Shown: in pieces, positions 1 through 46,720 of the stretch | How positions within the stretch are numbered: position 1 is the first letter of the stretch | Layout: each line of letters opens with the position of its first letter | Source: Methylobacter sp. | GTDB lineage: Bacteria; Pseudomonadota; Gammaproteobacteria; Methylococcales; Methylomonadaceae | NCBI GenBank assembly: GCA_002928495.1 | Contig: PERF01000004.1 | Span: 1 to 46,720 of the forward strand | Direction of reading: 5' to 3' | Length of the DNA stretch: 46,720 nucleotides | Translations under genes and position numbers: made by a program | Notes under the pieces: model-generated | Told to the model about the DNA's origin: nothing | The model's input: the letters and a program-made list of their open reading frames with translations, nothing else | The model's database searches: none

Positions 1-134
1 TCGTCTTTGGCAGCTTGTACTTCAGGATTCTCATTGATGGTTTTCTGCACGGCTTCCTGTAAAGATTGGCTTAAAGCCGGTGAGCTTAAAGTAAAACTTG
101 CAATAATGCTGACCACTACAATGGTTTGCTTCAT
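1..134 (-). CDS. TolC-family outer membrane protein of a type I secretion system, N-terminal part only
   Basis: Only the first 44 codons are present; the gene runs off the left edge. The ATG at 134 follows AGGAG at a usable distance. The peptide begins with a Sec signal (MKQTIVVVSIIASFTLSSPA) and then reads SLQEAVQKTINENPEVQAAK, which resembles the opening helix of TolC-like channel proteins (a 'L..A...A...NP.v..A' pattern). Its neighbours are a HlyD-type adaptor and a LapB-type ABC exporter on the same strand, so it is probably the outer-membrane pore (LapE-like) of that exporter. The start and family are well supported; the rest of the protein cannot be seen. Confidence 0.8.
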   Translation of the reverse strand, partial: MKQTIVVVSIIASFTLSSPALSQSLQEAVQKTINENPEVQAAKD

Positions 135-251
135 TGACAACTGCTCCTGTTAAAATGTGGTTATGGTAAAAATCCGGTTCCGACCGAAAAACTTCAACTT
201 AGAGTTAAAGTTCTGGAGCGGTGATTTTGATATGCCTAGCTTAAGGTTTTT

Positions 252-899
252 TTAATGAAAGGTTTCTTTAATCAAAATAGCTAAACGTAAGCGATCTTGC
301 ACGTTTAACTTTTGAAAAATAGACGTCAGGTGGGCTTTGACCGTACGTTCTGAAATATTGAGTGTTTCGGCAATTATTCTATTGCTCTTACCGATACTGA
401 TCAGATTGGCAACCTCCATTTCCCTGGCGGTTAAGCAGTTGAGCAATGAGGTGTCGGGTTTGTCTTGTTTGACCGAAGTGTTTGATTGCGCATTATTTAT
501 TGTGATCAGTGTACCGATAACTTTCGGCACTAAATGCCGTTGAATCCAGATATCGCCGCGCAAAATGCTGTTAACGGCTTTTAACAGCATTTCCGGGACG
601 GCAGCGCATTCGCAATAACCTTTGGCGCCGGCAACCAATGCGTTTATTTGTTTTTGCTCACACCATTGATGCCCGATTAATAACAGTTTGATGCCGGTGT
701 GTTTAAGCTGTTGCATTTGCGTATCGTCATGGCCAATCAACATCACATCAACGATAGCGACAGCAATCGATTGGCTACCGATAAGCGGCAAAGCATCGGC
801 AATATTATTTTTAACCAGTGAATCATGCTCAATGGCTAACTGCATTTTGCAGTGTGCTGCTAATTCCGGGTTATTTGATAGGATCAAAACATTAGCCAT
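252..899 (-). CDS. LuxR-family response regulator transcription factor
   Basis: This is a 215-residue two-domain protein. Residues 1-120 resemble a receiver domain with a likely phospho-acceptor D51 (VAIVD) and the typical GAKGYC segment. The acidic pocket near the N-terminus is poor (LILSNN rather than DD), so phosphorylation is uncertain. Residues 150-215 form a LuxR/GerE helix-turn-helix (LTAREMEVANLISIGKSN, then ISERTVKAHLTSIFQKL). It lies 6 bp downstream of the HlyD-type gene and upstream of the TolC-like gene on the same strand, so it probably regulates the secretion genes or their substrate. No partner kinase lies beside it. Confidence 0.85.
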   Translation of the reverse strand: MANVLILSNNPELAAHCKMQLAIEHDSLVKNNIADALPLIGSQSIAVAIVDVMLIGHDDTQMQQLKHTGIKLLLIGHQWCEQKQINALVAGAKGYCECAAVPEMLLKAVNSILRGDIWIQRHLVPKVIGTLITINNAQSNTSVKQDKPDTSLLNCLTAREMEVANLISIGKSNRIIAETLNISERTVKAHLTSIFQKLNVQDRLRLAILIKETFH

Positions 900-905
900 G
901 ATTCG

Positions 906-2261
906 TTAACGTTCTCTAAGCGCTCTTGCCTTGGCTTTTAATATGGGTTTAAGCAAATAATCCAGCACGGTTTTTTTACCGGTCAGGATATCCACATCGG
1001 CATTCATGCCGGTGATAATATTAAGTTTTTCACCATTTTTTTCCAAATAGCTGGAATTTGTGCGTAATAAAATTTGGTAGTAATTTTTTTTATCTTCCTC
1101 GTTAGTGATGGTATCGGCACTGATATGCTCAAGCCTGGCTTCCAAGCCGCCGTAGATGGAGAAATCATAAGCCGTTAATTTGACCATGGCGGCCTGGCCC
1201 GGTCTTAAAAAGGCGATATCCGCCGGCCTTATCTCGGCTTGAACTAAGAGCTGGTCTTCAACCGGCACAATTTCCATCAAATCCATACCCGGTTGCACCA
1301 CGCCGCCAAGGGTTGTAATTTTGATTTGTTTAACAGTGCCTTTTACCGGCGAAGTAATCCGCGTGCGGGTGACACGGTCTTTTAGTGCCATTACCGAGGC
1401 GGCGGTTCTATCCAGTTCGGACTTGGTTTCATTCAGCTCTTTACCGGCTTCGGATTGAAAATGAATTTTTTGCTCGGACAGTTTGCTTTTTGCCTCATTC
1501 AGTGCGGCCTGCACGCGGGGAATTGCCAGTCTCGCGGCATTCAATTCGCCGTTTAAATCATTGGCATTGCGCTTTAACCGTAACATCTCGACTTCCGACA
1601 TGGCGCCCTGGGCAACCAGAGGTTCCGAGATGTCCAATTCACGTTTAAGCAAATCATAACTTTTGGCAATTTGTTCCTGTTTTGATTTTAGCTCAACCAG
1701 TTCCTGTTCTTTTTGCACCATTTGTTGCTGTAAAATTTTTGCATTGGCCTCTTGATCCGCGGCACGCGATGCGTACAAGTTTTTTGTGTGTTCGGCAAAA
1801 CTTGGGTATTTAAGCAACACTTCGTCCGGAATCTTCAATGCTGAACCCTCGCTTTCAGCGGTCAGGCGTGCGCTATTAGCCAGCAATTCGTAATACTTGA
1901 GTTGGGTTTCATTAAATGATGAGGCAAAGCGCACATCATCCAATTGCATTAAAGCCTGGTCTTTTTCCACCAGATCGCCTTCCTTGACATAAATTTCCGA
2001 AAGGATGCCGCCTTCCAGGTTTTGAATCACTTGTACATGGCTGGACGGCACAATTTTTCCCGTGCCGCGCGTCACTTCATCCAAGGTGGCGAAACCGGCC
2101 CATACTATAGCGCTTAGCACAAACGCCAGACTAAACCATAAAATCAGGTGGCTGCCTGGCGAAACGCTTAGCAAACCGGCATGATTAACCGCGTTAATAT
2201 AGGTTTGATCCTTGGCTAATTGCCGCTGCCGCACCCAATAATTTCGAATAGCATTCAACAT
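906..2261 (-). CDS. HlyD-family type I secretion periplasmic adaptor
   Basis: This membrane-fusion protein (451 residues from the ATG at 2261; a TTG at 2270 would add three) connects the inner-membrane ABC exporter to the TolC-like channel. A single transmembrane helix lies near residues 38-58. It is followed by a barrel-sandwich half (GTGKIVPSSHVQVIQNLEGG), a long coiled coil of Glu/Lys/Gln-rich helices, then the second lipoyl half (RITSPVKGTVKQIKI) and a beta-barrel domain. Length and order match LapC/HlyD adaptors. It starts 12 bases after the ABC gene stop, so the two are probably co-transcribed. No clear Shine-Dalgarno sequence settles the start. Confidence 0.9.
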   Translation of the reverse strand: MLNAIRNYWVRQRQLAKDQTYINAVNHAGLLSVSPGSHLILWFSLAFVLSAIVWAGFATLDEVTRGTGKIVPSSHVQVIQNLEGGILSEIYVKEGDLVEKDQALMQLDDVRFASSFNETQLKYYELLANSARLTAESEGSALKIPDEVLLKYPSFAEHTKNLYASRAADQEANAKILQQQMVQKEQELVELKSKQEQIAKSYDLLKRELDISEPLVAQGAMSEVEMLRLKRNANDLNGELNAARLAIPRVQAALNEAKSKLSEQKIHFQSEAGKELNETKSELDRTAASVMALKDRVTRTRITSPVKGTVKQIKITTLGGVVQPGMDLMEIVPVEDQLLVQAEIRPADIAFLRPGQAAMVKLTAYDFSIYGGLEARLEHISADTITNEEDKKNYYQILLRTNSSYLEKNGEKLNIITGMNADVDILTGKKTVLDYLLKPILKAKARALRER

Positions 2262-2273
2262 AGGTATCAATTT

Positions 2274-4442
2274 TCAGGTGGCGACTTTAATCTGACCGCT
2301 TTTCAGCGCTTCCAAGACTTGTTCTTTAGGCCCATCGGCAACGATTTGACCGGCATCCAGCACAATCAAGCGATCTACCAGCGACAATAAGGACGCTCTA
2401 TGGGTAATCAAAAGCAAAGTGCGAGTTCCCAGATGGGCGGCAAAACGCTGTTTAAAGCCTTCTTCCGTACTGTTATCCATGGCATTGGTAGGCTCGTCCA
2501 TCAGGTAAACGGGCGGACCCAGCAACAACGCACGGGCGATAGCGATACTTTGCCGTTGGCCGCCGGACAAAGCGGTTCCGCCTTCACCAACCGGTAAATC
2601 GAAGCCTGCCGGATGCTTATCGGTAAACTGCCTGACACCGGCGATATCGGCGGCTCTTAAGACGGCGGCATCATCGGCAAAGCGCGAGCCGTAAACTATA
2701 TTGTCTTTGACGCTGCCATACATTAACGCCGTATCTTGGGGAACGTAGCCAATTTGACGCCGTAATTGCGCCGGGTCCAACTGGCGGATATCGGTACCGT
2801 CAATCAATATGGCGCCTTCCTGGGACTCATAAAGCGCCATAATCAATTTTTCCAGCGTGCTTTTACCGGAGCCGATACGGCCGAGAAATGCCACTCTTTC
2901 GCCGGGCTTGATATTAAAAGAAACTTTTTCCAGCGCGTTCACCGGTTGGCCGGGATAACTGAACGTTACATTTTTAAATTCAATGCCGCCCTTAAATACC
3001 GGACGATTTAAATACTGCCTATTGGCATCCCGTTCTACCGGCAAATTCATTAAGGTATTCAGTGAATCAAAAGCCGCACGGGCTTGATGATACCGGGTTA
3101 ATAAAGCCGCAACCTGACCGACCGGGGCTAGGGCTCTGCCGGTTAAAATCGTACAGGCAATCAAGCCGCCGGTGGTCAGTTCGCCGGCGGTAATTTTATA
3201 AACGCCGGCCACTACTACACCCACGGAAGCCAATTGTTGTAAAAACCCGGCCATATTTACCGCGGTTGCAGCATAAAACCGGGATTCCACACCTAACTTG
3301 GCCATATTTCCGATGGTGCTTTCCCATTGGCGTTGAACCTGGCCTTCGGCACCGATAGTTTTAACCGTTTCTAAATTGGCTACGGTTTCAAATAAAGTGG
3401 CGCTTTTTTGCGAAGAAAATTTAAAAAGCTCAAGAATACTGCGTTTCAACGGCTTTTGAACCAGCAAGCCGGTAATCACCGCCAAAGGTAAGACCGCAAG
3501 CGGTATCAAGGCCAAATTGCCGCCGATCACCGCGGCTATCACCAAAAATAAAACTAAAAACGGCAAATCAATGATAGCGGTGAGAGTAGCCGACGTTAAA
3601 AAGTCTCTAAAAGCTTCAAACTCTTGCAGATTATTTGCGAAAACGCCGGTAGACACCGGCCGCACCGACATTTTAATGTTTAAAACTTTCTCAAAAATAC
3701 TAGCGGATAGCAAAATATCGGAACGCTTGCCGGCCGTATCGATAAAATAGCCGCGCAAGGCTTTCATTATCAACTCGAAGCAATAGACAATACCCACGCC
3801 GGCGGCCAAAACCCATAGGCTTTCAATAGCATGATTAGGCACCACCCGGTCGTAAACATTCATGATGAATAAGGGGGAGGCCAGCGCGAACAGGTTGATT
3901 AACAGTGAGGCCAACAGTGCTTCCGCATAAATTGGCCAGGATTTGCCGACCACATCCCAAAACCAATGTTTGGTTTTAGGGATAATCGTGTTTTGTACCC
4001 GGCTATCGAACTGATGTTTACGCTGCAGAAAAAAAACCGACCCCGCATAGATTTCCGCCAGGATCGTTATCGGGATGGTTTTTTCGCCGTCATGGGTTTC
4101 CGGCACAATCACCGTGCACAGATTTTCCTCGATTTTGGTCAGCACACTGGTCTTGCCGTCCTTAAGCAATAACACCGCCGGTAGCACCAAGGGGGAAATT
4201 TCTGTTAACGGCCGCTTGACAAAACCTGCCGATAAGCCGGCGCGTTCAGCCGCCCTGATGAACAAAGCCGGCGTTAGCTTGTTGTTTTCCAGCGGCAATC
4301 CGGCGGTCAAAGCCTCAGCCGATAGGGGGTTATCGAATAATTTACAAACCGAGATCAATGCCATCAGCAACGCATCATCGGCAAATTCTGCCTGAGTCAG
4401 GGCGGTGACGGTTAACAAATCATTCGGTTGTACATTTTCCAT
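2274..4442 (-). CDS. Type I secretion ABC permease/ATPase with C39-like domain (LapB type)
   Basis: The protein is 722 residues from the ATG at 4442, close to LapB length; the open frame extends further upstream but without family resemblance. Residues 1-140 look like a C39-type peptidase domain, but the segment where the catalytic Cys should lie reads ADDALLMAL, so it is probably a non-proteolytic substrate-binding domain as in LapB/HlyB. Residues 165-450 hold the transmembrane helices. The ATPase has Walker A at 521-529 (GRIGSGKST), signature LSGGQ at 625-629, Walker B VYLMDE at 645-650 and switch His681. It probably exports a large RTX adhesin or similar protein; no substrate gene lies in the window. 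Confidence 0.92.
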   Translation of the reverse strand: MENVQPNDLLTVTALTQAEFADDALLMALISVCKLFDNPLSAEALTAGLPLENNKLTPALFIRAAERAGLSAGFVKRPLTEISPLVLPAVLLLKDGKTSVLTKIEENLCTVIVPETHDGEKTIPITILAEIYAGSVFFLQRKHQFDSRVQNTIIPKTKHWFWDVVGKSWPIYAEALLASLLINLFALASPLFIMNVYDRVVPNHAIESLWVLAAGVGIVYCFELIMKALRGYFIDTAGKRSDILLSASIFEKVLNIKMSVRPVSTGVFANNLQEFEAFRDFLTSATLTAIIDLPFLVLFLVIAAVIGGNLALIPLAVLPLAVITGLLVQKPLKRSILELFKFSSQKSATLFETVANLETVKTIGAEGQVQRQWESTIGNMAKLGVESRFYAATAVNMAGFLQQLASVGVVVAGVYKITAGELTTGGLIACTILTGRALAPVGQVAALLTRYHQARAAFDSLNTLMNLPVERDANRQYLNRPVFKGGIEFKNVTFSYPGQPVNALEKVSFNIKPGERVAFLGRIGSGKSTLEKLIMALYESQEGAILIDGTDIRQLDPAQLRRQIGYVPQDTALMYGSVKDNIVYGSRFADDAAVLRAADIAGVRQFTDKHPAGFDLPVGEGGTALSGGQRQSIAIARALLLGPPVYLMDEPTNAMDNSTEEGFKQRFAAHLGTRTLLLITHRASLLSLVDRLIVLDAGQIVADGPKEQVLEALKSGQIKVAT

Positions 4443-4517
4443 GAGAGTATGGCTGGATTGGTAGTTGCGGACATAATCATCACTAGAATAGCATAAGATA
4501 AATTTAACGGAGTTAGC

Positions 4518-4853
4518 ATGCCTTATATAAGCCGAAATCGGAATAATCAGATTGAGAGTTTGTCCAATACGCCGGAGCATGACCAAAGCGAATGGTTGGA
4601 TGTCAGCAATCCCGAAGTGTTGGCTTTTGTTTTGGCCAGTAAACAGGAGCACCATTTTAAAGACTCGCTATCTGAAACCGATCTTCAAATGAGCCGGGTG
4701 GTAGAGGATTTAATTGAACTGTTGATGCTGAAGAAAACATTTCTGTTTACCGAACTTCCAGGGGCGGTGCAACACAAATTAGGCACACGGCGTCAGCTGC
4801 GCGAACACATGAATTCCTTGAGCAATTTAATCGATGATGACGACATTTTATAA
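4518..4853 (+). CDS. Conserved 111-residue protein often misnamed 'tryptophan synthase subunit beta like'
   Basis: The start ATG follows CGGAG. The protein opens MPYISRNRNNQIESL and contains NPEVLAFV, RVVEDLIELLM and ELPGAVQHKLGTRRQLREHM, ending in an acidic IDDDDIL tail. This matches a small family found in Pseudomonas and relatives. Databases often call that family 'tryptophan synthase subunit beta like', although it is far too short to be TrpB and lacks the PLP site. It is soluble, mostly helical and of unknown function. It ends 8 bases before radA, so the two may be co-expressed. Confidence 0.8.
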   Translation: MPYISRNRNNQIESLSNTPEHDQSEWLDVSNPEVLAFVLASKQEHHFKDSLSETDLQMSRVVEDLIELLMLKKTFLFTELPGAVQHKLGTRRQLREHMNSLSNLIDDDDIL

Positions 4854-4861
4854 ACCGCGTA

Positions 4862-6235
4862 ATGAGTAAAAAAACCAAAACCGCATTTGTCTGCGGCGAG
4901 TGCGGCGCCGATCATGCGCGTTGGAACGGGCAATGTACGAGTTGCGGGGCCTGGAACACAATTAAGGAAATCACCTTGGCTCCGGCCGGCGGCAAAAATA
5001 CCCGTAATGCCGGTTATGCCGGCAGTATCTCGGCTGTGCACTGGTTATCGGAAGTCGATATTGCGAAATCCGAACGCTTGGCCACCGGCATTGGTGAGTT
5101 TGACCGCGTGCTGGGCGGCGGGCTGGTCGCCGGTAGTGTTGTCTTAATCGGCGGGGCGCCGGGTGCCGGGAAAAGTACGCTGTTATTACAGGTGATCGCC
5201 AATCTGGCGGCCAAAGGACAAGCGGTTTTATATGTTTCCGGTGAGGAATCTTTGCAGCAGATCGCCGAGCGTGCCCATCGGCTTAAACTGCCGCCCGACA
5301 ACATACGCATGCTGGCGGAAACCCAGGTGCAGCGCATTGGTGAGGTCATGGATGAAATCAAACCGAAAATCGCCGTTATTGATTCCATTCAGGTTATGCA
5401 GGCACCGGAGTGCGAATCCGCTCCCGGCTCGGTATCGCAGGTGAGGGAATCGGCCAGTTACTTGACGCAATACGCTAAAATCCATCAAGTGGCTATTTTT
5501 CTGGTCGGCCATGTCACCAAAGACCAATCGCTGGCCGGCCCGATGACCTTAAGCCATATCGTCGATACCCAGGTGATTCTGTCTTCAACCGACGATGCCC
5601 GTTACCGGGTGCTTAGAGCTGATAAAAACCGTTTCGGCAGTGTCGGCGAACTGGGTTTTTTTGCTATGGACAGCCAGGGGCTGAAAGAAGTGAAAAACCC
5701 GTCGGCCATGTTTTTAAACCGTGCCGAAACACCCAGCCCCGGTAGTGTGGTAACGGTGCTTTGGGAGGGCACGCGGCCGCTGTTGGTGGAAATTCAGGCA
5801 CTGGTGACCGAATGCCAATACGGTAACCCCAGGCGGCTGGCGGTCGGCTTCGATCAAAACCGGCTGGCCATGTTGCTGGCGGTATTGTCGCGCCACGGGG
5901 GGATATTCACAGCCAATGACGAAATTTACGCCAATGTTGTGGGCGGCATTAAAGTCACCGAAACCAGCTCGGATTTAGCGATTGTAATCAGTGTAGTTTC
6001 AAGCTTGCGTAACAAAATCGTCGATCATGACGCGTTCTTTTTCGGTGAGCTCGGTTTAAACGGGGAAATCAGGCCGGTCGCCAACGGACACGCGCGTTTG
6101 AACGATGCCGCCAAACACGGTTTTAAAAAAGCGGTGATTCCTAAAGCCAATGCACCTAAAAAACCCGTGGAGGGTTTAAAAATCTATCCGGTCGCCAATT
6201 TAGCCCAAGCGCTGGAAGTCTTTTCCGAGCTCTAA
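4862..6235 (+). CDS. radA: DNA repair protein RadA
   Basis: RadA (457 residues) is a RecA-like, DnaB-type ATPase that promotes branch migration and processing of recombination intermediates. A four-Cys zinc finger is visible (C11, C14, C25, C28), followed by Walker A at 97-106 (GGAPGAGKST), the RadA-specific KNRFG motif at 255-259, and a C-terminal Lon-protease-like domain (the FFGELGLNGEIRPV segment). Length and domain order are those of the family. It reads convergently with the PilZ gene, which ends two bases away. Confidence 0.97.
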   Translation: MSKKTKTAFVCGECGADHARWNGQCTSCGAWNTIKEITLAPAGGKNTRNAGYAGSISAVHWLSEVDIAKSERLATGIGEFDRVLGGGLVAGSVVLIGGAPGAGKSTLLLQVIANLAAKGQAVLYVSGEESLQQIAERAHRLKLPPDNIRMLAETQVQRIGEVMDEIKPKIAVIDSIQVMQAPECESAPGSVSQVRESASYLTQYAKIHQVAIFLVGHVTKDQSLAGPMTLSHIVDTQVILSSTDDARYRVLRADKNRFGSVGELGFFAMDSQGLKEVKNPSAMFLNRAETPSPGSVVTVLWEGTRPLLVEIQALVTECQYGNPRRLAVGFDQNRLAMLLAVLSRHGGIFTANDEIYANVVGGIKVTETSSDLAIVISVVSSLRNKIVDHDAFFFGELGLNGEIRPVANGHARLNDAAKHGFKKAVIPKANAPKKPVEGLKIYPVANLAQALEVFSEL

Positions 6236-6237
6236 AA

Positions 6238-6603
6238 TTACATGGCCTTGGACAAGGCTTCCAAATCTCTCTCCAGAATTGAGCTGTCGCCTAAATTGAG
6301 TTCTACCAGGCGGCGTAATTCGGAAATGCTGTCGATATCGATGTGGTCGATTTTGAAACCGACACAATCATCGTGCGCATGTGAAATCGTCAAAGTCATG
6401 TTGATCTTCACTTCATCCGTTAAAGACCAAATTAAACGGTAAGGCTTATCCATTTCTCCCTCCCAAGGCAGCTGCATGCGTAACAAGCAGCCTTTGAGGG
6501 ATAAGTCGACAATTTCACAAGGCGAGATTTTATTATTGTCCGCCAAAATGGCATCAGCCTTGTAAAAGATCCGGTGGTAATTGCGTTTCTCGATAGAAGT
6601 CAT
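6238..6603 (-). CDS. PilZ-domain protein, predicted c-di-GMP binder
   Basis: This single-domain protein (121 residues) carries both parts of the PilZ c-di-GMP signature: R7-N-Y-H-R11 (RxxxR) and D33-L-S-L-K-G38 (DxSxxG). The rest is the expected beta-barrel followed by a C-terminal helix. Its ATG overlaps the stop of the FHA-domain gene by four bases (ATGA), implying translational coupling. Such proteins act as receptors that pass c-di-GMP levels to motility, secretion or exopolysaccharide machinery; the target here is unknown. Confidence 0.9.
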   Translation of the reverse strand: MTSIEKRNYHRIFYKADAILADNNKISPCEIVDLSLKGCLLRMQLPWEGEMDKPYRLIWSLTDEVKINMTLTISHAHDDCVGFKIDHIDIDSISELRRLVELNLGDSSILERDLEALSKAM

Positions 6604-7244
6604 GGGTGTGTATCTAAAAAAAATTGCAAGGAGGTGTTGTCAACAACAATAACATCGTTATTGTTCAGTTTTAACAAAGCGTCATGTATAGGCTGATTGT
6701 TAACCAAGATTGAATCGCTTTCTTCCAATGCCGAGATAAAATAGCCGTCTTTACGTTTGGATATGGCAACGATGCCGTTACCGGAATGGCCTAATCGTGT
6801 CATGGCCTTTTTCAACGGTAAAATTTTACCGATATTGCTACCGTTCATAATCTGTAGATTAGCCGAATTGTTTTGAAGCTGGCTATGGATTTGCGAGTTT
6901 AATGATTCAATATCTTTATGAATGTGATTATCTACCGAGGCCGGTAAAATGCTGGCTTCGGCGGAGTTGAACAGAATATCATGCTTACCTAGCGAGATTT
7001 TGTCGTTGTTGTTCAACACACATTCTTTGACTTTGCTGCCGTTAATGACTAGCGGAAAATCATCGTTGAGTTGTCTGATGGAGTTGCTATCGTCACGCAA
7101 AATCACAGCGGCATGGGCTTTGGCAACAGCTAAGCTGTCAATGGTGATGTCATTGGTTTCATCGCGGCCGATATGCACAACCCCGGTTTCAAAAACGTAG
7201 GTTTGGATTGCTTTGCCTTTGAAAAAAACACTCAATTTTGCCAT
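6600..7244 (-). CDS. FHA-domain protein with a second FHA-like half
   Basis: Residues 1-90 form a forkhead-associated domain: G26-R27 (HIGRDETNDITID), H44 in the loop where SxxH is usual (here AKAHA, so the phosphothreonine-contacting Ser is replaced), and NG at 68-69. Residues 125-214 look like a second, more diverged copy (TRLGHSGNGIVAISK, then VNNQPI and LNNNDVI). FHA modules bind phosphothreonine peptides or act as assembly scaffolds. It is coupled to the PilZ gene by a 4-bp overlap. No kinase or phosphatase partner lies nearby. Confidence 0.85.
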   Translation of the reverse strand: MAKLSVFFKGKAIQTYVFETGVVHIGRDETNDITIDSLAVAKAHAAVILRDDSNSIRQLNDDFPLVINGSKVKECVLNNNDKISLGKHDILFNSAEASILPASVDNHIHKDIESLNSQIHSQLQNNSANLQIMNGSNIGKILPLKKAMTRLGHSGNGIVAISKRKDGYFISALEESDSILVNNQPIHDALLKLNNNDVIVVDNTSLQFFLDTHP

Positions 7245-7331
7245 TCTGGTAAACGGTTAGACACGATATGCTCGAAGTATAGCCGGTATTCTGTTATGTT
7301 CAAGCTAGCCTAGGCCCGCCGGAACCAAAGT

Positions 7332-8603
7332 TCAACGGGCGGGAACTAAGCCGGGCTCGGGCAAAAACTTGACCAGTTTAACGGAACTTTCATCACGCTT
7401 TAAAATTTCCAGGGCGTAACCGTGTAATTTGATGCTGGTGCCGGCCTCGGGTATGGTTTCCATGAACTCTATAATCAATCCGTTAAGCGTTTTAGGCCCT
7501 TCGGTGGGGAGCGACCACTGGGTGATCCGGTTAAATTCACGCACGGTTATATTGGCGTCAACCAGATAGCTGCCATCGCTTTGCTGGCGCACTGTGATAT
7601 CGTCGGTTATCAATTCACCGACAATTTCCTGCAACAAATCGTCCAACGTCACCAAGCCGGTAACATCGCCGTATTCATCGACTACCAGACCAATACGGAT
7701 TTTTTCCATTTTAAACCGGTGAATTTGATTGTGTACCGGGGTAGCATCGGGAATAAAAACGGGTTTGCTGAGTAGGCCGAGAATTGTCTGCTGATTAAAA
7801 TCGGTTTGCTCAAGCAGTATCAAAATATTTCTTAAGTGTAAAAAACCTTCTACATTATCAATGCTTTTGCGGTATACCGGCAGCCGGGTATGCGGGCTGT
7901 TTTTGATTTTCCGGATTATTTCGGGCAAGGGTTCATCCAGATCCAAACCGACAATTTCATGCCGGGGCGTCATGATGTCCTCGACCGTCGCCGACTCCAA
8001 ATCTAAAATGCCTAACAGCATTTTTTGATAACGGGGAGGAATCAGGTTGCCGGCATCGTTAACGATGCTGCGCAATTCTTCCTTACTGCTAAAGACCGTG
8101 GCAGGTTTCTTTCTAAAATTCAGTCCGAACATAAACATTAACCAATTGGTTAGTTGGTTGATCAACCAAAGCAGCGGATAAAACAGGATGAGTAGCGGGT
8201 AAATCACCCAAGATGCCGTGAACGCCAGTTTTTCGGGCTTGACGGCAGCCATGCGGGAAGGAATCAGGTCGCAAAAAACCAAAATCAGCAAAATGGCCAG
8301 GATTACGGCAACCGCCGCGGCAACGTCTTGCTGCCGGTAATAATCCATGGCTAGGTTGGCTGTAACAATGGCCGCAGTAAAGTTAACGGCGTGGTTACCC
8401 AAAGAAATCAGACTATTAAGATAATCCGACTTGAGTAACAAACGCTGGGTGTTATAAGCACTGCGCTGATTGGTTTTAACCAGATATTTCAGCCGGTAGC
8501 GGTTTAGCGCCATGAGTGCCGCTTTTGCACCGGAAAAAAACGCCGATAACAGCAGCATGCTTGCTAGTATGCCCCAAGGCACACTAAGGGGAATCTCGTT
8601 CAA
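7332..8603 (-). CDS. CNNM/CBS-pair membrane protein of the CorB/HlyC-CorC family, divergent
   Basis: The order is a DUF21/CNNM membrane domain with about four helices (residues 10-160), a CBS pair (about 195-320; MTPRHEIVGLDLDEPL and TRLPVYRKS) and a CorC_HlyC domain (VDEYGDVTGLVTLDDLL onward). The frame is open from a TTG at 8663. I prefer the TTG at 8603 (423 residues, NEIPLSVPWG), which gives the N-terminus usual for CorB/YfjD; no ATG is available. Family members take part in Mg2+ efflux or resistance. Several conserved membrane-domain motifs are altered here, for example SGSET to SGAKA. Start confidence is low; family confidence is high. Confidence 0.85.
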   Translation of the reverse strand: MNEIPLSVPWGILASMLLLSAFFSGAKAALMALNRYRLKYLVKTNQRSAYNTQRLLLKSDYLNSLISLGNHAVNFTAAIVTANLAMDYYRQQDVAAAVAVILAILLILVFCDLIPSRMAAVKPEKLAFTASWVIYPLLILFYPLLWLINQLTNWLMFMFGLNFRKKPATVFSSKEELRSIVNDAGNLIPPRYQKMLLGILDLESATVEDIMTPRHEIVGLDLDEPLPEIIRKIKNSPHTRLPVYRKSIDNVEGFLHLRNILILLEQTDFNQQTILGLLSKPVFIPDATPVHNQIHRFKMEKIRIGLVVDEYGDVTGLVTLDDLLQEIVGELITDDITVRQQSDGSYLVDANITVREFNRITQWSLPTEGPKTLNGLIIEFMETIPEAGTSIKLHGYALEILKRDESSVKLVKFLPEPGLVPAR

Positions 8604-8874
8604 AAAACTATTTCTCAGGAAATAAAGGTAGCTTAAGTGTCTACGATGTGAAAAATTTGTCAAGCTTCCGTGTGTAAAAATCGGTCATTCCAAACCCAGC
8701 CCGATTTCGGATTTTAGACTAAAGTTATTACCTGGAGTCGTTGTAGCGAACGCACCTAGTCAAAAAAGTAACTTGCATTATAGTTATAAGGTGACACGCC
8801 TCTGTAAAGATTTTGAACCTTACCGGCTGGGGTTGTCTGTAGTTTTTTGCGTATTTTAAGAATGGGAAACTGCT

Positions 8875-10368
8875 TTGCCTAAAATTTTGTTAATCGACGA
8901 TAACAGGAACAGGCTCCAGGCAATGGAGGCTATCCTGCAATTTATGGAATTCGACGTGGAGACTGTCGGCTCAACCGGAGTGAACGATTTAACGTGCGAT
9001 TTGGATGTTTATACCTGCTTATTCGTAGGTGACGGCATTTCCGGTTTAACCGGCTTGGTAAAAAATATTACCGAACTGTGCCGCGGAAAACCGGTTATTT
9101 TGTTAGTGGAAAAAGGTACCGGCTTGCAGGTTCCCAATGCAATCAATGAAATCATATGGCAAGTGTTGGAATGGCCGGTCAGTTATTCCAGCTTTAAAGT
9201 CATTGCCGACAAAATCGGCGTCAGCAACGGCCAATACAGCCAAAGATTGCCCATGGAACGCCGGGTAGCTGATAGGCGCTCACCGTCTATCGACCGCCTC
9301 AAAGGCAACAGCCCGGCGATCGTTAATATTCGAAAATTGATTTTTCAAGTCGCTGAATCCGATGCCACAGTGCTGGTTTTAGGTGAATCGGGTACCGGCA
9401 AGGAAGTCGTCGCCAGAGCCTTGCACGATGCCTCATTGCGCAACGCAAGGCCGTTTGTTCCCATCAATTGCGGCGCTATTCCGGGTGAACTGCTGGAAAG
9501 CGAATTATTCGGCCATGAGAAAGGCGCTTTCACCGGTGCTTTAACCGCAAGACAAGGGCGGTTTGAACTGGCCGAAGGCGGCACGCTGTTTTTGGACGAA
9601 ATCGGCGACATGCCCATGTCCATGCAGGTTAAATTACTGCGGGTGTTGCAAGAGCGCTGTTTCGAGCGGGTCGGCAGTAACCGCACCATCCACTGCGATG
9701 TCAGAATCATTGCCGCCACGCACCGTTCGCTGGAAACTGAGATTAAAGCCGGCCGCTTTCGCGAGGATTTATATTACCGCTTGAACGTCTTTCCCATTGA
9801 AATGCCGGCTTTAAGAGAGCGTAGCGAAGACATTCCGTTGCTGGTCAAGGACTTGATCATGCGTCTGGAGATTGCTAACCGTGGCTCGGTGCGTTTAACG
9901 CCTAAGGCATTAGCGGTATTAATGCAGCACAACTGGCCCGGTAACGTCCGGGAATTGGCTAATTTAGTTGAACGTTTGGCCATTATTTATCCTAAAGATT
10001 TGGTTGATGTAGCCGAATTGCCGGAAAAATTCCAGCATTACCAAATACCTGAATACATAGAAAACTTATTTGAAGAACCCCTGGCAACGACAGAAAATGC
10101 AGTCGAAGCGGAAAATGAAAGCGAGGACGAGCTGGAACCAATACCCACTAACGGCTCTGTGAGCAATATTAACGGCAACCCGGAAATACTGGCCAAACTG
10201 CCGGAAAACGGTATCGATTTAAAAGAATACCTCAATGTTTTGGAAGTGGATTTGATCCGCCAGGCCTTGGACGAATCCAACGGCGTAGTTGCCCATGCCG
10301 CCAAACGCCTGAATATGCGGCGGACAACCTTAGTAGAAAAGCTGCGCAAATACGACTTGCAGCGCTAG
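8875..10368 (+). CDS. fleQ: FleQ/FlrA-type sigma-54-dependent flagellar master regulator
   Basis: This enhancer-binding protein has an atypical N-terminal receiver-like domain (1-120), an AAA+ domain with Walker A GESGTGKE (170-177), the sigma-54 loop GAFTGA (217-222) and Walker B TLFLDEIGD, and a C-terminal Fis-type helix-turn-helix (ending near residue 495). Together with the downstream kinase/regulator pair and fliE-K this is the FleQ/FlrA position. Translation must begin at TTG 8875 because no in-frame ATG lies close upstream. In Pseudomonas, FleQ also binds c-di-GMP through an LFRS segment; the equivalent stretch here reads SIDR (138-141). Confidence 0.88.
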   Translation: MPKILLIDDNRNRLQAMEAILQFMEFDVETVGSTGVNDLTCDLDVYTCLFVGDGISGLTGLVKNITELCRGKPVILLVEKGTGLQVPNAINEIIWQVLEWPVSYSSFKVIADKIGVSNGQYSQRLPMERRVADRRSPSIDRLKGNSPAIVNIRKLIFQVAESDATVLVLGESGTGKEVVARALHDASLRNARPFVPINCGAIPGELLESELFGHEKGAFTGALTARQGRFELAEGGTLFLDEIGDMPMSMQVKLLRVLQERCFERVGSNRTIHCDVRIIAATHRSLETEIKAGRFREDLYYRLNVFPIEMPALRERSEDIPLLVKDLIMRLEIANRGSVRLTPKALAVLMQHNWPGNVRELANLVERLAIIYPKDLVDVAELPEKFQHYQIPEYIENLFEEPLATTENAVEAENESEDELEPIPTNGSVSNINGNPEILAKLPENGIDLKEYLNVLEVDLIRQALDESNGVVAHAAKRLNMRRTTLVEKLRKYDLQR

Positions 10369-10436
10369 CCGCGTCAAATTCCCGGCTTTATTTTAGAAAG
10401 CATTTGTAAGCTACTGATTAAAAATAATTAATTTAT

Positions 10437-10453
10437 TTGGCTTAAAATTTGCT
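10437..10453 (+). promoter_or_regulatory. Predicted sigma-54 promoter of fleS
   Basis: The sequence TTGGCTTAAAATTTGCT has GG at 10439-10440 and GC at 10451-10452, exactly ten bases apart, with the flanking T-GGC and TTGCT of the sigma-54 consensus. The expected transcription start is near 10464, about 22 bases before the fleS ATG. FleQ-dependent sigma-54 control of fleSR is the known arrangement in Pseudomonas. Confidence 0.75.
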
Positions 10454-10457
10454 GAAT

Positions 10458-10485
10458 AACCGGCAACAACTTTAAATTGCCGGTT
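10458..10485 (+). repeat. Perfect 9-bp inverted repeat abutting the fleS start codon
   Basis: AACCGGCAA (10458-10466) and TTGCCGGTT (10477-10485) are perfect complements separated by ten bases, and the second arm touches the ATG at 10486. The predicted transcription start falls within the first arm. The repeat is therefore more likely a DNA operator than a complete mRNA hairpin, unless transcription starts upstream. No known regulator box was recognised in it. Confidence 0.6.
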
Positions 10486-11733
10486 ATGTCTACACATCAA
10501 CGCCTTCCAACAATACAAGCCCAGCAGCTCACGGATGCATTTCGCCAGTTCAATGAGCTGTCTGAGCATTTATCGGCGTCCTATCAGGCGCTGGAAGAGC
10601 AAGTCGGCAAACTGCACCGTGAGTTGGCCGAGGCCCGCAGCCAACGCTTAAAAACCCTGGAAGAAAAAGAACAGCTGGCCGAGTGGCTGGAGAAAATTCT
10701 GTCTGCTTTGCCCGCCGGCGTGGTTGTGCTGGATATCAAAGGAAGCATTATCGACTTCAACCAAAAAGCGCTGGAATGTTTAGGCGAGCCTTTGTTCGGG
10801 GAAATCTGGAGTGATGTTTTAAAGCGGAATTTAACGGCAGTTACCGGCAATCCGCATGAATATCGCTTGCCTAACGGCCGCCACGTCAGCCTGGATCATC
10901 AGCAACTGGACGGTCAGGCAGGGCAGATCATCGTGCTGTCCGATGTCAGCGAAATGCGCAGCCTGCAGGAAACCATCCACCAGCAGCAACAGCTTTCGGC
11001 GATGGGGGAGATGGTGGCCAGTCTGGCCCATCAGATCAGAACCCCCTTATCGACCGCCATTCTGTACATCTCTCAAATCGACAACCCCAACTTAAGCGCC
11101 GAAAAACGCCGGCAATTCTCGCAAAAAATTCTCCAACGTTTGCAGTTTTTGGAAGGCCAAGTCAATGACATGTTGCTGTTTGCCAAGGATGGCAGACTGG
11201 CGATGACCGGTTTTGCTTTATCAGCCTTGCTGAACCATCTGACCGAAGCCGCTAAGGACAGTATCGGGCAAGCCGATATTATTTTGGAAATCAGCAATCG
11301 GGCGAAAGCCGAAAACTTGCGCGGCAACGAACCGGCTTTGCGCGGTGCCTTGATGAACTTGATTGGCAATGCCGCCGATGCCATCAAACAAAGCGGCAAA
11401 CCGGGGAGGATCGGAATCGCGGTACACCAAACCGGCAGCAAGCACATAGAAATTAAAATTGAAGATACCGGTAACGGTATCGATCCCGCCTTGAGCCAAC
11501 GCATATTCGAACCGTTTTTTACCACCAAGCCCAGTGGTACCGGCTTAGGCCTGGCCATCGTCAAGCAAGTGATAGAGGCGCATGGCGGTAGCGTAACGGT
11601 GAAATCCCAGCTGGGATCAGGCACTTGTTTTTTTATCGCCTTACCTTGTATCGAATCTCAAGCATTGTTATTACCCAGCGGCTTTTCAAGCAAAAATCAC
11701 TTATTCGTGGAGAAATTGAATGCAACAGTATGA
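10486..11733 (+). CDS. fleS: FleS-type flagellar sensor histidine kinase
   Basis: This soluble kinase (415 residues from the ATG) has no transmembrane helix. It has an N-terminal coiled coil (15-70), a PAS domain (about 70-155; GVVVLDIKGSIIDFNQKAL), a dimerisation/phosphoacceptor helix with H182 (ASLAHQIRTPLS), and a HATPase domain with N box (MNLIGNAADAIKQ), DTGNGID and GTGLGLAIV. A TTG nine bases upstream is the only other close start. It overlaps the fleR gene by 14 bases, so the two are coupled. By analogy with FleSR/FlrBC it phosphorylates the next gene product to switch on class III flagellar genes. Confidence 0.88.
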   Translation: MSTHQRLPTIQAQQLTDAFRQFNELSEHLSASYQALEEQVGKLHRELAEARSQRLKTLEEKEQLAEWLEKILSALPAGVVVLDIKGSIIDFNQKALECLGEPLFGEIWSDVLKRNLTAVTGNPHEYRLPNGRHVSLDHQQLDGQAGQIIVLSDVSEMRSLQETIHQQQQLSAMGEMVASLAHQIRTPLSTAILYISQIDNPNLSAEKRRQFSQKILQRLQFLEGQVNDMLLFAKDGRLAMTGFALSALLNHLTEAAKDSIGQADIILEISNRAKAENLRGNEPALRGALMNLIGNAADAIKQSGKPGRIGIAVHQTGSKHIEIKIEDTGNGIDPALSQRIFEPFFTTKPSGTGLGLAIVKQVIEAHGGSVTVKSQLGSGTCFFIALPCIESQALLLPSGFSSKNHLFVEKLNATV

Positions 11734-13108
11734 CGTTTTAATAGTTGAAGATGACGGTGATTTATGTGAAGCACTGTGCGATACGCTGGAGATTGAAGGC
11801 TACAGCGTGCTGGGTGCGAATAACGGTACCGAGGCCATACGCAAGCTGGAAAGCAACGACTTCAAAGTGGTCATCAGCGATGTGCAGATGCCGAGCATGG
11901 ACGGCTTTCAACTGTTAAACAATATTCAGCACAAACGGCCTGAATTACCGGTATTACTGATGACGGCTTATGGAACGATTCCCAAGGCGGTTGAGGCGAT
12001 ACAAGCGGGCGCCATCGATTATCTGGTAAAACCTTTCGACGCCAGAACCCTGCTGGAAAAAATCGCCTTACATGCCACTGCTCAGCTCGCCCATAACACC
12101 ACTACCCAGCAAGACCCCGCGACGCAAAAACTTTATACCTTGACGGCCAAGGTCGCCCAATCGCCGGTAACGGTGTTGATCCAAGGCGAAAGCGGCTGTG
12201 GTAAGGAGGTTATTGCCCAATTTATTCACCAACGTTCGGAGTTTTGCAAAGGTCCGTTCGTGGCCATCAATTGCGCGGCTATTCCTGAAAACATGCTGGA
12301 AGCCACCTTGTTCGGTTATGAAAAAGGTGCTTTTACCGGCGCTATCGCGGCATTGCCGGGTAAGTTCGAACAAGCGCAAAACGGAACCTTGTTTTTGGAC
12401 GAGGTCTCCGAAATGGATTTGGCTCTTCAGGCAAAATTACTAAGGGTGATTCAGGAAAAAGAGATTGAGCGCTTAGGCAGCACTAAAAAAGTCAGTTTGA
12501 ATGTCAGAATTTTGGCGGCTACCAACCGCAAGCTTAAGGAATTGGTTGAACAAGGCCGTTTCCGCGAAGATTTGTATTACCGGCTGAGCGTATTTCCCAT
12601 CACCATTCCGCCGCTACGGGCACGGCGCGGCGATATTTTGCCGTTAGCCAGGGAGTTGTTGCTCAGGCATTGTGGCGAAGGCAAAAAACTGCCGGGGTTT
12701 GATGCCGACGCACTCGCCAAAATGCTTGCTTACCAATGGCCCGGCAATGTTAGAGAGCTGGATAACGTGATACAGCGCGCGTTGATCGTCAAGACCGGCA
12801 ATCTTATCACTGGCGAAGACATTATTTTTGAAGAACACAACACAGATTTAACAACCGTTGCATGCAATGAAGTACCGGAACAAGCTACAGTATTCAGCGA
12901 CGATGTAAAACCGGAAAACGCTGAAACACCGGCATTTTCCGATTTGGACGAAGGCGTGCGCTCAGCCGAGGAAAACATCATTTTGCAGACCTTGCTGATG
13001 GAAAACGGCAGCCGTAAAACCACGGCCGAAAAATTGGGCATCAGCCAGAGAACCTTGCGCTATAAAATGGCGCGGATGCGGGATTCAGGTGTCAGAATTC
13101 CGTGCTAA
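11720..13108 (+). CDS. fleR: FleR/FlrC-type sigma-54 response regulator
   Basis: This NtrC-family regulator (462 residues) has a canonical receiver domain (acidic EDD at 10-12, phosphorylation site D54, K104). Its AAA+ domain carries Walker A GESGCGKE (156-163), GAFTGA (203-208) and TLFLDEVSEMD, and a Fis-type DNA-binding helix-turn-helix closes the protein (TTAEKLGISQRTLRYKMARM). It begins inside the kinase gene and lies directly upstream of the sigma-54 site of fliE, which it or FleQ probably activates. Confidence 0.9.
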   Translation: MQQYDVLIVEDDGDLCEALCDTLEIEGYSVLGANNGTEAIRKLESNDFKVVISDVQMPSMDGFQLLNNIQHKRPELPVLLMTAYGTIPKAVEAIQAGAIDYLVKPFDARTLLEKIALHATAQLAHNTTTQQDPATQKLYTLTAKVAQSPVTVLIQGESGCGKEVIAQFIHQRSEFCKGPFVAINCAAIPENMLEATLFGYEKGAFTGAIAALPGKFEQAQNGTLFLDEVSEMDLALQAKLLRVIQEKEIERLGSTKKVSLNVRILAATNRKLKELVEQGRFREDLYYRLSVFPITIPPLRARRGDILPLARELLLRHCGEGKKLPGFDADALAKMLAYQWPGNVRELDNVIQRALIVKTGNLITGEDIIFEEHNTDLTTVACNEVPEQATVFSDDVKPENAETPAFSDLDEGVRSAEENIILQTLLMENGSRKTTAEKLGISQRTLRYKMARMRDSGVRIPC

Positions 13109-13113
13109 AACAC

Positions 13114-13129
13114 TGGCATTAAAAGTGCT
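13114..13129 (+). promoter_or_regulatory. Predicted sigma-54 promoter of fliE-fliJ
   Basis: TGGCATTAAAAGTGCT has GG at 13115-13116 and GC at 13127-13128 with exact ten-base spacing. The predicted transcription start is near 13140, about 20 bases before the fliE ATG. It lies just after the fleR stop, in the only gap between the regulatory and structural flagellar genes. Confidence 0.78.
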
Positions 13130-13160
13130 TATCTCTGTTCAGTAATTAACAGGATACACC

Positions 13161-13478
13161 ATGAGCGACGTAAATATTAATCAAGTGCTGGCGCAAATGC
13201 GGTCCATGTCCCTAGAGGCCAGCAATAAACCCCAGGAATCCGACAGTGAAGGCGGTTCTGATTTTGCCTTGCTGCTCAAACAATCCATCGATTCGGTCAA
13301 TAGCACTCAAAAGCAGGCCGGCCAGCTTAAGCGCGAGTTCGAAACCGGCAATACCGATGTCAGTCTGGCCGAAGTCATGATTGCCTCGCAAAAAGCCAGC
13401 GTGTCGTTTCAGGCCATGTTGCAGGTCAGAAACAAGTTGGTTGATGCCTACCAAGAAATCATGAACATTCCTTTATAA
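13161..13478 (+). CDS. fliE: Flagellar hook-basal body complex protein FliE
   Basis: FliE (105 residues, normal length) joins the MS ring to the proximal rod and is an early substrate of the flagellar export gate. The C-terminal half is diagnostic: TDVSLAEVMIASQKASVSFQ followed by a helix ending QVRNKLVDAYQEIMNIPL. It is first in the fliEFGHIJ cluster and is preceded by a sigma-54 promoter and an AGGA-type ribosome site. Confidence 0.95.
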   Translation: MSDVNINQVLAQMRSMSLEASNKPQESDSEGGSDFALLLKQSIDSVNSTQKQAGQLKREFETGNTDVSLAEVMIASQKASVSFQAMLQVRNKLVDAYQEIMNIPL

Positions 13479-13494
13479 CGGTTATTAGTTGACG

Positions 13495-15279
13495 ATGGCC
13501 GAAGAAATCACACATCCGCTTGCAGATAACGTCATTGGGCAAGCCTTGTCCGCCAACAGCGAAGCTCATCCCGCCTTGAAAGGCCTATCCGGCCTCACTA
13601 TCGGCCGGCAACTGGGGCTGATGCTGGGCCTGGCACTCAGTGTTGCCGTCGGCGTTGCCGTGGTATTGTGGTCGCAAATGCCGACTTACGGCTTATTATT
13701 TCCGGAAATGTCGGAAAAAGACGCTGCCGAAATTGCGCAAATACTGGAAACACAAGGCGTAAAATACAAAATCGAACCAGGTTCCGGCGCCATTCGTGTG
13801 CCGGCCGATCAGGTTAACGATCTCAAGTTCAAATTGGCTGCGCAAGGCCTGCCCAAGACCGCCGGCATCGGCTATGAAATTCTGGATAAGGAAAAAAATT
13901 TCGGCGATAGCAAAAATGTCGAAATGATCCGCTTCCGCCGAGCGTTGGAAGGCGAAATCGCGCAGACCATCATGTCCATTCAAAATGTAAAGTCGGCGAA
14001 AGTGCTGTTGGCTTTGCCGCAACAATCCCTGTTTATCCGGGAACGTAAAAAACCCAGCGCTTCGGTGATGATCAACCTCTACCAAGGCCGCGCGTTGGAT
14101 AAAGGCCAGATCGAGTCCATAGTCCACCTGGTGGCATCCAGTGTGCCGCAATTGGAAACCGATCAGATTACAGTGGTCGATCAACGCGGCAACCTGTTAA
14201 ACAGTAAAGATTCCGGTTCCGAAGGCGGTTTAAGCATCAAGCAATTCGAATATAAAAAGAATATTGAAGACCATTTGATGGCGAGGATAGAGAATATTCT
14301 ATCGCCGCTGGTGGGCGAAGGCATGCGGGCCCAGGTTTCGGCGGATTTCGATTTCAGCCAGACCGACCGGACTCAAGAAATTTTTAACCCGGATTTGCCG
14401 GCGTTAAGAAGTGAACAAACCAGTGAACAGAAAAATTCATTATCCGCCGTGCAAGGCATACCCGGTGCCTTATCCAACCAGCCGACACCCGCCGGCACCG
14501 CGCCGGAAACCTTACCTAACGCACAAAACGCGCCCGGAACACCGGCAACCGGCGCGCCGCAAGCCGGCGCAACGGCCGAGGCTGGCGCGGGCAATCAAGG
14601 TTCGGCCAACAAATCCGCCACCCGCAATTATGAGCTGGATAAAACCATCACTCACACCCGTATGGCAACCGGCACTTTACGTCGCTTGTCGGTTGCGGTG
14701 GTTATCGACGACAAGCATGTTTCTCAAGCCGACGGCGCACTCAAAACTCAGCCTTATTCGCAGGAAGATATTAACCGTTTTAGCGATTTGGTCAGACAAG
14801 CCGTGGGTTTCGATAGCAATCGTGGCGATCAGGTAACCGTCACCAATGTGGCTTTCCAACTGCCGTCCGAAATTGAGGCACTCCCGGAACCGCCGTTCTG
14901 GGAACAAGGCTGGTTCCTGGATCTGATCAAGCAAATCGCCGCCGCCGTGGTCGTTCTTTTGCTACTGCTGGGCGTGTTGCGGCCGACCATGCGAATTTTG
15001 GCGGGCCGCGATATTCAGGAAAAACAAATGCGTATGATGGAGGCGGAAGCCAAGGCCGCCGAATCCGCCGCGCACTATACCAACGAACGCGGTATTCCGG
15101 TTGCCGTACCGGCAGGAATGGATGCCGGACAACAAGGCAGCTTGGAAAAATTTCAGCTTGATGATTTGTTGTTGCTGGAAGCGCCGCAAAGTTATGAACG
15201 GCGCCTGGAGTATGTGCAACGCTTAGTTGACGAAGACGCAAAGCTGGTGGCGCAAGTAATCAAAACATGGGCTAAATAA
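13495..15279 (+). CDS. fliF: Flagellar MS-ring protein FliF
   Basis: FliF (594 residues) forms the membrane-embedded MS ring on which the motor and export apparatus assemble. The first transmembrane helix lies near residues 45-65. The ring-building domains follow (LFPEMSEKDAAEI; DSKNVEMIRFRRALEGE), then a Pro/Ala/Gly-rich periplasmic linker around residues 310-375, a second helix near 480-500 (AAAVVVLLLLLGVLRP) and a cytoplasmic FliG-binding tail ending KLVAQVIKTWAK. The ATG at 13495 is chosen over a TTG six bases upstream. The gene is followed two bases later by fliG. Confidence 0.96.
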   Translation: MAEEITHPLADNVIGQALSANSEAHPALKGLSGLTIGRQLGLMLGLALSVAVGVAVVLWSQMPTYGLLFPEMSEKDAAEIAQILETQGVKYKIEPGSGAIRVPADQVNDLKFKLAAQGLPKTAGIGYEILDKEKNFGDSKNVEMIRFRRALEGEIAQTIMSIQNVKSAKVLLALPQQSLFIRERKKPSASVMINLYQGRALDKGQIESIVHLVASSVPQLETDQITVVDQRGNLLNSKDSGSEGGLSIKQFEYKKNIEDHLMARIENILSPLVGEGMRAQVSADFDFSQTDRTQEIFNPDLPALRSEQTSEQKNSLSAVQGIPGALSNQPTPAGTAPETLPNAQNAPGTPATGAPQAGATAEAGAGNQGSANKSATRNYELDKTITHTRMATGTLRRLSVAVVIDDKHVSQADGALKTQPYSQEDINRFSDLVRQAVGFDSNRGDQVTVTNVAFQLPSEIEALPEPPFWEQGWFLDLIKQIAAAVVVLLLLLGVLRPTMRILAGRDIQEKQMRMMEAEAKAAESAAHYTNERGIPVAVPAGMDAGQQGSLEKFQLDDLLLLEAPQSYERRLEYVQRLVDEDAKLVAQVIKTWAK

Positions 15280-15281
15280 CA

Positions 15282-16280
15282 ATGGCGGAACCTAATCTTA
15301 ATCAAACCGAACGAGCGGCTATTGTGTTATTTGCCTTGGGGCAGGAGCGGGCGGCCTCGGTGTTAAAACATTTAGGCCCCCGCGAAGTGCAGGTACTGGG
15401 TATCAACATGGCCAATTTGGGCGATATATCGCCGGATATGGTGGATAGCGTTTTGGAAGAATTTATCACTTCCATCCGCAATCAGACTGCCTTGGGTATC
15501 GATTCTGACGAATACATCCGCTCGGTGTTGACCAAAGCCCTGGGGCCGGATAAAGCCGGCAACATTATCGACAGAATTTTACTGGGCGGACGCAGCAAAG
15601 GTATAGAGCAATTGAAATGGATGGATACCAGGGCAATAGCCGACTTGGTACGCTCCGAACACCCACAGATTGTAGCGATTATTCTCTCGCTGCTGGATTC
15701 CGACCAAGCCGCCGATGTCATGGTGTTATTGCCCGAAAACATGCGCTCCGACTTGTTTATGCGGATTGCTTCCATGGATGGCGTCCAACCTTCGGCCTTG
15801 CGCGAGTTGGACGAAATCATGGAAAAACAGCTAACCGGCGGTGACAATATTAAATCCTCGACTATCGGCGGTATCAATACCGCGGCCGATATTCTCAATC
15901 TTATGGAAGGCGCGCTCAGCGATGCCATTCTGCACGAAATCGCCGAAAACAAAGCCGATTTGGCCAATAAAATTCAAGACAAAATGTTTGTGTTTGCGGA
16001 TTTGGTCAATTTGGACGAACGCGGCATGCAGACCTTGTTGCGGGAAGTTTCCACCGATCAGTTGCTATTGGCCATGCGCGGTGTTGACGATGCCTTGAAA
16101 ACTAAAATATTCAGCAATATGTCAAGACGCGCCGCCGAAATGCTGCGTGACGATTTGGCGGCAGCACCGCCATCCAAATTAAGCGAAGTAGAGCAAGCGC
16201 AAAAAGATATTCTGTCGATTGCCAAAAAATTGTCGGATGCCGGTGAAATCGTCTTAGGCGGCAGCGATGAACTCATCTAA
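15282..16280 (+). CDS. fliG: Flagellar motor switch protein FliG
   Basis: FliG (332 residues) is the rotor protein that contacts the stator and sets torque and direction. It has the N-terminal FliF-binding domain (ERAAIVLFALGQERAASVLK), a middle domain with the EHPQ motif (RSEHPQIVAIILSLL), and the C-terminal torque helix with charged residues (VNLDERGMQTLLREVSTDQL, then MSRRAAEMLRDDL). It overlaps the start of fliH by 14 bases. Confidence 0.97.
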   Translation: MAEPNLNQTERAAIVLFALGQERAASVLKHLGPREVQVLGINMANLGDISPDMVDSVLEEFITSIRNQTALGIDSDEYIRSVLTKALGPDKAGNIIDRILLGGRSKGIEQLKWMDTRAIADLVRSEHPQIVAIILSLLDSDQAADVMVLLPENMRSDLFMRIASMDGVQPSALRELDEIMEKQLTGGDNIKSSTIGGINTAADILNLMEGALSDAILHEIAENKADLANKIQDKMFVFADLVNLDERGMQTLLREVSTDQLLLAMRGVDDALKTKIFSNMSRRAAEMLRDDLAAAPPSKLSEVEQAQKDILSIAKKLSDAGEIVLGGSDELI

Positions 16281-16947
16281 CATATTTGGCTTTTCCGAAG
16301 ACGATTTAGCGGACGTCCAACTTTGGAAAGCGCCTTATGTCGGCCACGAGCCGATGCGGCGCAATGCGCAATTCGAAGAGCCTACCCAGCTGTTAACCGT
16401 TGATGAAATCGAACGGATGCAAAGCCAAGCTTACGAGGAGGCCTATATTCAAGGCCGCGAGGAAGGTTTTGCGCAAGGCTATAAGGAAGGCCATGACGCT
16501 AAAGAGCAGGAATTGCAACAGCAAATCAGCGAATTTCAAGCCCTGATGCTAACCCTAAGCGAACCTTTCAAGACGCTTGACGAGCAAGTCGAAAAAGAAC
16601 TGGTGGCTTTGGCTATCAGCGTGGCCACGCAGATTATCCGGCGCGAAATCAAAATGGACCCGGGTCAGGTGGTGGCAGCGGTGCGCCAAGCGTTGAAAGT
16701 ATTGCCGTTATCGTCGCAGAAAATCAGTCTGCGCCTGCACCCTGAAGATTCCGAAATGGTACGCAATGCCTTATCGTTGGACGAGATGCAAATCGCTTGG
16801 AATGTGGTTGAAGACCCGTTGATTACCCGAGGCGGCTGCCACATCGATACCGAAGTTTCCCATATTGACGCCAGCGTGGAAAACCGACTGGCCGCCGTTA
16901 TCGCCACGCTCTTCGGCGGCGAACGCGAACAGGATAAAAACCGGTGA
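16267..16947 (+). CDS. fliH: Flagellar assembly protein FliH
   Basis: FliH (226 residues) is the peripheral stalk and regulator of the export ATPase FliI. The middle is a glycine-spaced helix (EEAYIQGREEGFAQGYKEGH) with the GxxxG-type repeats typical of FliH, followed by the conserved C-terminal domain (VALAISVATQIIRREI; ITRGGCHIDTEVSHIDASVE). It overlaps fliG at its start and fliI at its end (GTGA). Confidence 0.93.
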   Translation: MNSSNIFGFSEDDLADVQLWKAPYVGHEPMRRNAQFEEPTQLLTVDEIERMQSQAYEEAYIQGREEGFAQGYKEGHDAKEQELQQQISEFQALMLTLSEPFKTLDEQVEKELVALAISVATQIIRREIKMDPGQVVAAVRQALKVLPLSSQKISLRLHPEDSEMVRNALSLDEMQIAWNVVEDPLITRGGCHIDTEVSHIDASVENRLAAVIATLFGGEREQDKNR

Positions 16948-18293
16948 TTACGGCACAACGCAACCCACTCTGGCTAAACCGCTTAAAACCCTACAGCACA
17001 CGCCTGCAAGAACCTTGCGAATTGATTGTCGAGGGCAAACTGACCCGCATGGTGGGTTTAACCCTGGAAGCCGTCGGCTGCCGCGCGGCTATCGGTTCAC
17101 GCTGCCAGATCGAAACGAAAAGCGGCAAATTAATTGAAGCGGAAGTCGTCGGTTTTGCCGGTGACCGCATTTATTTGATGCCTACCGGTGAATTACAAGG
17201 CTTGGAACCGGATTGCCGGGTGATACCCATGGGCAAAAACAGCTTGGCTAAAGTCGGGCCTGCCTTACTCGGTAGAGTGCTGGACGGCTCCGGCAAGCCT
17301 CTGGATAACAAAGGGCCTTTAAAAGCCGAGGCTATGGTTTCGCTCAACGGCACACCGATTAACCCACTATCCAGAAACCCCATACGCGACACCTTGGATG
17401 TCGGGGTCCGGGCCATTAATTCCATCCTTAGCGTAGGACGCGGCCAGCGTATGGGCTTGTTTGCCGGAACCGGGGTCGGCAAAAGTATTTTATTGGGCAT
17501 GATGACCAAATTCACCACGGCCGATATTGTGGTGGTGGGGTTAATCGGCGAACGGGGCCGTGAGGTCAACGAGTTTGTGCAGAAAATTCTCGGCGAAGAA
17601 GGCTTGAAACGCGCCGTTGTAGTGGCGACACCCGCAGATGATCCGCCGTTAATGCGCGCCCATGGTGCTTTGCTGGCAACCAGTATTGCTGAATATTTCC
17701 GCGATCAAGGCAAGGATGTGTTATTGCTGATGGATTCATTAACCCGTTTTGCCCAGGCTCACCGCGAGATCGCCCTGGCCATTGGCGAACCGCCGGCCAC
17801 CAAGGGTTACCCGCCTTCGGTCTTCGCCAAACTGCCGCATCTGGTTGAACGCGCCGGTAATGCCAATGCCGGCGAGGGCTCCATCACCGCTTTTTATACT
17901 GTGCTCGCCGAAGGTGACGACACCAACGACCCGATTGCCGACGCCGCTCGCGGCGTATTGGATGGCCATATTGTGTTATCCAGAAACTTAGCCGAATCGG
18001 GGCATTTTCCGGCGATTGACATCGAAGCTTCGGTCAGCCGGGTTATGCCCGATATTGCCAGCGACGAACACATGCAATGGGCCAGGGAGTTGCGGCGGAT
18101 GTACTCTCTGTACCAACAAAACCGCGACTTGATCAGCGTGGGCGCCTATCAGCCGGGTGCCGATCCGCGCATAGACAAAGCCATCGAAAAAAATCCGGCC
18201 ATTCTGGAGTTTTTACAACAAGGGATGGATGAACAAGTGGACTTGGAACGCAGCTTGCGAGAGCTTGGGCTGCTATTGAACAAAAGGGGGTAG
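16944..18293 (+). CDS. fliI: Flagellar export ATPase FliI
   Basis: FliI (449 residues) is the F1-beta-like ATPase of the flagellar type III export apparatus. Walker A is AGTGVGKS (174-181), Walker B lies in DVLLLMDSLTRFAQAHREI, and the type III ATPase signature is GYPPSVFAKLPHLVERAG. Translation starts at GTG 16944, which overlaps the fliH stop by four bases. Length and sequence are normal. Confidence 0.97.
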   Translation: MITAQRNPLWLNRLKPYSTRLQEPCELIVEGKLTRMVGLTLEAVGCRAAIGSRCQIETKSGKLIEAEVVGFAGDRIYLMPTGELQGLEPDCRVIPMGKNSLAKVGPALLGRVLDGSGKPLDNKGPLKAEAMVSLNGTPINPLSRNPIRDTLDVGVRAINSILSVGRGQRMGLFAGTGVGKSILLGMMTKFTTADIVVVGLIGERGREVNEFVQKILGEEGLKRAVVVATPADDPPLMRAHGALLATSIAEYFRDQGKDVLLLMDSLTRFAQAHREIALAIGEPPATKGYPPSVFAKLPHLVERAGNANAGEGSITAFYTVLAEGDDTNDPIADAARGVLDGHIVLSRNLAESGHFPAIDIEASVSRVMPDIASDEHMQWARELRRMYSLYQQNRDLISVGAYQPGADPRIDKAIEKNPAILEFLQQGMDEQVDLERSLRELGLLLNKRG

Positions 18294-18296
18294 GTT

Positions 18297-18757
18297 ATGA
18301 CCTTAAGATCGAAACGGCTTGCAGTTATCAGCAATTTAAAAGCCATTCAAGAAAAAAATGCGCTGGAAGTACTGGGCCTTTCACAGCGTAAGTTAAATGA
18401 TATTCAGACCCAAATCGATAGTTTGAAAAACTACCGTCAAGATTATCACAGCAAACTTTTACGCTGGGTAGTGAAGGTAACGATGTCGCCAAAATTCAGG
18501 AATTCCGTTCTTTCATGGATAAACTGGATAAAGCCATTGCCGGTCAGGAACAGGTTAAACGTACGCTGGAGAAAGAAGTCGCTCAGCGTAAGCAGGAATG
18601 GGAACTTAAATATCAAAACTCCCGCAGCATAGAAAAAATTCATTCCGGTGCTTTAAAAACCGAGCAAAAACAAGCCGAAAAGCGCGAACAAAATCAACAA
18701 GACGAAAGTGCGGCGCGAATCGGCAGAAACACTAATTTTGGCACAAACGGTGCTTAA
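18297..18757 (+). pseudogene. fliJ: fliJ, flagellar export chaperone, split by a -1 frameshift
   Basis: The first frame starts at ATG 18297 after a GGGGG-rich ribosome site and gives a FliJ-like N-terminus (SKRLAVISNLKAIQEKNALE...SLKNYRQDYHSKLL). The remainder (KIQEFRSFMDKLDKAIAGQE...EKREQNQQDESAARIG) is in another frame and ends at 18757. The frames would join if one base were restored near 18457-18465, for example if the T4 run at 18457-18460 were T5; the product would then be about 153 residues, the usual FliJ length. FliJ is a coiled-coil stalk for FliI. All neighbours are intact, so this may be a base-calling error rather than a dead gene. Confidence 0.8.
18739..18754 (+). promoter_or_regulatory. 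Predicted sigma-54 promoter of fliK
   Basis: TGGCACAAACGGTGCT has GG at 18740-18741 and GC at 18752-18753 with exact ten-base spacing and a full TGGCAC -24 element. It lies in the last codons of fliJ. The predicted transcription start is near 18765, 24 bases before the fliK ATG. fliK may thus be transcribed separately from fliE-J. Confidence 0.75.
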
Positions 18758-18788
18758 TTACTGCAAAGCTGAATTCAGGAGAACTTAA

Positions 18789-20144
18789 ATGACTATAGAA
18801 AACGCTACGCTGCTGCCGCCGACAGCCACCGTCAACCCATCGCCCGGTTCAGCTTCGTTTCAGACTTCGGTAACAACCGATGCGGGCGGCTTTACCGATG
18901 CCCTGACGGTGCAGCTAAATAATCTAAATGCCGGCAATGTTACCGCCACCGCAACGCTGATAGATCCTTTAACGTTACTCACCAGCCAAACGGCTACGGC
19001 CGGCACGGCTGAAGTCACGGAGGCAGCACCAGGCAATTTTACGCCGGTAAGCGGAGTGATTAATGATCAAGCCGGCAAAATTTTGCCTCAAATTCTCACA
19101 GAGGTGACCGATGACAATGCACAACAAGCGCTGGATGAGGTATTGCAATTTCTTTATCCGGCCTCGGCTCAATCCGGGGTCCAAGGCGACTTGTCGGCTG
19201 AGCAAACCGGCGGCAAGCCAACACTTAAGAGGATAAGTGATTCGGAACCTGACAGCTTGGATGACGGCATCCTTGATCCTGCCATTATTCTGCTTTTAAC
19301 CGTTAATAATATTGTTCAACAACCTCAACCTGAACGCTTGGAGCAAAACGCCACGCGTGCGGCATCGCCGACCCTCTCCCTGATAGCCGGGCAAAATGCT
19401 GCATCGGCACAGGCGCTAACGCCGACAAACGCTAATGCCGATACCGATCAACCAGTGCTTGGCTCAGGATTGGCAAAGGCTTTGGGGGATCAATCCGCAA
19501 CAGACGAGCAGGGCACCAATTTTGATAACGCCATAAAACTGGCGTTTGAGCGCGAACAAACCCAAACCGGACTTGCAAACTCCGATGCCAGTGTGCTTAA
19601 TGACAGCGCTCAAAATCTGAATTCGGCGCAGGGATTTTTCATTAAAAACAGCGATAACATATCGGCCAATCCGCTTAATAACCAGCCGGTGATCGTTAAT
19701 GCAGAGATCGGTCAGCCGGAATGGCAAGCCGAATTGGGCAATAAAATCCTGTGGCTGCATAACCAATCTTTACCTTCAGCCGAAATACAACTGAATCCGG
19801 AGCATTTAGGACCGATTTCAATTAAAATCGATGTCAATCAAGATCAAGCCAGTGTGGCATTCTCCGCGCAACAGGCTTCGGTTAGAGAAGCTTTGGAAGC
19901 TTCAATACCCAAACTCAAAGAGCTGTTTACCAATCAACAGCTGAATTTAAGCCAGGTTAATATCTCCGAGCATTTTTCATCAGGCCAAGGTCATGGGCAA
20001 CAACAAAATTTTAACCAACATCAGGCACATAGCCAATCCGGCCAGGGAACAGGCACGGCGGTAGAAAATAATTCGGCATCGATCCTAGACCATAGCGCGC
20101 AAACGGCTTTAACCAGCAAAGGTTTATTAAGTCTTTATGCTTAA
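18789..20144 (+). CDS. fliK: Flagellar hook-length control protein FliK
   Basis: The protein is 451 residues. Most of it (1-310) is a low-complexity, Thr/Ala/Asn/Gln-rich secreted ruler. The conserved C-terminal Flg_hook domain is near 315-400 (LPSAEIQLNPEHLGPISIKI, then VREALEASIPKLKELF and NLSQVNIS), followed by a Gln/His-rich tail. FliK measures hook length and switches export specificity through FlhB. An AGGAG site precedes the ATG. It is the last flagellar gene here; the remaining flagellar genes must lie elsewhere. Confidence 0.9.
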   Translation: MTIENATLLPPTATVNPSPGSASFQTSVTTDAGGFTDALTVQLNNLNAGNVTATATLIDPLTLLTSQTATAGTAEVTEAAPGNFTPVSGVINDQAGKILPQILTEVTDDNAQQALDEVLQFLYPASAQSGVQGDLSAEQTGGKPTLKRISDSEPDSLDDGILDPAIILLLTVNNIVQQPQPERLEQNATRAASPTLSLIAGQNAASAQALTPTNANADTDQPVLGSGLAKALGDQSATDEQGTNFDNAIKLAFEREQTQTGLANSDASVLNDSAQNLNSAQGFFIKNSDNISANPLNNQPVIVNAEIGQPEWQAELGNKILWLHNQSLPSAEIQLNPEHLGPISIKIDVNQDQASVAFSAQQASVREALEASIPKLKELFTNQQLNLSQVNISEHFSSGQGHGQQQNFNQHQAHSQSGQGTGTAVENNSASILDHSAQTALTSKGLLSLYA

Positions 20145-20207
20145 GCCGTAAAACAAGAAGGCCTGTTATTTGAGTTCCCATAGTTTGCTGTTTTTTATTA
20201 ACTATTT

Positions 20208-20236
20208 TTGCAAAAATCAAATAAAACCTCTATAAT
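20208..20236 (+). promoter_or_regulatory. Sigma-70 promoter of rpsF operon
   Basis: TTGCAA at 20208-20213 and TATAAT at 20231-20236 are separated by 17 bases, a near-consensus housekeeping promoter. The start would be about 20243, leaving a leader of about 70 bases before rpsF. Confidence 0.75.
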
Positions 20237-20267
20237 CGCTGGTTTTTTAGAGCATTTGCTCGTCCTT

Positions 20268-20292
20268 GCCTTACCGCTTTACGGCGGAAGGC
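20268..20292 (+). promoter_or_regulatory. Possible S6:S18 autoregulatory leader hairpin
   Basis: In the rpsF leader, GCCTT (20268-20272) pairs with AAGGC (20288-20292) and, after one bulged A, CCGC (20274-20277) pairs with GCGG (20284-20287). The CCG next to the bulge recalls the motif bound by the bS6:bS18 complex in rpsF leaders of many bacteria. The match was made by eye and the exact published consensus was not compared. Confidence 0.4.
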
Positions 20293-20312
20293 TATAACCC
20301 AAAAGGAAAAAC

Positions 20313-20777
20313 ATGCGACATTACGAAATTGTTTTTTTGGTTCATCCGGACCAAAGCGCTCAAGTTCCCGCCATGCTTGAGCGTTATAAAGCCACTATCG
20401 ATACCGGCAACGGCAAAATCCACCGTTTGGAAGATTGGGGGCGCAGACATTTGGCTTACCCGATTAACAAAATTCACAAAGCGCATTATGTGCTGATGAA
20501 CATAGAATGCGATCAAGAGACACTGGTTGAGCTGGAAAGCGGTTTCCGTTTTAACGACGCCATTTTGCGCAGTATGACTTTATTGCAAAAAGAAGCCATT
20601 ACGCTGCCTTCCGCCATTGCGATCGCAACGGCGGAAGAAAATAAAGCCGCCGAATCAAAAAATAAAGAAGCACTGGCAAAAAAGGCCAAACAGGCTGAAG
20701 ACAGCGACTTTGAAGCACCCGATGCGGACGGTGTGGAAGAAAGTTTTGATGGTGACGCAGAAGTTACTGCTGAATAA
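20313..20777 (+). CDS. rpsF: 30S ribosomal protein bS6 with long acidic C-terminal tail
   Basis: Residues 1-95 are the bS6 fold ([52 protein letters not shown]). Residues 100-154 add a Lys/Ala then Asp/Glu-rich tail, so the protein is longer than most bS6 proteins, including that of E. coli (about 131-135 residues). It binds bS18 on the platform of the small subunit. An AAGGA site precedes the ATG. The gene begins the usual rpsF-rpsR-...-rplI block. Confidence 0.96.
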
Positions 20778-20801
20778 TTTTAAGCGTACAAGGATTAATT
20801 T

Positions 20802-21029
20802 ATGGCCCGTAGTACAAAACGTAAAAGTCTGGCCCGTTTCAGTTCAGAAAACGGTTCTTTGATCGATTATAAAAATATCGATTTATTAACCGATTACATA
20901 ACTGAAACCGGTAAAATCGTACCCAGCCGCATAACCGGCACCAGCGCAAAACACCAACGCCAACTCTGCACCGCAATCAAACGTGCCCGGTTTTTAGCGT
21001 TGTTGCCGTATTGCGATGCGCACGAATAA
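20802..21029 (+). CDS. rpsR: 30S ribosomal protein bS18
   Basis: The protein is 75 residues, normal length. Diagnostic segments are [19 protein letters not shown] and [20 protein letters not shown], ending in [14 protein letters not shown]. It pairs with bS6 on the 30S platform. It follows rpsF by 24 bases and is preceded by an AAGGA site. Confidence 0.97.
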
Positions 21030-21085
21030 AAACTGAGTGCATCAAACCTAAAGCACTTGCTGTGAAAGCTTTAGCCGGTTTTATT

Positions 21086-21949
21086 ATGCAAAGTAAGCTG
21101 AAAGCCATTATGGTGGCTGGTGGGTTTGCTTTGCTTTCGGTGATTTTGCCGCCGGTGAGTTTACTGAGCTCAGCCACCGTTGCTTTGGTAACGCTTAGGC
21201 TGGGCACGATGGAAGGCTTAACGCTGATGCTTTATTCCATGCTGGCGCTTGCCGTTATAGGCAGCTTAAGTTTGGGTAATTATCGGTTTGCATTGATTTT
21301 TGCCCTCATGTTTTGGCTGCCGGCCTGGATTATGGCGGTTTTGCTCAGATTAAGTCGGCAATTGGCATTAACCGTTGAAGCCTCGGTAATATTGGGAATT
21401 GTGGGTGTAGTTGGGTTTTACTGGATTGAAGATGAGCCATCGGCAATTTGGCAACAGCTGCTCAGCAAAATGATCCCGGATGATGCGGCTTTTGAAAGCA
21501 TGCACACGGTCATGGCATCGTATTCGCATTACATGACAGGAAGTTTTGCAGCCGGAATTGTGTTCATTTTGTTATTCGGGCTGTTTTTAGCCCGATGGTG
21601 GCAAGCATTGCTTTACAATCCGGGTGGTTTTAAACGTGAGTATTTATCACTAAAAACCAGCCGGATGATGGCCTCCGTAACACTGGTTATTTTCGCCGTC
21701 GCCTTGTTGAGTAAAGTGCCGGAAGTTATTTGGAACGTTTTAATCGTGTTTTTCGTTCTTTACGCTTTTATCGGTACGGCGGTATTGCATTGTTTATCGG
21801 CAGCCAGCAAAAACAGCAAAGTCTGGATTGGCATCCTTTATATCATCTTGTTGGTGATTCCCCACGCAATGTTTTTAGCAGTTGCAATGGGTGTGCTGGA
21901 TCCTTGGCTAAATTTACGTAATAAAATTTCAAATTCAACCGACGCTTAG
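21086..21949 (+). CDS. DUF2232-type polytopic membrane protein
   Basis: This hydrophobic protein (287 residues from ATG 21086) has about seven or eight predicted helices, for example AIMVAGGFALLSVILPPVSL near the start and a C-terminal IGILYIILLVIPHAMFLAVA. The position between rpsR and rplI and the overall look match the DUF2232 (YybS-like) membrane family seen there in other Gammaproteobacteria. Function is unknown. The frame is open upstream to a TTG inside rpsR, and no clear ribosome site fixes the start. Confidence 0.7.
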   Translation: MQSKLKAIMVAGGFALLSVILPPVSLLSSATVALVTLRLGTMEGLTLMLYSMLALAVIGSLSLGNYRFALIFALMFWLPAWIMAVLLRLSRQLALTVEASVILGIVGVVGFYWIEDEPSAIWQQLLSKMIPDDAAFESMHTVMASYSHYMTGSFAAGIVFILLFGLFLARWWQALLYNPGGFKREYLSLKTSRMMASVTLVIFAVALLSKVPEVIWNVLIVFFVLYAFIGTAVLHCLSAASKNSKVWIGILYIILLVIPHAMFLAVAMGVLDPWLNLRNKISNSTDA

Positions 21950-21991
21950 TCTGGCGTTAACACCGGTTTAACCGGAAGAGGTATTTAAATT

Positions 21992-22441
21992 ATGGAAGTC
22001 ATTCTTCTTGAAAAAATTGCTAACTTAGGTGAGTTAGGCGATAAAGTTTCAATCAAAGCCGGCTTTGGCAGAAACTATTTGATCCCCAGAGGCAAAGCCG
22101 TACCGGCAACCCCCAGCCGCATCGCTGAATTTGAAGCACGCCGGGCCGAACTTGAAAAACTGGCGGCCGACAAACTGGCGGCAGCTCAAGCACGCGCTGC
22201 AGCGATAGGCAAATTGCAAGTTAGCATTGCCCATAAAGCCGGCGATGAAGGCAAGTTATTCGGCTCCATCGGCACTGCCACAATAGCCGAAGCGATTACC
22301 TCAGCCGGCGCTGAAGTCGAACGACAAGAAATCAGGCTGCCCAATGGGGCGATTCGTCAAGTGGGAGATTATGATATTGATATTCACTTGCATACTGATG
22401 TGACTTTGACCTTGACCATTAAAGTGGTTAACGAAGCATAA
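21992..22441 (+). CDS. rplI: 50S ribosomal protein bL9
   Basis: The protein is 149 residues, normal length. The N-terminal domain carries the family signature ([20 protein letters not shown], then [13 protein letters not shown]). A long central helix joins it to the C-terminal domain ([31 protein letters not shown]). It is preceded by GGAAGAGG and followed by a strong terminator. Confidence 0.97.
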
Positions 22442-22470
22442 ATCCACCCTGGTTTTGGCTTAAGTTTTAA

Positions 22471-22506
22471 CGCTTTTTCTTAAACGGTTAAGAAAAAGCG
22501 TTTTTT
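22471..22506 (+). terminator. Rho-independent terminator after rplI
   Basis: A 13-bp perfect stem starting CGCTTTTTCTTAA (22471-22483) with a four-base loop (ACGG) and its complement (22488-22500) is followed by six T. It closes the ribosomal-protein operon before waaA. Confidence 0.88.
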
Positions 22507-22568
22507 GCTGTTTTGGTTGCAAACCAAAACAATCTCTTGTACTTTTCGAATCTCCCAAGCATGTCCCC

Positions 22569-23831
22569 ATGCATTTTGCCTATTCCCTGATTTTTAGTTT
22601 ACTGGCTCCATTTTTGTGGATCAGGCTTTATTGGAAAGGCATTAAAGCCCCGGCATACCGTTTAAGATGGCAGGAAAGATTCGGTTTTTACAGCAACCCG
22701 CATAATCAGGATGTGATTTGGTTTCATGCAGTTTCGGTCGGCGAAGCCGAAGCGCTGTTTCCGTTGATCGACAGCATTTTAAACCGGCATCCGTCGGCAA
22801 AAATGCTTGTCACCACCACTACGCCAACCGGTTCTGCCAGAGTCAAAGCCGTGTTGAATAACCGTGTCGACCATGTTTATTTGCCTTACGATATTCCGTA
22901 TTGTGTCGGCCGTTTCATGCGCCATTTCAAGCCCAAGCTCGCGGTTATCGTGGAAACGGAGATTTGGCCGAATTTATTTTCCGGTTGCAAACAGCGCAAT
23001 ATTCCGCTGTTTTTGATCAATGCCAGGCTCTCGGAAAAATCTTTGCGTAATTATCAAAAAATCGGCCGCTTTATCCAATCCGTTTTAAGCCAAATAACAT
23101 TAATTGTTTGCCAAACCCCGGAAGATGCCGACCGTTTTCTGGTTTTAGGCGCGGCTGGTGAGCAAGTCGTTAACAGCGGCAACATCAAGTTTGATCGAAC
23201 GTTAAGCCAGGAAAACCAGGCCAAAGGTAACATTTTAAAGCAAGAGCTTTTTAGTAAATTCACTATCTGGCTGGCGGCCAGCACGCATAAAGGCGAAGAA
23301 GAATCCCTGATTAAAGTTTTTCTAAATTTGAAACCCTTGTTTCCAAAATTGTTACTCGCGATTGCACCCCGGCATCCCGAACGTTTTGCCGAAGTCAAAA
23401 ACCTTTGCGAGAAAAATAACTTGAAAGTAACGACGCGAAGTTCACAACTAGCGTGTGAAGCTGACACTGAAATCTTTCTCATCGATACCATGGGTGAACT
23501 CGGCGTATTTTACCTGGTAGCGGATGTGGCTTTTGTCGGAGGAAGCCTGGTGCCGATTGGCGGCCATAACGTTTTAGAAGCGGTAACCGCCGGTACGCCG
23601 GTTATTTTCGGCCCGTATATGGCAAATTTCCGGCGCATTGCTCAGGGATTGTTAGAGCGCAACGCGGCAATCCAATGTCAAGATCCGGCGCACATTCAGT
23701 CATCTGTCCGCTTGCTTTTAGAGAGCCCGGATGAAAACAAACGTTTTACCGATAATGCTAAAATTTTTATGGAAGCAAATCGGGGAGCGCTGGAGCGTAT
23801 TTATCAAATATTAAAGCCCAGCTTGGATTAA
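22569..23831 (+). CDS. waaA: 3-deoxy-D-manno-octulosonic acid (Kdo) transferase WaaA
   Basis: This GT-B enzyme (420 residues) transfers Kdo from CMP-Kdo to lipid A precursor at the inner membrane. It has an N-terminal membrane anchor (residues 5-22), the RWQERFGF segment with the likely catalytic Glu (E36), WFHAVSVGEAEAL, VTTTTPTGSA, VETEIWPNLF, and the C-terminal nucleotide-binding part (GGSLVPIGGHNVLEA). Length is normal. It reads convergently with the comF-like gene 11 bases away. Confidence 0.95.
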   Translation: MHFAYSLIFSLLAPFLWIRLYWKGIKAPAYRLRWQERFGFYSNPHNQDVIWFHAVSVGEAEALFPLIDSILNRHPSAKMLVTTTTPTGSARVKAVLNNRVDHVYLPYDIPYCVGRFMRHFKPKLAVIVETEIWPNLFSGCKQRNIPLFLINARLSEKSLRNYQKIGRFIQSVLSQITLIVCQTPEDADRFLVLGAAGEQVVNSGNIKFDRTLSQENQAKGNILKQELFSKFTIWLAASTHKGEEESLIKVFLNLKPLFPKLLLAIAPRHPERFAEVKNLCEKNNLKVTTRSSQLACEADTEIFLIDTMGELGVFYLVADVAFVGGSLVPIGGHNVLEAVTAGTPVIFGPYMANFRRIAQGLLERNAAIQCQDPAHIQSSVRLLLESPDENKRFTDNAKIFMEANRGALERIYQILKPSLD

Positions 23832-23842
23832 CCTGTTTGGTT

Positions 23843-24544
23843 TTATGCCCGGCCACACACCCACACATCAACTTTGCATACCCCGTGCTTCTTTAACGTT
23901 GCCGCCAATTCATTTGCTGTTGAGCCGGTAGTCATCACATCGTCAATAATCGCTACATGCTGCTTGGTTAACGGCTTGATTACTCTAAAAGCCTGATTCA
24001 GATTTTTTTTCCGGTTTTTTGCAGACTGGCCGGTTTGGTGTGCGGTATCTCTAATTCTTGCACAACCGGTTAAAACTGTGGGGATGTTCAGCTGAGCACT
24101 TAAGCCCTTGGCAATTTCTATTGCTTGATTAAAACCGCGCTGTTTATAACGTTTATGATGTAACGGCATCGGTATCAAACACTCAGGCAATACCATTGAT
24201 CCATTAAGCCGGCTAATCATGAGCTGAGCCATTAAACGGGCATTTTTGTAATTGGCATTAAATTTTAAGGTCGTTATCAGATAACGCATATTCCCGGCGT
24301 ATAAAAACGGTGCAAAAACCTGATCAAATGCCGGCGGTTTCAGCTGGCACTGGCCACAAAGCGCATTGCCGGCAGTATTATCTTCAAAAGGTTGGGCGCA
24401 GCAAAGACATTGGCTTTGGTTTAACTCAAACTGGGCAAAGCAATGGCTGCATAAATCCATGCCGTTAAAGCCTTGGTTTCCGCAAAGAATACAACTAGGC
24501 AGCAGCCAGTTATTTCGTATAATATTTATCCAGTTGTTTACCAT
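23843..24544 (-). CDS. ComF-family phosphoribosyltransferase-like protein
   Basis: The N-terminus is a double zinc ribbon (C18/C21, C32/C35, then C46-C49 and C63/C66). A type I phosphoribosyltransferase domain follows, with the PRPP loop VAIIDDVMTTGSTANEL near 196-212 and the ComF-specific HHKRYKQRGFNQA. ComF proteins are linked to DNA uptake (ComFC/GntX). It is divergent from bioB, a common arrangement in Gammaproteobacteria. The length, 233 residues, is typical. Confidence 0.92.
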   Translation of the reverse strand: MVNNWINIIRNNWLLPSCILCGNQGFNGMDLCSHCFAQFELNQSQCLCCAQPFEDNTAGNALCGQCQLKPPAFDQVFAPFLYAGNMRYLITTLKFNANYKNARLMAQLMISRLNGSMVLPECLIPMPLHHKRYKQRGFNQAIEIAKGLSAQLNIPTVLTGCARIRDTAHQTGQSAKNRKKNLNQAFRVIKPLTKQHVAIIDDVMTTGSTANELAATLKKHGVCKVDVWVCGRA

Positions 24545-24614
24545 TTCTAGCTTTAAAAGTTGACGGTAGATAAGTGCATAACTTTATTAATTACTCGTGT
24601 TACAGGAGCTTGCC

Positions 24615-25610
24615 ATGCCGGCAAATGCATTGACAGAATCTTTGGAAATTTCACCATTAATCCGCCATAACTGGCAAGTTAGCGAAGTAAATGATTTATT
24701 TAACTTACCTTTCAATGACTTAATTTTTAAAGCCCAAACATTGCACAGGCAATATTTTGACCCTAACGAAGTGCAAATCAGCAGCTTATTGAGCATTAAA
24801 ACCGGATCTTGCTCGGAAGACTGCGGTTATTGCCCGCAAAGCGCACGTTACGATACCGGATTACCCTCGGAAGCATTAATGCCGCTGGATCAGGTTTTGG
24901 CCGCCGCAAACAACGCCAAAACCCAAGGCGCTTCCCGTTTTTGCATGGGTGCAGCCTGGCGCCAGCCCAAAGACCGCGACATAGAAAAAGTTGCCGATAT
25001 GATTGCAGGCGTTAAAGCGTTGGGCCTTGAAACCTGCGTCACACTGGGCATGTTAACCGACTCGCAAACTCAGCGCTTAAAACAAAGCGGTCTGGATTAT
25101 TACAACCATAACCTGGACACCTCGGAACAATATTATTCCGAAATCATAACCACCAGAACTTACCAAGACCGCTTAGATACTTTGGCCAGGGTCAGGGATG
25201 CCGGGATCAACGTTTGTTGCGGCGGCATAGTGGGCATGGGCGAAAGCCACGACGATAGGGCCAAGTTACTCGCACAATTAGCCAACTTGCCTAAACACCC
25301 GGAAAGCGTGCCTATCAACATGCTGGTACAAGTTGAAGGGACTCCGCTGATGGGAACCGAACCGCTGGACGCTTTCACCTTTGTTCGCACTATTGCCGTT
25401 GCCCGCGTGATGATGCCGGCGTCGCGCGTTCGCTTATCGGCGGGCCGTAAAGCCATGAGCGATGAAATGCAGGCTTTGTGTTTTCTGGCTGGCGCGAATT
25501 CGATTTTTTATGGAGAAAAGCTGCTGACTACCGAAAATCCAATGACCAACGAAGACTGGTCACTGTTTAACAAATTAGGTTTGCACCCCGGTGGCTCCAG
25601 CAATCTCTAA
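24615..25610 (+). CDS. bioB: Biotin synthase BioB
   Basis: BioB (331 residues) is the radical-SAM enzyme that inserts sulfur into dethiobiotin. The SAM cluster motif is C66-SED-C70-GY-C73; further segments are [25 protein letters not shown] and the C-terminal [20 protein letters not shown]. The ATG at 24615 is chosen because CAGGAG lies six bases upstream; a GTG at 24597 is also in frame. It heads a bioB-F-H-C-D operon. Confidence 0.97.
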
Positions 25611-25611
25611 A

Positions 25612-26796
25612 ATGCAGTCCACGCCGTTAAAGACAAAACTTGAAAGCGGGCTTGCGTTTGCCGCCAACCAAAACCTGTATCGTTCGCGGCGGGTAACAGA
25701 AGGGCCGCAAGCAGTTAATGTTGTTGTCGATGGCAAACCGTATGTAAATTTTTGCAGCAATGACTACTTGGGTCTGGCAAACCACCCTGATGTCTGCCGT
25801 GTCTTTAAAAACGCGGTAGACCAATATGGCTTGGGAAGCGGTTCCGCGCATCTGATTTGCGGCCATAGCCGGGCACACCATGCCTTGGAAGAAGAGCTTG
25901 CCGCCTTTACCGGACGTGAACGGGCGTTGTTGTTTTCCAGCGGATACATGGCGAATATGGCTTGCATAAGTACACTTGCCGGCAACTCGGATACGGTGTT
26001 TGAAGACCGCCTGAATCATGCATCACTCATTGACGGCGGATTGCTGTCCGGCGCCAATTTCAAACGTTACCGGCACGGTGATGTTGGGCATCTAGAAGCC
26101 CTGTTAATGAAAGCCACTGACCATCTCAAACTGATTGTTACCGATGGCGTTTTCAGCATGGATGGCGACACCGCGCCGCTACAACAACTAGCCGAGCTCG
26201 CCCAGACCTGGCAGGCCGTATTAGTGGTGGACGATGCGCACGGTTTCGGCGTGATTGGCACACAAGGGCGCGGCTTGGTCAACGATCAAAACTTAAGCCA
26301 GGACGAGGTACCGGTGCTTGTCGGAACCTTGGGTAAAAGTTTCGGCAGCTTCGGCGCGTTTGTATCGGGGTCGAACGAGTTGATTGAAACCTTGATACAA
26401 CAAGCCAGAACGTATATTTACACCACGGCAATGCCTTCCGCCATTGCGGAAGCCACCCGGGTGAGTTTGAAACTGCTTATGCAGGACGACTGGAGGCGCG
26501 ATAAATTGCATGCGTTAGTCAATCAATTTAGAGCCGGGGCTGAGCAAATTGGCCTGAACTTACTGCCGTCGCTATCGCCGATTCAGCCGGTGTTGATCGG
26601 CGACAACCTGAAAACCTTGTTAGCCGGCCGAGCGCTAATGGCTCAAGGGTTTCTGGTCGGCGCAATCCGCCCGCCTACCGTTCCCAAGGGAAGCGCGCGA
26701 CTCAGAATCACTTTTTCCGCCAATCATGAGCCGAACCAAGTCGATAGGCTTTTAGATGCCCTCAAATTAGCCTTGCATGAATCAGCTAAATCTTGA
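25612..26796 (+). CDS. bioF: 8-amino-7-oxononanoate synthase BioF
   Basis: BioF (394 residues from ATG 25612) is the PLP enzyme that condenses pimeloyl-ACP with alanine. It shows FCSNDYLGLANHP, GSGSAHLICGHSRAHHALE, the D208-A-H210 pair, and the PLP Lys242 in GTLGKSFGSFGAF. The ATG lies one base after the bioB stop; a GTG at 25591 inside bioB is an alternative. The gene overlaps bioH by 20 bases. Confidence 0.96.
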   Translation: MQSTPLKTKLESGLAFAANQNLYRSRRVTEGPQAVNVVVDGKPYVNFCSNDYLGLANHPDVCRVFKNAVDQYGLGSGSAHLICGHSRAHHALEEELAAFTGRERALLFSSGYMANMACISTLAGNSDTVFEDRLNHASLIDGGLLSGANFKRYRHGDVGHLEALLMKATDHLKLIVTDGVFSMDGDTAPLQQLAELAQTWQAVLVVDDAHGFGVIGTQGRGLVNDQNLSQDEVPVLVGTLGKSFGSFGAFVSGSNELIETLIQQARTYIYTTAMPSAIAEATRVSLKLLMQDDWRRDKLHALVNQFRAGAEQIGLNLLPSLSPIQPVLIGDNLKTLLAGRALMAQGFLVGAIRPPTVPKGSARLRITFSANHEPNQVDRLLDALKLALHESAKS

Positions 26797-27535
26797 AACC
26801 TATGGCCAAGGTGAGTCTGTCGTGCTAGTTCATGGCTGGTCAACGCATAGCGGGGTATGGGGAGATTTAACCGCTAGGCTTAGCAATGATTTCGAAACAA
26901 TGTGTTTGGATTTGCCGGGACATGGCAAAAGCCGGACTGTTGAGCCATTAGACATTGAAACGATTTGCTCAACGATTGCCGCGGCGGTACCGAATAAGCC
27001 GTGTTGGTGGCTGGGCTGGTCGTTAGGCGCAAGCATCGTTTTGGCGCTTGCCGAAAGATTTCCTCAGTTAGTCAGGGGCGTCATCTTATTGGCTTTCAAC
27101 CCTTGCTTTATAGCCAATAAGGAATGGCCGGGCATGGCACCCGTAACCTTTGATCAATTCAGCCAAAATTTACAGCACGAATACAGCCAGGTGTTAAAAC
27201 GTTTCGACAGCTTGCAGGTGAATGGCGACAAAGCACTATTACTCCAGCTTAGGCAAAATCTTGCCGCACACAAGCGTCCGGATGGCCAAGTGTTAACGGC
27301 AGGGTTAAAAGTTCTACGCGACTTTGATAGCCGTGATGCCTTTAAACAACTAGGCTGCCCGGTCACAGTCATGCTGGGAACCGAGGATCAAATAATCCCG
27401 GCTGACACGGGCAAAGCGCTACTCGCTTTAAAGCCCGACCTGGATTTAAGAATGCTGCCAGGGGCAGGGCATGCGGCATTTTTATCGCATGCCCCGTTGA
27501 TTTACCAAATAATCCGGGAATTATGGCTCAGATAG
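26777..27535 (+). CDS. bioH: Pimeloyl-ACP methyl ester esterase BioH
   Basis: BioH (252 residues) is the alpha/beta hydrolase that removes the methyl group from pimeloyl-ACP methyl ester. The oxyanion HGWSTHSGVW segment, nucleophile S82 in GWSLG, D204 (GTEDQI) and H232 (GAGHAAF) form the expected triad. It overlaps bioF upstream and bioC downstream (13 bases), consistent with translational coupling and with a BioC-BioH route to pimelate. Confidence 0.95.
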   Translation: MNQLNLETYGQGESVVLVHGWSTHSGVWGDLTARLSNDFETMCLDLPGHGKSRTVEPLDIETICSTIAAAVPNKPCWWLGWSLGASIVLALAERFPQLVRGVILLAFNPCFIANKEWPGMAPVTFDQFSQNLQHEYSQVLKRFDSLQVNGDKALLLQLRQNLAAHKRPDGQVLTAGLKVLRDFDSRDAFKQLGCPVTVMLGTEDQIIPADTGKALLALKPDLDLRMLPGAGHAAFLSHAPLIYQIIRELWLR

Positions 27536-28332
27536 GAAAAAACCTTGCAATTGACAAACTAAAGGTCCGTCAATCCTTTTCCTTAGCCTGTAATACCTAT
27601 GATGCAGCGGCCGGGTTACAAAGGATTATCGCCGACCGGATGATTAATGCATTTAACGACTGCGATGGAAAAATTAACCATGTTTTGGATTTAGGTTGCG
27701 GAACCGGCTATTTAACCAAAGCACTGCAAAACAGTCTCACTTTTGATCATTTATTCGCGGTGGATATTGCTTTGCCGATGTTGGTTTTTTGCCGGGAAAA
27801 AAACCTGCAACGCAGCAATTTTTCCCCTATCTGCGCGGATGCCGCAAATCTGCCGTTCCGGTCCGGAAGTATCGATCTAATTACGGCCAACCTGGTATTA
27901 CAGTGGCTGTCCGATCTGCACGGGGCTTTAATGGAGATAAAACGCTTGCTTAAACCGTGCGGACAGCTGCTGTTTTCTACATTTGGCCCACAAACCTTAC
28001 AAGAGCTTAAACAAGCTTGGGCTCAAGTCGATCAATTTAGCCATGTGAATGAATTTTATCATTTGGAAGCAATCCGTAGTTTTTTGCTAAGCTGTGGCTT
28101 TAAGGATATCGTCATAACTAGCCAAAACCACGTCATGCATTATGATTCCGTGTTTGCTCTCATGCGGGAACTTAAGGATCTTGGGGCGCACAACGTAACC
28201 TCAGGCCGCAATAAGCAGTTCACCAGTCCGGGAAAGCTGAATACCATGATTGCGGCCTATGAAGCTGCCAACCAAAGTTCAGCTGGTATCAAGGCGACTT
28301 ATGAAGTCATCCTGGTTTCAGCAAAAAATTAA
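27523..28332 (+). CDS. bioC: Malonyl-ACP O-methyltransferase BioC
   Basis: BioC (269 residues) is a SAM-dependent methyltransferase that starts pimelate synthesis. Motif I is DLGCGTG (56-62), followed by the acidic post-I strand (FAVDIA), DLITANLVLQWLSDL and LLFSTFGPQTLQELKQAW, which is diagnostic of BioC. The start overlaps the end of bioH. The bioD start follows four bases after the stop. Confidence 0.95.
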   Translation: MAQIGKNLAIDKLKVRQSFSLACNTYDAAAGLQRIIADRMINAFNDCDGKINHVLDLGCGTGYLTKALQNSLTFDHLFAVDIALPMLVFCREKNLQRSNFSPICADAANLPFRSGSIDLITANLVLQWLSDLHGALMEIKRLLKPCGQLLFSTFGPQTLQELKQAWAQVDQFSHVNEFYHLEAIRSFLLSCGFKDIVITSQNHVMHYDSVFALMRELKDLGAHNVTSGRNKQFTSPGKLNTMIAAYEAANQSSAGIKATYEVILVSAKN

Positions 28333-28335
28333 GTG

Positions 28336-28995
28336 ATGGAACAAGGCTTTTTTATAACAGGAACCGATACCGATGCCGGTAAAACCTGGGCAACCGTGTC
28401 CTTGATGCATTACTTCAAACGCCAGGGTAAATCCGTGGTTGGCATGAAACCGGTCGCCTCCGGCTGCTTACAGTATCAAGGCAAGCTAAAAAACGCTGAT
28501 GCCTTACTCATTCAAGCTAATGCCACAGTCCCTATTGAATATGATGTAGTCAATCCTTACGCCTACGAAAACCCGATCTCGCCGCATATTGCAGGATTGG
28601 ATAACCCTCTATTGGCAAGCATCGTAATTGAACGCTTCAACACATTAAAAAACAAGGCTCAAATTATATTAGTAGAAGGAGCAGGGGGGTGGTTATCTCC
28701 TTTAAGTTACCAAATGGATGTGGCCGATCTGGCAAAGCAGCTGGGTTTGCCGGTTATTCTGGTAGTTGGCATGCAGCTTGGCTGCATTAATCACGCCCGC
28801 TTGAGTTGGCAAGCCATAAAGTTTCAACAATTGCCGTTGGCGGGCTGGATAGCGGTATGTAAAGACCCGCACATGCGAGAACTGGAGAGAAATATCGAAA
28901 CCATAAAAAATTATTTAGATGGGCCTTTGCTTGGCATATTACCGTTTATGGAAAATGCGGATTTTAATCAATTATCAACTTTTTTAAGCGTTTGA
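28336..28995 (+). CDS. bioD: Dethiobiotin synthetase BioD
   Basis: BioD (219 residues from ATG 28336, preceded by an in-frame GTG) forms the ureido ring of dethiobiotin using CO2 and ATP. The P-loop is GTDTDAGKT (9-17), and MKPVASGC, NPYAYENPISPHIA and VEGAGGWLSPL are characteristic. It is last in the biotin operon. The 267 bases after it, before coxB, hold no gene; I see only AT-rich promoter-like sequence without a confident match. Confidence 0.95.
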   Translation: MEQGFFITGTDTDAGKTWATVSLMHYFKRQGKSVVGMKPVASGCLQYQGKLKNADALLIQANATVPIEYDVVNPYAYENPISPHIAGLDNPLLASIVIERFNTLKNKAQIILVEGAGGWLSPLSYQMDVADLAKQLGLPVILVVGMQLGCINHARLSWQAIKFQQLPLAGWIAVCKDPHMRELERNIETIKNYLDGPLLGILPFMENADFNQLSTFLSV

Positions 28996-29262
28996 CCATT
29001 TAGGGACAAAATCAGGTTTGGTTTTAGCTAATATATATGCATTATCTTTGGCTGGGACTAAGGTTGCCGTTAGCAAATAAATACCGGTCCAAGGCACAAA
29101 CCTGCTTACTTTTATCATTTGGCTTCTGGATTCAAAGAGCTTGATAGGATAAAATTACCCAGTTAATGTGTGACAATTTTATGTAATAAAAATAACGCAG
29201 CTTTAGAACTGCTTATAATTACAAAATAAGAAGGGTTTATAACTACTGTTGGAGGTTTCTCC

Positions 29263-30756
29263 GTGAAGAAAAAAACGCAATTGCTTGCAGGCCTTGTTTT
29301 AGGTTTTCTGGGTATTGGGGCCGCACAAGCTGACTATCAGCTAAATTTGATGCGAGGCGTTACAAAAATTAGTAACGATTTGTACGACCTCCATATGCTT
29401 ATTCTGTGGATTTGTGTATTTATCGGTTTAGCGGTTTTTGGCGCAATGTTCTATTCGATTTACCATCACCGCAAGTCAAAAGGACATAAAGCTGCTCAGT
29501 TCCATGAAAATACTACCGTTGAAATTATTTGGACCATCATTCCGACTTTAATTCTTGTCGGCATGGCAATTCCTGCGACTAAAACGTTAATGGAGTTAGA
29601 TGATGTTCAAGACTCAGACATGACTATCAAAGTTACTGGCTGGCAATGGAAATGGGAATATGAGTATCTGGACACTGGCATCCATTTCTTCAGCAGCCTT
29701 GATGAAGCAAGTAACAAAGCACGGCAAGTAAACTCCGGCATAGACCCTAAAACAGTGCCTAATTATTTATTAAATGTGGATAATCCGCTGGTAGTTCCTA
29801 CCAAAAAGAAAATCCGTTTTGTTTTTACTGCCGCTGACGTGCTTCACTCTTGGTGGGTACCGGATTTAGGCTGGAAAAAAGACACTATACCGGGATTCAT
29901 TAATGAAGCCTGGACCAGTGTTGATGAACCCGGCACTTACCGTGGTCAATGTACCGAGTTATGCGGAAAAGACCATGGCTTTATGCCGATTGTAGTGATC
30001 GCAATGGAGCAACCGGAATATGATGCCTGGGTTAAAAAGACTCAGGAGGCAGCTGCCAAAGGCGCGGATTTATCCGACCAAAGCAAAGCCGACTTAATTG
30101 CCAAAGGCGCTGCGGTTTATAATAAAAACTGCGCAACCTGCCATTTGGAAAGCGGTGCAGGCGTTGCCGGCGCATTCCCTGCAATCACCGGCAGCCCGGT
30201 AGTAATAGGCGATCTACAGGCTCAAATCAACCTAGTGTTGAATGGTAAAGGTGCGATGCCCGCTTTCGGTAAAATGCTAAACGCTAGCGAATTAGCGCAA
30301 GTAATAACTTATACTCGTAATGCATTAGGCAATTCGGTCGGTGACGAAGTACAACCTAAAGCAATACAGGAATTATTACCTCAGCCTGCCAAAACACAAA
30401 GTTCCGAGACAGTAAAAAAATTGACGGAAACTTCGGCTGATTTAACGATGGATGAACTGCTTACCGAAGGTGAAGCAGTCTACAATACCAGCTGCGCATC
30501 TTGTCATATGGGTGATGGTGCTGGGCTAGCCGGTACTTTTCCGGCGATCAAGGGAAGCAATGTTGTAACAGGGAATATTGATACTCAAATTGACTTGATG
30601 ATAAACGGCAAAGGAATGATGCCCGCTTTCGGAAAAATGCTAAATCCAACCGAGTTCGCCGCTGTAGTAACTTATACGCGCAACAAACTGGGCAATTCCG
30701 TTGGTGACTCCGTTCAACCTGCAAAAATTCAGGCCTTACTGAATGGTCAAGGTTGA
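29263..30756 (+). CDS. coxB: Cytochrome c oxidase subunit II with two fused cytochrome c domains
   Basis: This is a 497-residue subunit II. It starts at GTG 29263, after GGAGG. A signal sequence (1-23) precedes two membrane helices (about 44-66 and 86-106). The CuA domain follows, with ligands H195, C230, E232, C234, H238 and M241 (QCTELCGKDHGFM). Two c-type haem domains come next: C290-AT-C293-H294 with probable axial Met332 and C411-AS-C414-H415 with Met453. The two haem domains are very alike (GNSVGDxVQP in each), pointing to tandem duplication. It accepts electrons for the aa3 core; the fused haems make it caa3-like. Confidence 0.95.
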   Translation: MKKKTQLLAGLVLGFLGIGAAQADYQLNLMRGVTKISNDLYDLHMLILWICVFIGLAVFGAMFYSIYHHRKSKGHKAAQFHENTTVEIIWTIIPTLILVGMAIPATKTLMELDDVQDSDMTIKVTGWQWKWEYEYLDTGIHFFSSLDEASNKARQVNSGIDPKTVPNYLLNVDNPLVVPTKKKIRFVFTAADVLHSWWVPDLGWKKDTIPGFINEAWTSVDEPGTYRGQCTELCGKDHGFMPIVVIAMEQPEYDAWVKKTQEAAAKGADLSDQSKADLIAKGAAVYNKNCATCHLESGAGVAGAFPAITGSPVVIGDLQAQINLVLNGKGAMPAFGKMLNASELAQVITYTRNALGNSVGDEVQPKAIQELLPQPAKTQSSETVKKLTETSADLTMDELLTEGEAVYNTSCASCHMGDGAGLAGTFPAIKGSNVVTGNIDTQIDLMINGKGMMPAFGKMLNPTEFAAVVTYTRNKLGNSVGDSVQPAKIQALLNGQG

Positions 30757-30807
30757 TAAAGATAAGCGATCATTTCCTGTTTTTTATTTACTAATTGAGG
30801 TGTAAAT

Positions 30808-32421
30808 ATGTCCGCTGTAGTAGCAGAACATGATGAGCATGAACATCACGACCATGGGCCAATGAAAGGTTGGCTAAGATGGATAATCACAACCAACCAT
30901 AAAGATATCGGAACTTTGTATCTGGTGTTTTCACTGGCGATGTTTTTTGTCGGCGGTGCAATGGCAATGGTGATCAGAGCCGAATTGTTTGAACCCGGAA
31001 TGCAATTCGTGGAGCCGCAGTTTTTTAACTCCATGACCACCATGCATGCGCTAGTCATGGTTTTTGGCGCCGTTATGCCGGCTTTTGTCGGGCTGGCCAA
31101 CTGGATGATTCCATTGATGATAGGCGCCCCTGACATGGCGTTGCCGCGCATGAATAACATGAGTTTTTGGCTTCTGGTGGCAGGCGTCTTATTGCTGGCC
31201 AGTACTTTGTTTATGGAAGGTGGTGCGCCCGCAGGCGGTTGGACTTTATATCCGCCGCTCGTATTGCAAACCGGCAAAGCGCTTCCGTTTGCTATCTTTT
31301 CCGTGCATTTATTGGGCGTGTCATCGATCATGGGGGCGATCAACATTATCGCGACTATTTTCAACATGCGCGCACCGGCCATGACGTTAATGAAAATGCC
31401 CTTGTTTGTCTGGACTTGGTTGATTACCGCATTCCTACTGATAGCGATTATGCCGGTTTTTGCAGGCGCAGTAACCATGCTATTGACCGACCGGTTTTTT
31501 AATACCAGTTTTTTTGATGCTGCAGGCGGTGGTGACCCGGTTTTGTATCAACATATCTTCTGGTTCTTCGGACACCCTGAAGTGTATGTGATGATTCTGC
31601 CCACTTTCGGCGTTGCATCGACCATTATTCCTGTGTTTGCCCGTAAGCCGCTGTTTGGCTACAGTTCAATGGTTTATGCGACAGCATCAATTGCATTCTT
31701 GTCTTTTATCGTGTGGGCTCACCACATGTTCACGGTGGGCATGCCTATTGCCGGTGAGTTGTACTTCATGTACGCAACCATGTTAATTGCAATTCCAACC
31801 GGGGTTAAAGTTTTCAATTGGACTGCAACCATGTGGAAAGGCGCAATGACATTCGAGACACCTATGCTGTTTTCGATCTCATTCGTCGTGTTGTTTACCT
31901 TAGGCGGCTTCACCGGTTTGATGATGTCCATTGCCCCGGTTGATTTTCAATACCACGACACCTATTTTATCGTAGCGCACTTTCATTACACTTTAGTACC
32001 CGCTTCGATTTTTATTTTGATGGCGGCCGGTTACTATTGGTTACCTAAATGGACCGGTAACATGTACAACGAAAAAATCGGCCAATTACACTTTTGGCTG
32101 TCGGTTATTTCGGTAAATATCTTGTTTTTCCCTCAACATTTTCTTGGTTTGGCTGGCATGCCAAGAAGAATTCCGGACTACGCAATTCAGTTTGCGGATT
32201 GGAATATGATTTCGAGTATCGGCGGCTTTATCTTCGGACTCAGCCAATTACTGTTTTTATACATCGTAATCGATACTATCAGAGGCGGTACCGGTGAAAA
32301 AGTGACCGATGAAGTCTGGGAAGAGGCTAGCAAACACGGTTTGGAATGGACATTGCCTTCGCCACCACCTTACCATACATTCACAACACCGCCGGTGATT
32401 GTTCCTTCCGAGCATCATTAA
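30808..32421 (+). CDS. coxA: Cytochrome c oxidase subunit I
   Basis: Subunit I (537 residues, twelve helices) is the haem a/a3-CuB proton pump. Recognisable residues include the helix II haem ligand ([15 protein letters not shown] region), the crosslinked HPEVY in [22 protein letters not shown], and [14 protein letters not shown] with the haem a and a3 histidines. HPEVY marks the A-type K-channel Tyr. It is preceded by a GAGGTG site and lies 51 bases after coxB. Confidence 0.98.
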
Positions 32422-32513
32422 AATATTGAGGTAAACTGAGGTTGGAGTGCAATACCTGCAACCTCGGCTCAACTCATCCCGGATTAGAAAATAATGAATA
32501 CTTGGGTTTTTTG

Positions 32514-32612
32514 ATGGATGTTAAAAAGAAGAACATATTAACCGCAATTGTTCTAATTATTGTCGCGGCAGGTATATATGTTTTTGCGGTGATAAGAGCC
32601 TTATCACAATGA
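32514..32612 (+). CDS. 32-residue single-helix membrane peptide between coxA and ctaG
   Basis: ATG 32514 opens a 32-codon frame: MDVKKKNILTAIVLIIVAAG, then about a dozen residues ending RALSQ. A Lys-rich start is followed by one hydrophobic helix. Its stop overlaps the ctaG start by four bases (ATGA), a coupling pattern that favours real translation. Small proteins at this position in other Proteobacteria are labelled 'cytochrome oxidase small assembly protein'; similarity to them is by size, topology and place only. Confidence 0.65.
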   Translation: MDVKKKNILTAIVLIIVAAGIYVFAVIRALSQ

Positions 32613-33148
32613 CCGAAGAAAAAAAACCTAAAAATACGCTGGTTCGTAACTTGTTTATTGTGGCGGTTCTTATGTTCGGGTTTGGCTATGCGCTGGTGCC
32701 GCTTTACAACGTGTTATGCGATATAACCGGGTTGAATGGCAAAACCGAAAATGGCGCTGCTAAAGAAATTGCTTATGATATTGATTTAACCAGAGAAGTC
32801 ACTGTTGAGTTTATTACATCATTGAACGAATCAACACCAATGATTTTTAATACAGAAACAAAATTTCTCAAAGTTCATCCCGGTGAATATCATACGGTTA
32901 ATTTTTATGCAGAAAACAAAACCGATAAAGCAATGATTGCCAGAGCAATTCCCAGCATATCGCCGGGGATAGCGGCAGAGTTTTTTAAAAAAATCCAATG
33001 CTTTTGTTTTACTGAACAGAAATTCATGCCACACGAAGGCAAAACTATGCCGGTAAAATTTGTTATTGAGCCAAAACTACCCGAAAAATATAAAACAGTT
33101 ACTTTATCTTATACATTTTTTGACAACACTGATCGATCAGTAAATTAA
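32609..33148 (+). CDS. ctaG: Cytochrome c oxidase assembly protein CtaG (Cox11)
   Basis: Cox11/CtaG (179 residues) delivers copper to CuB of subunit I. It has one N-terminal helix (about 11-31) followed by C37 (PLYNVLCDITG) and a periplasmic immunoglobulin-like domain with the copper-binding C131-F-C133 (QCFCFTEQ) and FVIEPKLPEKYKTVTLSYTF. Length and motifs are standard. It lies between coxA and coxC, the usual order. Confidence 0.96.
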   Translation: MTEEKKPKNTLVRNLFIVAVLMFGFGYALVPLYNVLCDITGLNGKTENGAAKEIAYDIDLTREVTVEFITSLNESTPMIFNTETKFLKVHPGEYHTVNFYAENKTDKAMIARAIPSISPGIAAEFFKKIQCFCFTEQKFMPHEGKTMPVKFVIEPKLPEKYKTVTLSYTFFDNTDRSVN

Positions 33149-33162
33149 CGAGGGGATGCTTT

Positions 33163-34026
33163 ATGTCTAGCAAAGACAGCTACTATATACCCAGTAAAGC
33201 AACATGGCCCGCCGTAGGAACGGTTGGTTTAGTAATATTGCTTGCGGGTTTTGCCAACCATCTGAATGGCTCTTCAATCGGCAATCCCATGATGATTATG
33301 GGATTTGTAATTTTCATTATTATGCTGGCAGGCTGGTTTTCGTTACAAGCCTTTGAAAGTGAATCCGGCATGTATAACCACCAAGTCGGCATTTCCTACC
33401 GGCTGGGCATGATGTGGTTTATTTTTTCTGAAATTATGTTCTTTGCGGTTTTTTTTGGTTCGCTTTGGTATACCAGAAACCTATCGGTACCTTGGTTGGG
33501 CGGCGAAGGCACTGGCGCTGCAACAAAAGAATTACTCTGGCCTGCCTTTGAAGCCACATGGCCGACAAACGGTCCAGCCCATGTCGGCGGTGAATTTGAA
33601 CCCATGGGGGCTTGGGGATTACCTTTTTTAAATACCTTAATTTTATTATCCAGCGGCGTGACTTGCACCTGGGCTCACCATGGTTTGTTGGCGAATAACC
33701 GCGACCAGCTTATCAAAGGCCTGATTGCCACAGTAACATTAGGTGTTCTTTTCGTTATGTTCCAGGCTTCTGAATACCACGAGGCCTATACCGAAATGGG
33801 GTTGACTCTGGGCTCCGGTATTTATGGTTCGACTTTTTTCATGTTGACCGGTTTTCACGGCTTACATGTCTGCATTGGTGCAATCTTTCTTATGGTTGTA
33901 TTATTTCGTAGCTGGAAAGGCCATTTCAAACCTGAGAACCATTTTGCTTTTGAAGCCGCCGCCTGGTATTGGCATTTTGTTGACGTGGTATGGCTGGGAT
34001 TATTTGTATTTGTTTATATAATGTAA
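33163..34026 (+). CDS. coxC: Cytochrome c oxidase subunit III
   Basis: Subunit III (287 residues, seven helices) stabilises the catalytic core. It shows WFSLQAFESESGMYN, FIFSEIMFFAVFFGSLWY, FQASEYHEAYTEMGLT, FFMLTGFHGLHVCIGAIFL and the C-terminal WYWHFVDVVWLGLFVFVYIM, all family hallmarks. A GAGGGG site precedes the ATG. A terminator follows 16 bases after the stop. Confidence 0.97.
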   Translation: MSSKDSYYIPSKATWPAVGTVGLVILLAGFANHLNGSSIGNPMMIMGFVIFIIMLAGWFSLQAFESESGMYNHQVGISYRLGMMWFIFSEIMFFAVFFGSLWYTRNLSVPWLGGEGTGAATKELLWPAFEATWPTNGPAHVGGEFEPMGAWGLPFLNTLILLSSGVTCTWAHHGLLANNRDQLIKGLIATVTLGVLFVMFQASEYHEAYTEMGLTLGSGIYGSTFFMLTGFHGLHVCIGAIFLMVVLFRSWKGHFKPENHFAFEAAAWYWHFVDVVWLGLFVFVYIM

Positions 34027-34042
34027 ATTGATTATGACTTCG

Positions 34043-34078
34043 AAAAGCGCTGTTTACTGCAAACAGCGCTTTTTTTTT
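34043..34078 (+). terminator. Rho-independent terminator of the cox operon
   Basis: AAAAGCGCTGTTT (34043-34055) pairs with AAACAGCGCTTTT (34061-34073) around a five-base loop and continues into a T run to 34078. It separates coxC from the convergent small gene. Confidence 0.88.
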
Positions 34079-34104
34079 GCCGGTTAACTACCAACAAAAG
34101 CAGC

Positions 34105-34359
34105 TTAATTAGCACTTCTACTTTCAGGCATTTGAACCTTATGAATTCTACTGCCTATGCCTTGCGGCTTAAGCCAACCCAAAGCAATAGCCATAAAAAT
34201 AAAAATAAACAACAAGACTGATAGCGTAATGCGCACAGTTAACGCTCGTACAAGCTTTTGAGATGGCTGTTGGCCTTTATTATTAATCAAATAAAACAAT
34301 GCGGAACCAAGACTCCCGATAATTACTATAAAAGCAATAATTACTAAAATTTTTATCAT
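34105..34359 (-). CDS. DUF2909-type twin transmembrane protein
   Basis: This protein has 84 residues and two hydrophobic helices (about 3-25 and 44-64) joined by a polar loop, NNKGQQPSQKLVRALTVRIT. The size, twin-helix layout and RALTxRITLS segment match the small DUF2909 family commonly found opposite SURF1 in cox clusters of Gammaproteobacteria. Function is unknown; position implies a link with oxidase assembly. Confidence 0.75.
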   Translation of the reverse strand: MIKILVIIAFIVIIGSLGSALFYLINNKGQQPSQKLVRALTVRITLSVLLFIFIFMAIALGWLKPQGIGSRIHKVQMPESRSAN

Positions 34360-34433
34360 TTTTAAAAATTTCCGTAAAATTCAAAATTTAGTATTCTCTG
34401 CGATTACAATCGCAAAGCCAATAAAAAAGATTT

Positions 34434-35162
34434 ATGCAAATCAAAGTAGGCAGCTTAAAGCTTGAATTAAAACCCTTATATACAATAAGTTTTGTTACTT
34501 TAACTGCAATCCTGATCAGTTTAGGTTGTTGGCAGTTGACAAGATCAGAGGAAAAACGTCAATTTTTAGAACTTGAAAGGGTACGGTTAAACACGGATAA
34601 GGTTAGTTTCGCCGAGCTTTTTTCACAAACCATTGAACAGCTTCAATACCGCACCGTGGAACTCAAAGGGCAATACGTGCAAGCTCAACAATTTCTATTG
34701 GATAATCAAATCCATAACGGCAAGCCCGGGTTCTTTGTTTTAACTCCGTTTTTCGTCAATGACAAGTCTGCTATTTTGGTCAATCGAGGCTGGATACCGG
34801 CAGAGCTTTCCCGTTCAAAATTACCCGAATTAGGAATTAAGCAAGTAGAACAAGTGATTTTTGGACGCCTAAATCGCTTTCCAAGTGTCGGCATTAAGTT
34901 AAAAGATGGTGAAATCCCGACAGCAGGATGGCCTGCCATCATTCAATGGGTGGATAGCAAAACTTTAGCTAGTTCGTTGAGCTACCAATTATTGCCTTTT
35001 CAATTGGAATTGGATGCCAATCAACCGGAAGGTTACACACGAGAATGGAAAATAGCTGCCGTTTTACCACCTGAGAAGCATATCGCCTACGCTGTACAGT
35101 GGTTTGGGCTGGCGTTTACCTTATCAATTTTGTTCATATTTCATAGTTTAAAAAGAGAATGA
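34434..35162 (+). CDS. SURF1-family oxidase assembly protein
   Basis: The 242-residue protein has helices at both ends (about 15-33 and 218-238) flanking a periplasmic domain. Conserved segments are LGCWQLTRSEEKRQFLE, YVQAQQFLLDNQIHNGKPGF, LVNRGWIPA and the C-terminal HIAYAVQWFGLA. SURF1 helps insert haem a into subunit I. It overlaps the following gene by four bases (ATGA). Confidence 0.93.
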   Translation: MQIKVGSLKLELKPLYTISFVTLTAILISLGCWQLTRSEEKRQFLELERVRLNTDKVSFAELFSQTIEQLQYRTVELKGQYVQAQQFLLDNQIHNGKPGFFVLTPFFVNDKSAILVNRGWIPAELSRSKLPELGIKQVEQVIFGRLNRFPSVGIKLKDGEIPTAGWPAIIQWVDSKTLASSLSYQLLPFQLELDANQPEGYTREWKIAAVLPPEKHIAYAVQWFGLAFTLSILFIFHSLKRE

Positions 35163-35752
35163 ATCAGCAAAAACGCAATCGGATATTAATTATGGTTATA
35201 TTTGCCATGTCTATTATTCCGTTTATGATCGCTTGGGGATTAAAAGAAAATCCACAACTATTACCACAAACCGGCGTCAATAACGGCAAACTCATAGCGC
35301 CACCGATTTTAACCGCACAGTCCGATTACACTGGTTTTGACCCATTTTCGGCAAATAATCTGGGCGAATTGTCCGGACACTGGCTAATAGCCAATTTACT
35401 ACCCAATGCAAACTGCAACGATATTTGTTTGCAAGCGCTGTACAAATCAAAACAACTCCAATTGATGCTAAACAAGGAGCTGACACGCACCCGCCGCATT
35501 GCCATAATATTGAAGCCGGTGAACCCGGAACAAGTTTCCAGCTGGTGGCAAGATGACCCCCGCTTGATACGCATCCGACCAAGCTCCGCATTCTCGGAAA
35601 AATTACAAGCAATCCATAATGACGCATCCGACGGGACCTTGTTGCTGATTGATCCGTTAGGCAATGTGATGATGCAATATAAAGCCGGTTTTGATCCCTA
35701 TAAAGTTAAAAACGACCTAATGCATTTACTTAAAATTTCTCAAATTGGATAA
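35159..35752 (+). CDS. Membrane-anchored Sco-like protein with CX3C motif, oxidase assembly cluster
   Basis: The 197-residue protein has one N-terminal helix (about 8-27) and a thioredoxin-like periplasmic domain: GHWLIANLLPNANC-N-D-I-C, then TLLLIDPLGNVMMQYKAGFD. The C-x3-C spacing is that of the copper site of Sco1/SenC, though overall similarity is weak and the Sco copper His was not located. Similar proteins sit between SURF1 and CtaA in many gammaproteobacterial cox clusters. It is coupled to SURF1 and ends three bases before the next gene. Confidence 0.7.
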   Translation: MNQQKRNRILIMVIFAMSIIPFMIAWGLKENPQLLPQTGVNNGKLIAPPILTAQSDYTGFDPFSANNLGELSGHWLIANLLPNANCNDICLQALYKSKQLQLMLNKELTRTRRIAIILKPVNPEQVSSWWQDDPRLIRIRPSSAFSEKLQAIHNDASDGTLLLIDPLGNVMMQYKAGFDPYKVKNDLMHLLKISQIG

Positions 35753-35755
35753 CCA

Positions 35756-37735
35756 ATGTTCAAAAAGCTAACTTTGTTGTGCATTTTTTTATGTTTTTTT
35801 TCCATTATAGCCGGAACCTATCTCACTTTATCTGAACCCGGCCATTGTCCTGAGTGGGCCGGCTGTTCGGCGGTCGATATCTTCAATGTAACCGAAGCTA
35901 AGAGCAATCAATTTGCCATTGACCGAAATTTAGCCAAGTCCGTGCACTATTACCTGCTTTGGCTCTTAGTTTTTTCTTTAATGGTTTTAATGATTGTTAG
36001 CTGCAGGCAAGACAAATTTAAGCTGCTGGCGGTATCGGTAAGCTCCAGTATTTTTGTATTAACGATTTTGCAAACAGTACTCGGCATTTGGTTAGCACAA
36101 ATGCCGAATATCCCTTTAATATCAATTGTTCATTGGGGGCTTGGTCTAATAGTTTTTTGGATTTTGTTTTGGCTTTATATTCGAACACAAATTGAAGTTT
36201 TTGAAGACAAAGCCGTTAACGGCTTTGTTTTTTTGGTGGGCTTGTGTACGGTTGCTCTGTGTTTACAAATATTTTGGAGCGCGTGGTCTAGCTTACATTT
36301 TGCATTGAGCACTTGCCTGGACTTTCCTAAATGTAATGGCTACTGGTGGCCCGAATTGGATTTTCCGGGAGCACTGAATTTAATGAATGGTTTATCCGGT
36401 GTTTATGAATCCCCATCGTTGCCGGCGCGTATCAGTATTAACCGCTTTTTGTTGTTGAGCGTAAGTTTTTGTTTTATTGTTAATTTAGCGCTTGTTTTAA
36501 CCACATTACCAGCGCGTAAAACCAAGGCTGTCAAAATTTCCGCGATATTTTTAGCGATTTTTTCAATTCTGGATTTGACCTTATTTATTGGTTTTAATCT
36601 GGCGCCGGAGTTATTTTGGCCAAAATTTGCATTTTTATGTCTTAGCAGTTTGGCCATGTTGCCTTTGATCGGAATTTCGCTTTTTAACCATAAGCCGGAA
36701 CATCGAACAAACGACTCTTTTTCAAGCATTCCTTCTGAACTTGCCGCAGAGCTAGAGCCGGATTCTGCGCATGAAATTAAACCTCGGGCTGATGACTACC
36801 AAAAACCAGCGCCGGAATCACTGTATTTAAGATTAAAAAGTCAATTAAGCCATACCCGCAATGGTTTAAATAAGGTTTTAACAAACTTTGCGGGCGGGCA
36901 AAAACAACTCAGCAGCGATTTTTTGGCTGACATCGAGGCCGATTTGATAATGGCCGATGTAGGTATTGACGCCACCGCCGAAATTATCAACCGGCTTACT
37001 CAAAGCCTTGATAAAAAACAATTAGCTGATGGCGATACGTTATCTCAAGCTTTGAAGCAAGAGCTGTTAAACTTGCTTAAACCTTGCGATGAAACGCTAC
37101 ACATTGCCAAATCGGACAAGCCTTTTGTAATTTTAGTGATCGGCGTCAATGGCGCCGGCAAAACCACAACCATTGGTAAGCTGGCAAAACGCTTACAAAT
37201 ACAAGGCTATAGCGTAATGCTGGCGGCAGGAGACACGTTCAGGGCGGCTGCGGTCGAACAATTGCAAACCTGGGGTGAAAGAAACCAGATTCAAGTCGTA
37301 GCTCAGCACACTGGTGCGGATTCGGCGTCGGTTATTTTCGACGGCTTACAGTCCGCCCAAGCCAAAGGTGTGGATGTCTTGATAGCCGATACGGCAGGGC
37401 GGTTGCACACTAAATCAAATTTAATGGAAGAATTAAAAAAAGTTAAGCGTATTATGGCTAAACTTGATGAATCAGCCCCCCACGAAGTGTTATTGGTGCT
37501 GGATGCCGGCACCGGGCAAAATGCCTTGTCACAAGCTAAGCAATTTAATGAAGCAGTGGCGGTTACCGGCTTGGTTTTAACCAAGCTAGACGGTACTGCC
37601 AAAGGCGGCGTTATTTTCGCATTGGCTAAACAAATGCAAATACCGATTAGATTCATTGGTATAGGCGAAGGAATTGATGATTTGCAGGATTTCAACGCAG
37701 AAAATTTTGTTGAAGCGCTTTTTGTTAAAGATTAG
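35756..37735 (+). CDS. ftsY: Fusion protein: CtaA/COX15-like eight-helix domain joined to FtsY (SRP receptor) NG domain
   Basis: This is one uninterrupted 659-codon frame. Residues 1-310 resemble proteobacterial haem A synthase: about eight helices, Cys pairs C31/C37 (CPEWAGC) and C187/C193 (CLDFPKCNGYWWPELDFPG), H64 and H126. The catalytic Glu position appears to be K61, and both second-half haem His positions are lost. Residues 311-355 are an acidic linker like an FtsY A domain. Residues 356-659 form a full FtsY NG domain: GVNGAGKTTT (463-472), GDTFRAAAVEQL (492-503), DTAGR (545-549), TKLDG (609-613). An even helix number keeps the GTPase cytoplasmic. An internal in-frame ATG (M301) lacks a ribosome site. 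ftsE starts two bases after its stop. Confidence 0.9.
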   Translation: MFKKLTLLCIFLCFFSIIAGTYLTLSEPGHCPEWAGCSAVDIFNVTEAKSNQFAIDRNLAKSVHYYLLWLLVFSLMVLMIVSCRQDKFKLLAVSVSSSIFVLTILQTVLGIWLAQMPNIPLISIVHWGLGLIVFWILFWLYIRTQIEVFEDKAVNGFVFLVGLCTVALCLQIFWSAWSSLHFALSTCLDFPKCNGYWWPELDFPGALNLMNGLSGVYESPSLPARISINRFLLLSVSFCFIVNLALVLTTLPARKTKAVKISAIFLAIFSILDLTLFIGFNLAPELFWPKFAFLCLSSLAMLPLIGISLFNHKPEHRTNDSFSSIPSELAAELEPDSAHEIKPRADDYQKPAPESLYLRLKSQLSHTRNGLNKVLTNFAGGQKQLSSDFLADIEADLIMADVGIDATAEIINRLTQSLDKKQLADGDTLSQALKQELLNLLKPCDETLHIAKSDKPFVILVIGVNGAGKTTTIGKLAKRLQIQGYSVMLAAGDTFRAAAVEQLQTWGERNQIQVVAQHTGADSASVIFDGLQSAQAKGVDVLIADTAGRLHTKSNLMEELKKVKRIMAKLDESAPHEVLLVLDAGTGQNALSQAKQFNEAVAVTGLVLTKLDGTAKGGVIFALAKQMQIPIRFIGIGEGIDDLQDFNAENFVEALFVKD

Positions 37736-37737
37736 CC

Positions 37738-38394
37738 ATGCTTAAATTCGAACATGTCAGCAAACGCTATCCTGAAGCCGGTGAAGTACTGCGCAATATC
37801 AATTTCAGCTTGGATCACGGTGAAATGGCATTTTTAACCGGTCATTCAGGCGCCGGCAAAAGCACTTTGCTTAGGTTGATTGCCGTCATTGAACGTTGCA
37901 GCCGGGGACACATTTGGCTGGACGGCGCTAGTGTGAATGACGCTAAAACCGGCCAAATTCCAGTTCTGAGAAGAAAAATCGGCTTGATATTTCAAGATTA
38001 TAAATTACTACATGACAGAACCGTGTTTGATAATGTTGCCTTACCTCTGGTTATCGCCGGCTATGGACATCAGGAAATTGGCAGGCGGGTAAGAGCGGCC
38101 TTGGATAAAGTGGGCTTGTTAGGCAAAGAAAATAAATACCCTGTTACACTATCGGGTGGTGAACAACAGCGTGTCGGTATTGCCCGTGCCGTAGTCAATA
38201 AGCCGCCGATGATATTGGCCGATGAACCGACCGGCAATCTGGATCCCGAACTATCTTCAGAAATCATGAAATTATTTGAGCAGTTCCAGCAGGTTGGGGT
38301 AACCATTTTAATCGCTACCCATGATATTTCCCTGATAAGCAAAATGAATTACCGTGTGTTAAAGCTGGCGCAGGGTGAGTTAACTTCTGATTAA
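37738..38394 (+). CDS. ftsE: Cell division ATP-binding protein FtsE
   Basis: FtsE (218 residues) is the ABC ATPase that with FtsX controls septal peptidoglycan hydrolysis through periplasmic activators. Visible motifs are Walker A GHSGAGKST, the FtsE-typical RRKIGLIFQDYKLLHDRTVF, signature LSGGEQQR, Walker B MILADEPTGNLD and the His switch ATHD. It begins two bases after the upstream stop, so its translation is probably coupled to that of the ftsY fusion. Confidence 0.96.
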   Translation: MLKFEHVSKRYPEAGEVLRNINFSLDHGEMAFLTGHSGAGKSTLLRLIAVIERCSRGHIWLDGASVNDAKTGQIPVLRRKIGLIFQDYKLLHDRTVFDNVALPLVIAGYGHQEIGRRVRAALDKVGLLGKENKYPVTLSGGEQQRVGIARAVVNKPPMILADEPTGNLDPELSSEIMKLFEQFQQVGVTILIATHDISLISKMNYRVLKLAQGELTSD

Positions 38395-38438
38395 CCCGGC
38401 CATGAAAAAATCACAAAAAAAAATCAGGACTGCTTAAT

Positions 38439-39488
38439 TTGTTAAAGGCAATTCAAGGCGGTAGCAAAAAGTCGCCGCGTGGCGGCAGAGCGCGGCCTGT
38501 GTATCCGTCACCTTCCAGCCGTCCGATAGATAACACCCAAACCCGGAAAGCCGGCGGGCGCTGGCGAGACAAGTTCAACGCTTATCTAGAACTTAACCGG
38601 CATGAGTTGTTTGTTAGCCTTGAACGCTTGGTTGATACGCCATTTTCTTCATTAATGACAATCGGTGTGCTGGCAGCGGCTTTAACCCTGGCCATCAGCT
38701 TTTATCTGGTGGTTGCTAACCTTAACCAGCTCACGCTTGGGCTACAATCGACCAGCCAAATTTCATTATTCCTACGCGACGAAGTGCAAGACGGCCACGC
38801 CCGAAAATTAGCCGAGAAAATTCAGCTTAACCCGGATGTACAACAAACCGGCATGATCTCAAAAGCCCAAGGCATGCAGGATTTTTTAGCCTATAGCGGT
38901 TTTGCCGAGGCCATTCAGGCCCTTGAAAGCAACCCACTGCCGATTGTTATTCAGGTACAGCCCGCGAGTTCGGCAACCGAACCCAGGCAACTGGAAAAAC
39001 TGCTCGCTGAATTCAGGCAATATGTCGAGGTTGACCGTGTCATACTGGATATGGGATGGGCGCAACGTTTGCGCGCCTTAATCGAGCTATTTGAACAAGC
39101 GGTTATGGTACTCAGTATTTTTCTTGCCGCAGGCGTGTTGTTGATTATTGCCAGCACCATTCGTCAGGAATTACACAAACGCCGCGACGAAATTATTATT
39201 TGTAAACTTATTGGCGCGACCGACGGCTTTATAAGGCGGCCGTTTATTTTTACCGGCTTCTGGCTGGGTTTTTTTTCGGCGATCATGGCTTGGTTTGTGG
39301 TTGCTGTCATGGTGCTGGCACTCAAAAATCCAATTGAAAATTTATCCGGACAATACGATGGTAACTTTCATGTCTTGTTTTTGTCGTATCCGGAAACTTT
39401 TATTTTTTTCATCGTAGCTTCCACCCTCGGTGTTACCGGCTCGTGGATGATTTTGCAAATCCAATTAAGGCAATTAATACCTGAATAA
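38439..39488 (+). CDS. ftsX: Cell division protein FtsX
   Basis: FtsX (349 residues from TTG 38439, with AGGA nine bases upstream) has a basic N-terminal tail, four helices (about 70-92, 222-245, 273-297 and 321-340) and a periplasmic loop after the first helix. Family segments are TPFSSLMTIGVLAAALTLAI, ESNPLPIVIQVQP and KLIGATDGFIRRPFIF. An ATG at 38402 would be in frame only if the A9 run at 38415-38423 had eight A. The start is therefore uncertain. Confidence 0.92.
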   Translation: MLKAIQGGSKKSPRGGRARPVYPSPSSRPIDNTQTRKAGGRWRDKFNAYLELNRHELFVSLERLVDTPFSSLMTIGVLAAALTLAISFYLVVANLNQLTLGLQSTSQISLFLRDEVQDGHARKLAEKIQLNPDVQQTGMISKAQGMQDFLAYSGFAEAIQALESNPLPIVIQVQPASSATEPRQLEKLLAEFRQYVEVDRVILDMGWAQRLRALIELFEQAVMVLSIFLAAGVLLIIASTIRQELHKRRDEIIICKLIGATDGFIRRPFIFTGFWLGFFSAIMAWFVVAVMVLALKNPIENLSGQYDGNFHVLFLSYPETFIFFIVASTLGVTGSWMILQIQLRQLIPE

Positions 39489-39508
39489 AAATTGAACCTC
39501 AAAAAACT

Positions 39509-39534
39509 TTAGCACTCTCAAAAAAGAGTGCTAA
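39509..39534 (+). promoter_or_regulatory. CIRCE-like HrcA operator upstream of rpoH
   Basis: TTAGCACTC (39509-39517) and GAGTGCTAA (39526-39534) are the two arms of the CIRCE consensus, without mismatch, separated by eight bases instead of the usual nine. It overlaps a predicted promoter. CIRCE is bound by the heat-shock repressor HrcA. The one-base shorter spacer makes binding likely but unproven. Confidence 0.7.
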
Positions 39535-39537
39535 AAT
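39509..39537 (+). promoter_or_regulatory. Predicted sigma-70 promoter of rpoH
   Basis: TTAGCA (39509-39514) and TAAAAT (39532-39537) are 17 bases apart. The -10 matches consensus at five of six positions and the -35 at four. Both hexamers lie within or touch the CIRCE-like arms, so a bound repressor would block polymerase. The transcript would begin near 39544 with a leader of only about 20 bases. Confidence 0.55.
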
Positions 39538-39564
39538 TTGTATCAGTTTAAAGAGGAGGTATTA

Positions 39565-40422
39565 ATGAACAGTGTTTTAGCTTTACCGATAAATTTATCA
39601 ATAGGTACGTTCGACACCTATTTAAATGCCGTAAGACAAACGCCCAAATTATCTCCTGAGCAAGAACATGAATTAGCGGTAAAGTTCAGAGAAGAGGGGG
39701 ATTTAGCAGCGGCTCGCCAATTAGTGCTGTCGAATTTACGCTTTGTGGTGCATATTGCCAGAGGTTATAGCGGCTACGGTCTGCCCATGCCCGACATCAT
39801 TCAAGAAGGTAATGTGGGGCTGATGAAAGCCGTAAAACGTTTTGACCCGTACATGGGCGTACGCTTGGTTTCGTTTGCAGTGCACTGGATAAAAGCCGAG
39901 ATACACGAATATGTGATTAAAAACTGGCGCATCGTTAAAATTGCCACAACCAAAGCGCAACGCAAGCTGTTTTTTAATTTGCGTAAAGCTAAACCCAAAT
40001 TAGGCTGGCTCTCAAATGCCGAAGCCAAGGCCATTGCAGATGATTTGGATGTTGATGTCGATACCGTTTTTGAGATGGAAAAACGCTTTGACAATAGTGA
40101 TATGGCCTTTGATTTACCGTTGGATGAAACCGATGAAGGAGCCAATATATCGCCCTCTACCTATTTGCAGCAGCACGGTGCCGATCCGTCGGAGCTATTG
40201 GAAAATGCCGATTGGGAAGACCACGAAAACACGCGATTGAATCAAGCATTAACATCGCTGGATAAACGAAGCTTGGATATTTTGTCCAGCCGCTGGTTAT
40301 CGGAAGAAAAAGCCACTTTACAAGAGTTGGCCGAGCGCTACAGTGTTTCTGCCGAGCGTATACGGCAACTTGAGCAAAACGCCATGAAAAAACTTAAGGC
40401 GGCCGTGGTTTTGGAAGCTTAA
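39565..40422 (+). CDS. rpoH: RNA polymerase heat-shock sigma factor RpoH (sigma-32)
   Basis: Sigma-32 is 285 residues from ATG 39565, chosen because AGAGGAGGT lies just upstream. Region 2 includes NLRFVVHIARGYSGYGLPMP and DIIQEGNVGLMKAVKRFDP, and region 2.4 reads HWIKAEIHEYVIKNWRIVK. The RpoH box is QRKLFFNLRKAK, and region 4 ends SAERIRQLEQNAMKKLK. The position after ftsYEX is the classical gammaproteobacterial order. Confidence 0.97.
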   Translation: MNSVLALPINLSIGTFDTYLNAVRQTPKLSPEQEHELAVKFREEGDLAAARQLVLSNLRFVVHIARGYSGYGLPMPDIIQEGNVGLMKAVKRFDPYMGVRLVSFAVHWIKAEIHEYVIKNWRIVKIATTKAQRKLFFNLRKAKPKLGWLSNAEAKAIADDLDVDVDTVFEMEKRFDNSDMAFDLPLDETDEGANISPSTYLQQHGADPSELLENADWEDHENTRLNQALTSLDKRSLDILSSRWLSEEKATLQELAERYSVSAERIRQLEQNAMKKLKAAVVLEA

Positions 40423-40501
40423 GTTAAATCTGATAATTTTCGCCATAAAACGTAGTTTCGGCTAAGTTGTCTTTAGCAGTTGATCTATTAAAATCTCACC
40501 C

Positions 40502-40545
40502 GTTCAAAACCACCAATAATAGGTGGTTTTGAACCGTTTTTTTTT
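40502..40545 (+). terminator. Rho-independent terminator after rpoH
   Basis: GTTCAAAACCACC (40502-40514) pairs with GGTGGTTTTGAAC (40522-40534) around a seven-base loop, followed by CG and nine T. The sequence between 40423 and 40671 holds this terminator and the leader of the SulP gene, and no other gene was seen. Confidence 0.88.
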
Positions 40546-40671
40546 CGGAAATTGCATTATTTCCTGTCTGTAAAATATTTTCTCCTTAAAAATCAAAGAT
40601 TAGGCCTATACGAAAATGTGGCTTGGTTGTTGCTTTTCACCTCTATTCATAGTGGTTTAAAGAGGATAGCA

Positions 40672-42348
40672 ATGAGTCACGGCAAAGTTGCCAAACCGGA
40701 ACAACCCAAACTCGGTCCGGCGGGATTAAAACAAAATTGGCGTAACGAAATACTCTCGGGTTTTTTAGTATTTCTTATTGCACTGCCTTTATGCCTGGGA
40801 ATTTCTCTGGCTTCGGGTTTCCCGCCATCTTCCGGGATTATCAGCGCAATTGTTGGCGGCCTGTTAGTGTCTAGAATTAGCGGCTCTTATGTCACTATTA
40901 ACGGCCCGGCGGCAGGTTTGATTGTGGTAGTGCTGGGAGCCGTTCAATCACTTGGGGAGGGTGACGCGCTTTTGGGATACCGTTACACGCTAGCAGCAAT
41001 AGCTGTTTCCAGCATATTCCAAATCGGCTTGGGCCTATTCAAAGCCGGCCGGTTAAGTTCGTTTTTCCCGGCATCTGTGATTCACGGCATGTTGGCGGCA
41101 ATCGGCATTATCATCATAACCAAACAGATTCACATCATGCTGGGGGTAACGCCGCAACAAGGCAGTCTGCTTGCAACCATGGCACAGATACCGCATAGCT
41201 TGGTTAATTTTAATCCTGAAATTGCTTTGATTGGTTTTTTAGGTTTAACCATTTTAGTCATTTGGTCGTTGTTAAAGAACACTACCCTTAAAATGATACC
41301 CGCACCTTTGCTGGTGGTGATACTCGGCATGGCATTGGGCAGGTATTTCGACCTGGAACACGAACACGTTTATTTGTTTTTGCCGGAGACTGAATTTTTG
41401 CCTCACCATGAACAAACCGTAGGCCCCAAGTTTTTAGTAACCATACCCGGAAACTTTATAGACAGCTTTTGTTTTCCGGATTTTTCAAAAATTGTCACCC
41501 CTGAATTCTGGGGCGCGGTACTAAGTATCTGCTTGGTGGGCAGTTTAGAAAGTTTGCTCAGCGCCATGGCGGTAGACAAGTTAGACCCTTACCAACGTCA
41601 CACGAATTTAGACCGCGACTTGATGGCAGTCGGCACCGGTAATTTGATTGCCAGTATGATTGGCGGCCTGCCAATGATCGCGGAGATTGTGCGTAGCTCG
41701 GCCAATGTGAATAACGGCGCCAAAACCGGTTGGTCCAATTTTTGCCACGGCGGATTTTTACTGCTTTTCGTGATCTTGTTTCCAACTCTGATTCACCGGA
41801 TCCCCCTCGCAGCGCTTGCGGCACTGCTGGTATTTACCGGTTATCGATTGGCCTCGCCGAAAGAATTTGCCAAGGTGATGGGGGTCGGTAAAGAACAATT
41901 AGGGCTATTTGTAATCACCATTATTGGCGTGCTGGCGACCGATTTATTGATGGGTGTAGCTATCGGGATCATAGCCAAGCTCATACTGCATATTATCCGC
42001 GGCGTCTGGTTGAAAAACCTGTTCAAAATTTATTTTAAAATAGAGCAACAGGATGCAAACACAGTAGTGATTAAAGTGCTGGGTTCGGCCATATTTTCAA
42101 ACTTTCTTGCATTAAAAAAAGCTTTGGTAGCGTTGCCGCAAGGAAAAACCTTAGTTTTTGATTTTACCGATGCTTATTTAATAGATCACACTGTCATGGA
42201 AGCCTTGCATGATTATATGCAGCATTATCAGAGTCAGGGCGGACATTGCCAGCAATTGGGCAAACCGCTGGAAGTCTTTTCAGACCATGCGTTGGCGGCA
42301 CGCATCATGACTCCGGACGACAGAAAAAATAAATATCAAGGTACTTGA
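40672..42348 (+). CDS. SulP-family (SLC26-like) anion transporter with STAS domain
   Basis: The protein is 558 residues from ATG 40672, preceded by AGAGG; the open frame extends 40 codons further upstream without family similarity. The SulP membrane core is recognisable in GFLVFLIALPLCLGISLASG, SYVTINGPAAGLIVVVLGAV, SLESLLSAMAVDKLDP and NLIASMIGGLPMIAEIVRSS. A C-terminal STAS-like domain occupies about 455-540. Substrates of this family include sulfate, bicarbonate and other anions; no carbonic anhydrase or sulfate gene lies nearby to decide. A two-component pair follows. Confidence 0.9.
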   Translation: MSHGKVAKPEQPKLGPAGLKQNWRNEILSGFLVFLIALPLCLGISLASGFPPSSGIISAIVGGLLVSRISGSYVTINGPAAGLIVVVLGAVQSLGEGDALLGYRYTLAAIAVSSIFQIGLGLFKAGRLSSFFPASVIHGMLAAIGIIIITKQIHIMLGVTPQQGSLLATMAQIPHSLVNFNPEIALIGFLGLTILVIWSLLKNTTLKMIPAPLLVVILGMALGRYFDLEHEHVYLFLPETEFLPHHEQTVGPKFLVTIPGNFIDSFCFPDFSKIVTPEFWGAVLSICLVGSLESLLSAMAVDKLDPYQRHTNLDRDLMAVGTGNLIASMIGGLPMIAEIVRSSANVNNGAKTGWSNFCHGGFLLLFVILFPTLIHRIPLAALAALLVFTGYRLASPKEFAKVMGVGKEQLGLFVITIIGVLATDLLMGVAIGIIAKLILHIIRGVWLKNLFKIYFKIEQQDANTVVIKVLGSAIFSNFLALKKALVALPQGKTLVFDFTDAYLIDHTVMEALHDYMQHYQSQGGHCQQLGKPLEVFSDHALAARIMTPDDRKNKYQGT

Positions 42349-42464
42349 TGTGCTGATAAATTGGGTCAGTCGTTTATTTAATGCCGGAAACTTAGCGGCC
42401 TTATTCTCAGGTAGTCAATGAACGTTTTTTTTATCCGCCTGTCCAAACCCGTGGTATCGCTTTT

Positions 42465-43853
42465 TTGGGGCTGTTGCTGCTGGCCTTGGGAATCTTAGGT
42501 GGCATGATTTGGCGAGACCTGCATCGGTTTGATAATATCCTGATTTACATAGAATATTCCCACCGAGTTCAAAAGTTATCGCAAAGCTTACAGCAATCTT
42601 TGACTGACCACCTGACAGGGGTAATGCCGGCTTTACCCGGTTCGGATTTGCTCAATGCCATCAACGAAATGGATCATTTGATGCAAACCGAAAATTATTT
42701 GTCGCCCGATACTAAAACCAGTCTGGAAACCGCCAAATCATTGATCGTTGACGCCGGCAAACTCGATCAAATCGAAAAAAACACCCGTCTTATTGCCGCG
42801 CTGAAAGTCATGAAAGAAGCGCTGGATAATGAGTCGCTGGAAGGCGAAAAACTGCTGGAAGATATGAATAAAACCACTGAAGCTGAACTATCGCTAGCCA
42901 TGGTGACACTGGCTTGCATATTATTGGCCGCAGTGATTTTTTTGCGCACCCGCATCCTGCATCCCATTAACGATTTAAGACGTTTACTATTACAACTGAC
43001 CGAAGGCAATTTTACACCGATCTCAACCGATCATATCGATCCGTTATTGCTGCCGGTTTTTAAGAGTTATAACGAAATGGTCACCCATTTGGCCGAACTG
43101 GAAGAGGCGAAACGTTTACATGCCCAATCTTTACGGCACGAAGTCAGAATGGCCACGCAAACTTTACTGGAACAGCAACACAGTCTGGCACGTGCCGAAC
43201 GTCTGGCGGCAATTGGCGAAGTTGCCGCTGAGTTAGCCCACGAAATCCGTAATCCGTTGGCGGGAATACAAATCGCGTTCAGCAATTTCCGCCGGGAAAC
43301 CAAAGATTATGAACAAATTGAACGCTTGGATCTGATAGGCTCTGAATTAAAACGTCTGGCGGCCATGCTTAACGACATGCTCAATGACAGCCGGCATGTT
43401 CCCGAGCCGCCGCAACTCCTGAATCTTGCGGATTTAATACGCGATCTAGTGGTATTGGCGCGCTACCAGATTGCCGAAGCCATCACTTTGGAAATCGAGG
43501 CCCCAAGGTATTTGCCGGTAAATTTACCGCCTAGCGAAATTCGGCAAGTCCTGTTGAACTTGATTTTAAATGCCGCCGACGCGTTAGAACAAAAATCCGG
43601 CTGGATTTGTATAAAAGCTTGGCAGGATGCCGCCTCGGATTGCATAGAGGTAACCGATAGCGGGCCGGGCTTCTCTAAGGTCATGCTGGCACATGGTATC
43701 AGGCCTTTTCAAACCAGCCGTCAGCAAGGTACCGGTTTGGGTTTGGCAATGGTGCAGCGCTTTATTAAAAATATGGGCGGAAACATAAAACTGAGTAACC
43801 GAACACCGCATGGTGCTTGTGTTTGCTTGATATTACCGAAAATAAGACATTAA
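42465..43853 (+). CDS. Membrane sensor histidine kinase (NtrB/AtoS-like), N-terminus frameshifted
   Basis: As read, the frame opens at TTG 42465. A better start is ATG 42418 (AGG seven bases upstream), which gives a natural MNVFFIRLSKPVVSLF; it is one base out of frame because the T6 run at 42461-42466 would need to be T7. The protein has two helices around a periplasmic loop of about 120 residues, a HAMP-like segment, H-box ELAHEIRNPLAGIQ, N box LNLILNAADAL, DSGPGF and GTGLGLAMV. The downstream regulator is its likely partner. The signal sensed is unknown. Confidence 0.88.
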   Translation: MGLLLLALGILGGMIWRDLHRFDNILIYIEYSHRVQKLSQSLQQSLTDHLTGVMPALPGSDLLNAINEMDHLMQTENYLSPDTKTSLETAKSLIVDAGKLDQIEKNTRLIAALKVMKEALDNESLEGEKLLEDMNKTTEAELSLAMVTLACILLAAVIFLRTRILHPINDLRRLLLQLTEGNFTPISTDHIDPLLLPVFKSYNEMVTHLAELEEAKRLHAQSLRHEVRMATQTLLEQQHSLARAERLAAIGEVAAELAHEIRNPLAGIQIAFSNFRRETKDYEQIERLDLIGSELKRLAAMLNDMLNDSRHVPEPPQLLNLADLIRDLVVLARYQIAEAITLEIEAPRYLPVNLPPSEIRQVLLNLILNAADALEQKSGWICIKAWQDAASDCIEVTDSGPGFSKVMLAHGIRPFQTSRQQGTGLGLAMVQRFIKNMGGNIKLSNRTPHGACVCLILPKIRH

Positions 43854-43861
43854 ACCATCCA

Positions 43862-45259
43862 ATGGAAACACTGCTGATTATTGAAGACGAAAAACTGCTG
43901 GGCCTTGAACTTTCCCGGCGTTACCAGCAATCCGGATGGGATGTCGTATTAGTCAATTCCCTGGCCAAAGCCGATGAATTAATCAACCAAAAGCACCTGG
44001 AACCCTTATTAATTCTATCCGACATGAATTTGCCGGATGGCAATGCCTTGGATTTTATGGAAACATCCAAAAAAAACACCGGTTACAGCGAATGGCTATT
44101 TTTAACCGGCTTTGGCAGCGTTCCGGATTCGGTAAGAGCTTTGCGTTTAGGCGCTTATGATTTTCTGGAAAAGCCTTGCGATCTTGACCGGCTGGATTTA
44201 GTGATTGCCAGCGCCGGCCGTAGCGCCGCCATACAACGTCGGGTGGCGGATGAGGCAAGGCAGGGCTACCGGCGTTATTCGCCGGAAGCTTATATCGGCC
44301 ATAGCGAACAAGCCCGTCACGTCCGGCAATTATTAACCCGCCTCACCCAAGTACCGTTCAGCGCCTTGATCATAGCCGGTGAAAGCGGAACCGGTAAGGG
44401 CCTGACTGCGCGCATATTGCATTACGGCGGTTCGCGCGCGCAAAAGCCCATGATTGAAATTAACTGCGCGGCGCTACCTAGAGAATTGTTGGAGTCCGAG
44501 CTATTCGGTCATGAAGCCGGCGCGTTTACCGGTGCCGTTGGCAAGCATCGAGGGTTATTGGAACAAGCCGATGGCGGCACCTTATTTATGGATGAAATCG
44601 GTGAAATGCCATTGGATTTGCAAGCTAAACTGCTCAAAGTCATTGAAGACCGAAAAGTCAGGCGGCTGGGCGGGGAAAAGGAAATCAGCGTGGATGTGCA
44701 AATTATCGCCGCCAGCAACCGCGATTTGGAGCAAATGGTAGCGGAGGGTGGCTTTAGAACCGATTTGTACCACCGACTGAGCGTGTTCAAGGTATCCTTG
44801 CCGCCGTTACGTGAAGCCAAAGAGGATTTGGATGCATTAGTCCCTTTATTCGTTGCCGAATATAATGCAAAAGCCGGCCGGCACGTCAAAATCATTCCAC
44901 AAGAGGTCTGGGAGAAATTTCGCGCGCATTATTGGCCCGGCAATGTGCGTGAGTTACGCAATGTGATTGAACGCTGCGTGCTGTTTTCCGAAGGCACAAC
45001 GTTTCCTGTGCAATGGCTGCAGTTACCCGGCCAAGACAATAAGTCGCAAGCCACTCATAGAGTGGTGGACGGCCATGCTGATAGCATTTCTTTGCCGCTA
45101 GACGGCAGCATGGCTCTGGATGATATGGATCGTTTTATTATAAAAACCGCATTGGAGCGCTCCGGCAATAATTTAACCGCCGCAGCCAGAGCCTTGGGAG
45201 CAACCCGGGAAACCTTACGCTACCGGGTGCGAAAATATCATCTGAAAAGTTCAGAGTAG
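43862..45259 (+). CDS. NtrC-family sigma-54 response regulator
   Basis: The protein is 465 residues from ATG 43862, eight bases after the kinase stop. It has a receiver domain (IIEDEKL; phosphorylation Asp in LILSDMNLPDG; KPCDLDRL) and an AAA+ domain with GESGTGKG, GAFTGAVG and TLFMDEIGEMP. It ends with a Fis-type helix-turn-helix (LTAAARALGATRETLRYRVR). It is probably phosphorylated by the adjacent kinase and activates sigma-54 promoters; no such site was found beside the pair, so targets lie elsewhere. Confidence 0.92.
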   Translation: METLLIIEDEKLLGLELSRRYQQSGWDVVLVNSLAKADELINQKHLEPLLILSDMNLPDGNALDFMETSKKNTGYSEWLFLTGFGSVPDSVRALRLGAYDFLEKPCDLDRLDLVIASAGRSAAIQRRVADEARQGYRRYSPEAYIGHSEQARHVRQLLTRLTQVPFSALIIAGESGTGKGLTARILHYGGSRAQKPMIEINCAALPRELLESELFGHEAGAFTGAVGKHRGLLEQADGGTLFMDEIGEMPLDLQAKLLKVIEDRKVRRLGGEKEISVDVQIIAASNRDLEQMVAEGGFRTDLYHRLSVFKVSLPPLREAKEDLDALVPLFVAEYNAKAGRHVKIIPQEVWEKFRAHYWPGNVRELRNVIERCVLFSEGTTFPVQWLQLPGQDNKSQATHRVVDGHADSISLPLDGSMALDDMDRFIIKTALERSGNNLTAAARALGATRETLRYRVRKYHLKSSE

Positions 45260-45266
45260 TTGTTTG

Positions 45267-45953
45267 CTATAAATCCGGACTTAGGCAAGCATTACCGCCT
45301 TGTTTGATACATAACTGGTAATTCAGCTGCGCCGCCCAGTAAATATAAGCTTGTTCGACATCGTCCCATTCATCGAAAGTGCCGGCCAGCGTTTTACCGC
45401 CGGCGCGGCAATCGGCCGAAGCCATTAATAATTCACCGGTTACCGAATCGGTTATCTTGCGTTCAATACTGGCTTTACCGACATAAGATTCCGTCCCAGT
45501 CAGCCATTTTTTTACTAACGATAGCGTGCGCGCAGAAGGGTAGACGGTCGAAAACTGGTCCAGGATCATGGTGGAAGTCTCAGCATCGGTAATTGCGATT
45601 TCCAAACGCAGCGTTCCCGGACCGGGTTTAGTCACCAATTTAAAATGGGCTTTGAGCGCTTGCCGCAGCAGCCGTTCGACATACTCGCGCAGGTGATAAT
45701 TCTGGACATGAGTCAAGCCGGTCAGCTCAGAATCCTTGAGCTGACGCATGACCACGGGCTCAAGGATGATTTTGTGGTAATTCTGCCAAGGCGTGCCTTG
45801 TTTCCAATAGCTCAGCAAAGCATCGCCATCATCACCTTGCCGAAGAATGGAATAATCCGGCAAAAAATCCGAAGTGTCCACATGAGCAGCCTGATAGGTT
45901 CTGGCGCAGCCCAAACTTACTAACATGAGTAAACATACAATAAAACAACGCAT
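45267..45953 (-). CDS. DUF3313-type lipoprotein
   Basis: The 228-residue protein has a lipobox near residues 12-16 (VSLGC), so it is probably an outer-membrane lipoprotein. The mature part starts TSDFLPDYSILRQGDDGDAL, then KIILEPVV and LRLEIAITDAE, as in DUF3313 proteins. Function is unknown. It converges on the response regulator with a seven-base gap and has no partner gene. Confidence 0.75.
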   Translation of the reverse strand: MRCFIVCLLMLVSLGCARTYQAAHVDTSDFLPDYSILRQGDDGDALLSYWKQGTPWQNYHKIILEPVVMRQLKDSELTGLTHVQNYHLREYVERLLRQALKAHFKLVTKPGPGTLRLEIAITDAETSTMILDQFSTVYPSARTLSLVKKWLTGTESYVGKASIERKITDSVTGELLMASADCRAGGKTLAGTFDEWDDVEQAYIYWAAQLNYQLCIKQGGNACLSPDL

Positions 45954-46059
45954 TTAAGGTAGACCATGGCTTGGTTGAAGTGTCTACCTTAAAGTTTAAT
46001 AGAGATTACTCAAACTGCCAGTCCAACCTGAAGGTCAAAGTCAAGGCCGATGCTATAAC

Positions 46060-46392
46060 TTAACGTCCGTTGTTGACTTTGTTGCCAATATAAGCGCCCG
46101 CCGCAGCCCCTAACCCGGAGGCTACCGGATCGCCGTTGCTGATTTCATACCCTAAGGCACTACCCACGGCCCCGCCGACCAAACCTTCCGTTGAGCGCCG
46201 GTCGGATGTTTGAGGTCTGGGTTGGCCATTGTAATAGCCTGCCGGCGGTGGGGCGTACCCTTCATGATCACCGTGTTTTTTATAATGCCCGTAAGCATGA
46301 CCGCGGCCATGCCCCTTGTCCGAAGCCTCTGTAACAGAAATAAAACACAGCAAACCGGATAAGACGCTAAATGTTAAAAGTATTTTTTTCAT
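46060..46392 (-). CDS. Secreted glycine-zipper protein
   Basis: The protein is 110 residues from ATG 46392. A signal peptide (about 1-23) precedes a His/Gly/Pro-rich stretch (KGHGRGHAYGHYKKHGDHEG). A C-terminal glycine-zipper region follows (GLVGGAVGSALGYEI, then GLGAAAGAYIGNKV), a pattern seen in small outer-membrane or periplasmic proteins such as Rick_17kDa/OsmB types. The His-rich part could bind metal. Function is unknown. Confidence 0.75.
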   Translation of the reverse strand: MKKILLTFSVLSGLLCFISVTEASDKGHGRGHAYGHYKKHGDHEGYAPPPAGYYNGQPRPQTSDRRSTEGLVGGAVGSALGYEISNGDPVASGLGAAAGAYIGNKVNNGR

Positions 46393-46640
46393 ATTGTATC
46401 TCGTCAAAACATATAAGAACCCGCCAATTGTGTGTAAACTGGCTTAGTAGTCGCTTAATGGTAGTTGACACCCAGGCTTTATTTTTGGCGGAACTGCACA
46501 AATTTCGATATTGATGGTTTTTAGGATTATCGATTTAATGGGTAATCTAAATATAACCCATGGCCTGAAAGCTTTTCCTACACAAACGGCTATTTGAGAC
46601 CTCAAGCAAATTGGAACTACCGCAATAAACAAACCGGGTT

Positions 46641-46720
46641 ATGCTGCAAACTCACGCTTCTTATTCAGTTAATTTCAGTCTTAACAATAAAATGCTGTCA
46701 ATCGCGCCGATGATGGATTG
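46641..46720 (+). CDS. dusA: tRNA-dihydrouridine synthase A, first codons only
   Basis: An open frame from ATG 46641 (alternative ATG 46692) runs off the right edge and ends in NNKMLSIAPMMD followed by TG. The SIAPMMDW segment is the characteristic first strand of DusA (flavin-dependent reduction of tRNA uridines). Only about 26 codons are visible, so the call rests on that motif alone. The 240 bases upstream contain no other convincing gene. Confidence 0.6.
   Translation, partial: MLQTHASYSVNFSLNNKMLSIAPMMD

Follow-up and report, generated by a model that had tools for sequence, protein, structure and literature searches.

In the 46,720-nt stretch of DNA analysed here (hereafter, the window), the sigma-32 gene rpoH is preceded by a palindrome, TTAGCACTC-N8-GAGTGCTAA (39509-39534), which lies 30 bp upstream of the rpoH ATG (39565) and whose arms are identical to the CIRCE consensus at 18 of 18 bases. 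We consider it likely, with good confidence, that this palindrome is a CIRCE operator through which the organism's own HrcA, sitting over the rpoH promoters, would repress the gene until stress. Perfect nine-base arms and a spacer of eight rather than nine bases had both been claimed by an earlier, sequence-only reading of this DNA, and both are borne out in the assembled sequence (Table 1). Sites with perfect arms and any spacer of 7-11 nt are expected about 4e-6 times within the 46,720 nt; none arose in 100 shuffles of the window, and the rpoH palindrome is the sole consensus match with perfect arms across the whole draft genome. An Rfam search with the palindrome returned sub-threshold chance matches only.

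Table 1. Features of the rpoH upstream region and neighbouring genes in the window
Feature	Position	Strand	Basis or remark
ftsE	37738..38394	+	TIGR02673
ftsX, upstream neighbour of rpoH	38439..39488	+	TIGR00439; same strand as rpoH
Sigma-E-like -35, TGAACCT	39493..39499	+	5/7 against GGAACTT; starts 16 bp upstream of CIRCE
CIRCE left arm, TTAGCACTC	39509..39517	+	exact match; near-invariant among 55 family sites
Weak -35-like TTAGCA	39509..39514	+	letters dictated by the CIRCE consensus itself
Sigma-E-like -10, TCTCA (TCnnA)	39516..39520	+	last two left-arm bases and three spacer bases
8-nt spacer, TCAAAAAA	39518..39525	+	contains A6 run; all other family sites found have 9 nt
CIRCE right arm, GAGTGCTAA	39526..39534	+	exact match; core near-invariant in relatives
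Predicted extended -10, TG-C-TAAAAT	39529..39537	+	overlaps right arm; TAAAAT at 39532-39537
Possible start of sigma70-type promoter	39545	+	suggested by an A conserved roughly 7 nt past the -10 (columns +9/+10)
Ribosome binding site, AGGAGG	39554..39559	+	sequence
rpoH, sigma-32, 285 aa	39565..40422	+	TIGR02392 equivalog, 397.5 bits, cut-off 323.1

The gene order is ftsY-ftsE-ftsX-rpoH on one strand, with a gap of 76 nt between ftsX and rpoH. The RpoH encoded in the window keeps the QRKLFFNLR segment, which is part of the post-translational control of sigma-32. In the FtsY ORF (35756-37735), residues 4-209 form a COX15/CtaA-like membrane domain at the N-terminus, followed by SRP54_N and GTPase domains; this may be a fusion or an assembly join.

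The sequence-only reading had named hrcA, and a CIRCE before groES and before dnaK, as what to look for elsewhere in the genome. The draft (77% complete, 202 contigs) yielded hrcA and the dnaK site: contig 13 carries hrcA (Pfam HrcA, 180 bits), then grpE and dnaK, and a CIRCE with an N9 spacer and one mismatch stands directly before hrcA-grpE-dnaK. The assembled hrcA carries a one-base frameshift near the C-terminus, and the conserved last stretch runs on in another frame (locus L094, G000 contig 13, about 19780-19960, minus strand; compared with an intact relative), which points either to assembly indel errors or to a damaged HrcA. A search for groEL in the 77%-complete draft found none, groESL being unassembled; because the draft is incomplete, this is no evidence of true absence.

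Conservation of the operator and its association with hrcA

Within the family, an rpoH match was available for 60 genomes, and the sequence before rpoH held a CIRCE (up to 3 mismatches) in 55 of them, with N9 in 54 and N8 in the window alone. Of the five family genomes lacking the site, four come from two genera, g14 and g21. In the fifth, G019, a matching CIRCE of promoter-like form was located on a different contig, close to its end (L013). Across the class, represented by 87 genomes of as many families with 88 rpoH upstream regions in all, a CIRCE at the same threshold precedes rpoH in 64/88 regions. Shuffled copies of these regions gave no site with 3 or fewer mismatches, the best having 5. 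The presence of the rpoH CIRCE tracks that of hrcA, as it was found in 61 of the 64 class genomes with hrcA versus 3 of the 23 without (Fisher p 1e-13, a value inflated by shared ancestry, although the direction is clear). Conservation across both family and class marks the predicted operator on the rpoH promoter as an old shared arrangement, widespread and not peculiar to this genome. Together with the co-occurrence with hrcA, it lends comparative support to the direct HrcA control of rpoH that had been proposed from the letters; HrcA binding (including to an N8 site), repression, the start sites and the heat response are what we infer from sequence comparison.

The palindrome could also act at the RNA level, as a hairpin that serves as intrinsic terminator of ftsX or as attenuator before rpoH, and our scan indeed flagged it as terminator-like (11-pair stem with a 6-nt loop, beginning 20 nt downstream of the ftsX stop). 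However, the A+T-rich stem has 4 GC pairs, and ATTTGTATCA comes after it in place of a clean T run. Moreover, it is the exact CIRCE letters that are conserved, their presence following hrcA, and transcription from this site is predicted to start past the left arm, which would keep the hairpin out of the resulting rpoH mRNA. We regard an RNA hairpin function as very improbable.

Departures from the consensus were seen in several genomes. CIRCE-like sequences precede rpoH in some genomes without hrcA, such as G141 (3 mismatches) and G143 (4), and these may be decaying operators. Within family f18, two genomes of genus g201 (G525 and G846; L313, L314) carry a symmetric variant before rpoH, TTAGCAGTC-N9-GACTGCTAA, in which both arms are changed together, and a third, G086, has TTAGCAGTC at this place with the right arm partly changed.

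Two promoter-like elements overlapping the operator

The arms had further been said to cover the predicted -35 and -10 hexamers of an rpoH promoter. The placement is as described, with TTAGCA in the left arm and TAAAAT overlapping the right arm, and these form the only sigma70-like pair that a promoter scan detected within 39300-39700. Judged by consensus match alone, however, the pair does not exceed what chance yields (1.2 in shuffles), and the support for a promoter comes from conservation. In 47/55 family rpoH sites, a -10 hexamer is completed by the triplet 3' of the right arm (TAAAAT in 26, TAGAAT in 16 and TAATAT in 5), whereas the CIRCEs of groES and hrcA mostly have TAA in this place and the hexamer is rare there. 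The -10 is thus a feature of the rpoH promoter, not of CIRCE.

An alternative reading is that rpoH is mainly driven from elsewhere, by an upstream promoter or by read-through from ftsYEX, with post-transcriptional control as in E. coli, and that HrcA matters little. It would fit the succession of ftsE, ftsX and rpoH on the same strand with the 76-nt gap, as well as the few genomes that have hrcA and no rpoH CIRCE. By contrast, the operator and the -10 are strongly conserved together, and genomes without hrcA mostly lack the operator too. The predicted 5' region of the rpoH mRNA did not fold above shuffles (z 0.14), which also speaks slightly against this reading, although as a weak test it counts neither for nor against a thermosensor like that of E. 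coli. We consider it unlikely that HrcA plays so small a part.

A second, putative sigma-E-like promoter, which the sequence-only reading had missed, overlaps the left arm. In relatives, it has the form GGAACTT-N16-TCnnA and stands at a fixed distance from CIRCE: GGAACTT with 6-7/7 matches occurs at offset -16 at 24/55 sites in the family and 25/64 in the class and is seldom found at other offsets, a one-base shift aside. An A as the third spacer base goes together with the sigma-E -35 both in the family (24/29 versus 6/26 sites; Fisher p 1e-5) and in the class (31/34 versus 18/30; Fisher p 0.0065), kinship being ignored in both tests. When 299 genomes of the phylum were searched for the composite sigma-E and CIRCE pattern, matches were obtained in 7, of which 6 lay before rpoH, and the reversed control of the pattern gave no match. 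GGAACTT and TCAAA are published RpoE motifs, in Vibrio alginolyticus the rpoH promoter is a binding target of RpoE, and RpoH belongs to the conserved E. coli sigma-E regulon (PMC4890791).

The window's genome encodes RpoE (TIGR02939, 309 bits, cut-off 236); the motif control before its own rpoE gave only AGAACTA-N16-TCATT, too weak for use. The version before rpoH in the window, TGAACCT-N16-TCTCA, is weaker than the copies of the relatives. By these comparisons, we regard the putative overlapping sigma-E-like promoter as well supported in relatives and as moderately supported in the window.

Two further genomes bear on the composite arrangement. In G078 (L234), which is without hrcA, GGAACTT-N16-TCTCA is kept before rpoH and the CIRCE arms are gone. 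In G138 (L309), the composite pattern lies away from rpoH, and the rpoH match of that genome is without the site.

Proposed regulation of rpoH and relation to known systems

Under the preferred reading, HrcA bound to the operator would shut off both the housekeeping-type and the sigma-E-type promoter in unstressed cells. GroEL keeps HrcA active; heat or misfolded protein would titrate GroEL, HrcA would release the operator, and rpoH transcription would rise together with that of groESL and hrcA-grpE-dnaK. Envelope stress would add sigma-E-driven rpoH transcription. HrcA would in this way form an extra transcriptional layer on rpoH, alongside the other controls of sigma-32 and not in place of them. 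Counting against this explanation are the N8 spacer, unique in the family, the frameshift in hrcA, and the match of only 5/7 of the sigma-E -35 in the window; rpoH might also be read from ftsX transcripts or from a promoter further upstream.

A broader proposal, which we put forward tentatively and hold to be possible though less likely than not, is that rpoH is a three-way node throughout the class. One CIRCE would span a housekeeping-type and a sigma-E-type promoter, with HrcA as the gate through which both cytoplasmic and envelope stress reach sigma-32, and bacteria without hrcA would lack the operator, some of them keeping the sigma-E promoter. In the lineage of the window, the spacer would have been shortened to eight, bringing the -35/-10 distance from 18 to the optimal 17 without altering that of the sigma-E elements.

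HrcA is absent from E. coli, the organism that serves as the model of sigma-32 control. The contrast that the sequence-only reading drew with E. coli, where rpoH is controlled through mRNA structure and protein stability, is fair, but the two schemes have one part in common, since rpoH of E. coli possesses a sigma-E promoter as well (P3). The arrangement in the window resembles the HrcA/CIRCE regulon (groESL, hrcA-grpE-dnaK-dnaJ) in the letters of the operator, the palindrome, the presence of hrcA and the placement over a promoter, and differs from it in its target, the sigma-32 gene, and in its spacer of 8 instead of 9 nt. An older comparative study of gammaproteobacteria (Permina and Gelfand 2003) may already cover the class-wide link between rpoH and CIRCE.

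A CIRCE before rpoH is in itself already known as a prediction: in 2004, a perfect CIRCE was predicted about 50 bp before rpoH of Geobacter sulfurreducens (PMC545781). Unlike that of the window, the Geobacter site has an N9 spacer and belongs to a deltaproteobacterium, and the passages covered describe no sigma-E overlap (PMC545781). The putative second promoter is akin to the sigma-E promoters of rpoH in E. coli (P3) and Vibrio alginolyticus (PMC4890791), which likewise have a GGAACTT-type -35 and a TC-type -10 before rpoH. In contrast to these, for which no HrcA control is described, the sigma-E-like -10 of the window overlaps a CIRCE.

The closest counterpart is the rpoH upstream region of Panacagrimonas perspica (L149), which has an N8 CIRCE with perfect arms and GGAACTC at the sigma-E offset; it differs from the window in lineage and in spacer sequence and comes from a cultured isolate. 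Literature searches, followed mostly at the level of their listings, brought up no experiment in which HrcA acts on rpoH. The fixed overlap of CIRCE with a sigma-E-like promoter is not described in the literature covered.

Should HrcA repression of rpoH hold for most of those families of the class in which HrcA occurs, the textbook scheme of E. coli may be a derived state. The two heat-shock systems would then form a hierarchy, with HrcA above sigma-32, rather than run in parallel. The fixed overlap of CIRCE with the sigma-E-like promoter leads to a simple prediction, open to test, on how signals of envelope stress and of cytoplasmic stress are brought together.

The eight-base spacer

N8 CIRCEs are rare among relatives, being present in 1/237 family genomes (the window) and in 2/369 class genomes, where the other case lies at groESL. 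One base less in the spacer turns the arms by roughly 34 degrees. In the window, it also places TTAGCA 17 nt from the -10 instead of the 18 nt of N9 relatives, and the sigma-E spacing is unchanged.

The short spacer could be a sequencing or assembly error, in which case the true site would be N9, an ordinary family-standard CIRCE before rpoH. Besides the isolation of N8 among the 237 family genomes, the spacer consists mostly of an A6 run, which is prone to length errors, and hrcA in the same draft, which is 77% complete in 202 contigs, has a one-base frameshift; the run and the frameshift together make an error a serious alternative, to which we give somewhat less than even weight. On the other hand, the large ORFs of the window tile without obvious breaks, so indels are not frequent here, and N8 CIRCEs occur at real targets in named isolates.

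A scan of one genome per species gave more than 100 N8 CIRCE stretches among the matches listed. By sequence comparison, at least 45 of the 80 N8 loci examined adjoin groES, groEL or hrcA, and 1/80 adjoins rpoH, that of Panacagrimonas perspica. The occurrence of N8 at real chaperone operators and at this rpoH gene indicates that eight bases are tolerable, and HrcA probably tolerates such a spacer. In addition, among loci L097-L176, many Levilactobacillus species repeatedly show N8 CIRCEs before apparent small heat-shock and other non-chaperonin genes, and such sites are found in Lactococcus before a DnaJ-like gene, the genes in both cases being judged from protein starts only, as well as in Spirochaetes before groES.
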